DNA from: a virus
Length of the DNA stretch: 35,750 bases
Direction: 5' to 3' (one strand)
Virus record (IMG/VR): IMGVR_UViG_3300025645_000205
Coordinates: 1-35,750 of that record
Shown in pieces: positions 1 through 35,750 of the stretch. Both the position numbers and the translations under genes were made by a program. How positions within the stretch are numbered: position 1 is the stretch's first letter; each line of letters starts with the position of its first letter. The notes below the pieces were generated by a model. The model saw only the letters and a list, made by a program, of their open reading frames with translations. It was not told the DNA's origin and ran no database searches.

Positions 1-403
1 CTGATAGGGGTCAAGCATTCCCTAGAATTAGCCTCCCCCGCCCTTGTGTGGGCGTGTGCTGGCTTTTATTTGCCTAGCTATACTCTTTTAAATACTTTTT
101 TTTACGTCCCTTACAGGGGCTTAGGTTGCCTCTCAGGTGGCGCGTTTCTACCGTTATATAGTCCCGTTTAAGGCCCACATTACCGGGTGTCTAATAGTTA
201 ATCAGGATTGCGATAATTGATCACGGGCCGTTGTGTGGCCTCGCATAGGGTGTGCTGTGAGGGCCGTTATAAGCGCCTATAAAGGGCTGTGATCCAAGGG
301 CCAACATATGACCCGGTGGCGAACGTGCTATATAGGGCTATACAAGCGGCCCAGTAAGCACCTAAAAAAGCGCGGTAATTTTTGGCAATGATAAAAAAAG
401 GCT
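1..403. other. Gene-free GGCC-rich stretch
   Basis: No open frame with a credible start and ribosome site was found here on either strand. The DNA is unusually rich in GGCC and in short TATA/CTATA words, a texture shared with the cassette up to about 2400 and not with the rest of the window. No tRNA fold, CRISPR or IS end was seen. On the minus strand, the terL frame at the right window edge would stop at 66-68 if the ends were joined, so this is not the missing terL start. Confidence 0.5.
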
Positions 404-429
404 AAAAAAAAGGCCGCAATTAAGCGGCC
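404..429 (-). terminator. Intrinsic terminator of the left cassette
   Basis: Read on the minus strand, a GGCCGC / GCGGCC stem with the six-base loop TTAATT is followed directly by eight T residues. It lies about 20 bases past the stop codon of the last gene of the cassette (450-614). It therefore closes the transcription unit that begins near 2059. Confidence 0.85.
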
Positions 430-449
430 CGGTATAAAAAAGCGCAAAG

Positions 450-614
450 CTAGTCGGCACTATCCTGTTTTTGTTTTTTTTGAGCTATAAAGGCGAGCCA
501 AATTGTAAGCAATGTCAGCGAGTAAACTTGCGTATCGCTTGCAATTGGCGGTATCAAACAAATTGTGAAAAGCATCAAATAACAAAACGACCAGCGTATA
601 TTGTTTTTACTCAT
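450..614 (-). CDS. Small membrane protein, 54 aa, two predicted TM segments
   Basis: The ORF starts with ATG at 614 and begins MSKNNIRW. Two hydrophobic stretches (about residues 9-25 and 31-44) are joined by a short IPPIASDTQ turn and followed by a basic KKQKQ tail, so a helical-hairpin inner-membrane protein is likely. The start is set by a GCGGGAG ribosome site inside the recurrent leader element (615-643). It is the last gene before the terminator at 404-429. Its first residues (MSKN) match those of the DUF7227-like protein of the same operon, because the leader and start region are copied. Function is unknown; phage holin-like or exclusion proteins can look like this, but nothing specific supports either. 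Confidence 0.65.
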   Translation of the reverse strand: MSKNNIRWSFCYLMLFTICLIPPIASDTQVYSLTLLTIWLAFIAQKKQKQDSAD

Positions 615-643
615 CTTAAATTCTCCCGCTCAAAAGCGTTTAA
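615..643 (-). repeat. Leader element copy 1 (hairpin plus Shine-Dalgarno)
   Basis: On the minus strand it reads TTAAACGC TTTT GAGCGGGAGAATTTAAG and runs directly into the ATG of the 54-aa gene. CGCT/AGCG can pair around TTTG and the GCGGGAG gives the ribosome site. The stop codon of the upstream gene (640-642) sits inside the element. Close copies lie at 1752, 2009, 15150 and 18860. Confidence 0.85.
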
Positions 644-963
644 TAGTAAAGCGACCCGCTCGCTTTTAAATTTACATAAAAAAACAGAACTACAGCAATG
701 TTAAAGGCCATTAAATACCACCATAAAGAGTGCTCTAATAAGCGCCTAAACCGGCCCTTAACTTTGTGCCTTTTTAAATAGGCTTGCGCCTGATCAAAAG
801 TGTAGCGCTTCCCGGCTATGCTTATGACATGGGGAGCGCTAGCGCGCGGCCCGTTAGGCGTGAAAGCCCGTGTCACCGGCTTGCTAGTGTCTAAAATATT
901 AACATCCAATTTTAACGCTAGCAGCTCGAGGTATAACGCGCCTATAGCGGTGGGCCTGATCAT
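640..963 (-). CDS. Hypothetical protein, 107 aa, C-terminal TM segment
   Basis: The start ATG at 963 overlaps the stop of the preceding gene (960-1751) in an ATGA arrangement, so the two are translationally coupled. The soluble N-terminal part carries an HVISIAGKRYTFDQAQAYLKRH stretch near residues 45-66. A single hydrophobic segment (WWYLMAFNIAVVLFFYVNL, about residues 81-99) lies near the C terminus, which suggests a tail-anchored membrane protein. I do not recognise the family. Its coupling to the DUF7227-like protein suggests a shared task in the cassette. Confidence 0.65.
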   Translation of the reverse strand: MIRPTAIGALYLELLALKLDVNILDTSKPVTRAFTPNGPRASAPHVISIAGKRYTFDQAQAYLKRHKVKGRFRRLLEHSLWWYLMAFNIAVVLFFYVNLKASGSLYY

Positions 964-1751
964 GCGGCTACATCCACAACAAAGCCGCTGTAATCGTGCT
1001 TTGCCGGGCCTTTAGACTTTAGCCCTACAATATAAGGCCCGGCTATATCATCAATAAAACGTAAATCGGTTTCATCCCCATTGATAACCTTTAGCCCTTT
1101 ATATACCGCTGGTAGGTGCTTCCTAAACACTACGGCTAACCCTGTTTTAGCTAAAATAGCCGCGTTATAAGCTTTTTGAGCATATACCGTGCTTGCTTCG
1201 CTATAGCTAAAGGTTAAACTGTAATTTGCTGGAAGCTTACGACCGGCTAAAAAGTTATTCTTTGTATAATCGTAAAATTTTATATGCGGGAAGTGTTCAA
1301 AAATGCTAGCCGTTAGTCCATTGGGCCCGGCAAATTGCTCACTCAGATAGTTAATATCGCTAGTACCATTTAGGCGAACCGCTGGTATCAATTGTTCGCG
1401 CTTTGCTTTGCGCTCTAGCGCTTGAATTTCAAAATATAAAGCAGTAAAAAAAGCCTGTTTTTGTAAAATAAAGGCTTTAGCCCTTGCTAGCCGTGCCGGT
1501 CTTATGCCTTTATATACCTGAATTAAACCGGCTTCATACAAACAACCGGCAGCACACTGGGCCACGACACTACTAGCGCACAAAGTACCTTTAAGGCCTA
1601 ACGCCTTATAAGCTATATCAGCAGGCGACATATATAAAACACCTGTTAAAAAGCCCATTTTTTTACCTTTAATAGTCTTAGCGTCCGCGTTAACGCTTAA
1701 TAGGCTATTACAGTTTATTGCGCGCAAGGCGCTAGCTTTGTTTTTACTCAT
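960..1751 (-). CDS. DUF7227 / gp88-like phage protein
   Basis: This 263-aa protein has the pattern I associate with the phage DUF7227 (gene product 88-like) family. That pattern is a GVLYMSPAD segment near residue 37, a cysteine cluster (LCASSVVAQCAAGCLYEAG, about 57-75), an RPARLARAKAF stretch, then PAVRLNGTSDINYL (about 124-137) and FPHIKFYDYTKNNF (about 154-167). The biochemical role of this family is not established to my knowledge. The gene starts with ATG at 1751, set by the leader element at 1752-1780, and ends in an ATGA overlap with the next gene. It is the largest gene of the left cassette. The family call comes from memory of the motif order. Confidence 0.7.
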   Translation of the reverse strand: MSKNKASALRAINCNSLLSVNADAKTIKGKKMGFLTGVLYMSPADIAYKALGLKGTLCASSVVAQCAAGCLYEAGLIQVYKGIRPARLARAKAFILQKQAFFTALYFEIQALERKAKREQLIPAVRLNGTSDINYLSEQFAGPNGLTASIFEHFPHIKFYDYTKNNFLAGRKLPANYSLTFSYSEASTVYAQKAYNAAILAKTGLAVVFRKHLPAVYKGLKVINGDETDLRFIDDIAGPYIVGLKSKGPAKHDYSGFVVDVAA

Positions 1752-1780
1752 CTTAAATTCTCCCGCTCAAAAGCGTTTAA
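1752..1780 (-). repeat. Leader element copy 2
   Basis: It is identical to copy 1 over the 28-29 bases before the ATG of the DUF7227-like gene. Read in frame with the upstream 73-aa gene, past that gene's stop, it would encode LNAFERENLR and stop at the overlapping TGA of ATGA. This hints that the element descends from the 3' end of a coding sequence. Confidence 0.85.
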
Positions 1781-1786
1781 AATTGT

Positions 1787-2008
1787 TTAAATTGCTGAAA
1801 ATAAAACTACTGCATAAAATGCGGCTAGTGTAAAAAGCATTAAAAGGCCCGTTATTACTTGCAAGCGGTCACTATGCTTTTTTATATAACGCACACTAGT
1901 ACGGCTAGGCGTTGCGTATTTAAGCATTGATACTTCATGGCACACTATCAATGCGACTAGGGCCGCTAAAAAAGCCGATCCGGCTAATATACTTAAAATC
2001 AAAATCAT
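1787..2008 (-). CDS. Small membrane protein, 73 aa, two TM segments
   Basis: I place the start at the ATG at 2008 (MILILSILAG), since a longer TTG start at 2026 would lie inside the leader element and its ribosome site. Two hydrophobic helices (residues 1-23 and about 53-72) flank a basic middle part (SRTSVRYIKKHSDRLQ). It is the first gene behind the promoter at 2066-2094 and is followed by the DUF7227-like gene. No family was recognised. Together with the 54-aa and 107-aa genes it makes three of the four cassette products membrane proteins. Confidence 0.7.
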   Translation of the reverse strand: MILILSILAGSAFLAALVALIVCHEVSMLKYATPSRTSVRYIKKHSDRLQVITGLLMLFTLAAFYAVVLFSAI

Positions 2009-2036
2009 CTTAATTCTCCCGCTCAAAAGCGTTTAA
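2009..2036 (-). repeat. Leader element copy 3
   Basis: This copy has one A fewer than copies 1 and 2 in the spacer before ATG, and otherwise shows the same CGCT-TTTG-AGCG hairpin and GCGGGAG ribosome site. It belongs to the 5' leader of the transcript predicted to start near 2059. Confidence 0.8.
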
Positions 2037-2039
2037 TTG

Positions 2040-2058
2040 CGGCCTAATCGTTAGGCCG
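2040..2058 (-). other. 5'-terminal mRNA hairpin of the left cassette
   Basis: The inverted repeat CGGCCTAA - TCG - TTAGGCCG gives an eight-base-pair stem with a three-base loop. It begins at the predicted transcription start (about 2059) of the promoter at 2066-2094, so it would form the very 5' end of the mRNA. Such 5' stem-loops are known to stabilise bacterial mRNAs. There is no T run, so I do not call it a terminator. It could instead be a DNA operator. Confidence 0.55.
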
Positions 2059-2065
2059 TGCATGC

Positions 2066-2094
2066 AGTGTAGTTAAACTATATATATGTAGCAA
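2066..2094 (-). promoter_or_regulatory. Promoter of the left cassette, with PR/PL-like operator
   Basis: On the minus strand the -35 TTGCTA (2094-2089) and -10 TACACT (2071-2066) are separated by 17 bases. The whole segment aligns without gaps with the two immunity promoters at 15937-15965 and 16728-16756, sharing CTTGC, a central TAGTTT and CTAyACT. The spacer and -10 contain the palindrome TAGTTAAACTA (2070-2080), matching the TAG-N5-CTA core of the immunity operators. I infer control by the phage repressors. Confidence 0.65.
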
Positions 2095-2461
2095 GCCATA
2101 ACGCGCAACTATAGCCGCGTTATTGCTACCGGCCTTTATAAGCCGTGCTTATTTAACAGGCCAACCGAATCGCTTACATGCCGGGATAAAACCAGGCATA
2201 AAACAAGCGAAAAAAGATAATAAAAACAATGACTTACAAGCCCCGGCATCGAGGGCGAAACCAAAAACCCTTTAAAATCAGACACTTACAAACAGGCCAA
2301 AAAAACCTTTTAAAATCAGGTGCTTATGACTGCCTGATCATAAATCGACCTTTCAGGTCAAAAAACAGTCAAACGGCCTCATATTAAATCAGTCTAAGGA
2401 AATGGTTGGGAAAAAATAAAAAAAAATCGCTATATCTGAAAAAACAAAACACAAAATTAAA
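2095..2461. other. Long intergenic region with four degenerate repeats
   Basis: No gene is seen. Four related words occur on the plus strand: cgcttacatgccggg (2171), gacttacaagccccgg (2231), cacttacaaacaggcc (2283) and tgcttatgactgcctg (2321). Two of them are preceded by CCTTTTAAAATCAG-like or CCCTTTAAAATCAG-like sequence. The spacing shrinks from about 60 to about 40 bases. They could be binding sites for the neighbouring Aca2-like regulator or remnants of iterons; the sequence does not decide. Confidence 0.4.
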
Positions 2462-2502
2462 TAGTTTGACTTCTTTAAATTATTTTAATCATTATCAAAC
2501 TA
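2462..2502. other. Inverted repeat across the stop of the Aca2-like gene
   Basis: TAGTTTGA (2462-2469) and TCAAACTA (2495-2502) form a perfect eight-base inverted repeat with a 25-base spacer. The right arm contains the stop codon of the Aca2-like gene. It could be a weak A/T-rich terminator hairpin or an operator. Confidence 0.4.
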
Positions 2503-2827
2503 ATCTTATTTTCTCTTCCAAAAATAATTGAGTTACTACTGACTGATACATCTTCCAATCCAGTTTGTCTCTGTTAGGGAAGTCTCTAAGATAGTTTGCC
2601 ATAGTCCCATAGAGGGGCAACTCTTTAGAGTTTTCCAAAGCACTATAAAGAGACTTTCTGTCCTGCATTATCTTGCTGCAAGTCTCCAGAACATCATCGT
2701 AAATCTCATACTTTCCTGACTCGATATATTCCCAAGTTCTTGGTCTGAACTTACCAATCAAATCAGCAGCCTCAACGACATCAAGAAACAATTGAAGTCG
2801 TAACGCTTTTAATTCCAACCTATTCAA
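2495..2827 (-). CDS. Aca2-like HTH regulator (DUF1870/YdiL-like)
   Basis: The 110-aa protein begins MNRLELKALRLQLFLDVVEAADLIG, then has a WEYIESGKYEIYDDV segment near residues 32-46. Near the C terminus it has DWKMYQSVVTQLF. This order closely resembles anti-CRISPR associated protein 2 (Aca2) and other DUF1870 helix-turn-helix proteins, whose signature is LxAIRxLLMLDVSEAAxxI...SWQYWESG...VPDDV and a late W-x-x-SQSVA segment. Aca2 represses acr operons by binding inverted repeats. The start is TTG at 2827, chosen because a GGGGGG ribosome site precedes it. A promoter with -10 TAGAAT (2862-2867) is plausible. The next genes downstream on this strand, after about 480 bases, are the left cassette. 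No acr gene is recognised. Confidence 0.7.
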   Translation of the reverse strand: MNRLELKALRLQLFLDVVEAADLIGKFRPRTWEYIESGKYEIYDDVLETCSKIMQDRKSLYSALENSKELPLYGTMANYLRDFPNRDKLDWKMYQSVVTQLFLEEKIRLV

Positions 2828-2920
2828 TGCTTTTCCCCCCGGAAATTGATGCTACTTTTCTATTCTAACACAACCAAAAAGCCTAAAAAATAAGCCTGTT
2901 TTTTTATCTTCCTGCATATA

Positions 2921-2941
2921 CCCCCCCCCCTGCTACCCCCC
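2921..2941. repeat. C10 and C6 homopolymer tracts
   Basis: Ten C residues (2921-2930) and six (2936-2941) lie just after the HNH gene and upstream of the Aca2-like gene, read as G tracts on the transcribed strand. Tracts of this length are prone to slippage. They sit between the HNH stop and the likely promoter of the regulator. Confidence 0.7.
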
Positions 2942-3273
2942 TATTTTGAATCAATAGTAGAAGTCTTATGGCTGTGGCAGGGTGGACATAGAGCTTGCAG
3001 ACCTTGCACATCATAGAAGGTGCTGACCCATGCAGGGTTGTTAGCAGCGCCCTTGATATGATCTACATGAGTAGCTATCTGCTTCTTACACATCTGACAT
3101 AGATGACTGTCACGCCTTAGCACAGCCTCTCTTGTCATTCTCCAGCGCTTGCAGTGGTAGAGCTTATTGCTTTCTTTTCGGTTTCTTTTATTGCCCCACT
3201 TGTGTTTAGGACACTTACATATAACAGATGACTTCTGACACTTACCGCAAACGCGAGGTGCTGAATTAGGCAT
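2941..3273 (-). CDS. HNH endonuclease
   Basis: This 110-aa protein has two CxxC pairs near the N terminus (CGKC, CKCP), then the HNH core LCQMCKKQIATHVDHIKG (about residues 58-75). The core ends in LQALCPPCHSHKT with the last histidine and zinc cysteines in place. It is a metal-dependent nuclease; HNH proteins of this size in HK97-type phages often sit near the terminase and help packaging or cos cleavage. Here it follows the large virion gene, and its ATG overlaps that gene's stop by eight bases. Its place, well ahead of terL in the transcription direction and with a cassette in between, is consistent with a packaging role but does not prove it. Confidence 0.85.
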   Translation of the reverse strand: MPNSAPRVCGKCQKSSVICKCPKHKWGNKRNRKESNKLYHCKRWRMTREAVLRRDSHLCQMCKKQIATHVDHIKGAANNPAWVSTFYDVQGLQALCPPCHSHKTSTIDSK

Positions 3274-6200
3274 CCGTTACATTCGACACCGTGACATCTA
3301 CTGTAAAGTGGCGGTTGTCACCACCTGACTCTTCAAAAGAGAGTCGCCCTACCGTGCCATTAGGTATATCGCCAATCCTGTTAGCAGCACCGCTAAATGT
3401 CGCCACTGCGTTAGTAATTGATATGGTGGTTAGGTCTGGAATCGACACTAGGCCGGTATCGTCAACAAAACATCCGTTACCTGTCAGTGTTACACCGCTA
3501 AGTGAATTGCCACCTGAGAAATCAGTAAAGTTTGATGATGCAGTAAAGGTTGCAGCGTCAATAGCGGATGTTACTGTACTGCCTGTGATAATAGCGTCAT
3601 CAACAGATAGATTTATTTTTACATAAGGAATTAAAACAACAAGCTCTCCAACATCAATCCCATACGCCTGAACACCAGCTCTGACACCAATATTTTTTAT
3701 TGCGCCAAAGGTTATTGTATTAGCGTCTGTATATGTGCAAGATGCCCTGAAGTTAGTCTCAGGACACCAAACATCTACCAAACCATTTGAACAGGCAGCT
3801 TGTAAGTTAGCGGGAAGTGATTTGGCGGGAAGATCGGCTGATGCAGTATGAGTCAACTCTTGAAAACTGGCAGTAGTCTGACCCGAAGACGCTTGAATCC
3901 AAATATAATCACTATCAAAAACGAACGCTGCCACCGTACCAGAAATAGTTGGAGGCGTACCGTTAATCGGGATTATATTATTAACCGAGTCGTAAGCTCC
4001 AGTTATTCCGGCATAAGCCGGTGTTGTGCCAAACAACCCAGTACCCGGAAAAATAAGTATTATATCCCCTGAAGAAACAACACTTGAGAAATTAGATACT
4101 ACGTCTGTTTGGCTGATAAAAGCGTTGTGAGGGTTAAGCTCGTTTGTTGTGGTTGAGGTAGATAATTTAATAAAAGATTTTAAACCGGCAGATGCGCTTA
4201 ATAAAGCCGGAGAAGTCAGATTTTCTAATTCGTAGGTGGCATTTTCTACAACTAATGAGCTATCTTGTCTTGGCCCACCTGTAGATTTCGTATAAGAAGA
4301 TAGGTCAGATACCGTAAAGGTTGTCCCATCAACTACATTTTCAAATTGAATACTAGCCGAACGAGGCAAAACATCACCTACTGGCCTAGTGGTCGAATCT
4401 GATTCTGTAAATCCAACCGCATTCGATAGTACAGGGTCAAACACAATGCTAAAAGAATATCCACCTGTACCAGCGTAGCTTTCTTGAACACCTGTTATGA
4501 ATGCCTCAACCGTGTTATTTGAATCCAAGACTACTGGAAAACCTTGTGATCCTTGTTTAACCTCGTTAATTATTCTTTGAAGCCCAAATATCCATGATGG
4601 GTTGTTTGGCCCTCCTTCGGATAAGCTCCCAGAAGCATATTGTGTCCAAGTTTTAGTAGCCATAGATAATGTTCCGTACAGTGGTAATGGATTTCCAGTT
4701 GCAGTGATACCACCGCGATTTATAAGCTGTGTTTCTAAATAGTTTTCGCCTCGGTTATCTAAACCTTCAGCATAAATTGACCCTTGTAAGCAAACGAATC
4801 GAGCATATCCGTATCTTCTACCGTTGTAGTCTTCATACCCGTCCGTATCTACCCACGAAGGTCTGATTCTTAAATTCACATGGTTAGTGGGGAAAGTCAT
4901 ATTAAAAGTGCTATCTAAAAGCTCACCGCCTTGCCCAACCTCGGACGATGACCCTTGCGAACCACAAGGCGACATTCCTACTTGTAAAAAATTATTTGTT
5001 TTCCAAGCCGTAAGCCAATGCTGATCACCACCTGCCAAAACAACACTAACCGGAAGCGCTGGTATAAATGTGTTGACCATATCATCAACCCAATTAACCG
5101 CAGAAACTGGAAGAGCATCTTGGTTTCCATTAGAAGGTGAACCAAACTCTTTAGGCGAAGCAATGAAAATATTTTTATTTTGGTTTGCTGCCGCAGTAAT
5201 AGCGCTTCTAAAGACTACATCCTGCGCTGTTCCAAGTGGAGATTCTAACGCTCTAGGTGTTCCACCAGTGTTAAATTGTGTGTTTCCGTTTAACCGACTA
5301 ATGAAGTTATTGGTTATAGTAATATTATCAACTGAATTATTAGCCTCGATTGGACGCAAATCTTGGCAGGTCATAAAATCTGGAGAAATAATCAATGTAT
5401 GCCCTAAGTCTAGCTTAAAAGACATTGGAACATAATCGTTAGCGCTGTAATTTAAGTCTGGGTAAGAGCTTGCTTGTAGCTCTCTTACAATCCAAGGAAC
5501 ATTTGCAACAGTAGTCAATGGTGGTGGATTAAAATCTAAAGCATACATCTGCCACGCTTTTCTAAACTCCCTCCAAATTAAATTAGATTCAGCTTGAGCA
5601 GTGGCGTTTGACGCAATACTAAAATCACTGGGGTCAATATTTGATGTGGTATATGGATTACCAACCCCAGCAGACATTTCAGTAAATCTTATTCTATTGG
5701 ATGATGATTGAGGTAGGTATTTAGCTGTCCACCAAGAAGGGTTTCCGTCATTTATAAACTCATTGTCTCCAAGCTGCCTACATAAAGCTGCGCCTGTAGT
5801 CTTGATGAAGTTCTGAATGTCTGGCCTACGAATCGCAGACTCAAAATGAGCGTACCATCCTTGATGCCACCAATCTGCCGTCCTTCTTGGGTCACTATTT
5901 TGTATTGCATTCACGAACCCGTTTTCCGCACCTTGATCAGCAATTACATTAGTGCCAGTGGCAGAAATTGAATAAACCGGCTGTGACGAATCATCGTTAG
6001 AGTCAGTTAAGCTTGCTGGAGAACCCCAGTCATTACCTGTGTTTGTAAGTGATGAATAGCACCAATCATCAAGGTGCATCCAAATATGTGGCATGTCTGC
6101 GGTCATTTGCCGAAACACTGGTGAAGCTGCACCCACAAGAGGGATGCCGCCACCCACAGGAAAGTCATCTTCAGGAAATCCGGTTACTTCGCTTATATCC

Positions 6201-6619
6201 AAAATTGACTTATCTGATCCCTCATTGTTATAACAGCTTGTGGTAACAATTCTTTCATAGCCAGCACTGGCGATAGCAACCTTCATCGCAACCGAATCTT
6301 CTATACCATTGCCGCCAGAGGTTATGGTAAAAAGCGCATTGTGTAATCCATCAGGCAGACTAGGCAAAGTCCACTTCATTATGCCTCGGTTGACATCGCC
6401 CGGAACATCAGTGTTTGTCAGCGAGCCTAAATTGATACCATTTATAGTTGCTTTTACCGTTACGGATGTTGAGCAAACTGTTTCGCTTGAAGTCCAGTTG
6501 CTTCTGCCATCATAATTATTTCTATTCAGCCACGCACTAGCAAACCTACCTAAATAGCAAGCAATACCTCTTCCACCTGTAGGAAGAAAGTGATGATGAA
6601 CCGCTACAATAGATGCCAC
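3266..6619 (-). CDS. Large virion-associated protein with PhoD-like phosphatase domain
   Basis: This 1117-aa protein starts at GTG 6619 with GGAAG nine bases upstream. Residues about 115-560 follow the order of PhoD-type metallophosphatases: TTSC (127-130), MPHIWMHLDDWCYSS (176-190), LGDNEFINDGNPSWW (283-297), ASPKEFG (488-494) and LAGGDQHW (528-535). In PhoD the third block is normally wDDHE and the last GDxHW; here the histidine of DDHE is Asn, so metal binding may be altered. The C-terminal half (about 600-1117) is beta-rich, Thr/Ser/Gly-rich and repetitive like phage tail-tip or fibre modules. It sits in the late block with lysis genes, so I infer a tail fibre or tip protein, perhaps acting on phosphate-bearing surface polymers. 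Confidence 0.6.
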   Translation of the reverse strand: MASIVAVHHHFLPTGGRGIACYLGRFASAWLNRNNYDGRSNWTSSETVCSTSVTVKATINGINLGSLTNTDVPGDVNRGIMKWTLPSLPDGLHNALFTITSGGNGIEDSVAMKVAIASAGYERIVTTSCYNNEGSDKSILDISEVTGFPEDDFPVGGGIPLVGAASPVFRQMTADMPHIWMHLDDWCYSSLTNTGNDWGSPASLTDSNDDSSQPVYSISATGTNVIADQGAENGFVNAIQNSDPRRTADWWHQGWYAHFESAIRRPDIQNFIKTTGAALCRQLGDNEFINDGNPSWWTAKYLPQSSSNRIRFTEMSAGVGNPYTTSNIDPSDFSIASNATAQAESNLIWREFRKAWQMYALDFNPPPLTTVANVPWIVRELQASSYPDLNYSANDYVPMSFKLDLGHTLIISPDFMTCQDLRPIEANNSVDNITITNNFISRLNGNTQFNTGGTPRALESPLGTAQDVVFRSAITAAANQNKNIFIASPKEFGSPSNGNQDALPVSAVNWVDDMVNTFIPALPVSVVLAGGDQHWLTAWKTNNFLQVGMSPCGSQGSSSEVGQGGELLDSTFNMTFPTNHVNLRIRPSWVDTDGYEDYNGRRYGYARFVCLQGSIYAEGLDNRGENYLETQLINRGGITATGNPLPLYGTLSMATKTWTQYASGSLSEGGPNNPSWIFGLQRIINEVKQGSQGFPVVLDSNNTVEAFITGVQESYAGTGGYSFSIVFDPVLSNAVGFTESDSTTRPVGDVLPRSASIQFENVVDGTTFTVSDLSSYTKSTGGPRQDSSLVVENATYELENLTSPALLSASAGLKSFIKLSTSTTTNELNPHNAFISQTDVVSNFSSVVSSGDIILIFPGTGLFGTTPAYAGITGAYDSVNNIIPINGTPPTISGTVAAFVFDSDYIWIQASSGQTTASFQELTHTASADLPAKSLPANLQAACSNGLVDVWCPETNFRASCTYTDANTITFGAIKNIGVRAGVQAYGIDVGELVVLIPYVKINLSVDDAIITGSTVTSAIDAATFTASSNFTDFSGGNSLSGVTLTGNGCFVDDTGLVSIPDLTTISITNAVATFSGAANRIGDIPNGTVGRLSFEESGGDNRHFTVDVTVSNVTDA

Positions 6620-6635
6620 TATTCAAACTTCCTTG

Positions 6636-7013
6636 TCACTTGATTTTAACCGTGAAGGTTACTGGAGCATTAGGTACTGCACTAATGCAAGTAGTAGCTG
6701 GCTCACTAATTCGGCCATTGGTATCTTTAGTTGATAGCTCAAAACAATTCACGCCATTATCCAAAGAAAAGCTCTCTGCAACGTACTCCGTTACATCTGG
6801 GGCTATCTCCATGATTAGTCCACCGTTAGATGAACGAAGCTCGTACCCGGCAATCTCACTGGCAGGTAATGCTGTACCGTCAACTCTTGTGGTTGGTGCT
6901 GTGTACTCAAATAAAAGGCTAACGCTTTCTTGCGCTTTTGCGCTCAAGCTCGTACATAGCAATAGAATGAAAAGAACGCTGCATGGCAAGTATTGGGTCA
7001 TTTTTGATGGCAT
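6636..7013 (-). CDS. Exported protein with fibronectin-III-like domain
   Basis: This 125-aa protein starts with ATG at 7013 and has a GGGGAG ribosome site. It has an export signal: MPSKMTQY, a hydrophobic core (LPCSVLFILLLCTSL) and a likely cleavage after SAKA (about residue 27). The mature part (about 28-125) is all-beta in character (LLFEYTAPT, IAGYELRSS, NCFELSTKDTNG, ISEPATTC), as in a single fibronectin type III fold. There are two cysteines that could pair. No lipobox is seen. A periplasmic or surface role during late infection is possible; no function is assigned. Confidence 0.65.
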   Translation of the reverse strand: MPSKMTQYLPCSVLFILLLCTSLSAKAQESVSLLFEYTAPTTRVDGTALPASEIAGYELRSSNGGLIMEIAPDVTEYVAESFSLDNGVNCFELSTKDTNGRISEPATTCISAVPNAPVTFTVKIK

Positions 7014-7080
7014 CTATCTGCTCCCCGATTGATTTTTTTCTTTGTGCAATGATCGAATCTTTTGATTTCACTGCCGTCAT
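6919..7080 (-). CDS. Small basic ORF overlapping a signal-peptide gene
   Basis: This 53-aa frame (MTAVKSKDSIIAQRKKS... ending ERKSARKR) begins at an ATGA overlap with the stop of the upstream TM/coiled-coil gene, a typical coupling signal. It then runs out of frame across the first 95 bases of the exported-protein gene. The product is hydrophilic, basic and probably helical. No family was recognised. The overlap layout recalls nested lysis genes, but the sequence does not look like Rz/Rz1. The overlap could also be chance. Confidence 0.45.
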   Translation of the reverse strand: MTAVKSKDSIIAQRKKSIGEQIDAIKNDPILAMQRSFHSIAMYELERKSARKR

Positions 7081-7352
7081 TTAATATTTACCGGCTCACT
7101 TTGCCTTAAAAAGTCACCATGCTTGCGCTGTGCAAATCCTTCTAAATTACCCACTCTTTCTGACAACACAACAATGGCATCAACTGCTTCCTTGTGCTGT
7201 TCTTCGCAGTTCTGGAGCTGCTCTTCGGTGTGGAGTATGCGGTCATTTAAGCTCTCTTGGTTGTTTCTCCACAAGATAACCATCCCTGCGGATAGGCTCA
7301 AAACCATAGCCGTTGCTATGCCTACAACATCAACTTCCATACTCACAACCAT
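7077..7352 (-). CDS. Single-TM coiled-coil protein
   Basis: The 91-aa product has one N-terminal hydrophobic segment (about residues 9-28, GIATAMVLSLSAGMVILW). A charged, heptad-like helix follows (about 32-75, NNQESLNDRILHTEEQLQNC). That topology fits a membrane-anchored coiled-coil protein, as in many phage lysis cassettes (i-spanin or holin-associated proteins), but the sequence alone does not prove a role. It overlaps the lipase-like gene by ten bases. No other holin candidate is visible in this block. Confidence 0.6.
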   Translation of the reverse strand: MVVSMEVDVVGIATAMVLSLSAGMVILWRNNQESLNDRILHTEEQLQNCEEQHKEAVDAIVVLSERVGNLEGFAQRKHGDFLRQSEPVNIK

Positions 7353-7924
7353 CTGCTATATACATGAATTGGATGCTCAGAACCTTTAACCTTAATGTTT
7401 TTTTGACTTATCTTTCCGTAGTGCTTCCAGCCACCCCAAAAAGGTGTACGGGTCACAAAGTCACTTTTGTTTATACAGTTCTCGAACTTTGGAATACGCT
7501 TAAGATCACCTTTAAATATCTTAGGATTACCAAAACATATCCCGCCTTTAAAGCGCTTCATTCCTATCTCGCTATGGACTAAAGCTGCAAATAACTGGGC
7601 CATACCACCACGGGAATGACCGCCCCATATAAGCTGATAGCTATCAGGAATAACCGCTAATATATCTTTATAGTATTGGCTTGCCTCTTTCCAATAGCCG
7701 CCATGTACCTTCCCAAAGTCTGTACGCTTGGATCGGAATCGGAAGTTTCGCCTCCAATCGGGCCAACCGCGACTACCGCGAAATACGATGTAACACTTTT
7801 GCTCAGAGGGGACAGGGTGAATGATTACCTCTACCCCACCGAACCTAAACAGGTCAGGATGATCATCACTGTAAGCTTGCTCACACAGCTTATGTGTAAG
7901 CGCTCTCTCAGCTTTATTGAGCAT
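7343..7924 (-). CDS. Lipase/esterase-like alpha/beta hydrolase (lipase class 3 type)
   Basis: The 193-aa protein has the class 3 lipase layout: YIVFRGSRGWPDWRRNF near residues 44-61, KVHGGYWKEASQY (about 71-83), the nucleophile elbow WGGHSRGGMAQ (about 99-109), CFGNPKIF (about 130-137), NKSDFVTRTPF (about 147-157) and EHPIHVY near the end. Ser of GHSRG, Asp of SDFV and the His of HPIHVY form a plausible catalytic triad. It would hydrolyse an ester bond, with substrate unknown. Lying between a lipoprotein, a TM protein and the endolysin, it may aid release through the outer membrane, by analogy with the mycolyl esterase LysB. That analogy is inference. Confidence 0.75.
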   Translation of the reverse strand: MLNKAERALTHKLCEQAYSDDHPDLFRFGGVEVIIHPVPSEQKCYIVFRGSRGWPDWRRNFRFRSKRTDFGKVHGGYWKEASQYYKDILAVIPDSYQLIWGGHSRGGMAQLFAALVHSEIGMKRFKGGICFGNPKIFKGDLKRIPKFENCINKSDFVTRTPFWGGWKHYGKISQKNIKVKGSEHPIHVYSRWL

Positions 7925-8366
7925 TCTTAATCTCTACTAGAATAGAGTCGATAACTTGCAAAAGGCTTACTGAAATGTCGTCAGTATTGACTGATTTAAG
8001 AGCATCTAGCTGATCTGCAAATCTGTCTACATAAGGCTTGGAGGTCGTCAACGAACACCAAACACCGCATTCCTTTAGCAGCCTTTCTTGCACCTCCTGT
8101 ACCCCGTTAGGGAGGTCGTAGGATGCTGTGGAGCTTTCTACTTGTGTTCTTACCGCTAAGAGCTTGTCGATCACCATTTGGGCTGTACCGGGCTTGTAGG
8201 CAGATAAAACAAGCGCTGCATCACGCAAGTAGGGTTTGTACTCAACACCCAACAAAAGACCATCGCCAAAATTCTGACTAAACTCAGGATTAAATTTCCC
8301 ATCACCCAAATTGGCACAGCCTGATAAGGCTAATACCACCAATAAACTCAATGTTTTAATCGCCAT
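7914..8366 (-). CDS. Phage lipoprotein, 150 aa
   Basis: The N terminus MAIKTLSLLVVLALSGCANLG is a textbook lipoprotein signal with lipobox LSG-C, giving a lipidated Cys at residue 17. The mature part is mostly helical and carries two further Cys (CGVWC). It overlaps the endolysin gene by eleven bases and the lipase-like gene by eleven bases. An outer-membrane lysis helper is possible, but it is much longer than a usual Rz1-type o-spanin. No family was recognised. Confidence 0.7.
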   Translation of the reverse strand: MAIKTLSLLVVLALSGCANLGDGKFNPEFSQNFGDGLLLGVEYKPYLRDAALVLSAYKPGTAQMVIDKLLAVRTQVESSTASYDLPNGVQEVQERLLKECGVWCSLTTSKPYVDRFADQLDALKSVNTDDISVSLLQVIDSILVEIKNAQ

Positions 8367-8775
8367 CTTTCATCCCCTTAGCTAGTGTTATTGCCCGATT
8401 TCCAACTTGTTTTGCCCATTTAGAATCAAGCATTTCTTCTGCTGCAACTTGCCACGCTTCGCACAGGATAGCTGCCCACATTTTTTGAAACTTTAGTAAC
8501 CTTTTAAGCCCCAAGTTAAAGCACATCTCTATAATTATTTCTCTGCGAAGAGGTGACTCAATGGTTCTGAAAGCATCAAGGGCCATCAACTCAAACATGC
8601 AAGATTGGAGGTCAGCGTCAAGCATGGCTTTGGCTTCGACTTTTGTGATACCTCGGTCATCAAGGTTTCTGCCGTATCCAATACTTAGCTTGCCAGCCGT
8701 ACACTTGTAAGGTTTTAGGCGCAAGCCTTCGTGCCTTTGGACTGAATCCGAAAGCCGTTCGTAATCTATAAACAT
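8356..8775 (-). CDS. Endolysin, T4-lysozyme type (GH24)
   Basis: This 139-aa protein has the muramidase core HEGLRLKPYKCTAGKLSIGYG starting at about residue 15. In the E-8aa-(D/C)-5aa-T triad the Glu is present, the usual Asp is Cys (a known active variant in phage lysozymes) and the Thr is Ser. NRAITLAKG closes the fold. It cleaves peptidoglycan glycan strands. There is no signal peptide or SAR helix, so a holin should be needed. No clear ribosome site precedes the ATG at 8775; the upstream leader holds a hairpin and a G8 tract. Confidence 0.9.
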   Translation of the reverse strand: MFIDYERLSDSVQRHEGLRLKPYKCTAGKLSIGYGRNLDDRGITKVEAKAMLDADLQSCMFELMALDAFRTIESPLRREIIIEMCFNLGLKRLLKFQKMWAAILCEAWQVAAEEMLDSKWAKQVGNRAITLAKGMKDGD

Positions 8776-8813
8776 AATAAGAAGAGAGGGGAGCGCCCTA
8801 CTGCGATGCGTTT

Positions 8814-8869
8814 ACGCTGTAATTTGGGGGGAATTTCAGCGTTTTAGCCAATATTGGGCATCCCCCCCC
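8814..8869 (-). other. Structured leader of the endolysin gene
   Basis: ACGCTG (8814-8819) and CAGCGT (8837-8842) pair, with an inner AATT/AATT pair, around a loop of six identical bases (C6 in the RNA, 8826-8831). A G8 tract lies just upstream in the same RNA (8862-8869) and could pair with the loop. The endolysin start lacks a clear Shine-Dalgarno, so a fold-dependent control is conceivable. Confidence 0.4.
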
Positions 8870-8870
8870 T

Positions 8871-9068
8871 CTATTTTTCAAAGTCAAATTGCTCGCAGCA
8901 AATAGCAAATTTAATAACCTCAAGAGCAGCTATTTTTTCATGCTCAAAAACAAGCCCAGAATATTTGTCCAAAACATTCTCAATGTCAGTGAACATATCG
9001 TCATAAGCGGCACTGCGTTCGACATAACCTTTATGAGAGTCTATCGACTCAATCTTTTCATCCGTCAT
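8871..9068 (-). CDS. Hypothetical acidic protein, 65 aa
   Basis: I start this at the ATG at 9068 (MTDEKIESIDSHKG), with GGGTG upstream. A longer GTG-initiated frame from 9137 would be translated through the terminator hairpin and has no good ribosome site. The product is acidic and mostly helical (AYDDMFTDIENVLDKY, EKIAALEVIKFAICCEQF). It is the first gene behind the late terminator at 9080-9105 and thus the first product of Q-dependent late transcription. Function unknown. Confidence 0.6.
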   Translation of the reverse strand: MTDEKIESIDSHKGYVERSAAYDDMFTDIENVLDKYSGLVFEHEKIAALEVIKFAICCEQFDFEK

Positions 9069-9079
9069 ATCGCACCCAC

Positions 9080-9105
9080 AAAAAAAGCCCCAAAATTGGA
9101 GCTTT
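9080..9105 (-). terminator. Leader terminator of the late operon (tR'-like)
   Basis: On the minus strand AAAGCTCC - AATTTT - GGGGCTTT forms an eight-pair stem (one G-T pair), followed by a run of T residues reaching 9080. It lies between the Q-like gene and the first late gene, the place of lambda tR'. I infer it is the target of read-through by the antiterminator encoded at 9266-9616. Confidence 0.8.
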
Positions 9106-9166
9106 ATGAACACTTTCTTCAGGCCGAACGAGGCCACAGGACAGTTATCCGAAGACTATCACCAAA

Positions 9167-9204
9167 TACTGTATAAAACAACAGTAATGTACAAAAAAAC
9201 AGTT
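9167..9204 (-). promoter_or_regulatory. Tandem LexA (SOS) boxes in the late promoter region
   Basis: The site at 9167-9186 is TACTG-N10-CAGTA with the required CTG-N10-CAG spacing and matches 16 of the 20 bases of the E. coli LexA consensus. A second, weaker site (CTG-N10-CAT) overlaps its end at 9185-9204. The tandem layout is as in colicin operators. The inner box includes TATACA, a possible -10 of the late minus-strand promoter. LexA bound here would block transcription of the lysis and virion genes until SOS induction. Confidence 0.75.
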
Positions 9205-9265
9205 AATTATTTTACGTCACTAATTGCAAGATATAAATGGCGGTCAATCACCGTCATTTATTGGA

Positions 9266-9616
9266 TTAGGTTAATGGCGGTAAATCACTCCAGCGAGCAG
9301 AAAATGCCTTCAGGGCTGCGTTTTTGTTCCGTTGACGTTTGCCATCACGGTAATGCAGCTTAATAGTGACAGTGTATCCTCCAAGGTTGGCAATGATCTT
9401 ACCGACACGATTCATTTCTTCGTCTGTGAAGCCTTGCGAATACGATTCTGGACACTCTTCTAAGCTCTGGCCCGGCACAGTATCCTTGCTAATAGAAGGC
9501 GTATTAAAGCCGGTGTTGGCATTGTCCTTGCGCTTGTACGCACCCCAATAGCGAAGCATGTGGTCTGCTCCAGCTAATTCAGCAGCAGAGGTCATTTGAC
9601 TCATAGAATCAACCAC
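9266..9616 (-). CDS. Q-like late antiterminator
   Basis: The 116-aa protein resembles small phage antitermination proteins of the Q / DUF1133 kind. It has a RYWGAYKRKD segment (about 22-31), GFNTPSISKD, then FTDEEMNRVGKIIANLGGYTVTIKLHYRDGK (about 63-93) and a basic C terminus. The sequence match is loose, so the position carries weight: it is the last gene of the nin-like block, directly upstream of an apparent late promoter and terminator, exactly the place of lambda Q. GTG at 9616 is chosen because GGAGG lies nine bases before it inside the end of the previous gene; the ATG at 9604 has none. Confidence 0.6.
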   Translation of the reverse strand: MVDSMSQMTSAAELAGADHMLRYWGAYKRKDNANTGFNTPSISKDTVPGQSLEECPESYSQGFTDEEMNRVGKIIANLGGYTVTIKLHYRDGKRQRNKNAALKAFSARWSDLPPLT

Positions 9617-10809
9617 TACCAGTCACCTCCAGCTTTGCCAATATGCTCTGGTATCTCAGGCCGCTCAATGCTGCGCCTGACCTCACCACGGCTTTTGTGA
9701 TAGACGATTAGGGTTATTTCCTGTGGGCTTATATAACCCGCTGAGTGATGCCATGCGTCATTAGGCGCTAGATTACAGAAGCCCTCTACCCTGACACCGG
9801 GGCGGTCAAAAACAGCTTTGCTGTGAAAGTGTCCATGATGGATATAACGGTATTTTGTGCGACCCCAAAGTTCTGGGTAATGTCCTGAAAAAACCTCTGG
9901 CAGTTTGTCAGGCTTAGGCGCATTGCCGTGCGTAGCTAAGATGCTCACATCGCCAAACTCATAAGTCCAAAGAGGGCTAGGATTCATCTCATTAACAACT
10001 CGCTTTTCGTCTTTCCAAAACGCCTCCATTTGAAACTTCAAAGCCATCGAGGTTACTGGGTCGTGATTGCCCCTAACATTGCGTATGACGACCTTCTTAT
10101 GGCTTTCTAGCGCTCTTGCCACTAGGCTATTCATTATGGCAACACCAACCTGAAATACGCGCTCATGGCGAGTGTCGATGTCTAGGGCATGACCAGACTG
10201 TTTCGTTTGATTGCTCCAATCGTCACCGTGAAAAAAATCTCCCAACTGAAGTATTATGCAAGTGTCTGCTGGTGGTGCTTTATCAAGCAACCGACAGAAA
10301 GATTCTTTTAGCTCTCTGCTTGCAATGTTGATGTCAAAATCTTTACCTGTCTCTTCCGACCATGCGTACATGCCTACATGAGCGTCACCAATCGCAACTA
10401 CATTCATCAGGTCAGCATCAACCTTACGAGGCGCTTTGACTTTTGGCATCTTCCAGCTCACCACTTTTGATGCCTGATACATCATTTCTTCAAGCCGCTC
10501 GGCAGATATATCTTTATCCAGCTTACTCTTAACCCACTGTTGCCTTATCTCCCCATCTGCCCCATAGCAAGTTGATATTCCTGCTGCTATGTGAGGGTCT
10601 GGCAGTTGATGCGTAAAGTCGTGATCTGGACTCCAACCACTTCTTGCAGCGCTCTGTCTTGCCCGGCTAACGCTGCTTTCAATATTTCGTATTGAAATGC
10701 CTAAATGTTTTGACGCTTTTTTTTGTGTTCCATATTCCTGACATGCTTCTAATATCTCCCTTTGCCTTGGTGTCAAACCCTCAAACTGCAATAATTGTTT
10801 ATAGCTCAT
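9616..10809 (-). CDS. HTH-metallophosphoesterase fusion
   Basis: This 397-aa protein has an N-terminal helix-turn-helix (about residues 12-55: LTPRQREILEACQEYGTQKK, ASKHLGIS, IESSVSRAR). A calcineurin-like phosphoesterase domain follows, with GDAHVGM (about 140), LQLGDFFHGDD (about 189), VRGNHD (about 243), THG (about 293) and HHGHFHS (about 325), so all metal-binding motifs are present. The substrate may be a nucleic acid or phosphoprotein. In lambda the nin region also carries a calcineurin-like phosphatase (NinI) between ninG and Q, and this gene holds the same place while being longer and having the DNA-binding part. The ATG overlaps the NinG-like stop. Confidence 0.85.
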   Translation of the reverse strand: MSYKQLLQFEGLTPRQREILEACQEYGTQKKASKHLGISIRNIESSVSRARQSAARSGWSPDHDFTHQLPDPHIAAGISTCYGADGEIRQQWVKSKLDKDISAERLEEMMYQASKVVSWKMPKVKAPRKVDADLMNVVAIGDAHVGMYAWSEETGKDFDINIASRELKESFCRLLDKAPPADTCIILQLGDFFHGDDWSNQTKQSGHALDIDTRHERVFQVGVAIMNSLVARALESHKKVVIRNVRGNHDPVTSMALKFQMEAFWKDEKRVVNEMNPSPLWTYEFGDVSILATHGNAPKPDKLPEVFSGHYPELWGRTKYRYIHHGHFHSKAVFDRPGVRVEGFCNLAPNDAWHHSAGYISPQEITLIVYHKSRGEVRRSIERPEIPEHIGKAGGDW

Positions 10810-11377
10810 TTTCGTACCTAAAGAGTTTTTTATACAGACGGTTTTTTGCGTTAAATATTTTTGCTATTCGTTGCAACTGTTCAATCGAATATTGAGGCAA
10901 CTCAGTTTTGGCAACCTCTAGCTTTCTTTTTTCAACCCACTCATTTCCAAACTTAGCTCTAAGCCCGGCCTCATAACCGAACGGATGACCGCTTAATTTG
11001 TCGTTGCAAAACTTACACTGGCGGTGAACATTCCATAGCTTGTAACGAAGCTCACGGTGAGCAGCCACTCCATGCCAATGTCCTGCATCGTATGCACCAC
11101 CCAGAAAGCTGCCTTTGCTTTTAAAACCCTCACAGGATATGCACGGCTTACCCATATCTCTGGTTCTTATATAAGCATTAAATGCTACTTGAGCCTTTTT
11201 AGCGGCCTCGCCTTTAGGCTGATTTCGCTTTCTATAATCAGTAGCTTGTTTTTTCCATTTTCTTTTTTGTTTTAATCTGGCTAACGCCACAGCGCACGTT
11301 GGGCCACATGCTTGATGAAATGAATTGATAGGCTCGAAACGCTCAAAACAAACCTTGCACTTTTTAGCTCTAGGCAT
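10799..11377 (-). CDS. ninG: NinG/Rap-like recombination protein
   Basis: This 192-aa protein matches NinG (Rap): N-terminal zinc knuckle CKVCFERFEPINSFHQACGPTCA, a basic KKAQVAFNAYIRTRDMGKPCISC segment (about 60-82), then YDAGHWHGVAAHRELRYKLWNVHRQCKFCND with the HNH-like metal site (about 95-125). The C terminus is charged and helical. Lambda NinG/Rap is a structure-specific nuclease that resolves recombination intermediates. It follows the NinB-like gene with an eight-base overlap. Confident by motif order and neighbourhood. Confidence 0.9.
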   Translation of the reverse strand: MPRAKKCKVCFERFEPINSFHQACGPTCAVALARLKQKRKWKKQATDYRKRNQPKGEAAKKAQVAFNAYIRTRDMGKPCISCEGFKSKGSFLGGAYDAGHWHGVAAHRELRYKLWNVHRQCKFCNDKLSGHPFGYEAGLRAKFGNEWVEKRKLEVAKTELPQYSIEQLQRIAKIFNAKNRLYKKLFRYENEL

Positions 11378-11789
11378 TTTGTGCTTCCATCAATTCTTGG
11401 AACTCGCCTGTGGAGGTCAAAGCAATTCCCTTGTCCGAAGCCCATGACTGCACTTGCGTCATGAAGTGGTGCATATCACCGGGAGGGAGCTTACTGGTGT
11501 GTCTTAACTGTTGTTTGATTTCAATGCTTTTACCAAATTGAAACGACTCATACCCAAGAAACATATGTTTCCAAACCAGTTTCATTTGTTGCGCTGGCTC
11601 AATATCACCACGCTTCACAAGTTTAAGTTCTGTGGCAGCGACACCACACCAAAGGTGAAACAAAGCATTTTGGGAAAGAGTACGCGACCACCTCTTGCTT
11701 GTTATCTTTGCTTTTAACGGATAGCTAAAATCCATTGAGTCAAACATCTTTACAAAATCGGAATGGTTCGCTGCCACTATCTCTGTCAT
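11370..11789 (-). CDS. ninB: NinB-like recombination mediator
   Basis: The 139-aa protein has the NinB (Orf family) signature YPLKAKITSKRWSRTLSQNALFHLW (about residues 23-47) and helical downstream parts. Lambda NinB/Orf binds SSB-coated single-stranded DNA and stands in for RecFOR. Here it sits two genes after an SSB gene and before NinG, consistent with that role. The end overlaps NinG. Confidence 0.88.
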   Translation of the reverse strand: MTEIVAANHSDFVKMFDSMDFSYPLKAKITSKRWSRTLSQNALFHLWCGVAATELKLVKRGDIEPAQQMKLVWKHMFLGYESFQFGKSIEIKQQLRHTSKLPPGDMHHFMTQVQSWASDKGIALTSTGEFQELMEAQNA

Positions 11790-11974
11790 ACGCTTACCTG
11801 AAATAACATTTTATAAATGATCTTATCGGTTTCAGTCGTGCAGTCTTGAAATGCTCGCATCAACTTTTTGGTTTCATCAGCGGTTGCAGTAACTTCAGCC
11901 ATTTGCAAGCTGCGTAACTTGACACCCTCCTTTCGAGAGGTTATCGCGCAATAACCTGGTCTCCAGCTATTCAT
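11786..11974 (-). CDS. Hypothetical protein, 62 aa
   Basis: A small frame lies tightly between ssb (TAATG overlap at 11974) and ninB (ATGA overlap). The product [12 protein letters not shown]... is partly basic, then helical (ADETKKLMRAFQDCTTETDK). No family was recognised. The overlaps on both sides argue that it is translated. Confidence 0.6.
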   Translation of the reverse strand: MNSWRPGYCAITSRKEGVKLRSLQMAEVTATADETKKLMRAFQDCTTETDKIIYKMLFQVSV

Positions 11975-12387
11975 TAAAAAGGAATATCATCATCTTCAAA
12001 GTCACCGCCTTGACTCTGCTGTGGAGTTTGATTTTGCTGCAAAGATTGCGAAGAACCTTTTGAATCTAACATTTGCATTGAGCTTGCAATGATGTCCGTT
12101 GAGTAATGATCAACACCATCCTTTTGGTACTTGCTAGTTCTGAGTGAACCCTCGATATAAATCTTTGAGCCTTTATTGAGGTACTGAGCCGCAATCTCTG
12201 CAAGCCGGTTAAAGAAAGTAACTCGATGCCACTCCGTTCGTTCTTGCTTTTGACCTGTAGTCTTATCCTTCCAAGACTCGCTGGTAGCCACCGATATATT
12301 AGTAATTGCATTACCGTTGTTCGCAATCCGTGACTCTGGATCATTGCCCAAGTTGCCAACGATAATGACTTTATTTACACCCGACAT
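11974..12387 (-). CDS. ssb: Single-stranded DNA-binding protein
   Basis: The 137-aa protein has the bacterial SSB OB-fold ([18 protein letters not shown] at the start, [21 protein letters not shown] near residues 39-59, [16 protein letters not shown] near 74). A Gln-rich linker and the acidic tip DFEDDDIPF follow. The complete tip should recruit host repair proteins and the phage NinB. The size is normal for a phage SSB. The end of the preceding winged-helix gene overlaps the start. Confidence 0.95.
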
Positions 12388-12794
12388 AATTGTTCCCCTA
12401 ATTTAAATTGATTGTTTAAATAAATTTCATTGCCCAACCGCATAGTTAAAAGCGGCATTACTATTTTTTGACGCGCCCCTGATTCGTCTTCTGGTTCTTT
12501 TGCCACCCTTGATATGTAGCACGGCCTTCGATCTTTGTATCTAAGTTCATCAACGTAATCTTCTAAATTCATAACAACTTTATAGCGATTACACGGCTTA
12601 TTGCCTCGAATGAATTGCTCAACTTTTAAATAGCCAAACTCTTCCAAAACTCGCATGTGATTCCGCACAGCCTCCACCGTGCAAAGCACTAAATTGTCTT
12701 CTAGTATTTTCTTGATGTCTTTGCACTCATAAAAATCATCAAGCGGCATCAACTCAGAAATAGCCACTAATACATAAGCAACTCTATTTGGCAT
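12375..12794 (-). CDS. Winged-helix protein of the replication block
   Basis: I start this 139-aa protein at the ATG at 12794 ([16 protein letters not shown]), behind a GGAGAAG ribosome site and overlapping the primase stop by eleven bases; a further upstream start lies in primase coding sequence. [35 protein letters not shown] (about residues 27-61) looks like a winged helix. The rest is charged. Between primase and SSB it may help replication initiation or helicase loading, or may regulate. No closer family is claimed. Confidence 0.65.
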
Positions 12795-13692
12795 TTTCTT
12801 CTCCAAAGACATCTGCATAATCAGTCCCAACTCTCTCTGGAATTTTTACATCAACCATAAAACCCTTGAGAGACAACCTATTTGCTAATACATACGCACT
12901 CTTTTGCCCAGCGAAGTTAAGGTCGTTATCAGCAAATATAATTACATGGTCTACGCACTCAGGCGGTTCAAATACCTCAAGATTTCCAGCGTTAATGGCT
13001 GCGAATGCTGCAAGTCCCGTTTTTTTCTGTACCGCAAGCGCAGTCTCGATACCCTCGCAAATTGCTATTGCTTCATCCGGCTTGCTTAAAGGTATACCCC
13101 CCCCTTTATAGCTCTCTGCTGTCGGCATGACTTTCTTAACATTCTCAACGTCAGCCTTTCCACCTTGCTTGTTGAGATAAGTGATGTGGTAAGTAGATGG
13201 CTTTCCTGACGCAGTTTTGACCTGACAAACCATTGCAGGATGATTACCCAGACACTTACCACCCTCGTAATAAGGCAAGCTAGGATGATATTTAATAGCG
13301 CTGCTACCATTAAGACCGCGCTTTTTTAGGTACAAGCTAACCGGGTTGATGCCGTCTATTGATAGCAATTCTTTCTGTATCTTGCGAAGCAAAATTCGCG
13401 GGTCTTTTTTAGCCTTGAAAACAACCTCAACATTGCCAACAATCTTATCAACCTCTTTTGCGGCCTGTTTGAAATCCCACCCATTAGTCATATCAAGAAG
13501 ATCAAAACCGTTGCCAGACCCACAATTATTACAAAAGAAATTGCCGTCATCTTTGTAATCTGTGTAGCGAAAACGATCCTTGCCGCCACAACCCGGACAT
13601 GGTGTCTGCTTACCAGTCAAAAAAGACTCATCAACGCCTAACGCAATTAGTATGCCTTGCCACTTTCCGCTGGCCGCTTGGATAGTATTCAT
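12784..13692 (-). CDS. Phage DNA primase (P4-type zinc ribbon plus Toprim)
   Basis: The 302-aa protein has the zinc ribbon CPGCGGKDRFRYTD...FFCNNCGSGNGFDLL (about residues 32-67). A Toprim domain follows, with AICEGIETALAV (about 209-220) and HVIIFADNDLNFAGQKSA (about 249-266). Both acidic motifs are present. There is no fused helicase part; the separate SF2 helicase lies just upstream and overlaps the start (ATGA). It would make primers for phage replication. A G8 tract (13097-13104) in the coding sequence encodes Gly residues and could slip. Confidence 0.9.
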   Translation of the reverse strand: MNTIQAASGKWQGILIALGVDESFLTGKQTPCPGCGGKDRFRYTDYKDDGNFFCNNCGSGNGFDLLDMTNGWDFKQAAKEVDKIVGNVEVVFKAKKDPRILLRKIQKELLSIDGINPVSLYLKKRGLNGSSAIKYHPSLPYYEGGKCLGNHPAMVCQVKTASGKPSTYHITYLNKQGGKADVENVKKVMPTAESYKGGGIPLSKPDEAIAICEGIETALAVQKKTGLAAFAAINAGNLEVFEPPECVDHVIIFADNDLNFAGQKSAYVLANRLSLKGFMVDVKIPERVGTDYADVFGEENAK

Positions 13693-15149
13693 GCGCGCTT
13701 CCTTTGCGCGTTAGAGATTTTTAGGTAGGTCGCATAATCTCTGACAGTTTGAGAGGGTGTCACTGCAACGACATCCTTATGAGCGTTAGGCCAAACACCA
13801 AACTTCTGCTTATAGGCGTATGCTGCCCAACCTACTCGAAAGCCTCTAACGCCACACTCACCCAACAACTCTGCATAAAACTGGCGCTTTTCACTCTTGT
13901 CAGTAACTCGGTTAAGTTTCTTTTTAATTTTGATCTCAACCAGATCACCCTTTTCATGCTCAATTTCAGAAATCGCTTCAGGCTTAAACCCACAAGCAGG
14001 ACACTCATGGACACGGGGAGGTTTAACAAAAAAACATTTTTTGCACTCCTTGGGAAGAGGCTCTTCTTTTTTATCGCTGTCACTATCTGCTTTTGTTTTC
14101 TTACCGTCACACAGGCTGTCGTGATGGATTGCGGTAACAAAACCCAAACGTGTATGTGTTCCCGTATGATCAAATATTATTGCGTCTTTTTTGCCTTCAG
14201 CAGTACGCAGGGCGCGTCCAATGATCTGCACAAAAAGTGATTGCGATTTAGTTGGTCTAGCTAAAATTAAACAGCGCACATCGAGGTCAACCCCAGTGGT
14301 CATTGTCCCTACATTACAAATAACCTTGACCTCACCGCTTTGAAAACGATTAGCGATCTTTGCTCGCTCCTCCATTGATGTGTAGGCATCAATGTAAGCC
14401 GTCACTACACCACTTTTTTCAAACTCTTTCGCCATCGCTTTGGCGTGTAACCTATTAACACCAAAGCATAATGTAGGACGATTCTCGCCATGCTTTAGCC
14501 AGTTAGATACCACGTTGCCTGTAATGGTTGAGTCCATCGCCTCGGCAATATCGCCTTCATGGTAGTCACCCGCTACCGTGCGGCACTTACTGAGGTCAGG
14601 CGTATCAGGAGCAAATACTCTAAATTTGGATAAGTGACCCGCCTCAATTAGCTGAGATGTTGTCGCTCCAACTATCAAATCATCGTAATGAATACCAAGA
14701 CCTTTTGACCAAGGCGTAGCACTCAGACCTATAAACGGAATCGCGTTCCAAGATGCCATCCAATCAAACAAACCTTCAAACATGCGATGACATTCATCAA
14801 CAATAACTAAGCTGGCATCAGGTACTCTTTTGCGTCTTGCAACCGTTTGGATCGAGGCAACCTGTACAGGTTTTTTAAAGTTGGTAAGCTCGTGCTCGCC
14901 CTGTATCACGCCTACTTCAGTAATACCTTCATCAGCAAAAGCTTGGACAGTTTGATCTATCAGGCTTAGAGCTGGCACAACAAAGATAACTCTGTTCCCC
15001 TTCGCTAACGCCCTCTTAATAATGTGGGCAGCAATCAATGTTTTCCCAGCCCCGGTCGCTAACTGCAATATTGGGCGCTTGCTCCCCCTGCCTATAGACA
15101 TAGCTAATAAGCTAATTGCTTTTGTTTGATAATCTCTAAGCTCTTTCAT
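13689..15149 (-). CDS. SF2 DNA/RNA helicase with zinc ribbon
   Basis: The 486-aa protein shows helicase motifs in order: Q-like LRDYQTKAI (about 4), Walker A LATGAGKTLIAA (about 30-41), DECH (about 117-120), SATPW (about 143), a GVDLDVRCLILARPTKS segment (about 287) and QIIGRALRTAEGKKDA (about 307). After about 370 comes a zinc ribbon (CKKC...CPAC). The C terminus is basic. It belongs to the RecG/ResIII-like phage replicative helicases and presumably unwinds the phage origin for the primase encoded next. The start is set by leader element copy 4, and a 14-codon upstream ORF ends over it (ATGA). Confidence 0.9.
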   Translation of the reverse strand: MKELRDYQTKAISLLAMSIGRGSKRPILQLATGAGKTLIAAHIIKRALAKGNRVIFVVPALSLIDQTVQAFADEGITEVGVIQGEHELTNFKKPVQVASIQTVARRKRVPDASLVIVDECHRMFEGLFDWMASWNAIPFIGLSATPWSKGLGIHYDDLIVGATTSQLIEAGHLSKFRVFAPDTPDLSKCRTVAGDYHEGDIAEAMDSTITGNVVSNWLKHGENRPTLCFGVNRLHAKAMAKEFEKSGVVTAYIDAYTSMEERAKIANRFQSGEVKVICNVGTMTTGVDLDVRCLILARPTKSQSLFVQIIGRALRTAEGKKDAIIFDHTGTHTRLGFVTAIHHDSLCDGKKTKADSDSDKKEEPLPKECKKCFFVKPPRVHECPACGFKPEAISEIEHEKGDLVEIKIKKKLNRVTDKSEKRQFYAELLGECGVRGFRVGWAAYAYKQKFGVWPNAHKDVVAVTPSQTVRDYATYLKISNAQRKRA

Positions 15150-15190
15150 GTTTGCCCCCGCTCAATAGCGTTTTTTTTACTTTGGCTCAT
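15146..15190 (-). CDS. 14-aa upstream ORF coupled to the helicase
   Basis: ATG at 15190, behind AGGTGG, opens a 14-codon frame (MSQSKKNAIERGQT). Its TGA overlaps the helicase ATG as ATGA. The NAIERG part is the translated leader element, and the 64-aa ORF at 18698-18892 ends in a similar NAIEREKLK. It probably serves to deliver ribosomes to the helicase start. Confidence 0.45.
   Translation of the reverse strand: MSQSKKNAIERGQT
15150..15178 (-). repeat. Leader element copy 4
   Basis: On the minus strand it reads AACGCTATTGAGCGGGGG then CAAAC before the helicase ATG. The CGCT-ATTG-AGCG hairpin and G-rich ribosome site match the other copies, with A for T in the loop as in copy 5. Confidence 0.75.
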
Positions 15191-15524
15191 AGGCCACCTA
15201 AGTCGTTGTTTTTAAAGCCCCTTTTTTTTTACGTTTTTCTTCCCCCCATAAGTAACCAATTTCCCCCAAGAAGCAGTCTTACTTCTCGTAATCTCTAGGA
15301 TTCAAATCACCAATTTGGCAATTTGGCAATCTGGGTACTCTTCAATTCCCCCTCTGGAAAATCCAGAACCAACAATCCGTGTTGGCAATCAGCACTTGAA
15401 TAAATCAAGCTCTTGGGACTAGGTTGACATGGCGAGTCAGCGCCTAGATTTAGTAAGCTGGTGTCGGCTTTCTAGCGCTTCACCACCGACAAAGTGATGT
15501 TTTTTCAGGGCGCGACCTGTAAAT
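15191..15524. other. Gene-free region with iterons and inverted repeats; candidate origin
   Basis: No gene is seen between the helicase leader and the small ORF at 15525. TTGGCAAT occurs three times (15315, 15323, 15382), twice in direct tandem. TCTGGA-AAA-TCCAGA (15353-15367) and CCAACA-N5-TGTTGG (15369-15385) form adjacent perfect inverted repeats. The layout beside helicase and primase genes would suit a replication origin or a nut/terminator-type RNA signal in the PR transcript. Confidence 0.4.
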
Positions 15525-15701
15525 CTAATCCAAATCTTTTATTTCAATGTCTGGATTTTGAACCTTCAAAATTCGATCCAACCGAGCTATTAGATAAGCG
15601 GCTTCAGCATGAAGACCGCGATGGTCTAACTCTTGGGCCTTTTCGTGAATCTCGTAAACGGCTTGGTGAATAGCTTTGTATTGATCAGTGAATTGCGTCA
15701 T
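15525..15701 (-). CDS. Small early protein, 58 aa, second gene of the PR operon
   Basis: ATG at 15701 (MTQFTDQYKAIHQ) has GGTGG three bases upstream. The product is predicted to be two helices (YKAIHQAVYEIHEKAQELDH, AEAAYLIARLDRIL) with an acidic end (DIEIKDLD). It holds the place that cII has in lambda, but no helix-turn-helix of the CII kind is evident. No family was recognised. Codon use and the clean frame between two regulatory stretches support a real gene. Confidence 0.6.
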   Translation of the reverse strand: MTQFTDQYKAIHQAVYEIHEKAQELDHRGLHAEAAYLIARLDRILKVQNPDIEIKDLD

Positions 15702-15744
15702 GTACCACCAAAAAAGAACCCACCGAAGTGGGCAAAGAGAGTAA

Positions 15745-15930
15745 TCAGTGATCTACCTTAGAAAGCTCTTTCACTTCGTAAATGCGCGTAAATTTGGGAT
15801 TGGTCTCAACGTAGATGGCGCGTTTGTTAGCAATGGCTTGACCCACCGCGCTATTAGTGACACCAAGCATTCTTGCAACACTTGCTTTTGTGTGGGTGGC
15901 TAAATATTGGTCTAGGCTTTGAGTAGTCAT
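15745..15930 (-). CDS. cro: Cro-like repressor
   Basis: The 61-aa protein has a Cro-type HTH: LDQYLATHTKASVARMLGVTNSAVGQAIANKRAIYV (about residues 6-41), like Cro/YdaS-type small repressors. It is the first gene of the minus-strand early operon, opposite the CI gene. The ATG at 15930 falls exactly at the predicted transcription start of the PR-like promoter, and no ribosome site precedes it, so the mRNA should be leaderless. It would bind the operators in 15938-16046 and at 16713-16755. Confidence 0.85.
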   Translation of the reverse strand: MTTQSLDQYLATHTKASVARMLGVTNSAVGQAIANKRAIYVETNPKFTRIYEVKELSKVDH

Positions 15931-15936
15931 ACGCGC

Positions 15937-15965
15937 AGTATAGCGAAACTACATCTCATGGGCAA
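15937..15965 (-). promoter_or_regulatory. PR-like promoter (for cro operon)
   Basis: On the minus strand -35 TTGCCC and -10 TATACT are 17 bases apart. The start is predicted at 15930, the A of the cro ATG. The 17-bp operator 15938-15954 (GTATAG-N5-CTACAT read on plus) overlaps the -10 and spacer. Nearly the same sequence forms the PL-like promoter at 16728-16756. Confidence 0.8.
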
Positions 15966-15972
15966 GCATTTT

Positions 15973-16046
15973 AAGAAGTTAAGCTTCTTCTCAGATTTCA
16001 AAAATCTTTAGCTTGCAACTCAAATTGAGTTGTAGTATAACTTCAT
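15973..16046. promoter_or_regulatory. Operator cluster between PR and the CI promoter
   Basis: Three perfect inverted repeats follow each other: AAGAAG-TTAAG-CTTCTT (15973-15989), AGATTT-CAA-AAATCT (15993-16007) and CAACTCAA-A-TTGAGTTG (16016-16032). A degenerate copy of the PR operator (TTGTAGTATAACTTCAT, 16030-16046) covers the -10 of the CI promoter. The first repeat resembles the PR operator family (AG-N5-CT core). The other two differ, so more than one protein may bind. Confidence 0.6.
16013..16041 (+). promoter_or_regulatory. CI promoter (PRM-like)
   Basis: TTGCAA (16013-16018) and TATAAC (16036-16041) with a 17-base spacer precede the CI gene. The spacer includes the palindrome 16016-16032 and the -10 lies in an operator-like site, which suggests autoregulation. 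Unlike lambda PRM, both hexamers are good, so an activator may not be needed. Confidence 0.7.
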
Positions 16047-16107
16047 AACCGCACCATATTCGTGCAATGGTTTTTACATTAACTTTAGATTTGAAGGAGG
16101 CTTTACA

Positions 16108-16482
16108 ATGCGACCAAAGATAGACGAAAGAAGAAAGAAGAAAGAAGGTTTGATGCTACGAAAATTATTTAATGCAGCAAAAGATAAAGAGCCGACATTA
16201 ACTCAAGAAGGGTTAATAGAAGAAATGGGCCTGAAATCACCACCGCTATTCTTTCAGTGGTGCGATGGCCGAACCAATATCCCGGACAAAAGATTGCTGT
16301 GGTTAGCTGATAGGCTAAAGTTTGACGCAGCTAAATTTCGCCCAGAAATGCTTAATTACAGTAATAGCAGCGATTCTCTTCTGGCAGAGGTTATGGAGGT
16401 TTACTCAACCCTAACAGAAGATGACAAGGTTGCATTACTAGCACAAGCAAGGCTGCTTAGTCGGGCGCACAGTAGCTCGTAA
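16108..16482 (+). CDS. CI-like repressor without peptidase domain
   Basis: The 124-aa protein has a lambda-CI-like N-terminal domain: basic RRKKKEGLMLRKLFNAAKDK, then LTQEGLIEEMGLKSPPLFFQWCDGRTNIPDKRLLWLADRLKFDAAKFRPEM (about residues 31-80; the HTH lies in the first half). A short helical C terminus (LLAEVMEVYSTLTEDDKVALLAQARLL) may dimerise. There is no S24 peptidase domain, and none is hidden downstream in another frame. The start has a strong GAAGGAGG ribosome site. It should silence PR, PL and perhaps the left-cassette promoter. Without the peptidase it cannot self-cleave upon SOS. Confidence 0.85.
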   Translation: MRPKIDERRKKKEGLMLRKLFNAAKDKEPTLTQEGLIEEMGLKSPPLFFQWCDGRTNIPDKRLLWLADRLKFDAAKFRPEMLNYSNSSDSLLAEVMEVYSTLTEDDKVALLAQARLLSRAHSSS

Positions 16483-16616
16483 GCAACATCTATCAGCTTG
16501 GCACGATCCTGTTCATTTAGGTCTGCCAAGATGGATAGAAGTTCATCCGCAACACCTAAATCACTTGGTTTTAGAACGCATTTACTAAAAAAATTAAGTA
16601 TTCCATACTCAAACAT
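16401..16616 (-). CDS. Possible small protein convergent with CI
   Basis: This 71-aa frame on the opposite strand starts at ATG 16616 with GGGA about eleven bases upstream and overlaps the CI 3' end by 82 bases. It contains ADELLSILADLNEQDRAKLIDVAYELL (about residues 23-49). That matches the pattern of the CI C terminus (LL-x-E/I-x-L-x-E-x-D-R/K-x-x-L). It could be a small modulator that pairs with the repressor. It sits where lambda has rex genes. It may also be a chance frame. Confidence 0.4.
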   Translation of the reverse strand: MFEYGILNFFSKCVLKPSDLGVADELLSILADLNEQDRAKLIDVAYELLCARLSSLACASNATLSSSVRVE

Positions 16617-16674
16617 AATTTTTTTTTCCCATTTGAATTATTCAGAGCATTAAACATCAACTTCATATTTCCGT

Positions 16675-16729
16675 AAAGTTAAAACTTTAGCAAGACCATT
16701 TATATTATTTACATATAGTTTCACTACTT
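16675..16729. promoter_or_regulatory. OL-like operators upstream of PL
   Basis: ATATAGTTTCACTACTT (16713-16729) matches the TAG-N5-CTA operator core and is centred 26 bp before the operator inside PL (16739-16755). A perfect palindrome AAAGTT-AA-AACTTT (16675-16688) lies further upstream. This looks like a two- or three-site OL. Confidence 0.6.
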
Positions 16730-16756
16730 GCCATTGATATGTAGTTTGTCTATACT
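16728..16756 (+). promoter_or_regulatory. PL-like promoter (recombination/xis/int operon)
   Basis: -35 TTGCCA and -10 TATACT are 17 bases apart; the predicted start is near 16763. Over the 29 bases it differs from the PR-like promoter at only a handful of positions and shares ATGTAGTTT and CTATACT. The first gene follows at 16786 with GGGGAG six bases before ATG. Confidence 0.82.
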
Positions 16757-16785
16757 CCTTATCACTTACTAAAAAGGGGAGTTCA

Positions 16786-17103
16786 ATGACAACAATTTTT
16801 GACAACGATAAAGAGATACTTCAAGCGCTTTCAGATGACGAGCATTTAACTGCCGAAGCTGCCGGGCCAGATGCGCGTGAGTTCTGGAACGAGGCGCTTG
16901 TTGCCAGAATAAAAGTCGCACGGGAGATGCACCAAAGCGAAGGATACGGAGTTGAAGCAATTTCAGCGTATGCCGTCTTAGGGCTTTTCATCGCTGACAC
17001 TGTAATGCAGTACGCAGAGCAAGTTGCCATCAAAGAAGAGTTCCGCGTTTTAACCGGCATCGAGGCAGCTCACGGCTTTGATCCAGATGGAGTTCAACAT
17101 TGA
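16786..17103 (+). CDS. Early protein, 105 aa, first gene of the PL operon
   Basis: The acidic product (MTTIFDNDKEILQALSDDEH...) has helical middle parts (REFWNEALVARIKVAREMHQ, AISAYAVLGLFIADTVMQYA). No family was recognised. First in the PL-like operon, it holds the place of N in lambda, but it is acidic and lacks an Arg-rich RNA-binding start, so an N function is unlikely. The start is certain from the strong ribosome site. Confidence 0.75.
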   Translation: MTTIFDNDKEILQALSDDEHLTAEAAGPDAREFWNEALVARIKVAREMHQSEGYGVEAISAYAVLGLFIADTVMQYAEQVAIKEEFRVLTGIEAAHGFDPDGVQH

Positions 17104-17275
17104 TAACTTTCGAGCGCACTGTATTAGCTTTTACGCTTTTTACTGCGTTATTCCTTATCGACAAAATCCTTACCAGAGCGATGTCTGCGAATTTGATGCT
17201 GATGTAATCAGTGGTGATGCACTTATTGCCCTGAGCCTTTGGGTCTTACTAACGCTAATGAGCGAAAACTTATGA
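17087..17275 (+). CDS. Hypothetical protein, 62 aa
   Basis: This starts at ATG 17087, overlapping the previous gene by 17 bases, and ends in a TTATGA overlap with the next. The product has an aromatic start (NFRAHCISFYAFYCVIPY) and a hydrophobic C-terminal stretch (ALIALSLWVLLTL). The ribosome site is weak. A competing short frame (a 35-aa hydrophobic peptide starting TTG at 17100) exists, so confidence is modest. Confidence 0.45.
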   Translation: MEFNIDNFRAHCISFYAFYCVIPYRQNPYQSDVCEFDADVISGDALIALSLWVLLTLMSENL

Positions 17276-17565
17276 AGAGAATGATAAATAAAATTTGGGA
17301 AGAATTTGAACTATATGTTCATCACGAATTTGACGAAAACGGTTGTGTAGAAATTAAAAGTATTGAGTTATTTGGCATTGACATGATGCCAGCGATGTCC
17401 CGCAACAAGCTTGATCTAATTGAAGCTGAAATTGTCAGGCTTGTTGAGTTGGATGACGAGGCCAGTAAGAAGGGGAAAAAAGTTGACGATGCTATTGATG
17501 CTTTTTTAGCACAACGAGAAATTTGGCAAGCAAAGAGATTTGGAATTAAAGGGGAAAAAATATGA
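17272..17565 (+). CDS. Hypothetical charged protein, 97 aa
   Basis: I take ATG 17272 (MKRMINKIWEEFELYVHHEF), overlapping the previous stop, rather than the upstream TTG. The product is mostly helical and charged, with ELDDEASKKGKKVDDAIDAFLAQREIWQAKRF near the end. It ends in ATGA with the following gene, so it belongs to the recombination block. No family was recognised. Confidence 0.65.
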   Translation: MKRMINKIWEEFELYVHHEFDENGCVEIKSIELFGIDMMPAMSRNKLDLIEAEIVRLVELDDEASKKGKKVDDAIDAFLAQREIWQAKRFGIKGEKI

Positions 17566-18065
17566 GTGTTGTTTACGAACCAAGTGCCACTACGCACTGG
17601 AAAAATTTGTTTCCTAACAAGATGCTTTTGTTGGGATCGCAGAACTTAAATGCTGGGGAAGAGCTTGTTGCTGAAATTGATAGTGTTGAGGTTCAAGTAA
17701 TAAAAAGCCAAAAAGGCGATGAAGAGCAAGTACCTGTTGTTAAGTTTACGAATGCCCCGCCAATGGTTTTAAACATCACAAACGCGAAGACTATTGCCAG
17801 CTTATACGGCAACACCTATGACCTGTGGAAAGGTCGTTCGATTCAGGTTTATGCCGTACCTATTAAAGCCTTTGGGCAGCAGACAGAAGCCCTGAGAGTG
17901 CGTGAGGCTATACCTGACACCAACCAAGACCTAAGCGCTTATGAGGAATTACTCCGCGAGTGTAAGTCGATGGATGATTTAAAAAAGACTTTTGGCGAAC
18001 TGCCTAAACACCTCAAGCCGAAATTAGTACAAATTAAGGATGAAGTTAAGGAGATATTGCAATGA
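17562..18065 (+). CDS. Conserved phage protein next to exonuclease
   Basis: The 167-aa protein has an all-beta N-terminal half (MLLLGSQNLNAGEELVAEID, VPVVKFTNAPPMVLNIT, NAKTIASLYGN, GRSIQVYAVPIKAFGQQTEALRVR) that looks OB-fold-like. A helical tail carries two short repeats (AYEELLRECKSMDDLKKTF). I have seen similar proteins in marine phages next to lambda-exo-type nucleases. It is coupled to the exonuclease (ATGA at 18062), where lambda has Bet. It may bind DNA or the nuclease. It is not a recognisable RecT/Bet. Confidence 0.65.
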   Translation: MSVVYEPSATTHWKNLFPNKMLLLGSQNLNAGEELVAEIDSVEVQVIKSQKGDEEQVPVVKFTNAPPMVLNITNAKTIASLYGNTYDLWKGRSIQVYAVPIKAFGQQTEALRVREAIPDTNQDLSAYEELLRECKSMDDLKKTFGELPKHLKPKLVQIKDEVKEILQ

Positions 18066-18679
18066 TAAACATGCAGCTAGAACAAGGCTCACCGGCTTGG
18101 CATCAGTTGCGTTATGCAATGGTATCAGGCACAAGGCTAAAGAGCGCTGTAGGCTCACCAGCCGTGCAGAAAACGCTAATGAACGAACTCATAGCCGCCA
18201 AGATGACCGAGCCCCAAATTATTGAGTTGAATACTCCTGCCGTTGAACGAGGCATTGCTCTTGAACCTTTTGCTATTAAAGCTCTAAGCGAACAAACGGG
18301 TGTTGATTTTGAAAATACCGGGATGCTTGTATCGCAAAAAATAAAAGGTTTCGGATTTTCGCCAGATGGCGTTGTATTGAAAGACGGTGTTCTTGAATCA
18401 GGTTGCGAGGTCAAATGTCCGTCTAGCAAAAAGCACGTTGAGTACCTACTCGCTGACGATATACCGAAAGAATATTATCACCAAGTTATGTGTCCTTTTT
18501 TAATCTCAGACGATGTTGAGTGTTGGTTTTTCGCTTCATACGATGACCGCAATTACGAGCGCCCTCTTTTTGTTAAGTGCGTTACCCGTGAATACTTTAA
18601 AGACTTAGAACAGTGCCGGGAAAAACTTATTAACTTTCTTACTGTTGTTGATGACGTTTATTTAGGACTGACATTCTGA
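18062..18679 (+). CDS. Lambda-exonuclease/YqaJ-type recombination nuclease
   Basis: The 205-aa protein shows the PD-(D/E)XK order of lambda Exo: WHQLRYAMVSGTRL (about 14-27), PAVERGIALEPFAIKAL (about 59-75), FGFSPDGVVL (about 97-106) and CEVKCPSSKKHVEYLL (about 115-130), with YYHQVMC after. The active-site Asp, Glu and Lys are present. It would degrade one strand of double-stranded ends for annealing recombination. It lies between the OB-like gene and small ORFs in the PL operon, as exo does in lambda. Confidence 0.92.
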   Translation: MINMQLEQGSPAWHQLRYAMVSGTRLKSAVGSPAVQKTLMNELIAAKMTEPQIIELNTPAVERGIALEPFAIKALSEQTGVDFENTGMLVSQKIKGFGFSPDGVVLKDGVLESGCEVKCPSSKKHVEYLLADDIPKEYYHQVMCPFLISDDVECWFFASYDDRNYERPLFVKCVTREYFKDLEQCREKLINFLTVVDDVYLGLTF

Positions 18680-18697
18680 AGACTCGGAGCAATTAAA

Positions 18698-18892
18698 ATG
18701 AGCAAACAAAGAAAGCCGACTATCAAATTTTTTTGTAGTTTGGGAATTCTTAGACTAGGCCACTATAAAACCAAAATAGAATCGAACGGCACTAACATTT
18801 GCATAATTTTGATTGATCATAAGGGCCAAAAATACTTTGGTGTAAATGGAGTTAAAACTTTAAACGCTATTGAGCGGGAAAAATTAAAATGA
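18698..18892 (+). CDS. Small basic protein, 64 aa
   Basis: MSKQRKPTIKFFCSLGI... is basic and beta-like, and ends LNAIEREKLK. The last residues are encoded by leader element copy 5, and the TGA overlaps the ATG of the next gene. No family was recognised. It is one case where the element is part of a longer coding sequence. Confidence 0.6.
   Translation: MSKQRKPTIKFFCSLGILRLGHYKTKIESNGTNICIILIDHKGQKYFGVNGVKTLNAIEREKLK
18860..18888 (+). repeat. Leader element copy 5
   Basis: TTAAACGCTATTGAGCGGG followed by an A-rich spacer runs into ATG 18889. It is on the opposite strand and in the other early operon compared with copies 1-4, so the element is phage-wide. Confidence 0.8.
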
Positions 18893-19056
18893 CAAAAGAC
18901 ACGAAACAAATGGGCAACTTTTTTGCAATACTTTCTTGGATTTTTTTCATACCAGTTTTAATTATTTCTAGCATAGCTATGTTTTTTGCTTATCCATTTT
19001 TTATTATCTCCGTTTATTTTGAGGAAAAAAAAGTTGAGCATAAATCTAACAGGTAA
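18889..19056 (+). CDS. Small membrane protein, 55 aa
   Basis: ATG 18889 gives MTKDTKQMGN, then a long hydrophobic span (residues 11-42; FFAILSWIFFIPVLIISS, IAMFFAYPFFIISVYF), enough for two helices, and a charged end (EEKKVEHKSNR). Leader element copy 5 precedes it. Like the left-cassette membrane proteins it starts behind this element, and that may not be accidental. Function unknown. Confidence 0.6.
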   Translation: MTKDTKQMGNFFAILSWIFFIPVLIISSIAMFFAYPFFIISVYFEEKKVEHKSNR

Positions 19057-19234
19057 GCGCTGCCAGTGTTCGGTTTGTCATCGAGTCTTTAGCACAGAAG
19101 ATAACTTTGACAAGCATCGCGTTGGTAATTGGGGAGATCGGCATTGTGCTGATCCTGCAACCAAAAAAATGAAACAGCAAGATAGTGGCGTATGGGTTAG
19201 TCAAAGTAAATTATCACGCTGGGCTAACCAGTAA
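19034..19234 (+). CDS. Small zinc-finger-like phage protein
   Basis: I start at TTG 19034 (GAGG nine bases upstream); a longer frame would run into the membrane protein gene. The 66-aa product has CQCSVCHRVFSTEDNFDKHR (about residues 10-29) and GDRHCADPATKK, a C/C-H/C zinc-finger-like layout seen in many small phage proteins. It overlaps the previous gene by 23 bases. A DNA- or protein-binding role is possible. Confidence 0.6.
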   Translation: MSINLTGKRCQCSVCHRVFSTEDNFDKHRVGNWGDRHCADPATKKMKQQDSGVWVSQSKLSRWANQ

Positions 19235-19252
19235 CGACAACGGGAGAGAGTG

Positions 19253-19441
19253 ATGGTAACCAAGAAAGAAGTTGATGAGGCAAAGGAGGAATTAGTCTCT
19301 AGCCAATATGCTGCTTATGTTGCTGAGAAGGCAGCTTATGAGGCTGCCCATGTTGCTGCTGTTGCTGCTGATGCTTGTGATGCTGCTCGAAATAAACACC
19401 GTAAACTAAAAACGGTATGGGAGTATCAAAATGGTAACTAA
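19253..19441 (+). CDS. Tandem Ala-rich paralogue A
   Basis: The 62-aa product starts MVTKKEVDEAKEEL and has an Ala-rich, helix-favouring middle (AAYEAAHVAAVAADACDAARN). It ends KHRKLKTVWEYQNGN. The start (ATG 19253) has GGGAGAGAG upstream. It is the first of three related genes in a row with the same start (MVTKE-V-EA), Ala-rich middle and W-x-KYxKLKxEYENGx-like end. The stop overlaps the next start by eleven bases (ATGGTAACTAA). Function unknown. Confidence 0.7.
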   Translation: MVTKKEVDEAKEELVSSQYAAYVAEKAAYEAAHVAAVAADACDAARNKHRKLKTVWEYQNGN

Positions 19442-19655
19442 AGAAGACGTTGAGAAGGCTCTTGCTGTTTATAGTGCTGTTGCTCTTGATGCTGATGCTG
19501 CTGATGATGCTGCTGCTAAGACTGCTGCTGCTGCTAAGGCTGCTAAGGCTGCTTCTGCTAAAGCTTATGATAAAGCTGATTATATTGGTGATGTTTGTGA
19601 TGCCGCTTGGGATAAATACACCAAACTAAAAAAGGAGTATGAAAATGGTAACTAA
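19431..19655 (+). CDS. Tandem Ala-rich paralogue B
   Basis: The 74-aa product, MVTKEDVEKALAVYSAVALD..., is the longest copy. It has a run of Ala-rich codons dominated by GCT and GAT (ADAADDAAAKTAAAAK, AAKAASAKAYDKAD), in which the DNA is almost a trinucleotide repeat. It ends AWDKYTKLKKEYENGN. The ribosome site (GGGAG) lies within the end of copy A. Unequal exchange or slippage in the GCT-rich part could change its length. Confidence 0.7.
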   Translation: MVTKEDVEKALAVYSAVALDADAADDAAAKTAAAAKAAKAASAKAYDKADYIGDVCDAAWDKYTKLKKEYENGN

Positions 19656-19824
19656 AGAACAAGTTGAGAAGGCTTGGGACGATTATGTTGCTCAATATGC
19701 TGAATCTTTTGGCCATGGTGACGCTGCTAAGGCTGCTTGTGATGCTGAAGCTTATGTTGCTGTTACTGCCGCTTGGGATAAATACCTTAAACTCAAACGG
19801 GAGTATGAAAATGGGAAAGGGTAG
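19645..19824 (+). CDS. Tandem Ala-rich paralogue C
   Basis: The 59-aa product, MVTKEQVEKAWDDYVAQYAES, is the least repetitive copy. It ends AWDKYLKLKREYENGKG. An AAGGAG ribosome site inside copy B precedes it. The start word ATGGTAACTAAAGAA is the same as in copy B. Together the three copies are duplicates, each carrying at its end the ribosome site for the next gene. Confidence 0.7.
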   Translation: MVTKEQVEKAWDDYVAQYAESFGHGDAAKAACDAEAYVAVTAAWDKYLKLKREYENGKG

Positions 19825-19993
19825 CAAGCCGCGACCAATGGCGGTTGATAAAAAGAAATTTGATGAGGCCTTTGATCTTATATTTAAAACTCGCAAAAAG
19901 ACCCCAGACCACGGAAAGTCTCAGGTTCATGTGAATAAAAAGAAAGAAACAAAGAAAGACAACCACGGTGAAAGCGCTGAAGATGTTGGTTGA
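19811..19993 (+). CDS. Basic protein, 60 aa
   Basis: ATG 19811 (MGKGSKPRPMAVDKKKFDEAF) is placed at the same spot relative to copy C's end as the starts of copies B and C, with GGGAG eight bases upstream. The product is very basic with Lys-rich and Glu-rich patches (NKKKETKKDNHGESAED). It is followed by xis with an eleven-base overlap. No family was recognised. Confidence 0.65.
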   Translation: MGKGSKPRPMAVDKKKFDEAFDLIFKTRKKTPDHGKSQVHVNKKKETKKDNHGESAEDVG

Positions 19994-20261
19994 TTTCAAC
20001 ACTGCGGCTCAGATGCTATGCGTATCTCGATCTCAATTTGATCGAATAGTGACCGCTGGAAAAATCCCCTGTGTACAGATCAGCCAACGATGTCGTAGAA
20101 TCAAAAAAAGCGACATAGGGGAGTTCGTTGATTCATGTCAATATATCGAAGAAACGGCAGTGAGGTCTGGTGGGTTAAATTCCAAGCCGGTGGTCAGCGC
20201 TTCCAGCGATCTTCTGGGTCAACCAAAAAAAGGGAAGCTGAAGCATTCGAGCGCCAGCTAA
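19983..20261 (+). CDS. xis: Excisionase-like HTH protein
   Basis: I prefer ATG 19983 (MLVDFNTAAQMLCVSRSQFDRIVTAG); GTG 19968 is possible. The residues LVDFNTAAQMLCVSRSQFDRIVTAGKIPCVQISQRCRRIKKSDIGEFVDS have the AlpA/excisionase winged-HTH signature. The C-terminal third is low-complexity. It overlaps the integrase gene by 127 bases in another frame, as xis/int pairs sometimes do. It would bend DNA at attP and steer integrase toward excision. Confidence 0.78.
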   Translation: MLVDFNTAAQMLCVSRSQFDRIVTAGKIPCVQISQRCRRIKKSDIGEFVDSCQYIEETAVRSGGLNSKPVVSASSDLLGQPKKGKLKHSSAS

Positions 20262-21070
20262 GAGAAGCCGTTGCAGACCACGCAACACCAATAAAAACAA
20301 CAAACAAATCATACAGTGAAGCGCTTATAAGATGGGTTGACGAAGGCGCTCCCAAATCAATGCACTCTCACGCAAGAAATACCAGACCGCACTTAGACAA
20401 TGTGCCGCTTCGCCTAGTGCCAAAAGCAGCAAATGAAATGAAGCAAGCAATGCTTCGAGCCGGGCTTAAACCAACGACAATAAATCGAAGGTTAGCCGTG
20501 GTTAAGTCTGTTTTGAACAAAGCGTATAGGGAATGGGATTGGCTTGAGCAGCCGCTTGCAGAGAAAGTAATCAAACTCAGTGAGCGAGGTATGGAAAGAG
20601 AGTTCTATCTATCAAAGGAAGAAGTTGACCAGCTAGCTAGTCATTTGTCAGGAGAAGCAAAGTCAGTGACGCTTATTGCTGCGTATACTGGACTTCGGAA
20701 GGGTGAGATTCTTTCGCTAAAGCCAAGTAACTGGCAGAAGCCTTACATCGTTTTAACTAATAAAACCAAAAGCAAAAAGCCCAGAACTGTGCCGGTTATT
20801 GAGGACTTGCATTCTCATATCACCCCCCCCTTCTCCATATCGGAATATGAATTAAGAGCAGCTTTTGAGAATGCTAGAGAGGCTATCAACCGCGCTGAGA
20901 TTCGCTTCCATGATCTTCGCCACACTTATGCAAGCTGGTTAGTAAGCCAGCCTAACATTCCAATGGCTACTGTTAGGGATTTGCTTGGGCATTCGAGCCT
21001 TGCTGTAACTTCTAAATACTCACACCTTCGCGGCAATACTTTCGATATTGTTACTAACGCGCTTTCTTAA
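20135..21070 (+). CDS. int: Tyrosine integrase
   Basis: The 311-aa protein is a tyrosine recombinase. The N-terminal arm-binding part contains MSIYRRNGSEVWWVKFQAGG. The core-binding domain is about 60-145. The catalytic domain has TGLRKGEI (about 189), TKSKKPRTVPV (about 212), HDLRHTYASWL (about 262), LLGHSS (about 286) and the nucleophile in SKYSHLRG (about 295), so R, K, H-x-x-R, H and Y are all present. It is directly upstream of attP. A C8 tract (20823-20830) lies in the coding sequence. Confidence 0.95.
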   Translation: MSIYRRNGSEVWWVKFQAGGQRFQRSSGSTKKREAEAFERQLREAVADHATPIKTTNKSYSEALIRWVDEGAPKSMHSHARNTRPHLDNVPLRLVPKAANEMKQAMLRAGLKPTTINRRLAVVKSVLNKAYREWDWLEQPLAEKVIKLSERGMEREFYLSKEEVDQLASHLSGEAKSVTLIAAYTGLRKGEILSLKPSNWQKPYIVLTNKTKSKKPRTVPVIEDLHSHITPPFSISEYELRAAFENAREAINRAEIRFHDLRHTYASWLVSQPNIPMATVRDLLGHSSLAVTSKYSHLRGNTFDIVTNALS

Positions 21071-21153
21071 AATTAGTATTCACAACCTTAAATTTGGATG
21101 CTAGTATGCGCGTCCAATTTCAGGGCCACATTGTCCTGACTTGGCCGGTTTGC

Positions 21154-21177
21154 TGTAGCCACTTTTGTAGCCACTTT
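21154..21177. repeat. Integrase arm-type sites, P arm
   Basis: TGTAGCCACTTT occurs twice head to tail (21154-21165, 21166-21177), a perfect 12-bp direct repeat just after int. Nearly the same repeat (TGTACCCACTTT) lies on the other side of the tRNA-like core with the same 12-bp period. Such paired direct repeats flanking a core are the mark of arm-type integrase sites. Confidence 0.75.
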
Positions 21178-21235
21178 GTTACGTTCGGTGAGCTTCTATG
21201 GTAAATAAATCGGCTAGAAAGCCTTTAAATACCCT

Positions 21236-21274
21236 GCCCGGGTGGCGAAATTGGTAGACGCAAGGGACTTAAAA
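21236..21274. other. attP core: 5' half of tRNA-Leu(UAA)
   Basis: These 39 bases match the first 38-39 positions of a gammaproteobacterial tRNA-Leu: acceptor GCCCGGG, D arm GCGAAATTGGTAGACGC, anticodon stem and loop ending CTTAAAA (anticodon TAA). The match breaks right after the anticodon loop and no T arm follows. It lies in the middle of attP. I infer the phage integrates in the host tRNA-Leu(UAA), crossover in or near the anticodon loop, and restores the gene by its own 5' half. Confidence 0.82.
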
Positions 21275-21337
21275 CACCTTGCGAACGAATGATAAGTTAT
21301 TGATTTAAATAGAAAAATAATAAAATAGCACCAGGAT

Positions 21338-21357
21338 TGTACCCACTTTTGTACCCA
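21338..21357. repeat. Integrase arm-type sites, P' arm
   Basis: TGTACCCACTTT (21338-21349) and the start of a second copy, TGTACCCA (21350-21357), mirror the P-arm repeats at the same 12-bp period. The last copy ends four bases before the stop codon of the terminal tail gene. Confidence 0.72.
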
Positions 21358-21361
21358 GTAG

Positions 21362-21919
21362 CTACAAAGATAGTATTGGCGCTGCGATAAAACCACCCAC
21401 AAGCCTTATTGTGTCAAGGTCAACCCCAACGTCCCATTTATGACTTGATGAGTAAGTAGCAAAATTATCTATGCGCGAGCCGTAACCCTGAAAAGTGATG
21501 ACATCGTTTACAGCAAGCGTCACATCTGCCACATCGCTTACGGTAGCACTTGATGAAGAAACTGAAATCGCGTCTACACCATTAACTTGAATTCTTGTTC
21601 CTACAGATGGGGATTGGGAGGCAGGATTTATATAAACATAAAATCTATAGACCCCTGCTTGGGCAACTGTAATTTCATAATGATCAAGCCAAGCGTTTTC
21701 CCAAGAATCACTCCCAGTTCTATCCCTGTCCAATGCTATTTGTGTAGAAATTGAATAGTCACCAGCAGCAGCATCAGCCAAAGCAGCGCCTTTAATTCTG
21801 GTTGCATTCTGAAGCCCCAATGCAATAGCCTCTGGGTTATCTCTTAAATCAGTGATTAGGTCTTGAGTAATAGGACTATCGGCATCAATTCTGCCATTAC
21901 TGATTGGGTTATATGCCAT
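21362..21919 (-). CDS. Tail fibre/tip-associated protein, 185 aa
   Basis: The N terminus AYNPISNGRIDADSPITQDLITDLRDNPEAIALGLQNA is a module I have seen in marine phage virion proteins. The rest is beta-rich (YEITVAQAGVYRFYVYINPA, ISVSSSSATVSDVADVTL). It is the last gene of the structural operon and its stop abuts attP. A small tail-tip or adsorption protein is likely. It would be the outermost prophage gene after integration. Confidence 0.6.
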   Translation of the reverse strand: MAYNPISNGRIDADSPITQDLITDLRDNPEAIALGLQNATRIKGAALADAAAGDYSISTQIALDRDRTGSDSWENAWLDHYEITVAQAGVYRFYVYINPASQSPSVGTRIQVNGVDAISVSSSSATVSDVADVTLAVNDVITFQGYGSRIDNFATYSSSHKWDVGVDLDTIRLVGGFIAAPILSL

Positions 21920-21934
21920 GTTTATTTTTCCCCT

Positions 21935-23689
21935 TTAAAGGATAACGTAAGGGTCATCGCCATTGGACATTTTTGAGTCTGTTCCAGCGATGAAGCCATA
22001 AAGAGTTTGATCTGCCTCGCTTGAGGCTAGATAGTTAGCCTGACCAATCGGGGCAACACTTGACCCCCGCAGCGTTGAAAACCTAAACTGAAGTGCTTTA
22101 ATTTTGTACAGGTTTTGCTTGGAGTCGTAATCTATAGATGTAACCTGAAACTCAGGACACGCGCATGATCCATCTGCATTTTGAATGTCGGCAGTTTCAA
22201 GAAAGAAGTGATCTCCAACTGAAAGCACGGTAGATGAGGGGTCAATCTGAAACTCAATGCGCTTTGGAACATTGCCAAACCTAGATATTAAGCGACCAGC
22301 AGTAACACTAGCGGGAGAGCTTGCTCGTATCCACCGACTGAAGATTTCTTTGATTTGCTCTTTACGGTAGCTATTATCTGAATATAAAGTTGAGTCAGTA
22401 ATAACCTCAGTCGTAGAAAAGTTCGTCTTCTTTTTCACACCCTCTTTGGGGTTACGCAGAGTATGGCTAAACCAAACTGAGCTAATTCGGCCTTTTACAT
22501 CATCAGTGATTTTTAAGGAATCTTTGACCAAATGCTCGTCTGTCAATATTTTCAAATTTAACAGCTCATCTCCAAATAGCGGAGCTTCTGCCTTCATTTT
22601 TATCATCCCGCCATCCCGGTCATCTGACCAAACAGCCAAACCACACTGCTCCACTATTTCTGAAAGCAGCTTATTTGCCTCAACTGGCTTTGTGATATTA
22701 GCTGAAAGCAGGTAAGAGCCAAGCCATTGATCAGCTTCAGCTTGCCAATCTGCAAACGGAATAATGGCAGACGGTAACTCAACCTCATCTTCAAGAATAT
22801 CTCTGAGAACCTCGTCAACTCTCGTAAGCTCCCAATACTTAACTAGCTGTACAGTGTCATCTTGAGAGTGCGTATCAATCAAAGAACCCTCAATCGCCCT
22901 GCTTACGATAGTAAATACATCGCCAACCCTAGTGAAAGATATAATCTCGTCACCAATATCAACCCGTCCAGAAGCAGGATACTCAGCACCCTCACCCGTA
23001 CCAACGGTGAACGTAGTAGGTAGCGGATCATTAGGATCAGTTCCATCAGCCATATCAGCAGTCAATTTACCTAGTGATGGCTTTGGAATCTTTGACTTGA
23101 GTGCGTCCCCAAGGGTGAGAATATCCTTTGCTAAGAGCTTTGCTTTACCGTTACGGTTGTCAAAAGAAAACGTGTCGCACAGATATGTATAAGTCTCTAC
23201 GTTTGTGATGTCATCATTGTCATCTAAGAATCCAAACTTGACCCTGACCTCACGCGAATAGTAGTAAGGATTACGAGCAAAAAACTTACCCCAATACGTT
23301 CCGTTCTCTCTCGCAATATAATCGCGTGTGAGCCTGTAGGGGTCGTCCCAATCATCATCTAAGGTATCTTTAAACGTAATCGTTGCATTGGCCCTAACAC
23401 CTAGACCTTTTCCGGGTGTTATCTCTGTAGGCGATACGTTGACACTCTCAATTAAAGCAAGGTAGTTTTTGCCGGGCAGAACTATGTCTGAAAACTTATG
23501 CGTTTTAATTGTGCTGGCGAAATTTGGAGTATCTCCACATGTTCCAAATGTGTTGAAGCACTCCTTACCAATAGACGCAGCAGCAGTGCAAGGTGACTCT
23601 CCAAACGTATTGGTGCAGGTTTCAAGGTCAATCTCAACAATGGTAAATGGTCTGCGACCCAGCCTTCCAGCCTCAGAAATAAAGCTCAT
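21935..23689 (-). CDS. Tail hub/baseplate-like protein, 584 aa
   Basis: The N-terminal part is Cys-rich (CTNTFGESPCTAAASIGKEC, CGDTPNFAS), a pattern typical of a phage tail-tip family of this length. The middle holds GKGLGVRANATITFKD and later DILTLGDALKSKIPKPSLGKL, and the C-terminal half is beta-rich with a second Cys pair (SCACPEF). It is coupled to the preceding tail gene (ATGA). I infer a hub or tail-tip structural protein, equivalent in position to lambda gpK/gpI or gene-transfer-agent tail proteins. Confidence 0.65.
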   Translation of the reverse strand: MSFISEAGRLGRRPFTIVEIDLETCTNTFGESPCTAAASIGKECFNTFGTCGDTPNFASTIKTHKFSDIVLPGKNYLALIESVNVSPTEITPGKGLGVRANATITFKDTLDDDWDDPYRLTRDYIARENGTYWGKFFARNPYYYSREVRVKFGFLDDNDDITNVETYTYLCDTFSFDNRNGKAKLLAKDILTLGDALKSKIPKPSLGKLTADMADGTDPNDPLPTTFTVGTGEGAEYPASGRVDIGDEIISFTRVGDVFTIVSRAIEGSLIDTHSQDDTVQLVKYWELTRVDEVLRDILEDEVELPSAIIPFADWQAEADQWLGSYLLSANITKPVEANKLLSEIVEQCGLAVWSDDRDGGMIKMKAEAPLFGDELLNLKILTDEHLVKDSLKITDDVKGRISSVWFSHTLRNPKEGVKKKTNFSTTEVITDSTLYSDNSYRKEQIKEIFSRWIRASSPASVTAGRLISRFGNVPKRIEFQIDPSSTVLSVGDHFFLETADIQNADGSCACPEFQVTSIDYDSKQNLYKIKALQFRFSTLRGSSVAPIGQANYLASSEADQTLYGFIAGTDSKMSNGDDPYVIL

Positions 23690-24753
23690 CGCTTTAAGCC
23701 TTTCGCATCAATAGTCCACTCAACCCGACCTGTGTAGTCTTTTACTCTTGGTGGTTTAATGGTTTTTTCTACCCAGCAGAAAGCCGTGTCTGCACCCGCG
23801 CCATTATCTAATCTATTCTCAACATCCCAAGCTAAATAGAATGGCTTGGTTTGAAGTGATTCATACAAACCTTTCTTCAACTCTGTTCGCAAAACCTCTT
23901 CATCGAGTAATTTAAAGTCAAGCTTCACATCAAAAGGCGCATCACGGTAGCTTGCAGGTAGCGGATTATTATTATTATTGCGCTTGCCTGTTCGCTCCAA
24001 TGTTTGATAGATACCGGCTGGCGTAAATGGCGCTCGCAGAGAAAACTTGTCAACCACGTTTTCTATCTTTAAAGATTTGCCAACGTAAAAATTCGACACT
24101 TGTGGAATTTCAGTGTTCGATCCCGAATTAAACGAAGGAAAATATAATGTGACATATCTTTTTGAATACGTTTGACTTGTCTTGTGAATATAGACATTGC
24201 CTTCTGTATTTATATCAACTAAAGCCTCGTTAAGATTACTTGTGGAATCAGAAGCATATAAAAAAACAGGGGTAAAATAGTCACTTAAATAAAAGTTATG
24301 GCCTGAAAATGCAACGGTGTCCCATTCTGGGACGAAGGTTAGCTCATAGTCCCAAGTTCCTTGTTGCACAGTAATTGAATCGACATCAATGTAATTTAAT
24401 TGCTCTAAGGTATTTGGTACTACCGTTGCAGTTGCTCCAGCACTAGGGCCAGAGGTTATGGTAAGAGTCCAACCATCCCAAAAGCCTTTAGGTTTTCTAT
24501 GGATTGGCGCAAGCACAACTCTTGTTCTTATTGCTGTTGATCCCGAAAAGCTCGTTGTTCCAGTGTATTTTTGCTGAAGATCAAAGTTAATGGCTAAAGT
24601 GATTTTAGCGGAAGTATCTAAGCGGCCATCTATACATCTTTCAAGCTCAAATCCATCAATGTTATCGCTAGTTGACCACCCTGACGGAACACCTCCGTAA
24701 GCAATACCATTACCCTTAGCAAGCAAATTATCCCAAAGCAACAAACCACTCAT
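23686..24753 (-). CDS. Minor tail protein, 355 aa
   Basis: The beta-rich protein (MSGLLLWDNLLAKGNGIAYG...) has a discoidin-like first half (IDGFELERCIDGRLDTSAKI). A later segment has a run of Asn (RNNNNNPLP) encoded by AAT repeats. It follows the tape measure by an ATGA overlap and precedes the hub protein by the same. No closer match is known to me. The place suggests a distal tail or tip protein. Confidence 0.6.
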   Translation of the reverse strand: MSGLLLWDNLLAKGNGIAYGGVPSGWSTSDNIDGFELERCIDGRLDTSAKITLAINFDLQQKYTGTTSFSGSTAIRTRVVLAPIHRKPKGFWDGWTLTITSGPSAGATATVVPNTLEQLNYIDVDSITVQQGTWDYELTFVPEWDTVAFSGHNFYLSDYFTPVFLYASDSTSNLNEALVDINTEGNVYIHKTSQTYSKRYVTLYFPSFNSGSNTEIPQVSNFYVGKSLKIENVVDKFSLRAPFTPAGIYQTLERTGKRNNNNNPLPASYRDAPFDVKLDFKLLDEEVLRTELKKGLYESLQTKPFYLAWDVENRLDNGAGADTAFCWVEKTIKPPRVKDYTGRVEWTIDAKGLKR

Positions 24754-27314
24754 GTGCCAAACTCCACGTTAAGATTAACACCGTCACCAAGTTGCTCATT
24801 GACAGCTTCGAGTATTCGTCTAGTACCGCTTGGGTCTATTGAACCATCAACGAATAAATTAACCTCTCTAGCAACAGGTTCAAATGCTGTTTCTTCAGGA
24901 TCATCAAACGCTGGTGCAGAAGGTGATGGAATTGACGGTGCGCTTGGTGCGCTGCCCCCTCCAACACTTGCGCCTCCACCCGGCTTGGCTGAAGCAATAG
25001 ACTTTACTTGCATCGCTCCAAAACTAACCGCAGCAGCCGCAGCCGCGACCGCGAGAGAAGGGCCAACGATAGGGATGCCCACCATTGCCTTGTATGCTCC
25101 GATAGCTGCCCCGTAAGTATTCTGCACAGCTTCCGCAATATCGTAAGCCTGTTTTATTCTAAAAGCGGCCTTATTATTTTTTACTAATTCATTAAAACCA
25201 GCTTTCATAAAATTCTTGGTTCTTGTGGCTTCATCCTTTTTCATTTTGCCGTCAAAATTTGCCTTTTTGATTCCCAAGTCTCGCGTATTCTTTAATTTGG
25301 CGACATCGTTATCAAACTCAGTTTTCAATTCTTCTTTTTGTTGTGTTGTCTTCGCTTCTTTGGCTAACTCTTCATACTCAAGATTGAGAGCATTAAGATC
25401 ATTACGATACTGAAGTTTAATATCCATTATTTGTTGCTGCGTTTCTCTTTCTGCATCAATATCACTTTGAGCAAAAGCAGCACTAATTAAAGACTTTTCA
25501 TTTAAAAAGGTTGTCCATATGTCCAGCGCAGTTTGAGAGGCATCACCATTGAACATGCCATAAGGATTAAAGTCGCTTTCATCACCCTCTGGCACTGGAG
25601 GAAGATCAATACTAGGTGCAGCATCAGCTTGTAATTTAGCAATAGCGGCTGCTGTTTCTGATTCAGCTTGAATTTTTCTTTCATTAAATAGCGTTTGAAT
25701 TTCTTCGCTTTTGATGCCTTTCTCTTCAAGAGCTAATAACTCAGCGTCAATAGCTGCCTTTACAGCTAAAAGCTTTCGCTCTTCAACTTCAATAAACTTA
25801 CCTTCAGAGTTAAGCTCTGCAATCTCCTGCTGATCAAGTTTGTCTGCTTGCAAAGATAGTTGATCACTAACCAACTTCTTCATTCTTTGTTTTGACTGTT
25901 CGTCAATTAGCTGTATTTTTTGATTATATAATTCTTCTGCTTCAGCTTTTAATAGACCGGCAGTTTCCCATTCCTTAATTTGAGCAGCAGCAGCATCCTT
26001 TGCAATCTTAACCCTAATTTCTTCAGCTTTAGCAATATCACCAGAGAGTTTGTAAGTCTCCATTCTTATTTCTTGGTTTTTTGCTGCCTCTGAACTGGTT
26101 ATTAACTCAGCGCGAAGTTTCGCTTGAGCAGCAGCATTATCAGAAACTAATTTTTCCGCAGCTATTTTTCTTGCCGCTCTAGCCTCCTCCTCTTGAGTGA
26201 GGCTGTCCATCTCATCCTGATATGACTGAGCTTCTGCTATTTTCTTTTCTAAGAATTTAGATGTATTGCCTTCGCCCAAATTCTTTTTGAGTTTTTCTAT
26301 ATACTGATTGGTATCTGTTAGCTTGGAGCTTAAAAGCTCCATTTTTTCAGGAAGAGTAAGGCCAACAGTTCCGCTCATTTTACGGAATTCTGCATCGAGC
26401 TTTGATATTATTGCACCAACAAACCCGCCTATTTCTTTTGTTTTACCAATATTGATGAGCATGTTGTCCCAAGACTCCGACAAGGAATCAACAGAACCAA
26501 CAAGACCAACATTTTCGCCCTTACCCGCACCACCAACTTGACCAGCAACCTTATCTAAGATTACTCCCTGAGCCTCAAGCAACTGTCCCGATCTTACAAG
26601 TTTTTTAATGAGGTCAGATTCAGCCACACTAAAAGATACACCAGAGCGCGTAAGTGCAGTAAGTCCCTTGATAGGGTCTTCTAATGCTTTACCTAGCTGT
26701 AGCGCAGCGCCCTTAATATCAGACCCTAGAGCAACTGAAAGGTCTTGAGAAAGAGTTATGGCTCTTTCAAAAGTATCACCAACAACAGTCTTAAAAGTAA
26801 GGAGCGCTACCGAAGCGTCCCGTACTTCCTGAACAGAAGCCAAAGACGCTCTAGCAATAGATTGAGCGAGCTCGTCAACTTGTTGCGCTGTTAGTCCGGC
26901 AGCCATACCTGTGGAATTGAGTACCGCAGAGATACGACCCATTTCAGATTCATACTTTGCAGCCGCCATGATGCCCTTGGCGAGCACTGTCGTTATTGCC
27001 GCAAAGCCAGCACTAGCACTGACCGCAGCAATACCCATGCTCGACAGGCCAGAGGCTATAAAAGATAACCGTCCTGATATTCCATTAAGAGGCCCGGTCA
27101 ATATAGCCGCTGAGTTAGCTGCCCTCTTAAAGCCAGCGCCCATTTTTTGAGATGCTTCACCAGCCTGATTAAAACCCTTGGATGTTTTTTTTAGGTCTTT
27201 ATCAGCTTTTTGCGACATCTTTTTGATGCGCTCGCCAGACTTATTGAGCTTGAAGAGCAGATCATCATTCTGAGCCGTGATCTTAATGTTGATTGGGTCA
27301 ATATTTCTAGCCAT
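24750..27314 (-). CDS. Tape measure protein
   Basis: The 854-aa protein has a basic helical start (INIKITAQNDDLLFKLNKSG), a hydrophobic stretch (about 84-115), a long coiled-coil middle (about 320-720, rich in Lys, Glu and Ala) and a second hydrophobic segment (GIPIVGPSLAVAAAAAAVSF, about 750). That is the order of phage tail tape measure proteins. By the usual rule of about 0.15 nm per residue, the tail would be roughly 130 nm long. It lies just after the frameshifting chaperone genes, its usual place. Confidence 0.93.
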   Translation of the reverse strand: MARNIDPINIKITAQNDDLLFKLNKSGERIKKMSQKADKDLKKTSKGFNQAGEASQKMGAGFKRAANSAAILTGPLNGISGRLSFIASGLSSMGIAAVSASAGFAAITTVLAKGIMAAAKYESEMGRISAVLNSTGMAAGLTAQQVDELAQSIARASLASVQEVRDASVALLTFKTVVGDTFERAITLSQDLSVALGSDIKGAALQLGKALEDPIKGLTALTRSGVSFSVAESDLIKKLVRSGQLLEAQGVILDKVAGQVGGAGKGENVGLVGSVDSLSESWDNMLINIGKTKEIGGFVGAIISKLDAEFRKMSGTVGLTLPEKMELLSSKLTDTNQYIEKLKKNLGEGNTSKFLEKKIAEAQSYQDEMDSLTQEEEARAARKIAAEKLVSDNAAAQAKLRAELITSSEAAKNQEIRMETYKLSGDIAKAEEIRVKIAKDAAAAQIKEWETAGLLKAEAEELYNQKIQLIDEQSKQRMKKLVSDQLSLQADKLDQQEIAELNSEGKFIEVEERKLLAVKAAIDAELLALEEKGIKSEEIQTLFNERKIQAESETAAAIAKLQADAAPSIDLPPVPEGDESDFNPYGMFNGDASQTALDIWTTFLNEKSLISAAFAQSDIDAERETQQQIMDIKLQYRNDLNALNLEYEELAKEAKTTQQKEELKTEFDNDVAKLKNTRDLGIKKANFDGKMKKDEATRTKNFMKAGFNELVKNNKAAFRIKQAYDIAEAVQNTYGAAIGAYKAMVGIPIVGPSLAVAAAAAAVSFGAMQVKSIASAKPGGGASVGGGSAPSAPSIPSPSAPAFDDPEETAFEPVAREVNLFVDGSIDPSGTRRILEAVNEQLGDGVNLNVEFGT

Positions 27315-27570
27315 CTGTTTTCGCCATCGCCATTAAAGAGTTAAGGGTGTTCTCTGTAGATTGCTTAGATGCCTCTTCCTTCGTCCTAAAAAAGAATTCA
27401 TCTAAATTTTTGTTGCTTTTAGAATTGATGTTGTAAGTTAGCGAGCACATCATTGCCGCATGGAAGTTATCGCGCCAACTGCCGAAAGGATTCCGTTGAT
27501 AGAAATCCTGCCACGCAGCAAACTCCCGCGCAGACATTCTTTCCCCCAACTCGCCTACTGTCATCCCCAA
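27307..27570 (-). CDS. Tail assembly chaperone T (C-terminal part of the frameshift product)
   Basis: The frame MGMTVGELGERMSAREFAAWQDFYQRNPFGSW matches the C-terminal DUF4035-type part of the tail chaperone in lambdoid phages. Its own start is weak; the real route is a -1 frameshift at 27615-27621 from the upstream gene, after which the frame reads ALDTVDDFYFTLALGLGM into this ORF. The fused product would be about 198 aa. It guides tail tube polymerisation around the tape measure protein encoded next. Confidence 0.85.
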   Translation of the reverse strand: MGMTVGELGERMSAREFAAWQDFYQRNPFGSWRDNFHAAMMCSLTYNINSKSNKNLDEFFFRTKEEASKQSTENTLNSLMAMAKTDG

Positions 27571-27608
27571 CCCAAGGGCTAGGGTGAAGTAGAAATCATC
27601 AACAGTGT

Positions 27609-27902
27609 CTAAGGCTTTTTTTCATCATCCTCTTCTTCAGATGAAGCTAAACCAGACAGCTTAGTAATACCTTCAGCTATCTCGGTTAGCGCACCTTCAG
27701 GAACAAGATCAAGAATCTGCTCCGGGGTTTGATCTTTGAACTCGGTACAACCCTGCGACACCATCACAGCAAGATTGTAATAAGTATCCTTTTCATCCTT
27801 CTGCAAAGCTTTTAGAAAAGCCCTACGCCCACCCGCACTGAGTTCTTGAATATGAATTACCTTATTCTGAACTTTAATTTCTTTAGCTCTGAAGTTGAAC
27901 AT
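27609..27902 (-). CDS. Tail assembly chaperone G
   Basis: The 97-aa protein (MFNFRAKEIKVQNKVIHIQEL...) is helical and acidic at the end (SSEEEDDEKKP), as usual for the G part of G/GT chaperones. It overlaps the tail tube gene upstream by one base. It ends just after the slippery heptamer, so most copies stop here and a minority continue into the T frame. Confidence 0.85.
   Translation of the reverse strand: MFNFRAKEIKVQNKVIHIQELSAGGRRAFLKALQKDEKDTYYNLAVMVSQGCTEFKDQTPEQILDLVPEGALTEIAEGITKLSGLASSEEEDDEKKP
27615..27621 (-). other. -1 ribosomal frameshift site (A AAA AAG)
   Basis: The heptamer A-AAA-AAG lies in the correct phase (GAA AAA AAG CCT TAG) two codons before the G stop. The -1 frame is open from there into the T ORF. 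This is the classic dnaX-type slip sequence and the expected place in the tail operon. Confidence 0.85.
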
Positions 27903-28630
27903 TATGAATATCCCCGTGAGATGCCACCTGACACCTTAAAATTAAATGAAATTGTATTTCTATCCTCAAAGCTTGGGGCTTGCTCCCAAGACTGATAGAT
28001 AGCGTTAAAAGCCATTGTTACTGTTGTCGTACCATCCGTTACTGAGAAAGCCATATTCCCAGATGCACCCGCTTCGCATTGAGCAATAATGTATTGTTGG
28101 ATTAAATTACCCGCCAAAAAATTACAACTTATTGAGAATTCTTTTCCGTCAGCAATACCCGCAGTGTAGGTTTCCCCGGTACTGTCAAATGTTGTTGTAC
28201 GGATAAGAGGGTTTTCTTTACCAAGTCCACCAAGCTCAATAACGCCCGGTATAGCAGAAAAGACTTCAGACGCAGCACCATCTCCAATAGTGAAATTCCA
28301 ACCACCAATAAACGGCTGAGAATTGACACCAGCCGCAACATTTACTGTGATGGCCTGAGAAGAACCACTCGAATAAAGGTTATCAGCAACGATGGTCGCT
28401 GTCGCACCAGATGCCAATGCAGAGGAAGTTAAATTCCAAGTATTGCCACCAGAAAGAGCAAGCGAAAATGTTCCCGGAGATACGCTTGGCGTTGTCCCTA
28501 ACAGATTGGTTATGTTGACGGTAGAACTCACCGACTCAAACGCATTGATACTGATAGGGTTTTGCGCTGGCGTAATTACAGGGCTTGGTGGATTACCCAC
28601 CGCGCCCTGACCTGTTATCAAATAAGGCAT
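27902..28630 (-). CDS. Second tail tube protein with Ig-like N-terminal extension
   Basis: The last about 135 residues (from FIGGWNFTIGDG to the end) are clearly paralogous to the 142-aa tail protein upstream: both have ELGGLGKENPLIR, AGxADGKEFS, CNFLxG and a later EQAPSFED/ELSPSFDD-type segment. The first about 100 residues form an added Ser/Thr/Gly-rich Ig-like domain (NPISINAFESVSSTVNIT...). It may be a minor tube component or a decorated tube protein. The order tube gene, tube paralogue, chaperones is kept. Confidence 0.8.
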   Translation of the reverse strand: MPYLITGQGAVGNPPSPVITPAQNPISINAFESVSSTVNITNLLGTTPSVSPGTFSLALSGGNTWNLTSSALASGATATIVADNLYSSGSSQAITVNVAAGVNSQPFIGGWNFTIGDGAASEVFSAIPGVIELGGLGKENPLIRTTTFDSTGETYTAGIADGKEFSISCNFLAGNLIQQYIIAQCEAGASGNMAFSVTDGTTTVTMAFNAIYQSWEQAPSFEDRNTISFNFKVSGGISRGYS

Positions 28631-28657
28631 TTGTCACCCTTCATTGTTGTGCCTATT

Positions 28658-28680
28658 AAAATGTAGTTAAGCTACATTTT
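28658..28680. promoter_or_regulatory. 23-bp perfect palindrome between the tail tube genes
   Basis: AAAATGTAG-TTAAG-CTACATTTT has nine-base arms and lies just after the stop of the first tube gene. As RNA it would be a hairpin with a short U tail, a possible attenuator. As DNA its core ATGTAG-N5-CTACAT matches the PR/PL operator family (ATGTAG-TTTCG-CTATAC, ATGTAG-TTTGT-CTATAC) and is the most symmetric copy. Confidence 0.65.
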
Positions 28681-29107
28681 AGGGAGAGTAAGTAACAGCA
28701 ATCGAACCAGAAATTTTATAGCTGAATGCAATACTGTTTTTGTCGTCAAACGATGGCGACAGTTCCCAAGAAAGCGCAACCACATCAAAAACCATTGTTT
28801 TAGTAGTTGTGCCATCAGCCACAATAAACTGAAAGCTACCTGCCGCACCTGCATCGCAATCTGCAACCATTGCTCGCTGTATAGTGTCACCCGGCAAGAA
28901 GTTACAAGTTACTGAGAACTCTTTGCCGTCTGCAAGACCAGCAATGTACTCTTCTGCTGCCGAATCAAAGCTAGTGACTCGAATGAGTGGGTTTTCTTTA
29001 CCCAAGCCACCTAATTCTGTGACCTTTGGGATTGCATCTGAGTAAGTCCAAGAGCCTACTGATCCAGTGCCTCGGTTAAAAGTCCATCCGTTAATGAATG
29101 TTGCCAT
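28679..29107 (-). CDS. Major tail tube protein
   Basis: The 142-aa protein is beta-rich with ELGGLGKENPLIRVTSFD (about 31-48), AGLADGKEFSVTCNFLPGD (about 55-73) and a closing ISGSIAVTYSP. It is the size of small siphovirus tail tube proteins and sits between the tail terminator and the chaperones. The longer paralogue follows. I take this one as the main tube protein because it is the shorter and first copy. Confidence 0.82.
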   Translation of the reverse strand: MATFINGWTFNRGTGSVGSWTYSDAIPKVTELGGLGKENPLIRVTSFDSAAEEYIAGLADGKEFSVTCNFLPGDTIQRAMVADCDAGAAGSFQFIVADGTTTKTMVFDVVALSWELSPSFDDKNSIAFSYKISGSIAVTYSP

Positions 29108-29118
29108 GAGTATTTCCT

Positions 29119-29502
29119 CTATCTGTGATAAGTAATGTCAAGTTCAAAGACCACCACATAACGCTCAATGTCAGCATCAAAAGCGGTGTATTCGTTTAAG
29201 AATTGTGTTCGTTCTACGCTATGAGAACCCGTTACAAAAGTTCCTGTGAAGTCTCTAAGTACAAGCTCAACCTCTTGGGCTAAAGCAACGGCTACATCAA
29301 AGCGTTTGTCCAAGATGACTAACTCAACAACTGAGCTAATCAGATCATCGTCACCATTAAATGAGTAGGTGAATCGAGAGCTTTCTTGTTTGTACAGAAT
29401 TGCTGATCCTTTGTGGTCAGCATGCATAACGTGCGGGAAGATGGAGTCAGTAGAAACGCCAGCGCTCGCTTGCAAATATTGTTGGAGGTCTATAGCAATC
29501 AT
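29119..29502 (-). CDS. Tail terminator/completion protein
   Basis: The 127-aa protein has the alpha/beta pattern of HK97-type tail terminators (DLQQYLQASAGVS, DVAVALAQEVELVLRDF, RYVVVFELDITYH). The size and place, after the gp10-like protein and before the tube, fit a DUF3168-like protein that caps the tail. The assignment relies on place as much as on sequence. Confidence 0.75.
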   Translation of the reverse strand: MIAIDLQQYLQASAGVSTDSIFPHVMHADHKGSAILYKQESSRFTYSFNGDDDLISSVVELVILDKRFDVAVALAQEVELVLRDFTGTFVTGSHSVERTQFLNEYTAFDADIERYVVVFELDITYHR

Positions 29503-30056
29503 ATAAATATCTTCTTCATATCTTTATTGAGTTGCTTGGCAACCATAGTTAAAACTCTTGGACGAGATTGCTTCTCTGAAGCTCTTATCCATCGTCTTGG
29601 TGCTACTTTCGTTGTTCTCGTATCGCCCAACTCACCTCTAGCCACATCGGAAAGTTTCTTCCCGGACTTTGAGAGGTTACGACTTGCTTCCTTGACTGCT
29701 TTGGGTCGCTTACCGGGCATGTACCCAAACTCAACAAAGTTTGATGCGTAGTAAGCAGTCTGTTTTACACCCACAGCAACAAGCCGAACGCCATCGTATT
29801 TTTGGCGAAAGGTTACAACTGATATAGATTTCTTAGTCCAGCCGGGAGCTAACCAGATACTTTTCTTACCTGAATCGCCCTTTACATTATTTCTGTGAGG
29901 TTTGTTTCTTTTGTTTTTAGGCGCGTTGGCTCGCATGATGGTACGAACGTAACGACCAGCGGCTCTCTGTGCTTTTAAGAGACTTCTTTGTATCGTCTTT
30001 GCATCCGCTCGGCCAATAGCCTTAACGGTTTCCTCATACTGGACGTTATCAGCCAC
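29499..30056 (-). CDS. HK97 gp10-like head-tail protein
   Basis: The 185-aa protein begins with a helical part (IGRADAKTIQRSLLKAQRAA), then has a very basic segment (NAPKNKRNKPHRNN), followed by VGVKQTAYYASNFVEFGYMPGKRP and RWIRASEK. The YYASFVEFG-type motif is the signature of HK97 gp10 proteins. It overlaps its neighbours by a few bases and completes the head-tail interface. Confidence 0.88.
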   Translation of the reverse strand: MADNVQYEETVKAIGRADAKTIQRSLLKAQRAAGRYVRTIMRANAPKNKRNKPHRNNVKGDSGKKSIWLAPGWTKKSISVVTFRQKYDGVRLVAVGVKQTAYYASNFVEFGYMPGKRPKAVKEASRNLSKSGKKLSDVARGELGDTRTTKVAPRRWIRASEKQSRPRVLTMVAKQLNKDMKKIFI

Positions 30057-30408
30057 CCGGTTGATCCTTTAAAAGCTTGGTAGCCATCAACTCTAATGTT
30101 TGGTGCATGTTGCCAATATCAACGACACTTTCAATGTTGTAGATCGCCCCACTTAACAGGTCTACGACTCGATATGTCGCATTGAGATCATTAAGTGATG
30201 GATGCCAGTTGATAGTTATTTTCGCAAGGTCTTCAATGACCTCGCTAATGCTTGACCAGCGCTCTTTGCCTCTAAGCGGCTTGATGTCTGCACGGACTGT
30301 TAAAACTGTTGTCCACACATCTATTCGCTGGCCTGTACTCGCATCGTGACCAATATTGTGGCTCTCGATACGAATAGAATCCTTTAGTGTTCCTGCGGGT
30401 GGCCTCAT
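30049..30408 (-). CDS. Head-tail adaptor (stopper), HK97 type
   Basis: The 119-aa protein starts MRPPAGTLKDSIRIESHN and has the beta-barrel pattern of the phage head-tail joining family (VWTTVLTVRADIKPLRGKERW, TYRVVDLLSGAIYNIESVVDI). It acts between the connector and the tail terminator. It overlaps the gp6-like gene by four bases and the gp10-like gene by eight. Confidence 0.85.
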   Translation of the reverse strand: MRPPAGTLKDSIRIESHNIGHDASTGQRIDVWTTVLTVRADIKPLRGKERWSSISEVIEDLAKITINWHPSLNDLNATYRVVDLLSGAIYNIESVVDIGNMHQTLELMATKLLKDQPGG

Positions 30409-30998
30409 AGGACACCGTGGAACTTGGGAGCTACTCGATAAGCATCTAAGTGGAATCTCATACCATTAGGAATGGACTCTAGCTTGTTAATGCCTGTGTC
30501 TTCTCTGTTGCGATACATATCAGCAGCTAATAATTTAATTGCTGTTAGCAAAGCATCAGGTACGGTTGTGTAGCCTTCAGTTACTCTAATTTTTATTGGG
30601 TTTAATTTAGTCTTGTCATACGGAATTGTAGCTAGGTCAAAGCCTTCCGTTTTTACAGCCTTGGGTGTTGGGCCAAGCAAGTCATATTGATATGGATAGA
30701 TACTTCCTATACCCACATAATTACTTACTTGCCCAACAGTAGCCAAAACAGATATTCCGTCTACTGATTGAATAGGATAAGACTCAATATAAAAAGTCTC
30801 TTCAAAAGAGTCGAAATAGTAATCTGCCACAGTCGATCTTAATATACGCCCAGTATATTGCTGAACCATATCAACAGCAGAATCAATAATGCTTGTGATA
30901 AGAGTGTCATCAAGATTATGCTCGACAACAAACCAATCCTTTGCTTCTGCTAATGTAACGACATCATCAGCCGCGACAGATACTATTTCTCTCTTCAT
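30405..30998 (-). CDS. Head-tail connector (HK97 gp6-like)
   Basis: The 197-aa protein has the gp6 signature: VTLAEAKDWFVVEHNLDDTLITSIIDSAVDMVQQYTGR (about 14-51). A beta part follows, and then a helical end with LTAIKLLAADMYRNRED (about 165). It binds below the portal. Its N terminus is as expected and it directly follows the capsid gene. Confidence 0.9.
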   Translation of the reverse strand: MKREIVSVAADDVVTLAEAKDWFVVEHNLDDTLITSIIDSAVDMVQQYTGRILRSTVADYYFDSFEETFYIESYPIQSVDGISVLATVGQVSNYVGIGSIYPYQYDLLGPTPKAVKTEGFDLATIPYDKTKLNPIKIRVTEGYTTVPDALLTAIKLLAADMYRNREDTGINKLESIPNGMRFHLDAYRVAPKFHGVL

Positions 30999-31024
30999 GT
31001 TCCTACCTTTTACTTAGTTAAGGC

Positions 31025-32161
31025 TTAAAGGAAAGCACCGCCAACAACAGAAAGCGGGCGATAATGTGCAATAGCCTTACGCTGCTCTGCTCGCAGAGTG
31101 ATTAAGTTAGATTGCACGTTAGTGTCATCTTGCTCAAACATCTCAACAACAGTGCCTTGACGACTAATAACCGCAGTAGCCATATCAAACGCGCCAATTA
31201 GGAATGAACCTTGTGGCATAGCGTTAGTTACAACAATAGGAAGACCCCAAACTTGGTTAGGGATACTCATGCGAGGATTAGCAGCGCGGAACTCTGCATC
31301 TGTGGTTTCTTCTAAATCAATCGACTCAACATCCTCCGGGTTCATAATTACAGCCGTTGGGTTGTAATCAGCAACCTGAACTTGAGTGATCGCACCACGA
31401 ATTTGCTCAGTTAAAGGAGCGCCAACAGTACCGCGAGTAAAAGTTGTGTAAGTTGTGCCAGCAGTTGCCAGCATACCCAGCAAATTTGAACCCGTACCAC
31501 TGCCATTGATAAGCTGAGAATCACAACGATGCTCTACACCGTAAGCCAAACGGCCATTGATGTAAGAGACTAACAAAGGCGAATCATCAGCAACCTGCTT
31601 AGAAACTTTCAGCCAATGGGCTATAGTTTTAACCGGAGAGTTAATCAATTCAAAAGTAATAGCAGACTCAGGCTTCGCTGAGTTTTCATTTGTCTCAGCA
31701 GCGTTGTCAGTCCACACAAGCTCTCGCGTGTATTCAACAGCGTTGGATGAAGTATTCTCAGCAAGCAGAACATCAGCAACACGCAAGGCGCGTGATGCAC
31801 CGGGAACAATTCCACCTCTGCGATCTGGAGCAACAGTTACATCACTACCAACAGTAGTGTTGTTCTGAATATCCAAACGAGCGCGTGAACCGCTATTTTT
31901 GAAAGAAGCAAACGCATCAGACTCAGCGAACGCATCGCCAAGAGTAAGAATGCGGTTAGCAGTTGCTTTAGGAGCAGCAAACTTCTGTTCAAGATCAGCA
32001 AGAGTCTCAGTGTGAGCTTCAATTTTGTCAGTAAGTGACTTCAAGGCTTCTTGGTTTTTAACTCCCATTTTGCCGTGAGCAGAAACTTCTTCGTTAGTTT
32101 TATTGATGAATTCACCAACATCTTTAGTCAGGCTTTCAACCTGTGAGCTTAATTCGGTCAT
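31025..32161 (-). CDS. Major capsid protein, HK97 fold
   Basis: The 378-aa protein begins with a helical delta domain of about 100 residues (scaffold, removed by the protease). The HK97 fold follows: SAKPESAITFELINSPVKTIAHWLKVSKQVADDSP, LLVSYINGRLAYGVEH, VWGLPIVVTNAMPQG and the closing AIAHYRPLSVVGG. Lys in KPES and Asn in VQSNLITL correspond in my alignment to the region of the residues that cross-link in HK97, so chain-mail formation is possible. It overlaps the protease gene by four bases. Confidence 0.95.
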   Translation of the reverse strand: MTELSSQVESLTKDVGEFINKTNEEVSAHGKMGVKNQEALKSLTDKIEAHTETLADLEQKFAAPKATANRILTLGDAFAESDAFASFKNSGSRARLDIQNNTTVGSDVTVAPDRRGGIVPGASRALRVADVLLAENTSSNAVEYTRELVWTDNAAETNENSAKPESAITFELINSPVKTIAHWLKVSKQVADDSPLLVSYINGRLAYGVEHRCDSQLINGSGTGSNLLGMLATAGTTYTTFTRGTVGAPLTEQIRGAITQVQVADYNPTAVIMNPEDVESIDLEETTDAEFRAANPRMSIPNQVWGLPIVVTNAMPQGSFLIGAFDMATAVISRQGTVVEMFEQDDTNVQSNLITLRAEQRKAIAHYRPLSVVGGAFL

Positions 32162-32928
32162 GATTTAATTCCTTTATTTAATAGAGAGGATAATTGAGTG
32201 AGATCGAGTGATTGAACGGCAGACTTACTCTGCAAATCTTTCACGGAATGCAAGACTCTTTCAGCCTCGCTATTTGAAGCACCTAACTTACATAGGTAGG
32301 CTTTAAATTCTTTAAAATCAGCAAAGTCAGTATTACGCTCATCTTTGTAAGGAGCGTTTTTGAAATGCCTGATAAAATCTTTTGATAATGCAGCAACCTT
32401 GCGATTAACTGCTTCAGTTGCAAAACCTTTATCAACGGCTTCGATACCGTTAAGCCAAGTTTCTTCGGCTAACATCGAGCGAATTTCTTTTTCATCGAGT
32501 CCTGTTTTCTTTTCATAGATGTTGACCAGGCTGGTTGTCATCTTATCTAACAGGTCTGCTGTTTCGCGCAACTCTTCTGCATTACCCATAGCCATAGTGA
32601 AAGGCTCATGGATCATTAAGAAAGAATCTTCCGGCATAGTGATCGTGTCACCGGCCATCAATATGATTGAAGCTGCTGAAGCTGCCACACCTAATACAGA
32701 AGTATTAACTGGGGCTTTGTGTGCCGTTAGCATGTTGTGAATAGCTATGCCATCAAAGGCACTGCCTCCGGGCGAGTGAATGCTTACGTTAATGGACTTA
32801 ACATCACCTAACGCTTTCAAATCACTTGCAAATGAACTCGCTGAGATGCCCCAAGAACCAATCTCGTCATGGATTTCAATCTCAGCAGAATCGTACTTAT
32901 TCTGAATCTGATACCAAGTCTTCTTCAT
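32158..32928 (-). CDS. ClpP-like prohead protease
   Basis: The 256-aa protein has the ClpP fold with SINVSIHSPGGSAFDGIAI (about 45-63), the nucleophile in GVAASAASIILMAGD (about 79-93) and the His in FLMIHEPF (about 102-109). This is the ClpP-type maturation protease of HK97-type heads, cleaving the capsid delta domain. Its start overlaps the portal gene by 32 bases, rather long for this pair. Confidence 0.93.
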   Translation of the reverse strand: MKKTWYQIQNKYDSAEIEIHDEIGSWGISASSFASDLKALGDVKSINVSIHSPGGSAFDGIAIHNMLTAHKAPVNTSVLGVAASAASIILMAGDTITMPEDSFLMIHEPFTMAMGNAEELRETADLLDKMTTSLVNIYEKKTGLDEKEIRSMLAEETWLNGIEAVDKGFATEAVNRKVAALSKDFIRHFKNAPYKDERNTDFADFKEFKAYLCKLGASNSEAERVLHSVKDLQSKSAVQSLDLTQLSSLLNKGIKS

Positions 32929-34222
32929 CGTTTTCTTCCTGTTCAGGTTCTTCTGGTTCGTTTATTTCTTCGCTGGGTTGTGGATTGACTGCTGGAGCTG
33001 CTGGTGTAGCGGCTTGCTCTTTTATTTGAGCAAGTGGAAGCATTGCACCCTGCATATAAAGATCGTCACCGTCAGGCATTGGTGGCAGGTCAAGCCGTAT
33101 ACGCGCTTCGTTTGGTGTCATCATGCCGTTCACCACCATGCTACGCAGAGCTTCAGCGCGGCCTTTGGTGTCAGCCCTCAATAGATCAGATACATCGAAG
33201 TTAAAATTGTGCGTGTTCTTCTGAGTGCCTGAGAGAAGCTTGCGCTCCAACTCCTGCTCCCAATTAGTCAATAGCGGATTGAGTGTTGTGCTTAACCACC
33301 CAATGATGATTTGCTCAATACCAGAGCCCCAAGAGGTTGTGTTTTTGTTATCGTTTATCAGTATTGAAGGTATACCCCAAAACCGAGCGATGTCTTCAAG
33401 GTTGTAACGCCTTGATTCCAACATCTGAATCTCGTCTGGGTTTAATTGGATTTTTTGGTATTTAACACCAGCCTCAAGCAACAATGTTTTCTGGTTTTGG
33501 CTGTCATCTTTTATGCCTGAGAGCATTTCTTTAAATTTAGCTCGCTGAGTGGCATCTAACACTTGATCTATAGTGAACACACCTATGGGCTTGCCGTTGC
33601 CACCAAAATAACTAGCACCAAAGTCCTGAGTCGCAATCTCAGAGCTAATACTCGGCTTGGCATGGCCCAAAGTAGATAAACCAACGTAACCGTTGCCCAT
33701 GCCCCGGACATGAACCATGTTTTCAGAAGCAATAATGTGCTTATCTAACTCGCTTCCTGCATCCGCATAGAACTCATAAACAACCGAACCGTTAGGTTGA
33801 ATATCAGGAGTTACCTGCTGTGCTGGAAGTGGATTAAGCGATATAGGCTCGCCACGGCCATTTCTGTGTATCCAAGCGTAGGCATTACCGTGCAAACAAT
33901 AATTCAGCATCATTGTCTGTTTAAAGTTAAATGGGGTCTGTAATGCGTTAGGTGATCGACCTAAAAGCCTTGCGTTCTCACCCGTTTTAACCAGTTGCTT
34001 ACTCTCGCCTGAGTTGTCATAAACCCTCAGCGGAAGCGCTGCAACGGTGTTTGATAGCAGGTTAATACAGGCCCATACCCCGCTAACCTGTAAGGCAGTA
34101 TCCTCATTGACAGGCTTTGATGTAGTAACAGCAGATGAAAAAGGGATATTCACCTGTTGACCACTTTCTTGGCGCGTGGCCTGACCTCCGAAGAAGCCGG
34201 ATACCCAATTCCTAAATGCCAT
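32897..34222 (-). CDS. Portal protein
   Basis: The 441-aa protein matches HK97-type portals: SGVWACINLLSNTVAALPLRVYD (about 47-69), HGNAYAWIHRNGRGE (about 116), PLPAQQVTPDI, ARFWGIPSILIND (about 288), then a Gln/Glu/Asp-rich acidic tail (EQEENDEEDLVSDSE). It forms the twelve-subunit DNA gate. The end extends over the start of the protease gene. Confidence 0.94.
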   Translation of the reverse strand: MAFRNWVSGFFGGQATRQESGQQVNIPFSSAVTTSKPVNEDTALQVSGVWACINLLSNTVAALPLRVYDNSGESKQLVKTGENARLLGRSPNALQTPFNFKQTMMLNYCLHGNAYAWIHRNGRGEPISLNPLPAQQVTPDIQPNGSVVYEFYADAGSELDKHIIASENMVHVRGMGNGYVGLSTLGHAKPSISSEIATQDFGASYFGGNGKPIGVFTIDQVLDATQRAKFKEMLSGIKDDSQNQKTLLLEAGVKYQKIQLNPDEIQMLESRRYNLEDIARFWGIPSILINDNKNTTSWGSGIEQIIIGWLSTTLNPLLTNWEQELERKLLSGTQKNTHNFNFDVSDLLRADTKGRAEALRSMVVNGMMTPNEARIRLDLPPMPDGDDLYMQGAMLPLAQIKEQAATPAAPAVNPQPSEEINEPEEPEQEENDEEDLVSDSE

Positions 34223-34225
34223 AAT

Positions 34226-35750
34226 TTATATCTCTAGTGCGATGGGATCATTTAAAAAGTCTGCAAACGAACCAGCGTTTTCATCTGCTGCCATGATTCT
34301 ATTGAAAGCCATAAGCATGGCAACAACACCATCAATCTTGTTTTGCGGGAACTCTTTATTTGGATAGATGTTATCTTTCTTGTCTAAATGGCAAACCACG
34401 TTTGAAATCATCCAACTCAATACAGGGTTGCCGTTGTGGTGAAGCCTTCCAGATATAACCAATGCCTCAAGCTGCTTCATTGGCTCGCTGAAGTTTCTAA
34501 CGGTTGCGCCTACCTCAATCATGGGTAAGCCTTCTCGAATCATTCGCGTTGAAAACTGCGTTGCCTGAAACGGGTCAAAAGCACACTCAACAATATTGAA
34601 TCGTTTAGCGTCCTCGATGTAACCGTCTTCAATTAGGTCAAAGTCAATGACATTGCCGGGTGTCGAAGTGATGTAACCACTGCGTTCCCAACCGTCATAC
34701 TGTGCGTTTACAGAGTTCTCTATCTGATCTTCAGGTAAGAAGTGACGATCAAAGACGTAGTAATGGTCTTCACCATCTACCTTCTTAACGAAGACAGTGA
34801 CATCAGATGCAATGTCAATCTTGGACGCTAAATCCGTACCTTTGTAACAATCGACACCATGAAAGTCATCAATGTCCAGCGTTGGATCGGCACACCTGTC
34901 CCAGAGCGCCATATTCATCCAAGCGCTATCTGCGTTAGTCCAAACACACAAGTGCTTAGTCAAAAAGTTGTTCTGAGCCGACACAACCTCTCTGGCTTTA
35001 CGGGCCTTTCGAGCGATGTCATCTGGATTGACCGACACACCCCAATTAGGGTTTGCCTTCATCCAAATCCGCTCGTCTGAGAGCAGTGCATCCATGTTGT
35101 CTAGGTCTTTATCATCTACCGTGTAAATGATTGAGAAGTATTCATCATCTTCCTGAACACCCTTCAATATCTTGATGGCATAGTCACGCTGCTCGTAACA
35201 TATCCCAGCACGGTTGAATCCAGCCGTTGTAATGGCCCAAATGAGGGGTTGATCCCTTGCGCCTGTAGCTGTCTCTATGACATCAAACAGTTCTCTTGTC
35301 TTGTGAGCATGTAATTCATCAATAAGACCGGCATGTACGTTTAAACCATCGTGATTACCACCCTGATCACGCGATAGCGGTCGGAATACTGAAGATGTCT
35401 CTTGTACGAATATTGTGTGAGCAGAAGTGTCCACACCCAACTGAGATTTTAAGTTAGGAGTCTTTTCAGCCATCCGCTTACTGTCTTGCCAAACAATTCT
35501 TGCTTGATCGCGGGTTGTCGCTGCCGAATAAACTTCTGCGCCCTCTTCATTGTCGAGTGAGAGCAAATACAGACCCACGCCTGATAGCTTTGTGGACTTT
35601 GCGTTCTTCCGTGCAAGCTCTTCATAGATCGTTTTGTAGCGCCTGAGATTAGTCTCTTTGTGCAGCCAACCAAATACAGTTGTCAGGACAAAACACTGCC
35701 AATTCTCAAGGCGTATCTTTTCTTTCTTTCTGGCTAATGCACCTTTAATG
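34226..35750 (-). CDS. terL: Terminase large subunit (3'-terminal part, cut by window edge)
   Basis: The frame is open to the window edge, far beyond the internal GTG at 35578. It includes the Walker A region (RYKTIYEELARKNAKST) at about 35600-35650, a later HAGLIDELHAHK stretch for Walker B, ITTAG (coupling), and nuclease parts with KGTDLASKIDIASDVTVF and AFDPFQATQF. This is the HK97 Terminase_1 family, which cuts and pumps DNA. The N-terminal adaptor part and terS lie outside. The joined left edge would not supply them. Confidence 0.95.
   Translation of the reverse strand, partial: IKGALARKKEKIRLENWQCFVLTTVFGWLHKETNLRRYKTIYEELARKNAKSTKLSGVGLYLLSLDNEEGAEVYSAATTRDQARIVWQDSKRMAEKTPNLKSQLGVDTSAHTIFVQETSSVFRPLSRDQGGNHDGLNVHAGLIDELHAHKTRELFDVIETATGARDQPLIWAITTAGFNRAGICYEQRDYAIKILKGVQEDDEYFSIIYTVDDKDLDNMDALLSDERIWMKANPNWGVSVNPDDIARKARKAREVVSAQNNFLTKHLCVWTNADSAWMNMALWDRCADPTLDIDDFHGVDCYKGTDLASKIDIASDVTVFVKKVDGEDHYYVFDRHFLPEDQIENSVNAQYDGWERSGYITSTPGNVIDFDLIEDGYIEDAKRFNIVECAFDPFQATQFSTRMIREGLPMIEVGATVRNFSEPMKQLEALVISGRLHHNGNPVLSWMISNVVCHLDKKDNIYPNKEFPQNKIDGVVAMLMAFNRIMAADENAGSFADFLNDPIALEI

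Follow-up and report, generated by a model that had tools for sequence, protein, structure and literature searches.

In cluster K mycobacteriophages, a short, asymmetric, conserved sequence that includes the Shine-Dalgarno and is known as a Start-Associated Sequence (SAS/ESAS) is found just before the starts of unrelated non-structural genes, and it is unique to that one phage group (PMC3203893). The promoter early stem-loops (PeSL) of T4-type phages place a promoter and a terminator at each joint and are linked to gene shuffling, according to the work of Arbiol (2010) and Comeau (2014) as summarized in PMC4503421. In phage-borne integrons and CALINs, small genes form arrays in which recombination sites recur (PMC9892861).

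The cassette described here occupies one end of a 35,750-bp phage record, referred to below as the window. It resembles the SAS/ESAS system in having a leader with a Shine-Dalgarno sequence immediately before the start codons of several unrelated genes. The SAS/ESAS consensus GGGATAGGAGCCC is, however, not matched by the leader consensus TTAAACGCTWTTGAGCGGGAGAA, and five leaders are present here, versus 11 to 19 copies of SAS (PMC3203893). The leader of the window differs further in that it also marks exchange joints and carries a small hairpin before its Shine-Dalgarno sequence. The likeness to PeSL, as far as the summarized work describes it, is that a regulatory element recurs between small accessory genes and is linked to gene shuffling; in the window, though, the operon as a whole depends on a single promoter and a single terminator, and its repeat appears to be a translation-start element. 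Neither in sequence nor in layout does the leader fit SAS or PeSL; by analogy, the system that it would most resemble in its manner of working is the SAS of cluster K mycobacteriophages.

An integron or CALIN origin was considered, given the likeness to small-gene arrays with repeated sites, and was rejected because no integrase exceeds the cut-off and the attC core is lacking. The phage integrase scores 36 bits against the integron integrase cut-off of 265, and the attC core GTTRRRY is absent at two of three leaders, its sole match at the third lying in the 5' hairpin. Moreover, the repeats stand before the ORF here and after it in integrons and CALINs (PMC9892861).

If the explanation proposed below is true, the leader serves two purposes, as a signal for expression and as a joint for exchange, and new accessory genes could be found by what follows it, whatever their sequence. 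Early promoters have served to find accessory genes in archaeal viruses (PMC11065993). Likewise, GP88, a protein family listed in the libraries searched with no stated function, would gain a biochemical lead (iron-sulphur, SAM).

Genome ends and foreign composition

The window belongs to a temperate siphovirus with an integrase and has no end repeats. Approximately 620 bp, containing the rest of TerL and TerS, are absent from it and present in contigs L039 and L070. Since L039, a sibling of the phage, runs from terminase and portal through the rest of TerL and TerS into the counterpart of window positions 1 to 968, positions 1 and 35750 of the window join, and a genome size of about 36.4 kb is predicted from the joined ends.

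The nearest named relative by terminase is Marinobacter phage AS1 (61%), where HNH leads directly to TerS across the record ends, with no insert. In ten other relatives, the distance from HNH to the TerL match is 0.8 to 1.4 kb, versus approximately 3.7 kb in the window. This short spacing in AS1 and the ten relatives indicates that the Aca2-like gene plus the cassette is an addition at the packaging junction.

The composition of this region is foreign to the rest of the phage. GGCC occurs 24 times in positions 1 to 2,300, versus at most 7 times per 2,300-bp stretch elsewhere (mean, 3.9), and TATA occurs 37 times, versus at most 12 times per equal stretch of the rest; the tetranucleotide distance of the region is also the largest in the window. 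The unusual base texture with many GGCC that the original prediction had described for 404 to 2094 is therefore real. The island is wider than that interval, since the same texture also covers the non-coding positions 19 to 403; it spans approximately 1 to 2,300 and ends before the Aca2-like gene. No DNA similarity of positions 1 to 2,400 to phage and plasmid records was found, and an Rfam search returned nothing exceeding chance.

Layout of the cassette

The cassette is one minus-strand unit, running from a promoter (2094 to 2066) through genes A, B, C, and D to a terminator (430 to 403), and the promoter, 5' hairpin, four genes, and terminator were all present where they had been predicted. 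The promoter (2066 to 2094, minus strand) is composed of the −35 element TTGCTA and the −10 element TACACT, separated by 17 nt. It matches the consensus at only 8 of 12 positions, and L039 retains it with a better −10 element (TATACT). The predicted transcript opens with a hairpin (2040 to 2058, minus strand) that has a perfect 8-bp stem (−11.9 kcal/mol, z −3.5) and one mismatch in L039. At the other end, an intrinsic terminator (403 to 430, minus strand; −14.7 kcal/mol, z −2.5) is formed by a stem at 411 to 430, identical in L039, followed by eight T. No promoter-like site was found at the internal leaders of the cassette. A 25-nt inverted repeat with 80% complementarity was also seen between positions 402 to 426, in the terminator, and 2030 to 2054, in the leader and hairpin; it is poorly kept in L039 and may be due to chance.

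All four genes lie on the minus strand. Gene A (1787 to 2014) encodes 75 amino acids, gene B (960 to 1751) 263 amino acids, gene C (640 to 963) 107 amino acids, and gene D (450 to 614) 54 amino acids. Genes B and C overlap by ATGA, with the start of gene C within the stop of gene B. Three of the four products had been regarded as membrane proteins. This holds well for gene A, which has two strong hydrophobic segments, and less well for genes C and D, which have one marginal segment each, that of gene C being C-terminal. No relatives of genes A, C, and D were found in the family libraries searched, gene D having no match in Pfam, PHROG, NCBIfam, or PADLOC, and no relatives of genes A and C were found in the phage records searched; among viral contigs, gene C has a relative only in L039. 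PADLOC gave no convincing match.

A repeated leader before start codons

The 23-bp leader TTAAACGCTTTTGAGCGGGAGAA is identical before gene A (2014 to 2036), gene B (1758 to 1780), and gene D (621 to 643), all on the minus strand, and ends 5 to 6 nt before the ATG; at gene D, the ATG comes 8 nt after GGAG. Gene C has no leader. The copies of genes B and D are identical over 43 bp, reaching the first codons (MSKN). At least two genes outside the cassette use the leader as well: a DEAD-box helicase gene (13689 to 15149), with a copy at 15153 to 15175 (minus strand) that is also present in sibling L169, and a gene for a 55-aa membrane protein (18889 to 19056), with a copy at 18860 to 18882 (plus strand).

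The leader is composed of the stem CGCT/AGCG followed by GGGAG, that is, a 4-bp hairpin and a Shine-Dalgarno sequence. The hairpin, whose loop varies (TTTG, ATTG, or ATCG), has little predicted stability (−4.1 kcal/mol, z about −1), and no compensatory change was seen in it. When up to three mismatches are allowed, the window contains five leaders versus 0.10 expected, all of them directly before start codons. With a weight matrix, the five score 29.9 to 37.0 bits, versus 12.3 bits for the next best site and simulated maxima of at most 15.5 bits. The conservation extends approximately 15 nt beyond what a Shine-Dalgarno sequence requires.

A scan of 257 Gb of genomes with the leader pattern gave 28 matches, which by our estimate is about the number expected by chance, and none of the 28 has a start codon at the right distance. 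The best-scoring match, L048, was rejected as a bacterial contig, and L040 and L041 were rejected for lack of such a start codon. We infer that the leader is a phage-specific translation-start element of early genes.

Two other observations concern repeats before start codons. In L010 and L025, two other phage contigs that carry GP88, a 13-mer is repeated before three or four ORF starts, which is given here as a raw observation. In the window, as judged by eye, three tandem related alanine-rich small ORFs (19253 to 19830) form a further array of small genes; all begin with MVTKE and have similar GGAGTATNAAA start regions before them.

Exchange of genes in a sibling phage

L039 was located by the leader-pattern scan. 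Over 2,221 bp of terminase and portal, it shares 99.8% identity with the window; the identity is 94% over window positions 1 to 968 and 90% in the promoter region, and approximately 0.9 kb is replaced. The divergence of the kept parts of the cassette differs from that of terminase and portal (Fisher p 1e-24), and along positions 1 to 968 it is mosaic, ranging from 0/60 to 12/60, with 12 differences in 301 to 360 and 11 in 841 to 900. Gene D has just two differences, none of them in 481 to 600, where the two phages are identical. The product of gene C is 93% identical in amino acid sequence, and 15 of 25 differences fall at third codon positions, so gene C behaves like a real gene.

L039 retains the promoter, genes C and D, and the terminator, whereas genes A and B give way to unrelated ORFs of 62, 77, and 57 aa, none of which has hydrophobic segments. 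Followed base by base, the identity on the promoter side ends at the beginning of the first leader. A relic of gene A, its last codons, follows the 62-aa gene; the identity crosses the next leader and ends at the start codon, where GP88 is exchanged for the 77-aa gene, and it restarts at the overlapping stop and start codons of gene C. Three leaders are present in L039, before the 77-aa gene, the 57-aa gene, and gene D. The architecture is modular, and the exchanged segments are joined at leaders and start codons or directly beside them. Leaders do not account for all joints, since gene C has none and the 62-aa gene has at most a degenerate one.

The expectation that the four genes would be kept together and move as a block is contradicted by L039: with genes A and B replaced and genes C and D kept, the unit is not mobile as one block. 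The comparison with a phage moron is therefore apt in part, for the cassette has its own promoter and terminator, is of foreign composition, and is absent at that spot in relatives, but it has not moved as a whole. Only one cassette-bearing sibling is known, and the exchange documented is accordingly a single one. Sibling contigs L150 and L039 both end at the cassette edge; assemblies tend to break at variable sites.

Gene B encodes a GP88 protein

The product of gene B, previously labelled DUF7227-like, is better described as a full-length member of the GP88 family (PF17338; E 2e-29, 103.5 bits versus a gathering score of 24.4), which also corresponds to phrog_1617. An alignment of 23 sequences shows C58, C66, and C70 to be invariant, together with the motifs RLNG..D, FYDYTKN, and T.S. 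In the structural model, a strand (34 to 39), the putative first strand of a partial TIM barrel like that of radical-SAM enzymes, precedes the three cysteines, whose spacing is CX7CX3C, versus CX3CX2C in canonical radical-SAM enzymes.

Two models were compared with solved structures: one for the window protein (pLDDT 82), the other for a relative (pLDDT 89). With VIA-align, the top 14 rows were radical-SAM enzymes for both models (NifB, SuiB, viperin, QueE, ChlB, and others), with Z values of 5.2 to 6.5 for the window protein and 4.7 to 5.6 for the relative. All of these are below 7, and structural Z values below 8 can reflect a common barrel. Foldseek found no significant PDB match for either model, and no sequence relative of GP88 was found in the PDB. 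Because of the non-canonical cysteine spacing and the low Z values, GP88 is called radical-SAM-like only; the models moderately favour its being an iron-sulphur protein of this kind. GP88 may be homologous to DUF5131 (Gp37/Gp68), since the motifs are collinear by eye, but a profile comparison aligned 51 columns at a probability of 21%.

The family occurs in pelagiphages, roseophages, mycobacteriophages, and giant phages. GP88 lies within 2.5 kb of a record end, facing inward, in 17 of 29 phage records; several of these 17 are close relatives. In HTVC309P and Lo5R7ANS, for instance, it comes second, and a mycobacteriophage has it as the outermost gene at one of its ends. This position suggests that GP88 is expressed early, although the cut site of a circular record could produce the same position.

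Control region and Aca2-like neighbour

An operator-like inverted repeat with a TAACGCG-N10-CGCGTTA core (2088 to 2129, no strand assigned) overlaps the −35 element and is kept in L039. Upstream of the cassette, and outside both it and the island, lies the gene of an Aca2/YdiL-like regulator (2495 to 2827, minus strand), which has ordinary composition; a run of C bases (2923 to 2941) separates it from the HNH gene. Since Aca proteins bind such inverted repeats in aca-controlled promoters (PMC9410906), the Aca2-like protein is a candidate binder of the 2088 to 2129 repeat. A tie of the cassette to the phage switch through its promoter, as originally proposed, is not supported, because no copy of the operator-like repeat was found near the CI-like region.

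The Aca2-like identity of the neighbour stands (domain match E 6e-18), but it says little about counter-defence. Aca2-like proteins occur in diverse contexts (PMC8434428), only 3% of them are located with acr genes (PMC9410906), and this one lies outside the operon. An anti-CRISPR role argued from this neighbour is poorly supported. A putative role of the cassette in counter-defence or superinfection exclusion is possible.

Proposed explanation and alternatives

We consider it moderately probable that the cassette is an accessory operon at the packaging junction, in which one or two genes are exchanged on each occasion, with the leader acting as start element and as swap homology and with an early-acting payload. 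The operon would have been plugged in between the HNH and Aca2-like genes and terS of a temperate siphovirus, and the shared leaders would supply the homology for swapping of single genes between siblings, a process probably carried out by YqaJ-type recombination functions of the phage itself. Its genome encodes a YqaJ/RecE-like recombination exonuclease (18062 to 18679, plus strand), a candidate driver of short-repeat exchange, and a NinB/Orf-type mediator; no annealing protein partnering the exonuclease was identified in the phage. For phage recombination systems of YqaJ type, a few tens of bases of homology can suffice, and the leader repeats are of this length. With less certainty, the payload may act early, at the cell envelope and on defences or metabolism of the host, and GP88 would probably be a radical-SAM-like iron-sulphur protein that several phage groups express among their earliest genes. 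A bolder form of this explanation, in which the leader is a dedicated plug-in joint and phage recombination swaps single early genes to give a rapidly changing anti-host bank that includes GP88 as a first-acting radical-SAM-like enzyme, is offered only tentatively and seems doubtful to us.

The leaders could also be strong ribosome-binding sites that were copied with duplicated genes, the difference between the siblings being due to ordinary illegitimate recombination whose outcome was retained because reading frames stayed intact. The joints at gene C and at the 62-aa gene of L039 do lack a clear leader, and the first codons common to the leaders of genes B and D are what duplicates would show. 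We nevertheless hold this to be unlikely, if a serious contender, since the conservation goes well past the need of a Shine-Dalgarno sequence, the leader stands before unrelated genes 13 to 18 kb away, and the identity ends at the leader in the swapped stretch. A module of small membrane proteins that the prophage produces for lysogenic conversion or superinfection exclusion would be in keeping with a temperate phage with an integrase, with the separate promoter and terminator, and with small hydrophobic products. The replacement genes of L039, however, lack hydrophobic segments, which indicates that the site is not reserved for genes of membrane proteins, and we find this module rather unlikely.

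An acr-aca anti-CRISPR operon under the control of the Aca2-like repressor would explain the adjoining Aca2/YdiL domain and an inverted repeat that overlaps the −35 element as in aca-controlled promoters (PMC9410906). Yet aca genes follow acr genes, whereas this regulator is upstream, beyond operon and island; the association of Aca2-like proteins with acr genes is rare, as noted above; three of the four products look membrane-bound; and no operator-like repeat precedes the aca2-like gene itself. Such an operon is thus improbable. The abrupt shift in composition at the end of the contig might even suggest foreign DNA joined to a phage contig during assembly, but the independent contig L039 shows this region linked to the terminase genes in the same way, and copies of the leader are found far within the phage as well. 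An assembly chimera was rejected on the strength of L039 and is extremely improbable.

Other features of the phage genome

Two observations concern genes elsewhere in the window. One protein (9616 to 10809) combines a sigma-70 region 4-like helix-turn-helix with a calcineurin-like phosphoesterase. Two adjoining structural genes have in common a 123-bp stretch with 72% identity (28109 to 28231 and 28889 to 29011) and probably encode duplicated tail proteins.

Follow-up and report, generated by a model that had tools for sequence, protein, structure and literature searches.

A candidate immunity operator on the promoter of a moron-like accessory cassette in a temperate phage

Lambdoid morons, such as HK97 gp15, are extra genes placed between phage genes that bring their own promoter and terminator and deviate in composition, and as a rule the prophage expresses them whatever the state of its lytic switch. 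We know of no third repressor-controlled early promoter in lambda, and phage P1 has many C1 operators as well as the partners Coi and Lxc. The P1 C1 repressor acts at operators placed within the P1 genome close to the promoters that it represses (PMC8198154), so the principle of one repressor with distal operators is not new. The stoperators of cluster A mycobacteriophages are numerous, and their repressor, which recognises an asymmetric sequence, brings elongation to an end (PMC9283540). At the level of translation, cluster K mycobacteriophages carry a repeated sequence with a Shine-Dalgarno element just before the starts of non-structural genes (PMC3203893).

The locus described here lies in a viral record of 35,750 nucleotides obtained only as metagenome sequence (IMGVR_UViG_3300025645_000205), the whole of which is referred to as the window. 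Dispersed repressor operators and moron-like cassettes are each known already, and their combination at this locus is a variant of both; in the part of the literature that was covered, no described case of a moron-like cassette with an immunity operator on its own promoter and with gene swapping was matched. The likeness to P1 is that one prophage repressor has operators near several promoters, which is predicted here from sequence, whereas the many operators and the Coi and Lxc partners of P1 are not seen and the distal site belongs to one swappable accessory cassette. The cassette resembles lambdoid morons in its extra genes, promoter, terminator and composition but differs from them in the immunity operator on its promoter, which suggests a direction of control opposite to moron-type prophage expression. 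The best-supported reading, which we hold to be probable, is that the cassette belongs to the immunity regulon and would be off in the lysogen and on with the early lytic genes. If so, a temperate phage holds exchangeable accessory genes under the control of its immunity switch rather than expressing them constitutively, and operator and leader together offer a sequence handle for predicting early lytic, possibly anti-defence, genes of this phage. The promoters, operators and regulators concerned are the following.

2066–2094, minus strand: P3, the cassette promoter, with -35 TTGCTA (2094–2089), a 17-base spacer and -10 TACACT (2071–2066)
2067–2083, minus strand: candidate operator ATATAGTTTAACTACAC, covering the P3 -10; top matrix score in the window
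15745–15930, minus strand: Cro-like protein, 61 aa (Pfam Cro 32.6 bits, 0.1 below the cut-off)
15937–15965, minus strand: leftward immunity promoter, with operator 15938–15954
16108–16482, plus strand: CI-like protein of 124 aa, so called because its gene stands opposite the Cro-like gene
16713–16729, plus strand: second rightward candidate operator ATATAGTTTCACTACTT, extending into the rightward -35
16728–16756, plus strand: rightward immunity promoter, with operator 16739–16755

A preliminary description had proposed that P3 is a third PR/PL-like promoter, aligning without gaps over 29 bases with the two immunity promoters. All three 29-mers are present where it placed them (leftward, 15965–15937, minus strand, TTGCCCATGAGATGTAGTTTCGCTATACT; rightward, 16728–16756, plus strand, TTGCCATTGATATGTAGTTTGTCTATACT; P3, 2094–2066, minus strand, TTGCTACATATATATAGTTTAACTACACT), and CTTGC, TAGTTT, CTAYACT and the 17-base spacing are indeed common to them. 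P3 is identical to the rightward promoter at 21/29 positions and to the leftward one at 19/29, the two immunity promoters sharing 24/29, and when every 29-mer of the window is scanned, only these two rank above it. Under Markov models of order 1–3, which include cassette-composition models and so allow for the TATA and CTAG richness of the cassette, 0–0.0024 P3-like 29-mers are expected by chance in the 2.4-kb cassette and 0–0.036 in the window; one such site occurs in other phage loci covering about 801,000 positions. The P3 spacer ranks third among the 23 TTGNNN-N17-TANNNT sites of the window, behind both immunity promoters. Because its sigma-70 hexamers match the consensus at only 8/12 positions, P3 is missed by a simple promoter scan; its transcription start is expected near 2059.

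The operator carries more weight than the promoter alignment. The immunity region contains three 17-bp sites, two of which (15938–15954 and 16739–16755) cover -10 elements while the third (16713–16729) reaches the rightward -35, and a symmetric 17-bp matrix was trained on these three alone (15938, 16713 and 16739). In the ranking of the window by this matrix, 2067–2083 comes first and 28661–28677 second, followed by the training sites, with the next site five bits below. The chance expectation for the P3 operator is 0.0008 in the window and 0.00006 under the cassette composition, and both top sites stay near the top when each training site is left out in turn. The P3 operator holds the same register relative to the -10 as those of both immunity promoters, although P3 has one candidate operator and the rightward promoter two. 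Four matches to RTRTAG-N5-CTAYAY occur in the window (2067, 15938, 16739 and 28661) versus 0.05 expected. Other loci, 1.26 Mb in total, contain two matches, and one of these (contig L056) was retrieved by a pattern containing the rule. A scan of other loci, mostly TerL relatives and 1.7 million positions in all, gives scores of at least 14 only on the two strands of the counterpart of the 28661 site in contig L061. The combined promoter-operator pattern is found among viral contigs only in this phage and in the unrelated L056, about the number expected by chance. The match of P3 at the operator level is more significant than that over the 29-base promoter, and the assignment of P3 as a third promoter of this type is borne out independently by a matrix that was trained on immunity-region sites alone and picks it. 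Operator-like sites at 2459 and 16030 are weak and at chance level (2.1 and 3.6 expected) and were set aside.

Neither the CI-like nor the Cro-like protein has relatives among annotated phages, and the CI-like protein occurs in viral contigs only as an identical copy and not at all in plasmids. It has no family or structure match, and searches confirmed no DNA-binding domain in it; the fold prediction is of poor quality (pLDDT 43) and was left unused. The mRNA of the Cro-like gene is probably leaderless, since the start codon is 7 bases past the -10 of the leftward promoter (15930–15942, minus strand).

Downstream of P3, the cassette forms what reads as a self-contained transcription unit, with a promoter, four genes and a strong terminator ahead of terS.

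2040–2058, minus strand: 5′-UTR hairpin CGGCCTAA-CGA-TTAGGCCG, directly past the expected start (inverted-repeat list and RNA fold)
2017–2033, minus strand: start-associated leader AACGCTTTTGAGCGGGA before the first gene, 16/17 to consensus
1787–2008, minus strand: predicted membrane protein, 73 aa, with two hydrophobic stretches (ATG behind the leader; hydropathy)
1761–1777, minus strand: start-associated leader before the GP88 gene, 16/17
960–1751, minus strand: GP88 family protein, 263 aa (PF17338, E 2e-29; phrog_1617, E 1.4e-54)
640–963, minus strand: protein of 107 aa with one hydrophobic stretch near the C-terminus, overlapping the GP88 gene end (ORF and hydropathy)
624–640, minus strand: start-associated leader before the last gene, 16/17
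450–614, minus strand: last cassette gene, protein of 54 aa with a weak hydrophobic stretch (ORF and hydropathy)
411–430, minus strand: intrinsic terminator GGGCCGC-TTAATT-GCGGCCT with a T tract behind it (terminator scan; 7 pairs, 6 of them G-C)
1–18, minus strand: first codons of terS, the rest lying outside the window (contig L039 spans the join)

Like a moron, this unit has its own promoter and terminator (P3 and 430–411, read from the sequence), differs in composition from the rest of the phage, and consists of extra genes that are absent at this site in related phages. Its genes had been described as four unknowns; one of them belongs to a named family, GP88 (PF17338), though that family is of unassigned function, and the other products match no known family. 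The 73-aa protein has no family match, and the 107-aa protein has a relative only in contigs L039/L040. PADLOC returned no convincing match, and Rfam none in positions 1–3000. The GP88 family has invariant C57, C65 and C69 and the motifs RLNG..D and FYDYTK, and is possibly an iron-sulphur enzyme; its structure model (pLDDT 78) has no significant fold match. In several podoviruses a GP88 relative lies no more than about 2 kb from a record end, and in HTVC134P one precedes the RNA polymerase gene, positions that fit early expression. From their location and membrane character, a role of the cassette products in counter-defence or superinfection exclusion can be guessed. The cassette (1–2400) is also rich in palindromic tetramers, with GGCC at 5.0 times expectation (25 versus 5), GCGC at 3.8, CCGG at 3.4, TATA at 2.3 and CTAG at 1.8; in the rest of the window the corresponding values are 0.8, 1.6, 0.9, 0.5 and 0.5.

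The start-associated leader, with the consensus AACGCT(A/T)TTGAGCGGGA, stands directly before three cassette genes. In this leader (AACGCTNTTGAGCGGGA; copies at 624, 1761, 2017, 15156, 17251 and 18863) a four-pair hairpin adjoins the Shine-Dalgarno element. Outside the cassette, a 16/17 copy at 15156 precedes the helicase gene of the leftward operon, a full match at 18863 precedes a gene of the rightward operon, and a weaker copy is found at 17251. No copy of at least 13/17 precedes the structural genes, and about 0.0002 matches of at least 16/17 are expected by chance. Since the leader is common to the cassette and both early operons, it ties the cassette to these operons independently of the promoter. 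Among viral contigs it occurs in this phage lineage only, apart from one match inside a coding gene (L057), and bacterial genomes contain two single matches to the pattern. The start-associated sequences of the cluster K mycobacteriophages are alike in position and gene class but unrelated in sequence, theirs being GGGATAGGAGCCC, while that of this phage has a small hairpin and few copies only.

The cassette occupies what appears to be a site of exchange. The record is an open circle (35750 to 1) that lacks 619 bases, in which the remainder of terS and the beginning of terL are located, as seen in L039, which spans the join. In Marinobacter phage AS1, the best TerL match, the record ends with an HNH gene and begins with terS, with no cassette between them. 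In several other phages related by TerL, terS is preceded at 100–150 bp by an ORF of about 130 aa. From these layouts, the cassette and the neighbouring Aca2-like gene look inserted at the HNH/terS junction. Contig L039 is 99.8% identical to the window over 2.2 kb across the terL end, and its cassette, with 94% identity at the terS side and 90% at the promoter side, has different genes in the middle. Three bases of its P3 are changed, each at an operator position where the immunity sites differ from one another too; random triple changes retain the L039-level operator score in 0.7% (equal rates) to 1.9% (transition-rich) of cases. As there are only three changes, this retention is modest support for selection. 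L039 is the only independent copy of the cassette found, on a contig that has no immunity region, and no heteroimmune relative carrying the cassette was found. Other samples yield contigs of this phage (L039, L047/L051, L041) that break off within the cassette or close to it, as would fit variation at this place in the population; the immunity promoters of L047 are the same as those of the window. A DNA search of a phage collection with window positions 1–25000 gave no match. We more tentatively suggest that the HNH–terS locus is hypervariable, exchanging genes while keeping operator-promoter and leader constant, such that an incoming gene would be silenced in the lysogen and fired early; the locus might thus act as a counter-defence socket, with the 28661 site as a roadblock or loop anchor in the late operon.

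Taken with the operator, these features support the reading of the cassette as part of the immunity regulon through four lines of evidence: the immunity-trained matrix, the early-operon leader, the operator kept in L039 and the terminator that isolates the unit. P3 would be a sigma-70 promoter, and the 17-bp palindrome RTRTAG-N5-CTAYAY that covers its -10 also covers those of both immunity promoters. We infer that a prophage repressor, probably the 124-aa CI-like protein, binds this operator and keeps the cassette silent in the lysogen, that P3 becomes active alongside the early operons on infection or induction, and that the Cro-like protein later binds the operator and damps the promoter. 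The four-gene unit, ending in its own terminator before terS and carrying the early-gene start leader with its hairpin and Shine-Dalgarno element, would then be a moron-like accessory cassette within the immunity regulon. Morons are often expressed in the lysogen, and P3 could instead be a constitutive moron promoter, active in the prophage, with its likeness to the immunity promoters arising from shared hexamers in a TATA- and TAG-rich cassette. A self-contained unit of this kind, with a promoter and terminator to itself and an unusual composition, follows the pattern of morons, and the skewed composition and small, membrane-type products point the same way. Yet cassette-composition models predict 0.00006 operators, and the likeness includes the operator at 16713, a site outside any -10 element; L039 retains the P3 operator, and the leaders are of the early-gene type. 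All of this makes constitutive expression unlikely.

Aca sites are located in core promoters (PMC9410906), and the gene adjoining the cassette (2495–2827, minus strand) encodes a homologue of Aca2, a member of the anti-CRISPR-associated regulator family, that is 32.8% identical to the protein of phage ZF40 and matches Aca2 in the PDB to E 3e-13. This neighbour, rather than CI or Cro, could control P3, as in acr-aca operons, where Aca attaches to a palindromic site inside the promoter. The likeness to the acr-aca2 operons of ZF40 consists of an Aca2 homologue adjoining a small accessory operon, but here the aca2-like gene (2827–2495) is upstream of P3 and outside its transcript instead of being the last gene of the operon downstream of an acr gene, and general family searches recognise no acr gene beside it. 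The palindrome of P3 has its matches around cro and cI and none upstream of the aca2-like gene, whereas the ZF40-type repeat (TTCG..CGAA) occurs once in the window, at 24116, and neither at P3 nor in front of the aca2-like gene, so we regard control by Aca2 as highly improbable. Equally hard to sustain, or slightly more so, is the notion of P3 as a late promoter reading through the cassette into terS–terL, which lie directly downstream on the same strand, and on into the structural genes, because P3 resembles early promoters and the strong terminator at 430–411 separates the last cassette gene from terS, even if an antiterminator could still permit read-through.

One further operator-like site, absent from the preliminary description, sits in the late operon.

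28661–28677, no strand assigned: orphan operator-like palindrome ATGTAGTTAAGCTACAT at the end of a major-tail gene; second-best matrix score, 0.0013 expected in the window

It has perfect half-sites, ATGTAG-N5-CTACAT, and no promoter is seen around it. It is like the cluster A stoperators in being a repressor-type site away from promoters, but is a single palindromic orphan. The site could be a repressor roadblock, a loop anchor or an RNA hairpin of chance resemblance. In L061 (position 6937) its 17-bp core is unchanged, and two flanking bases differ, weakening the longer hairpin.
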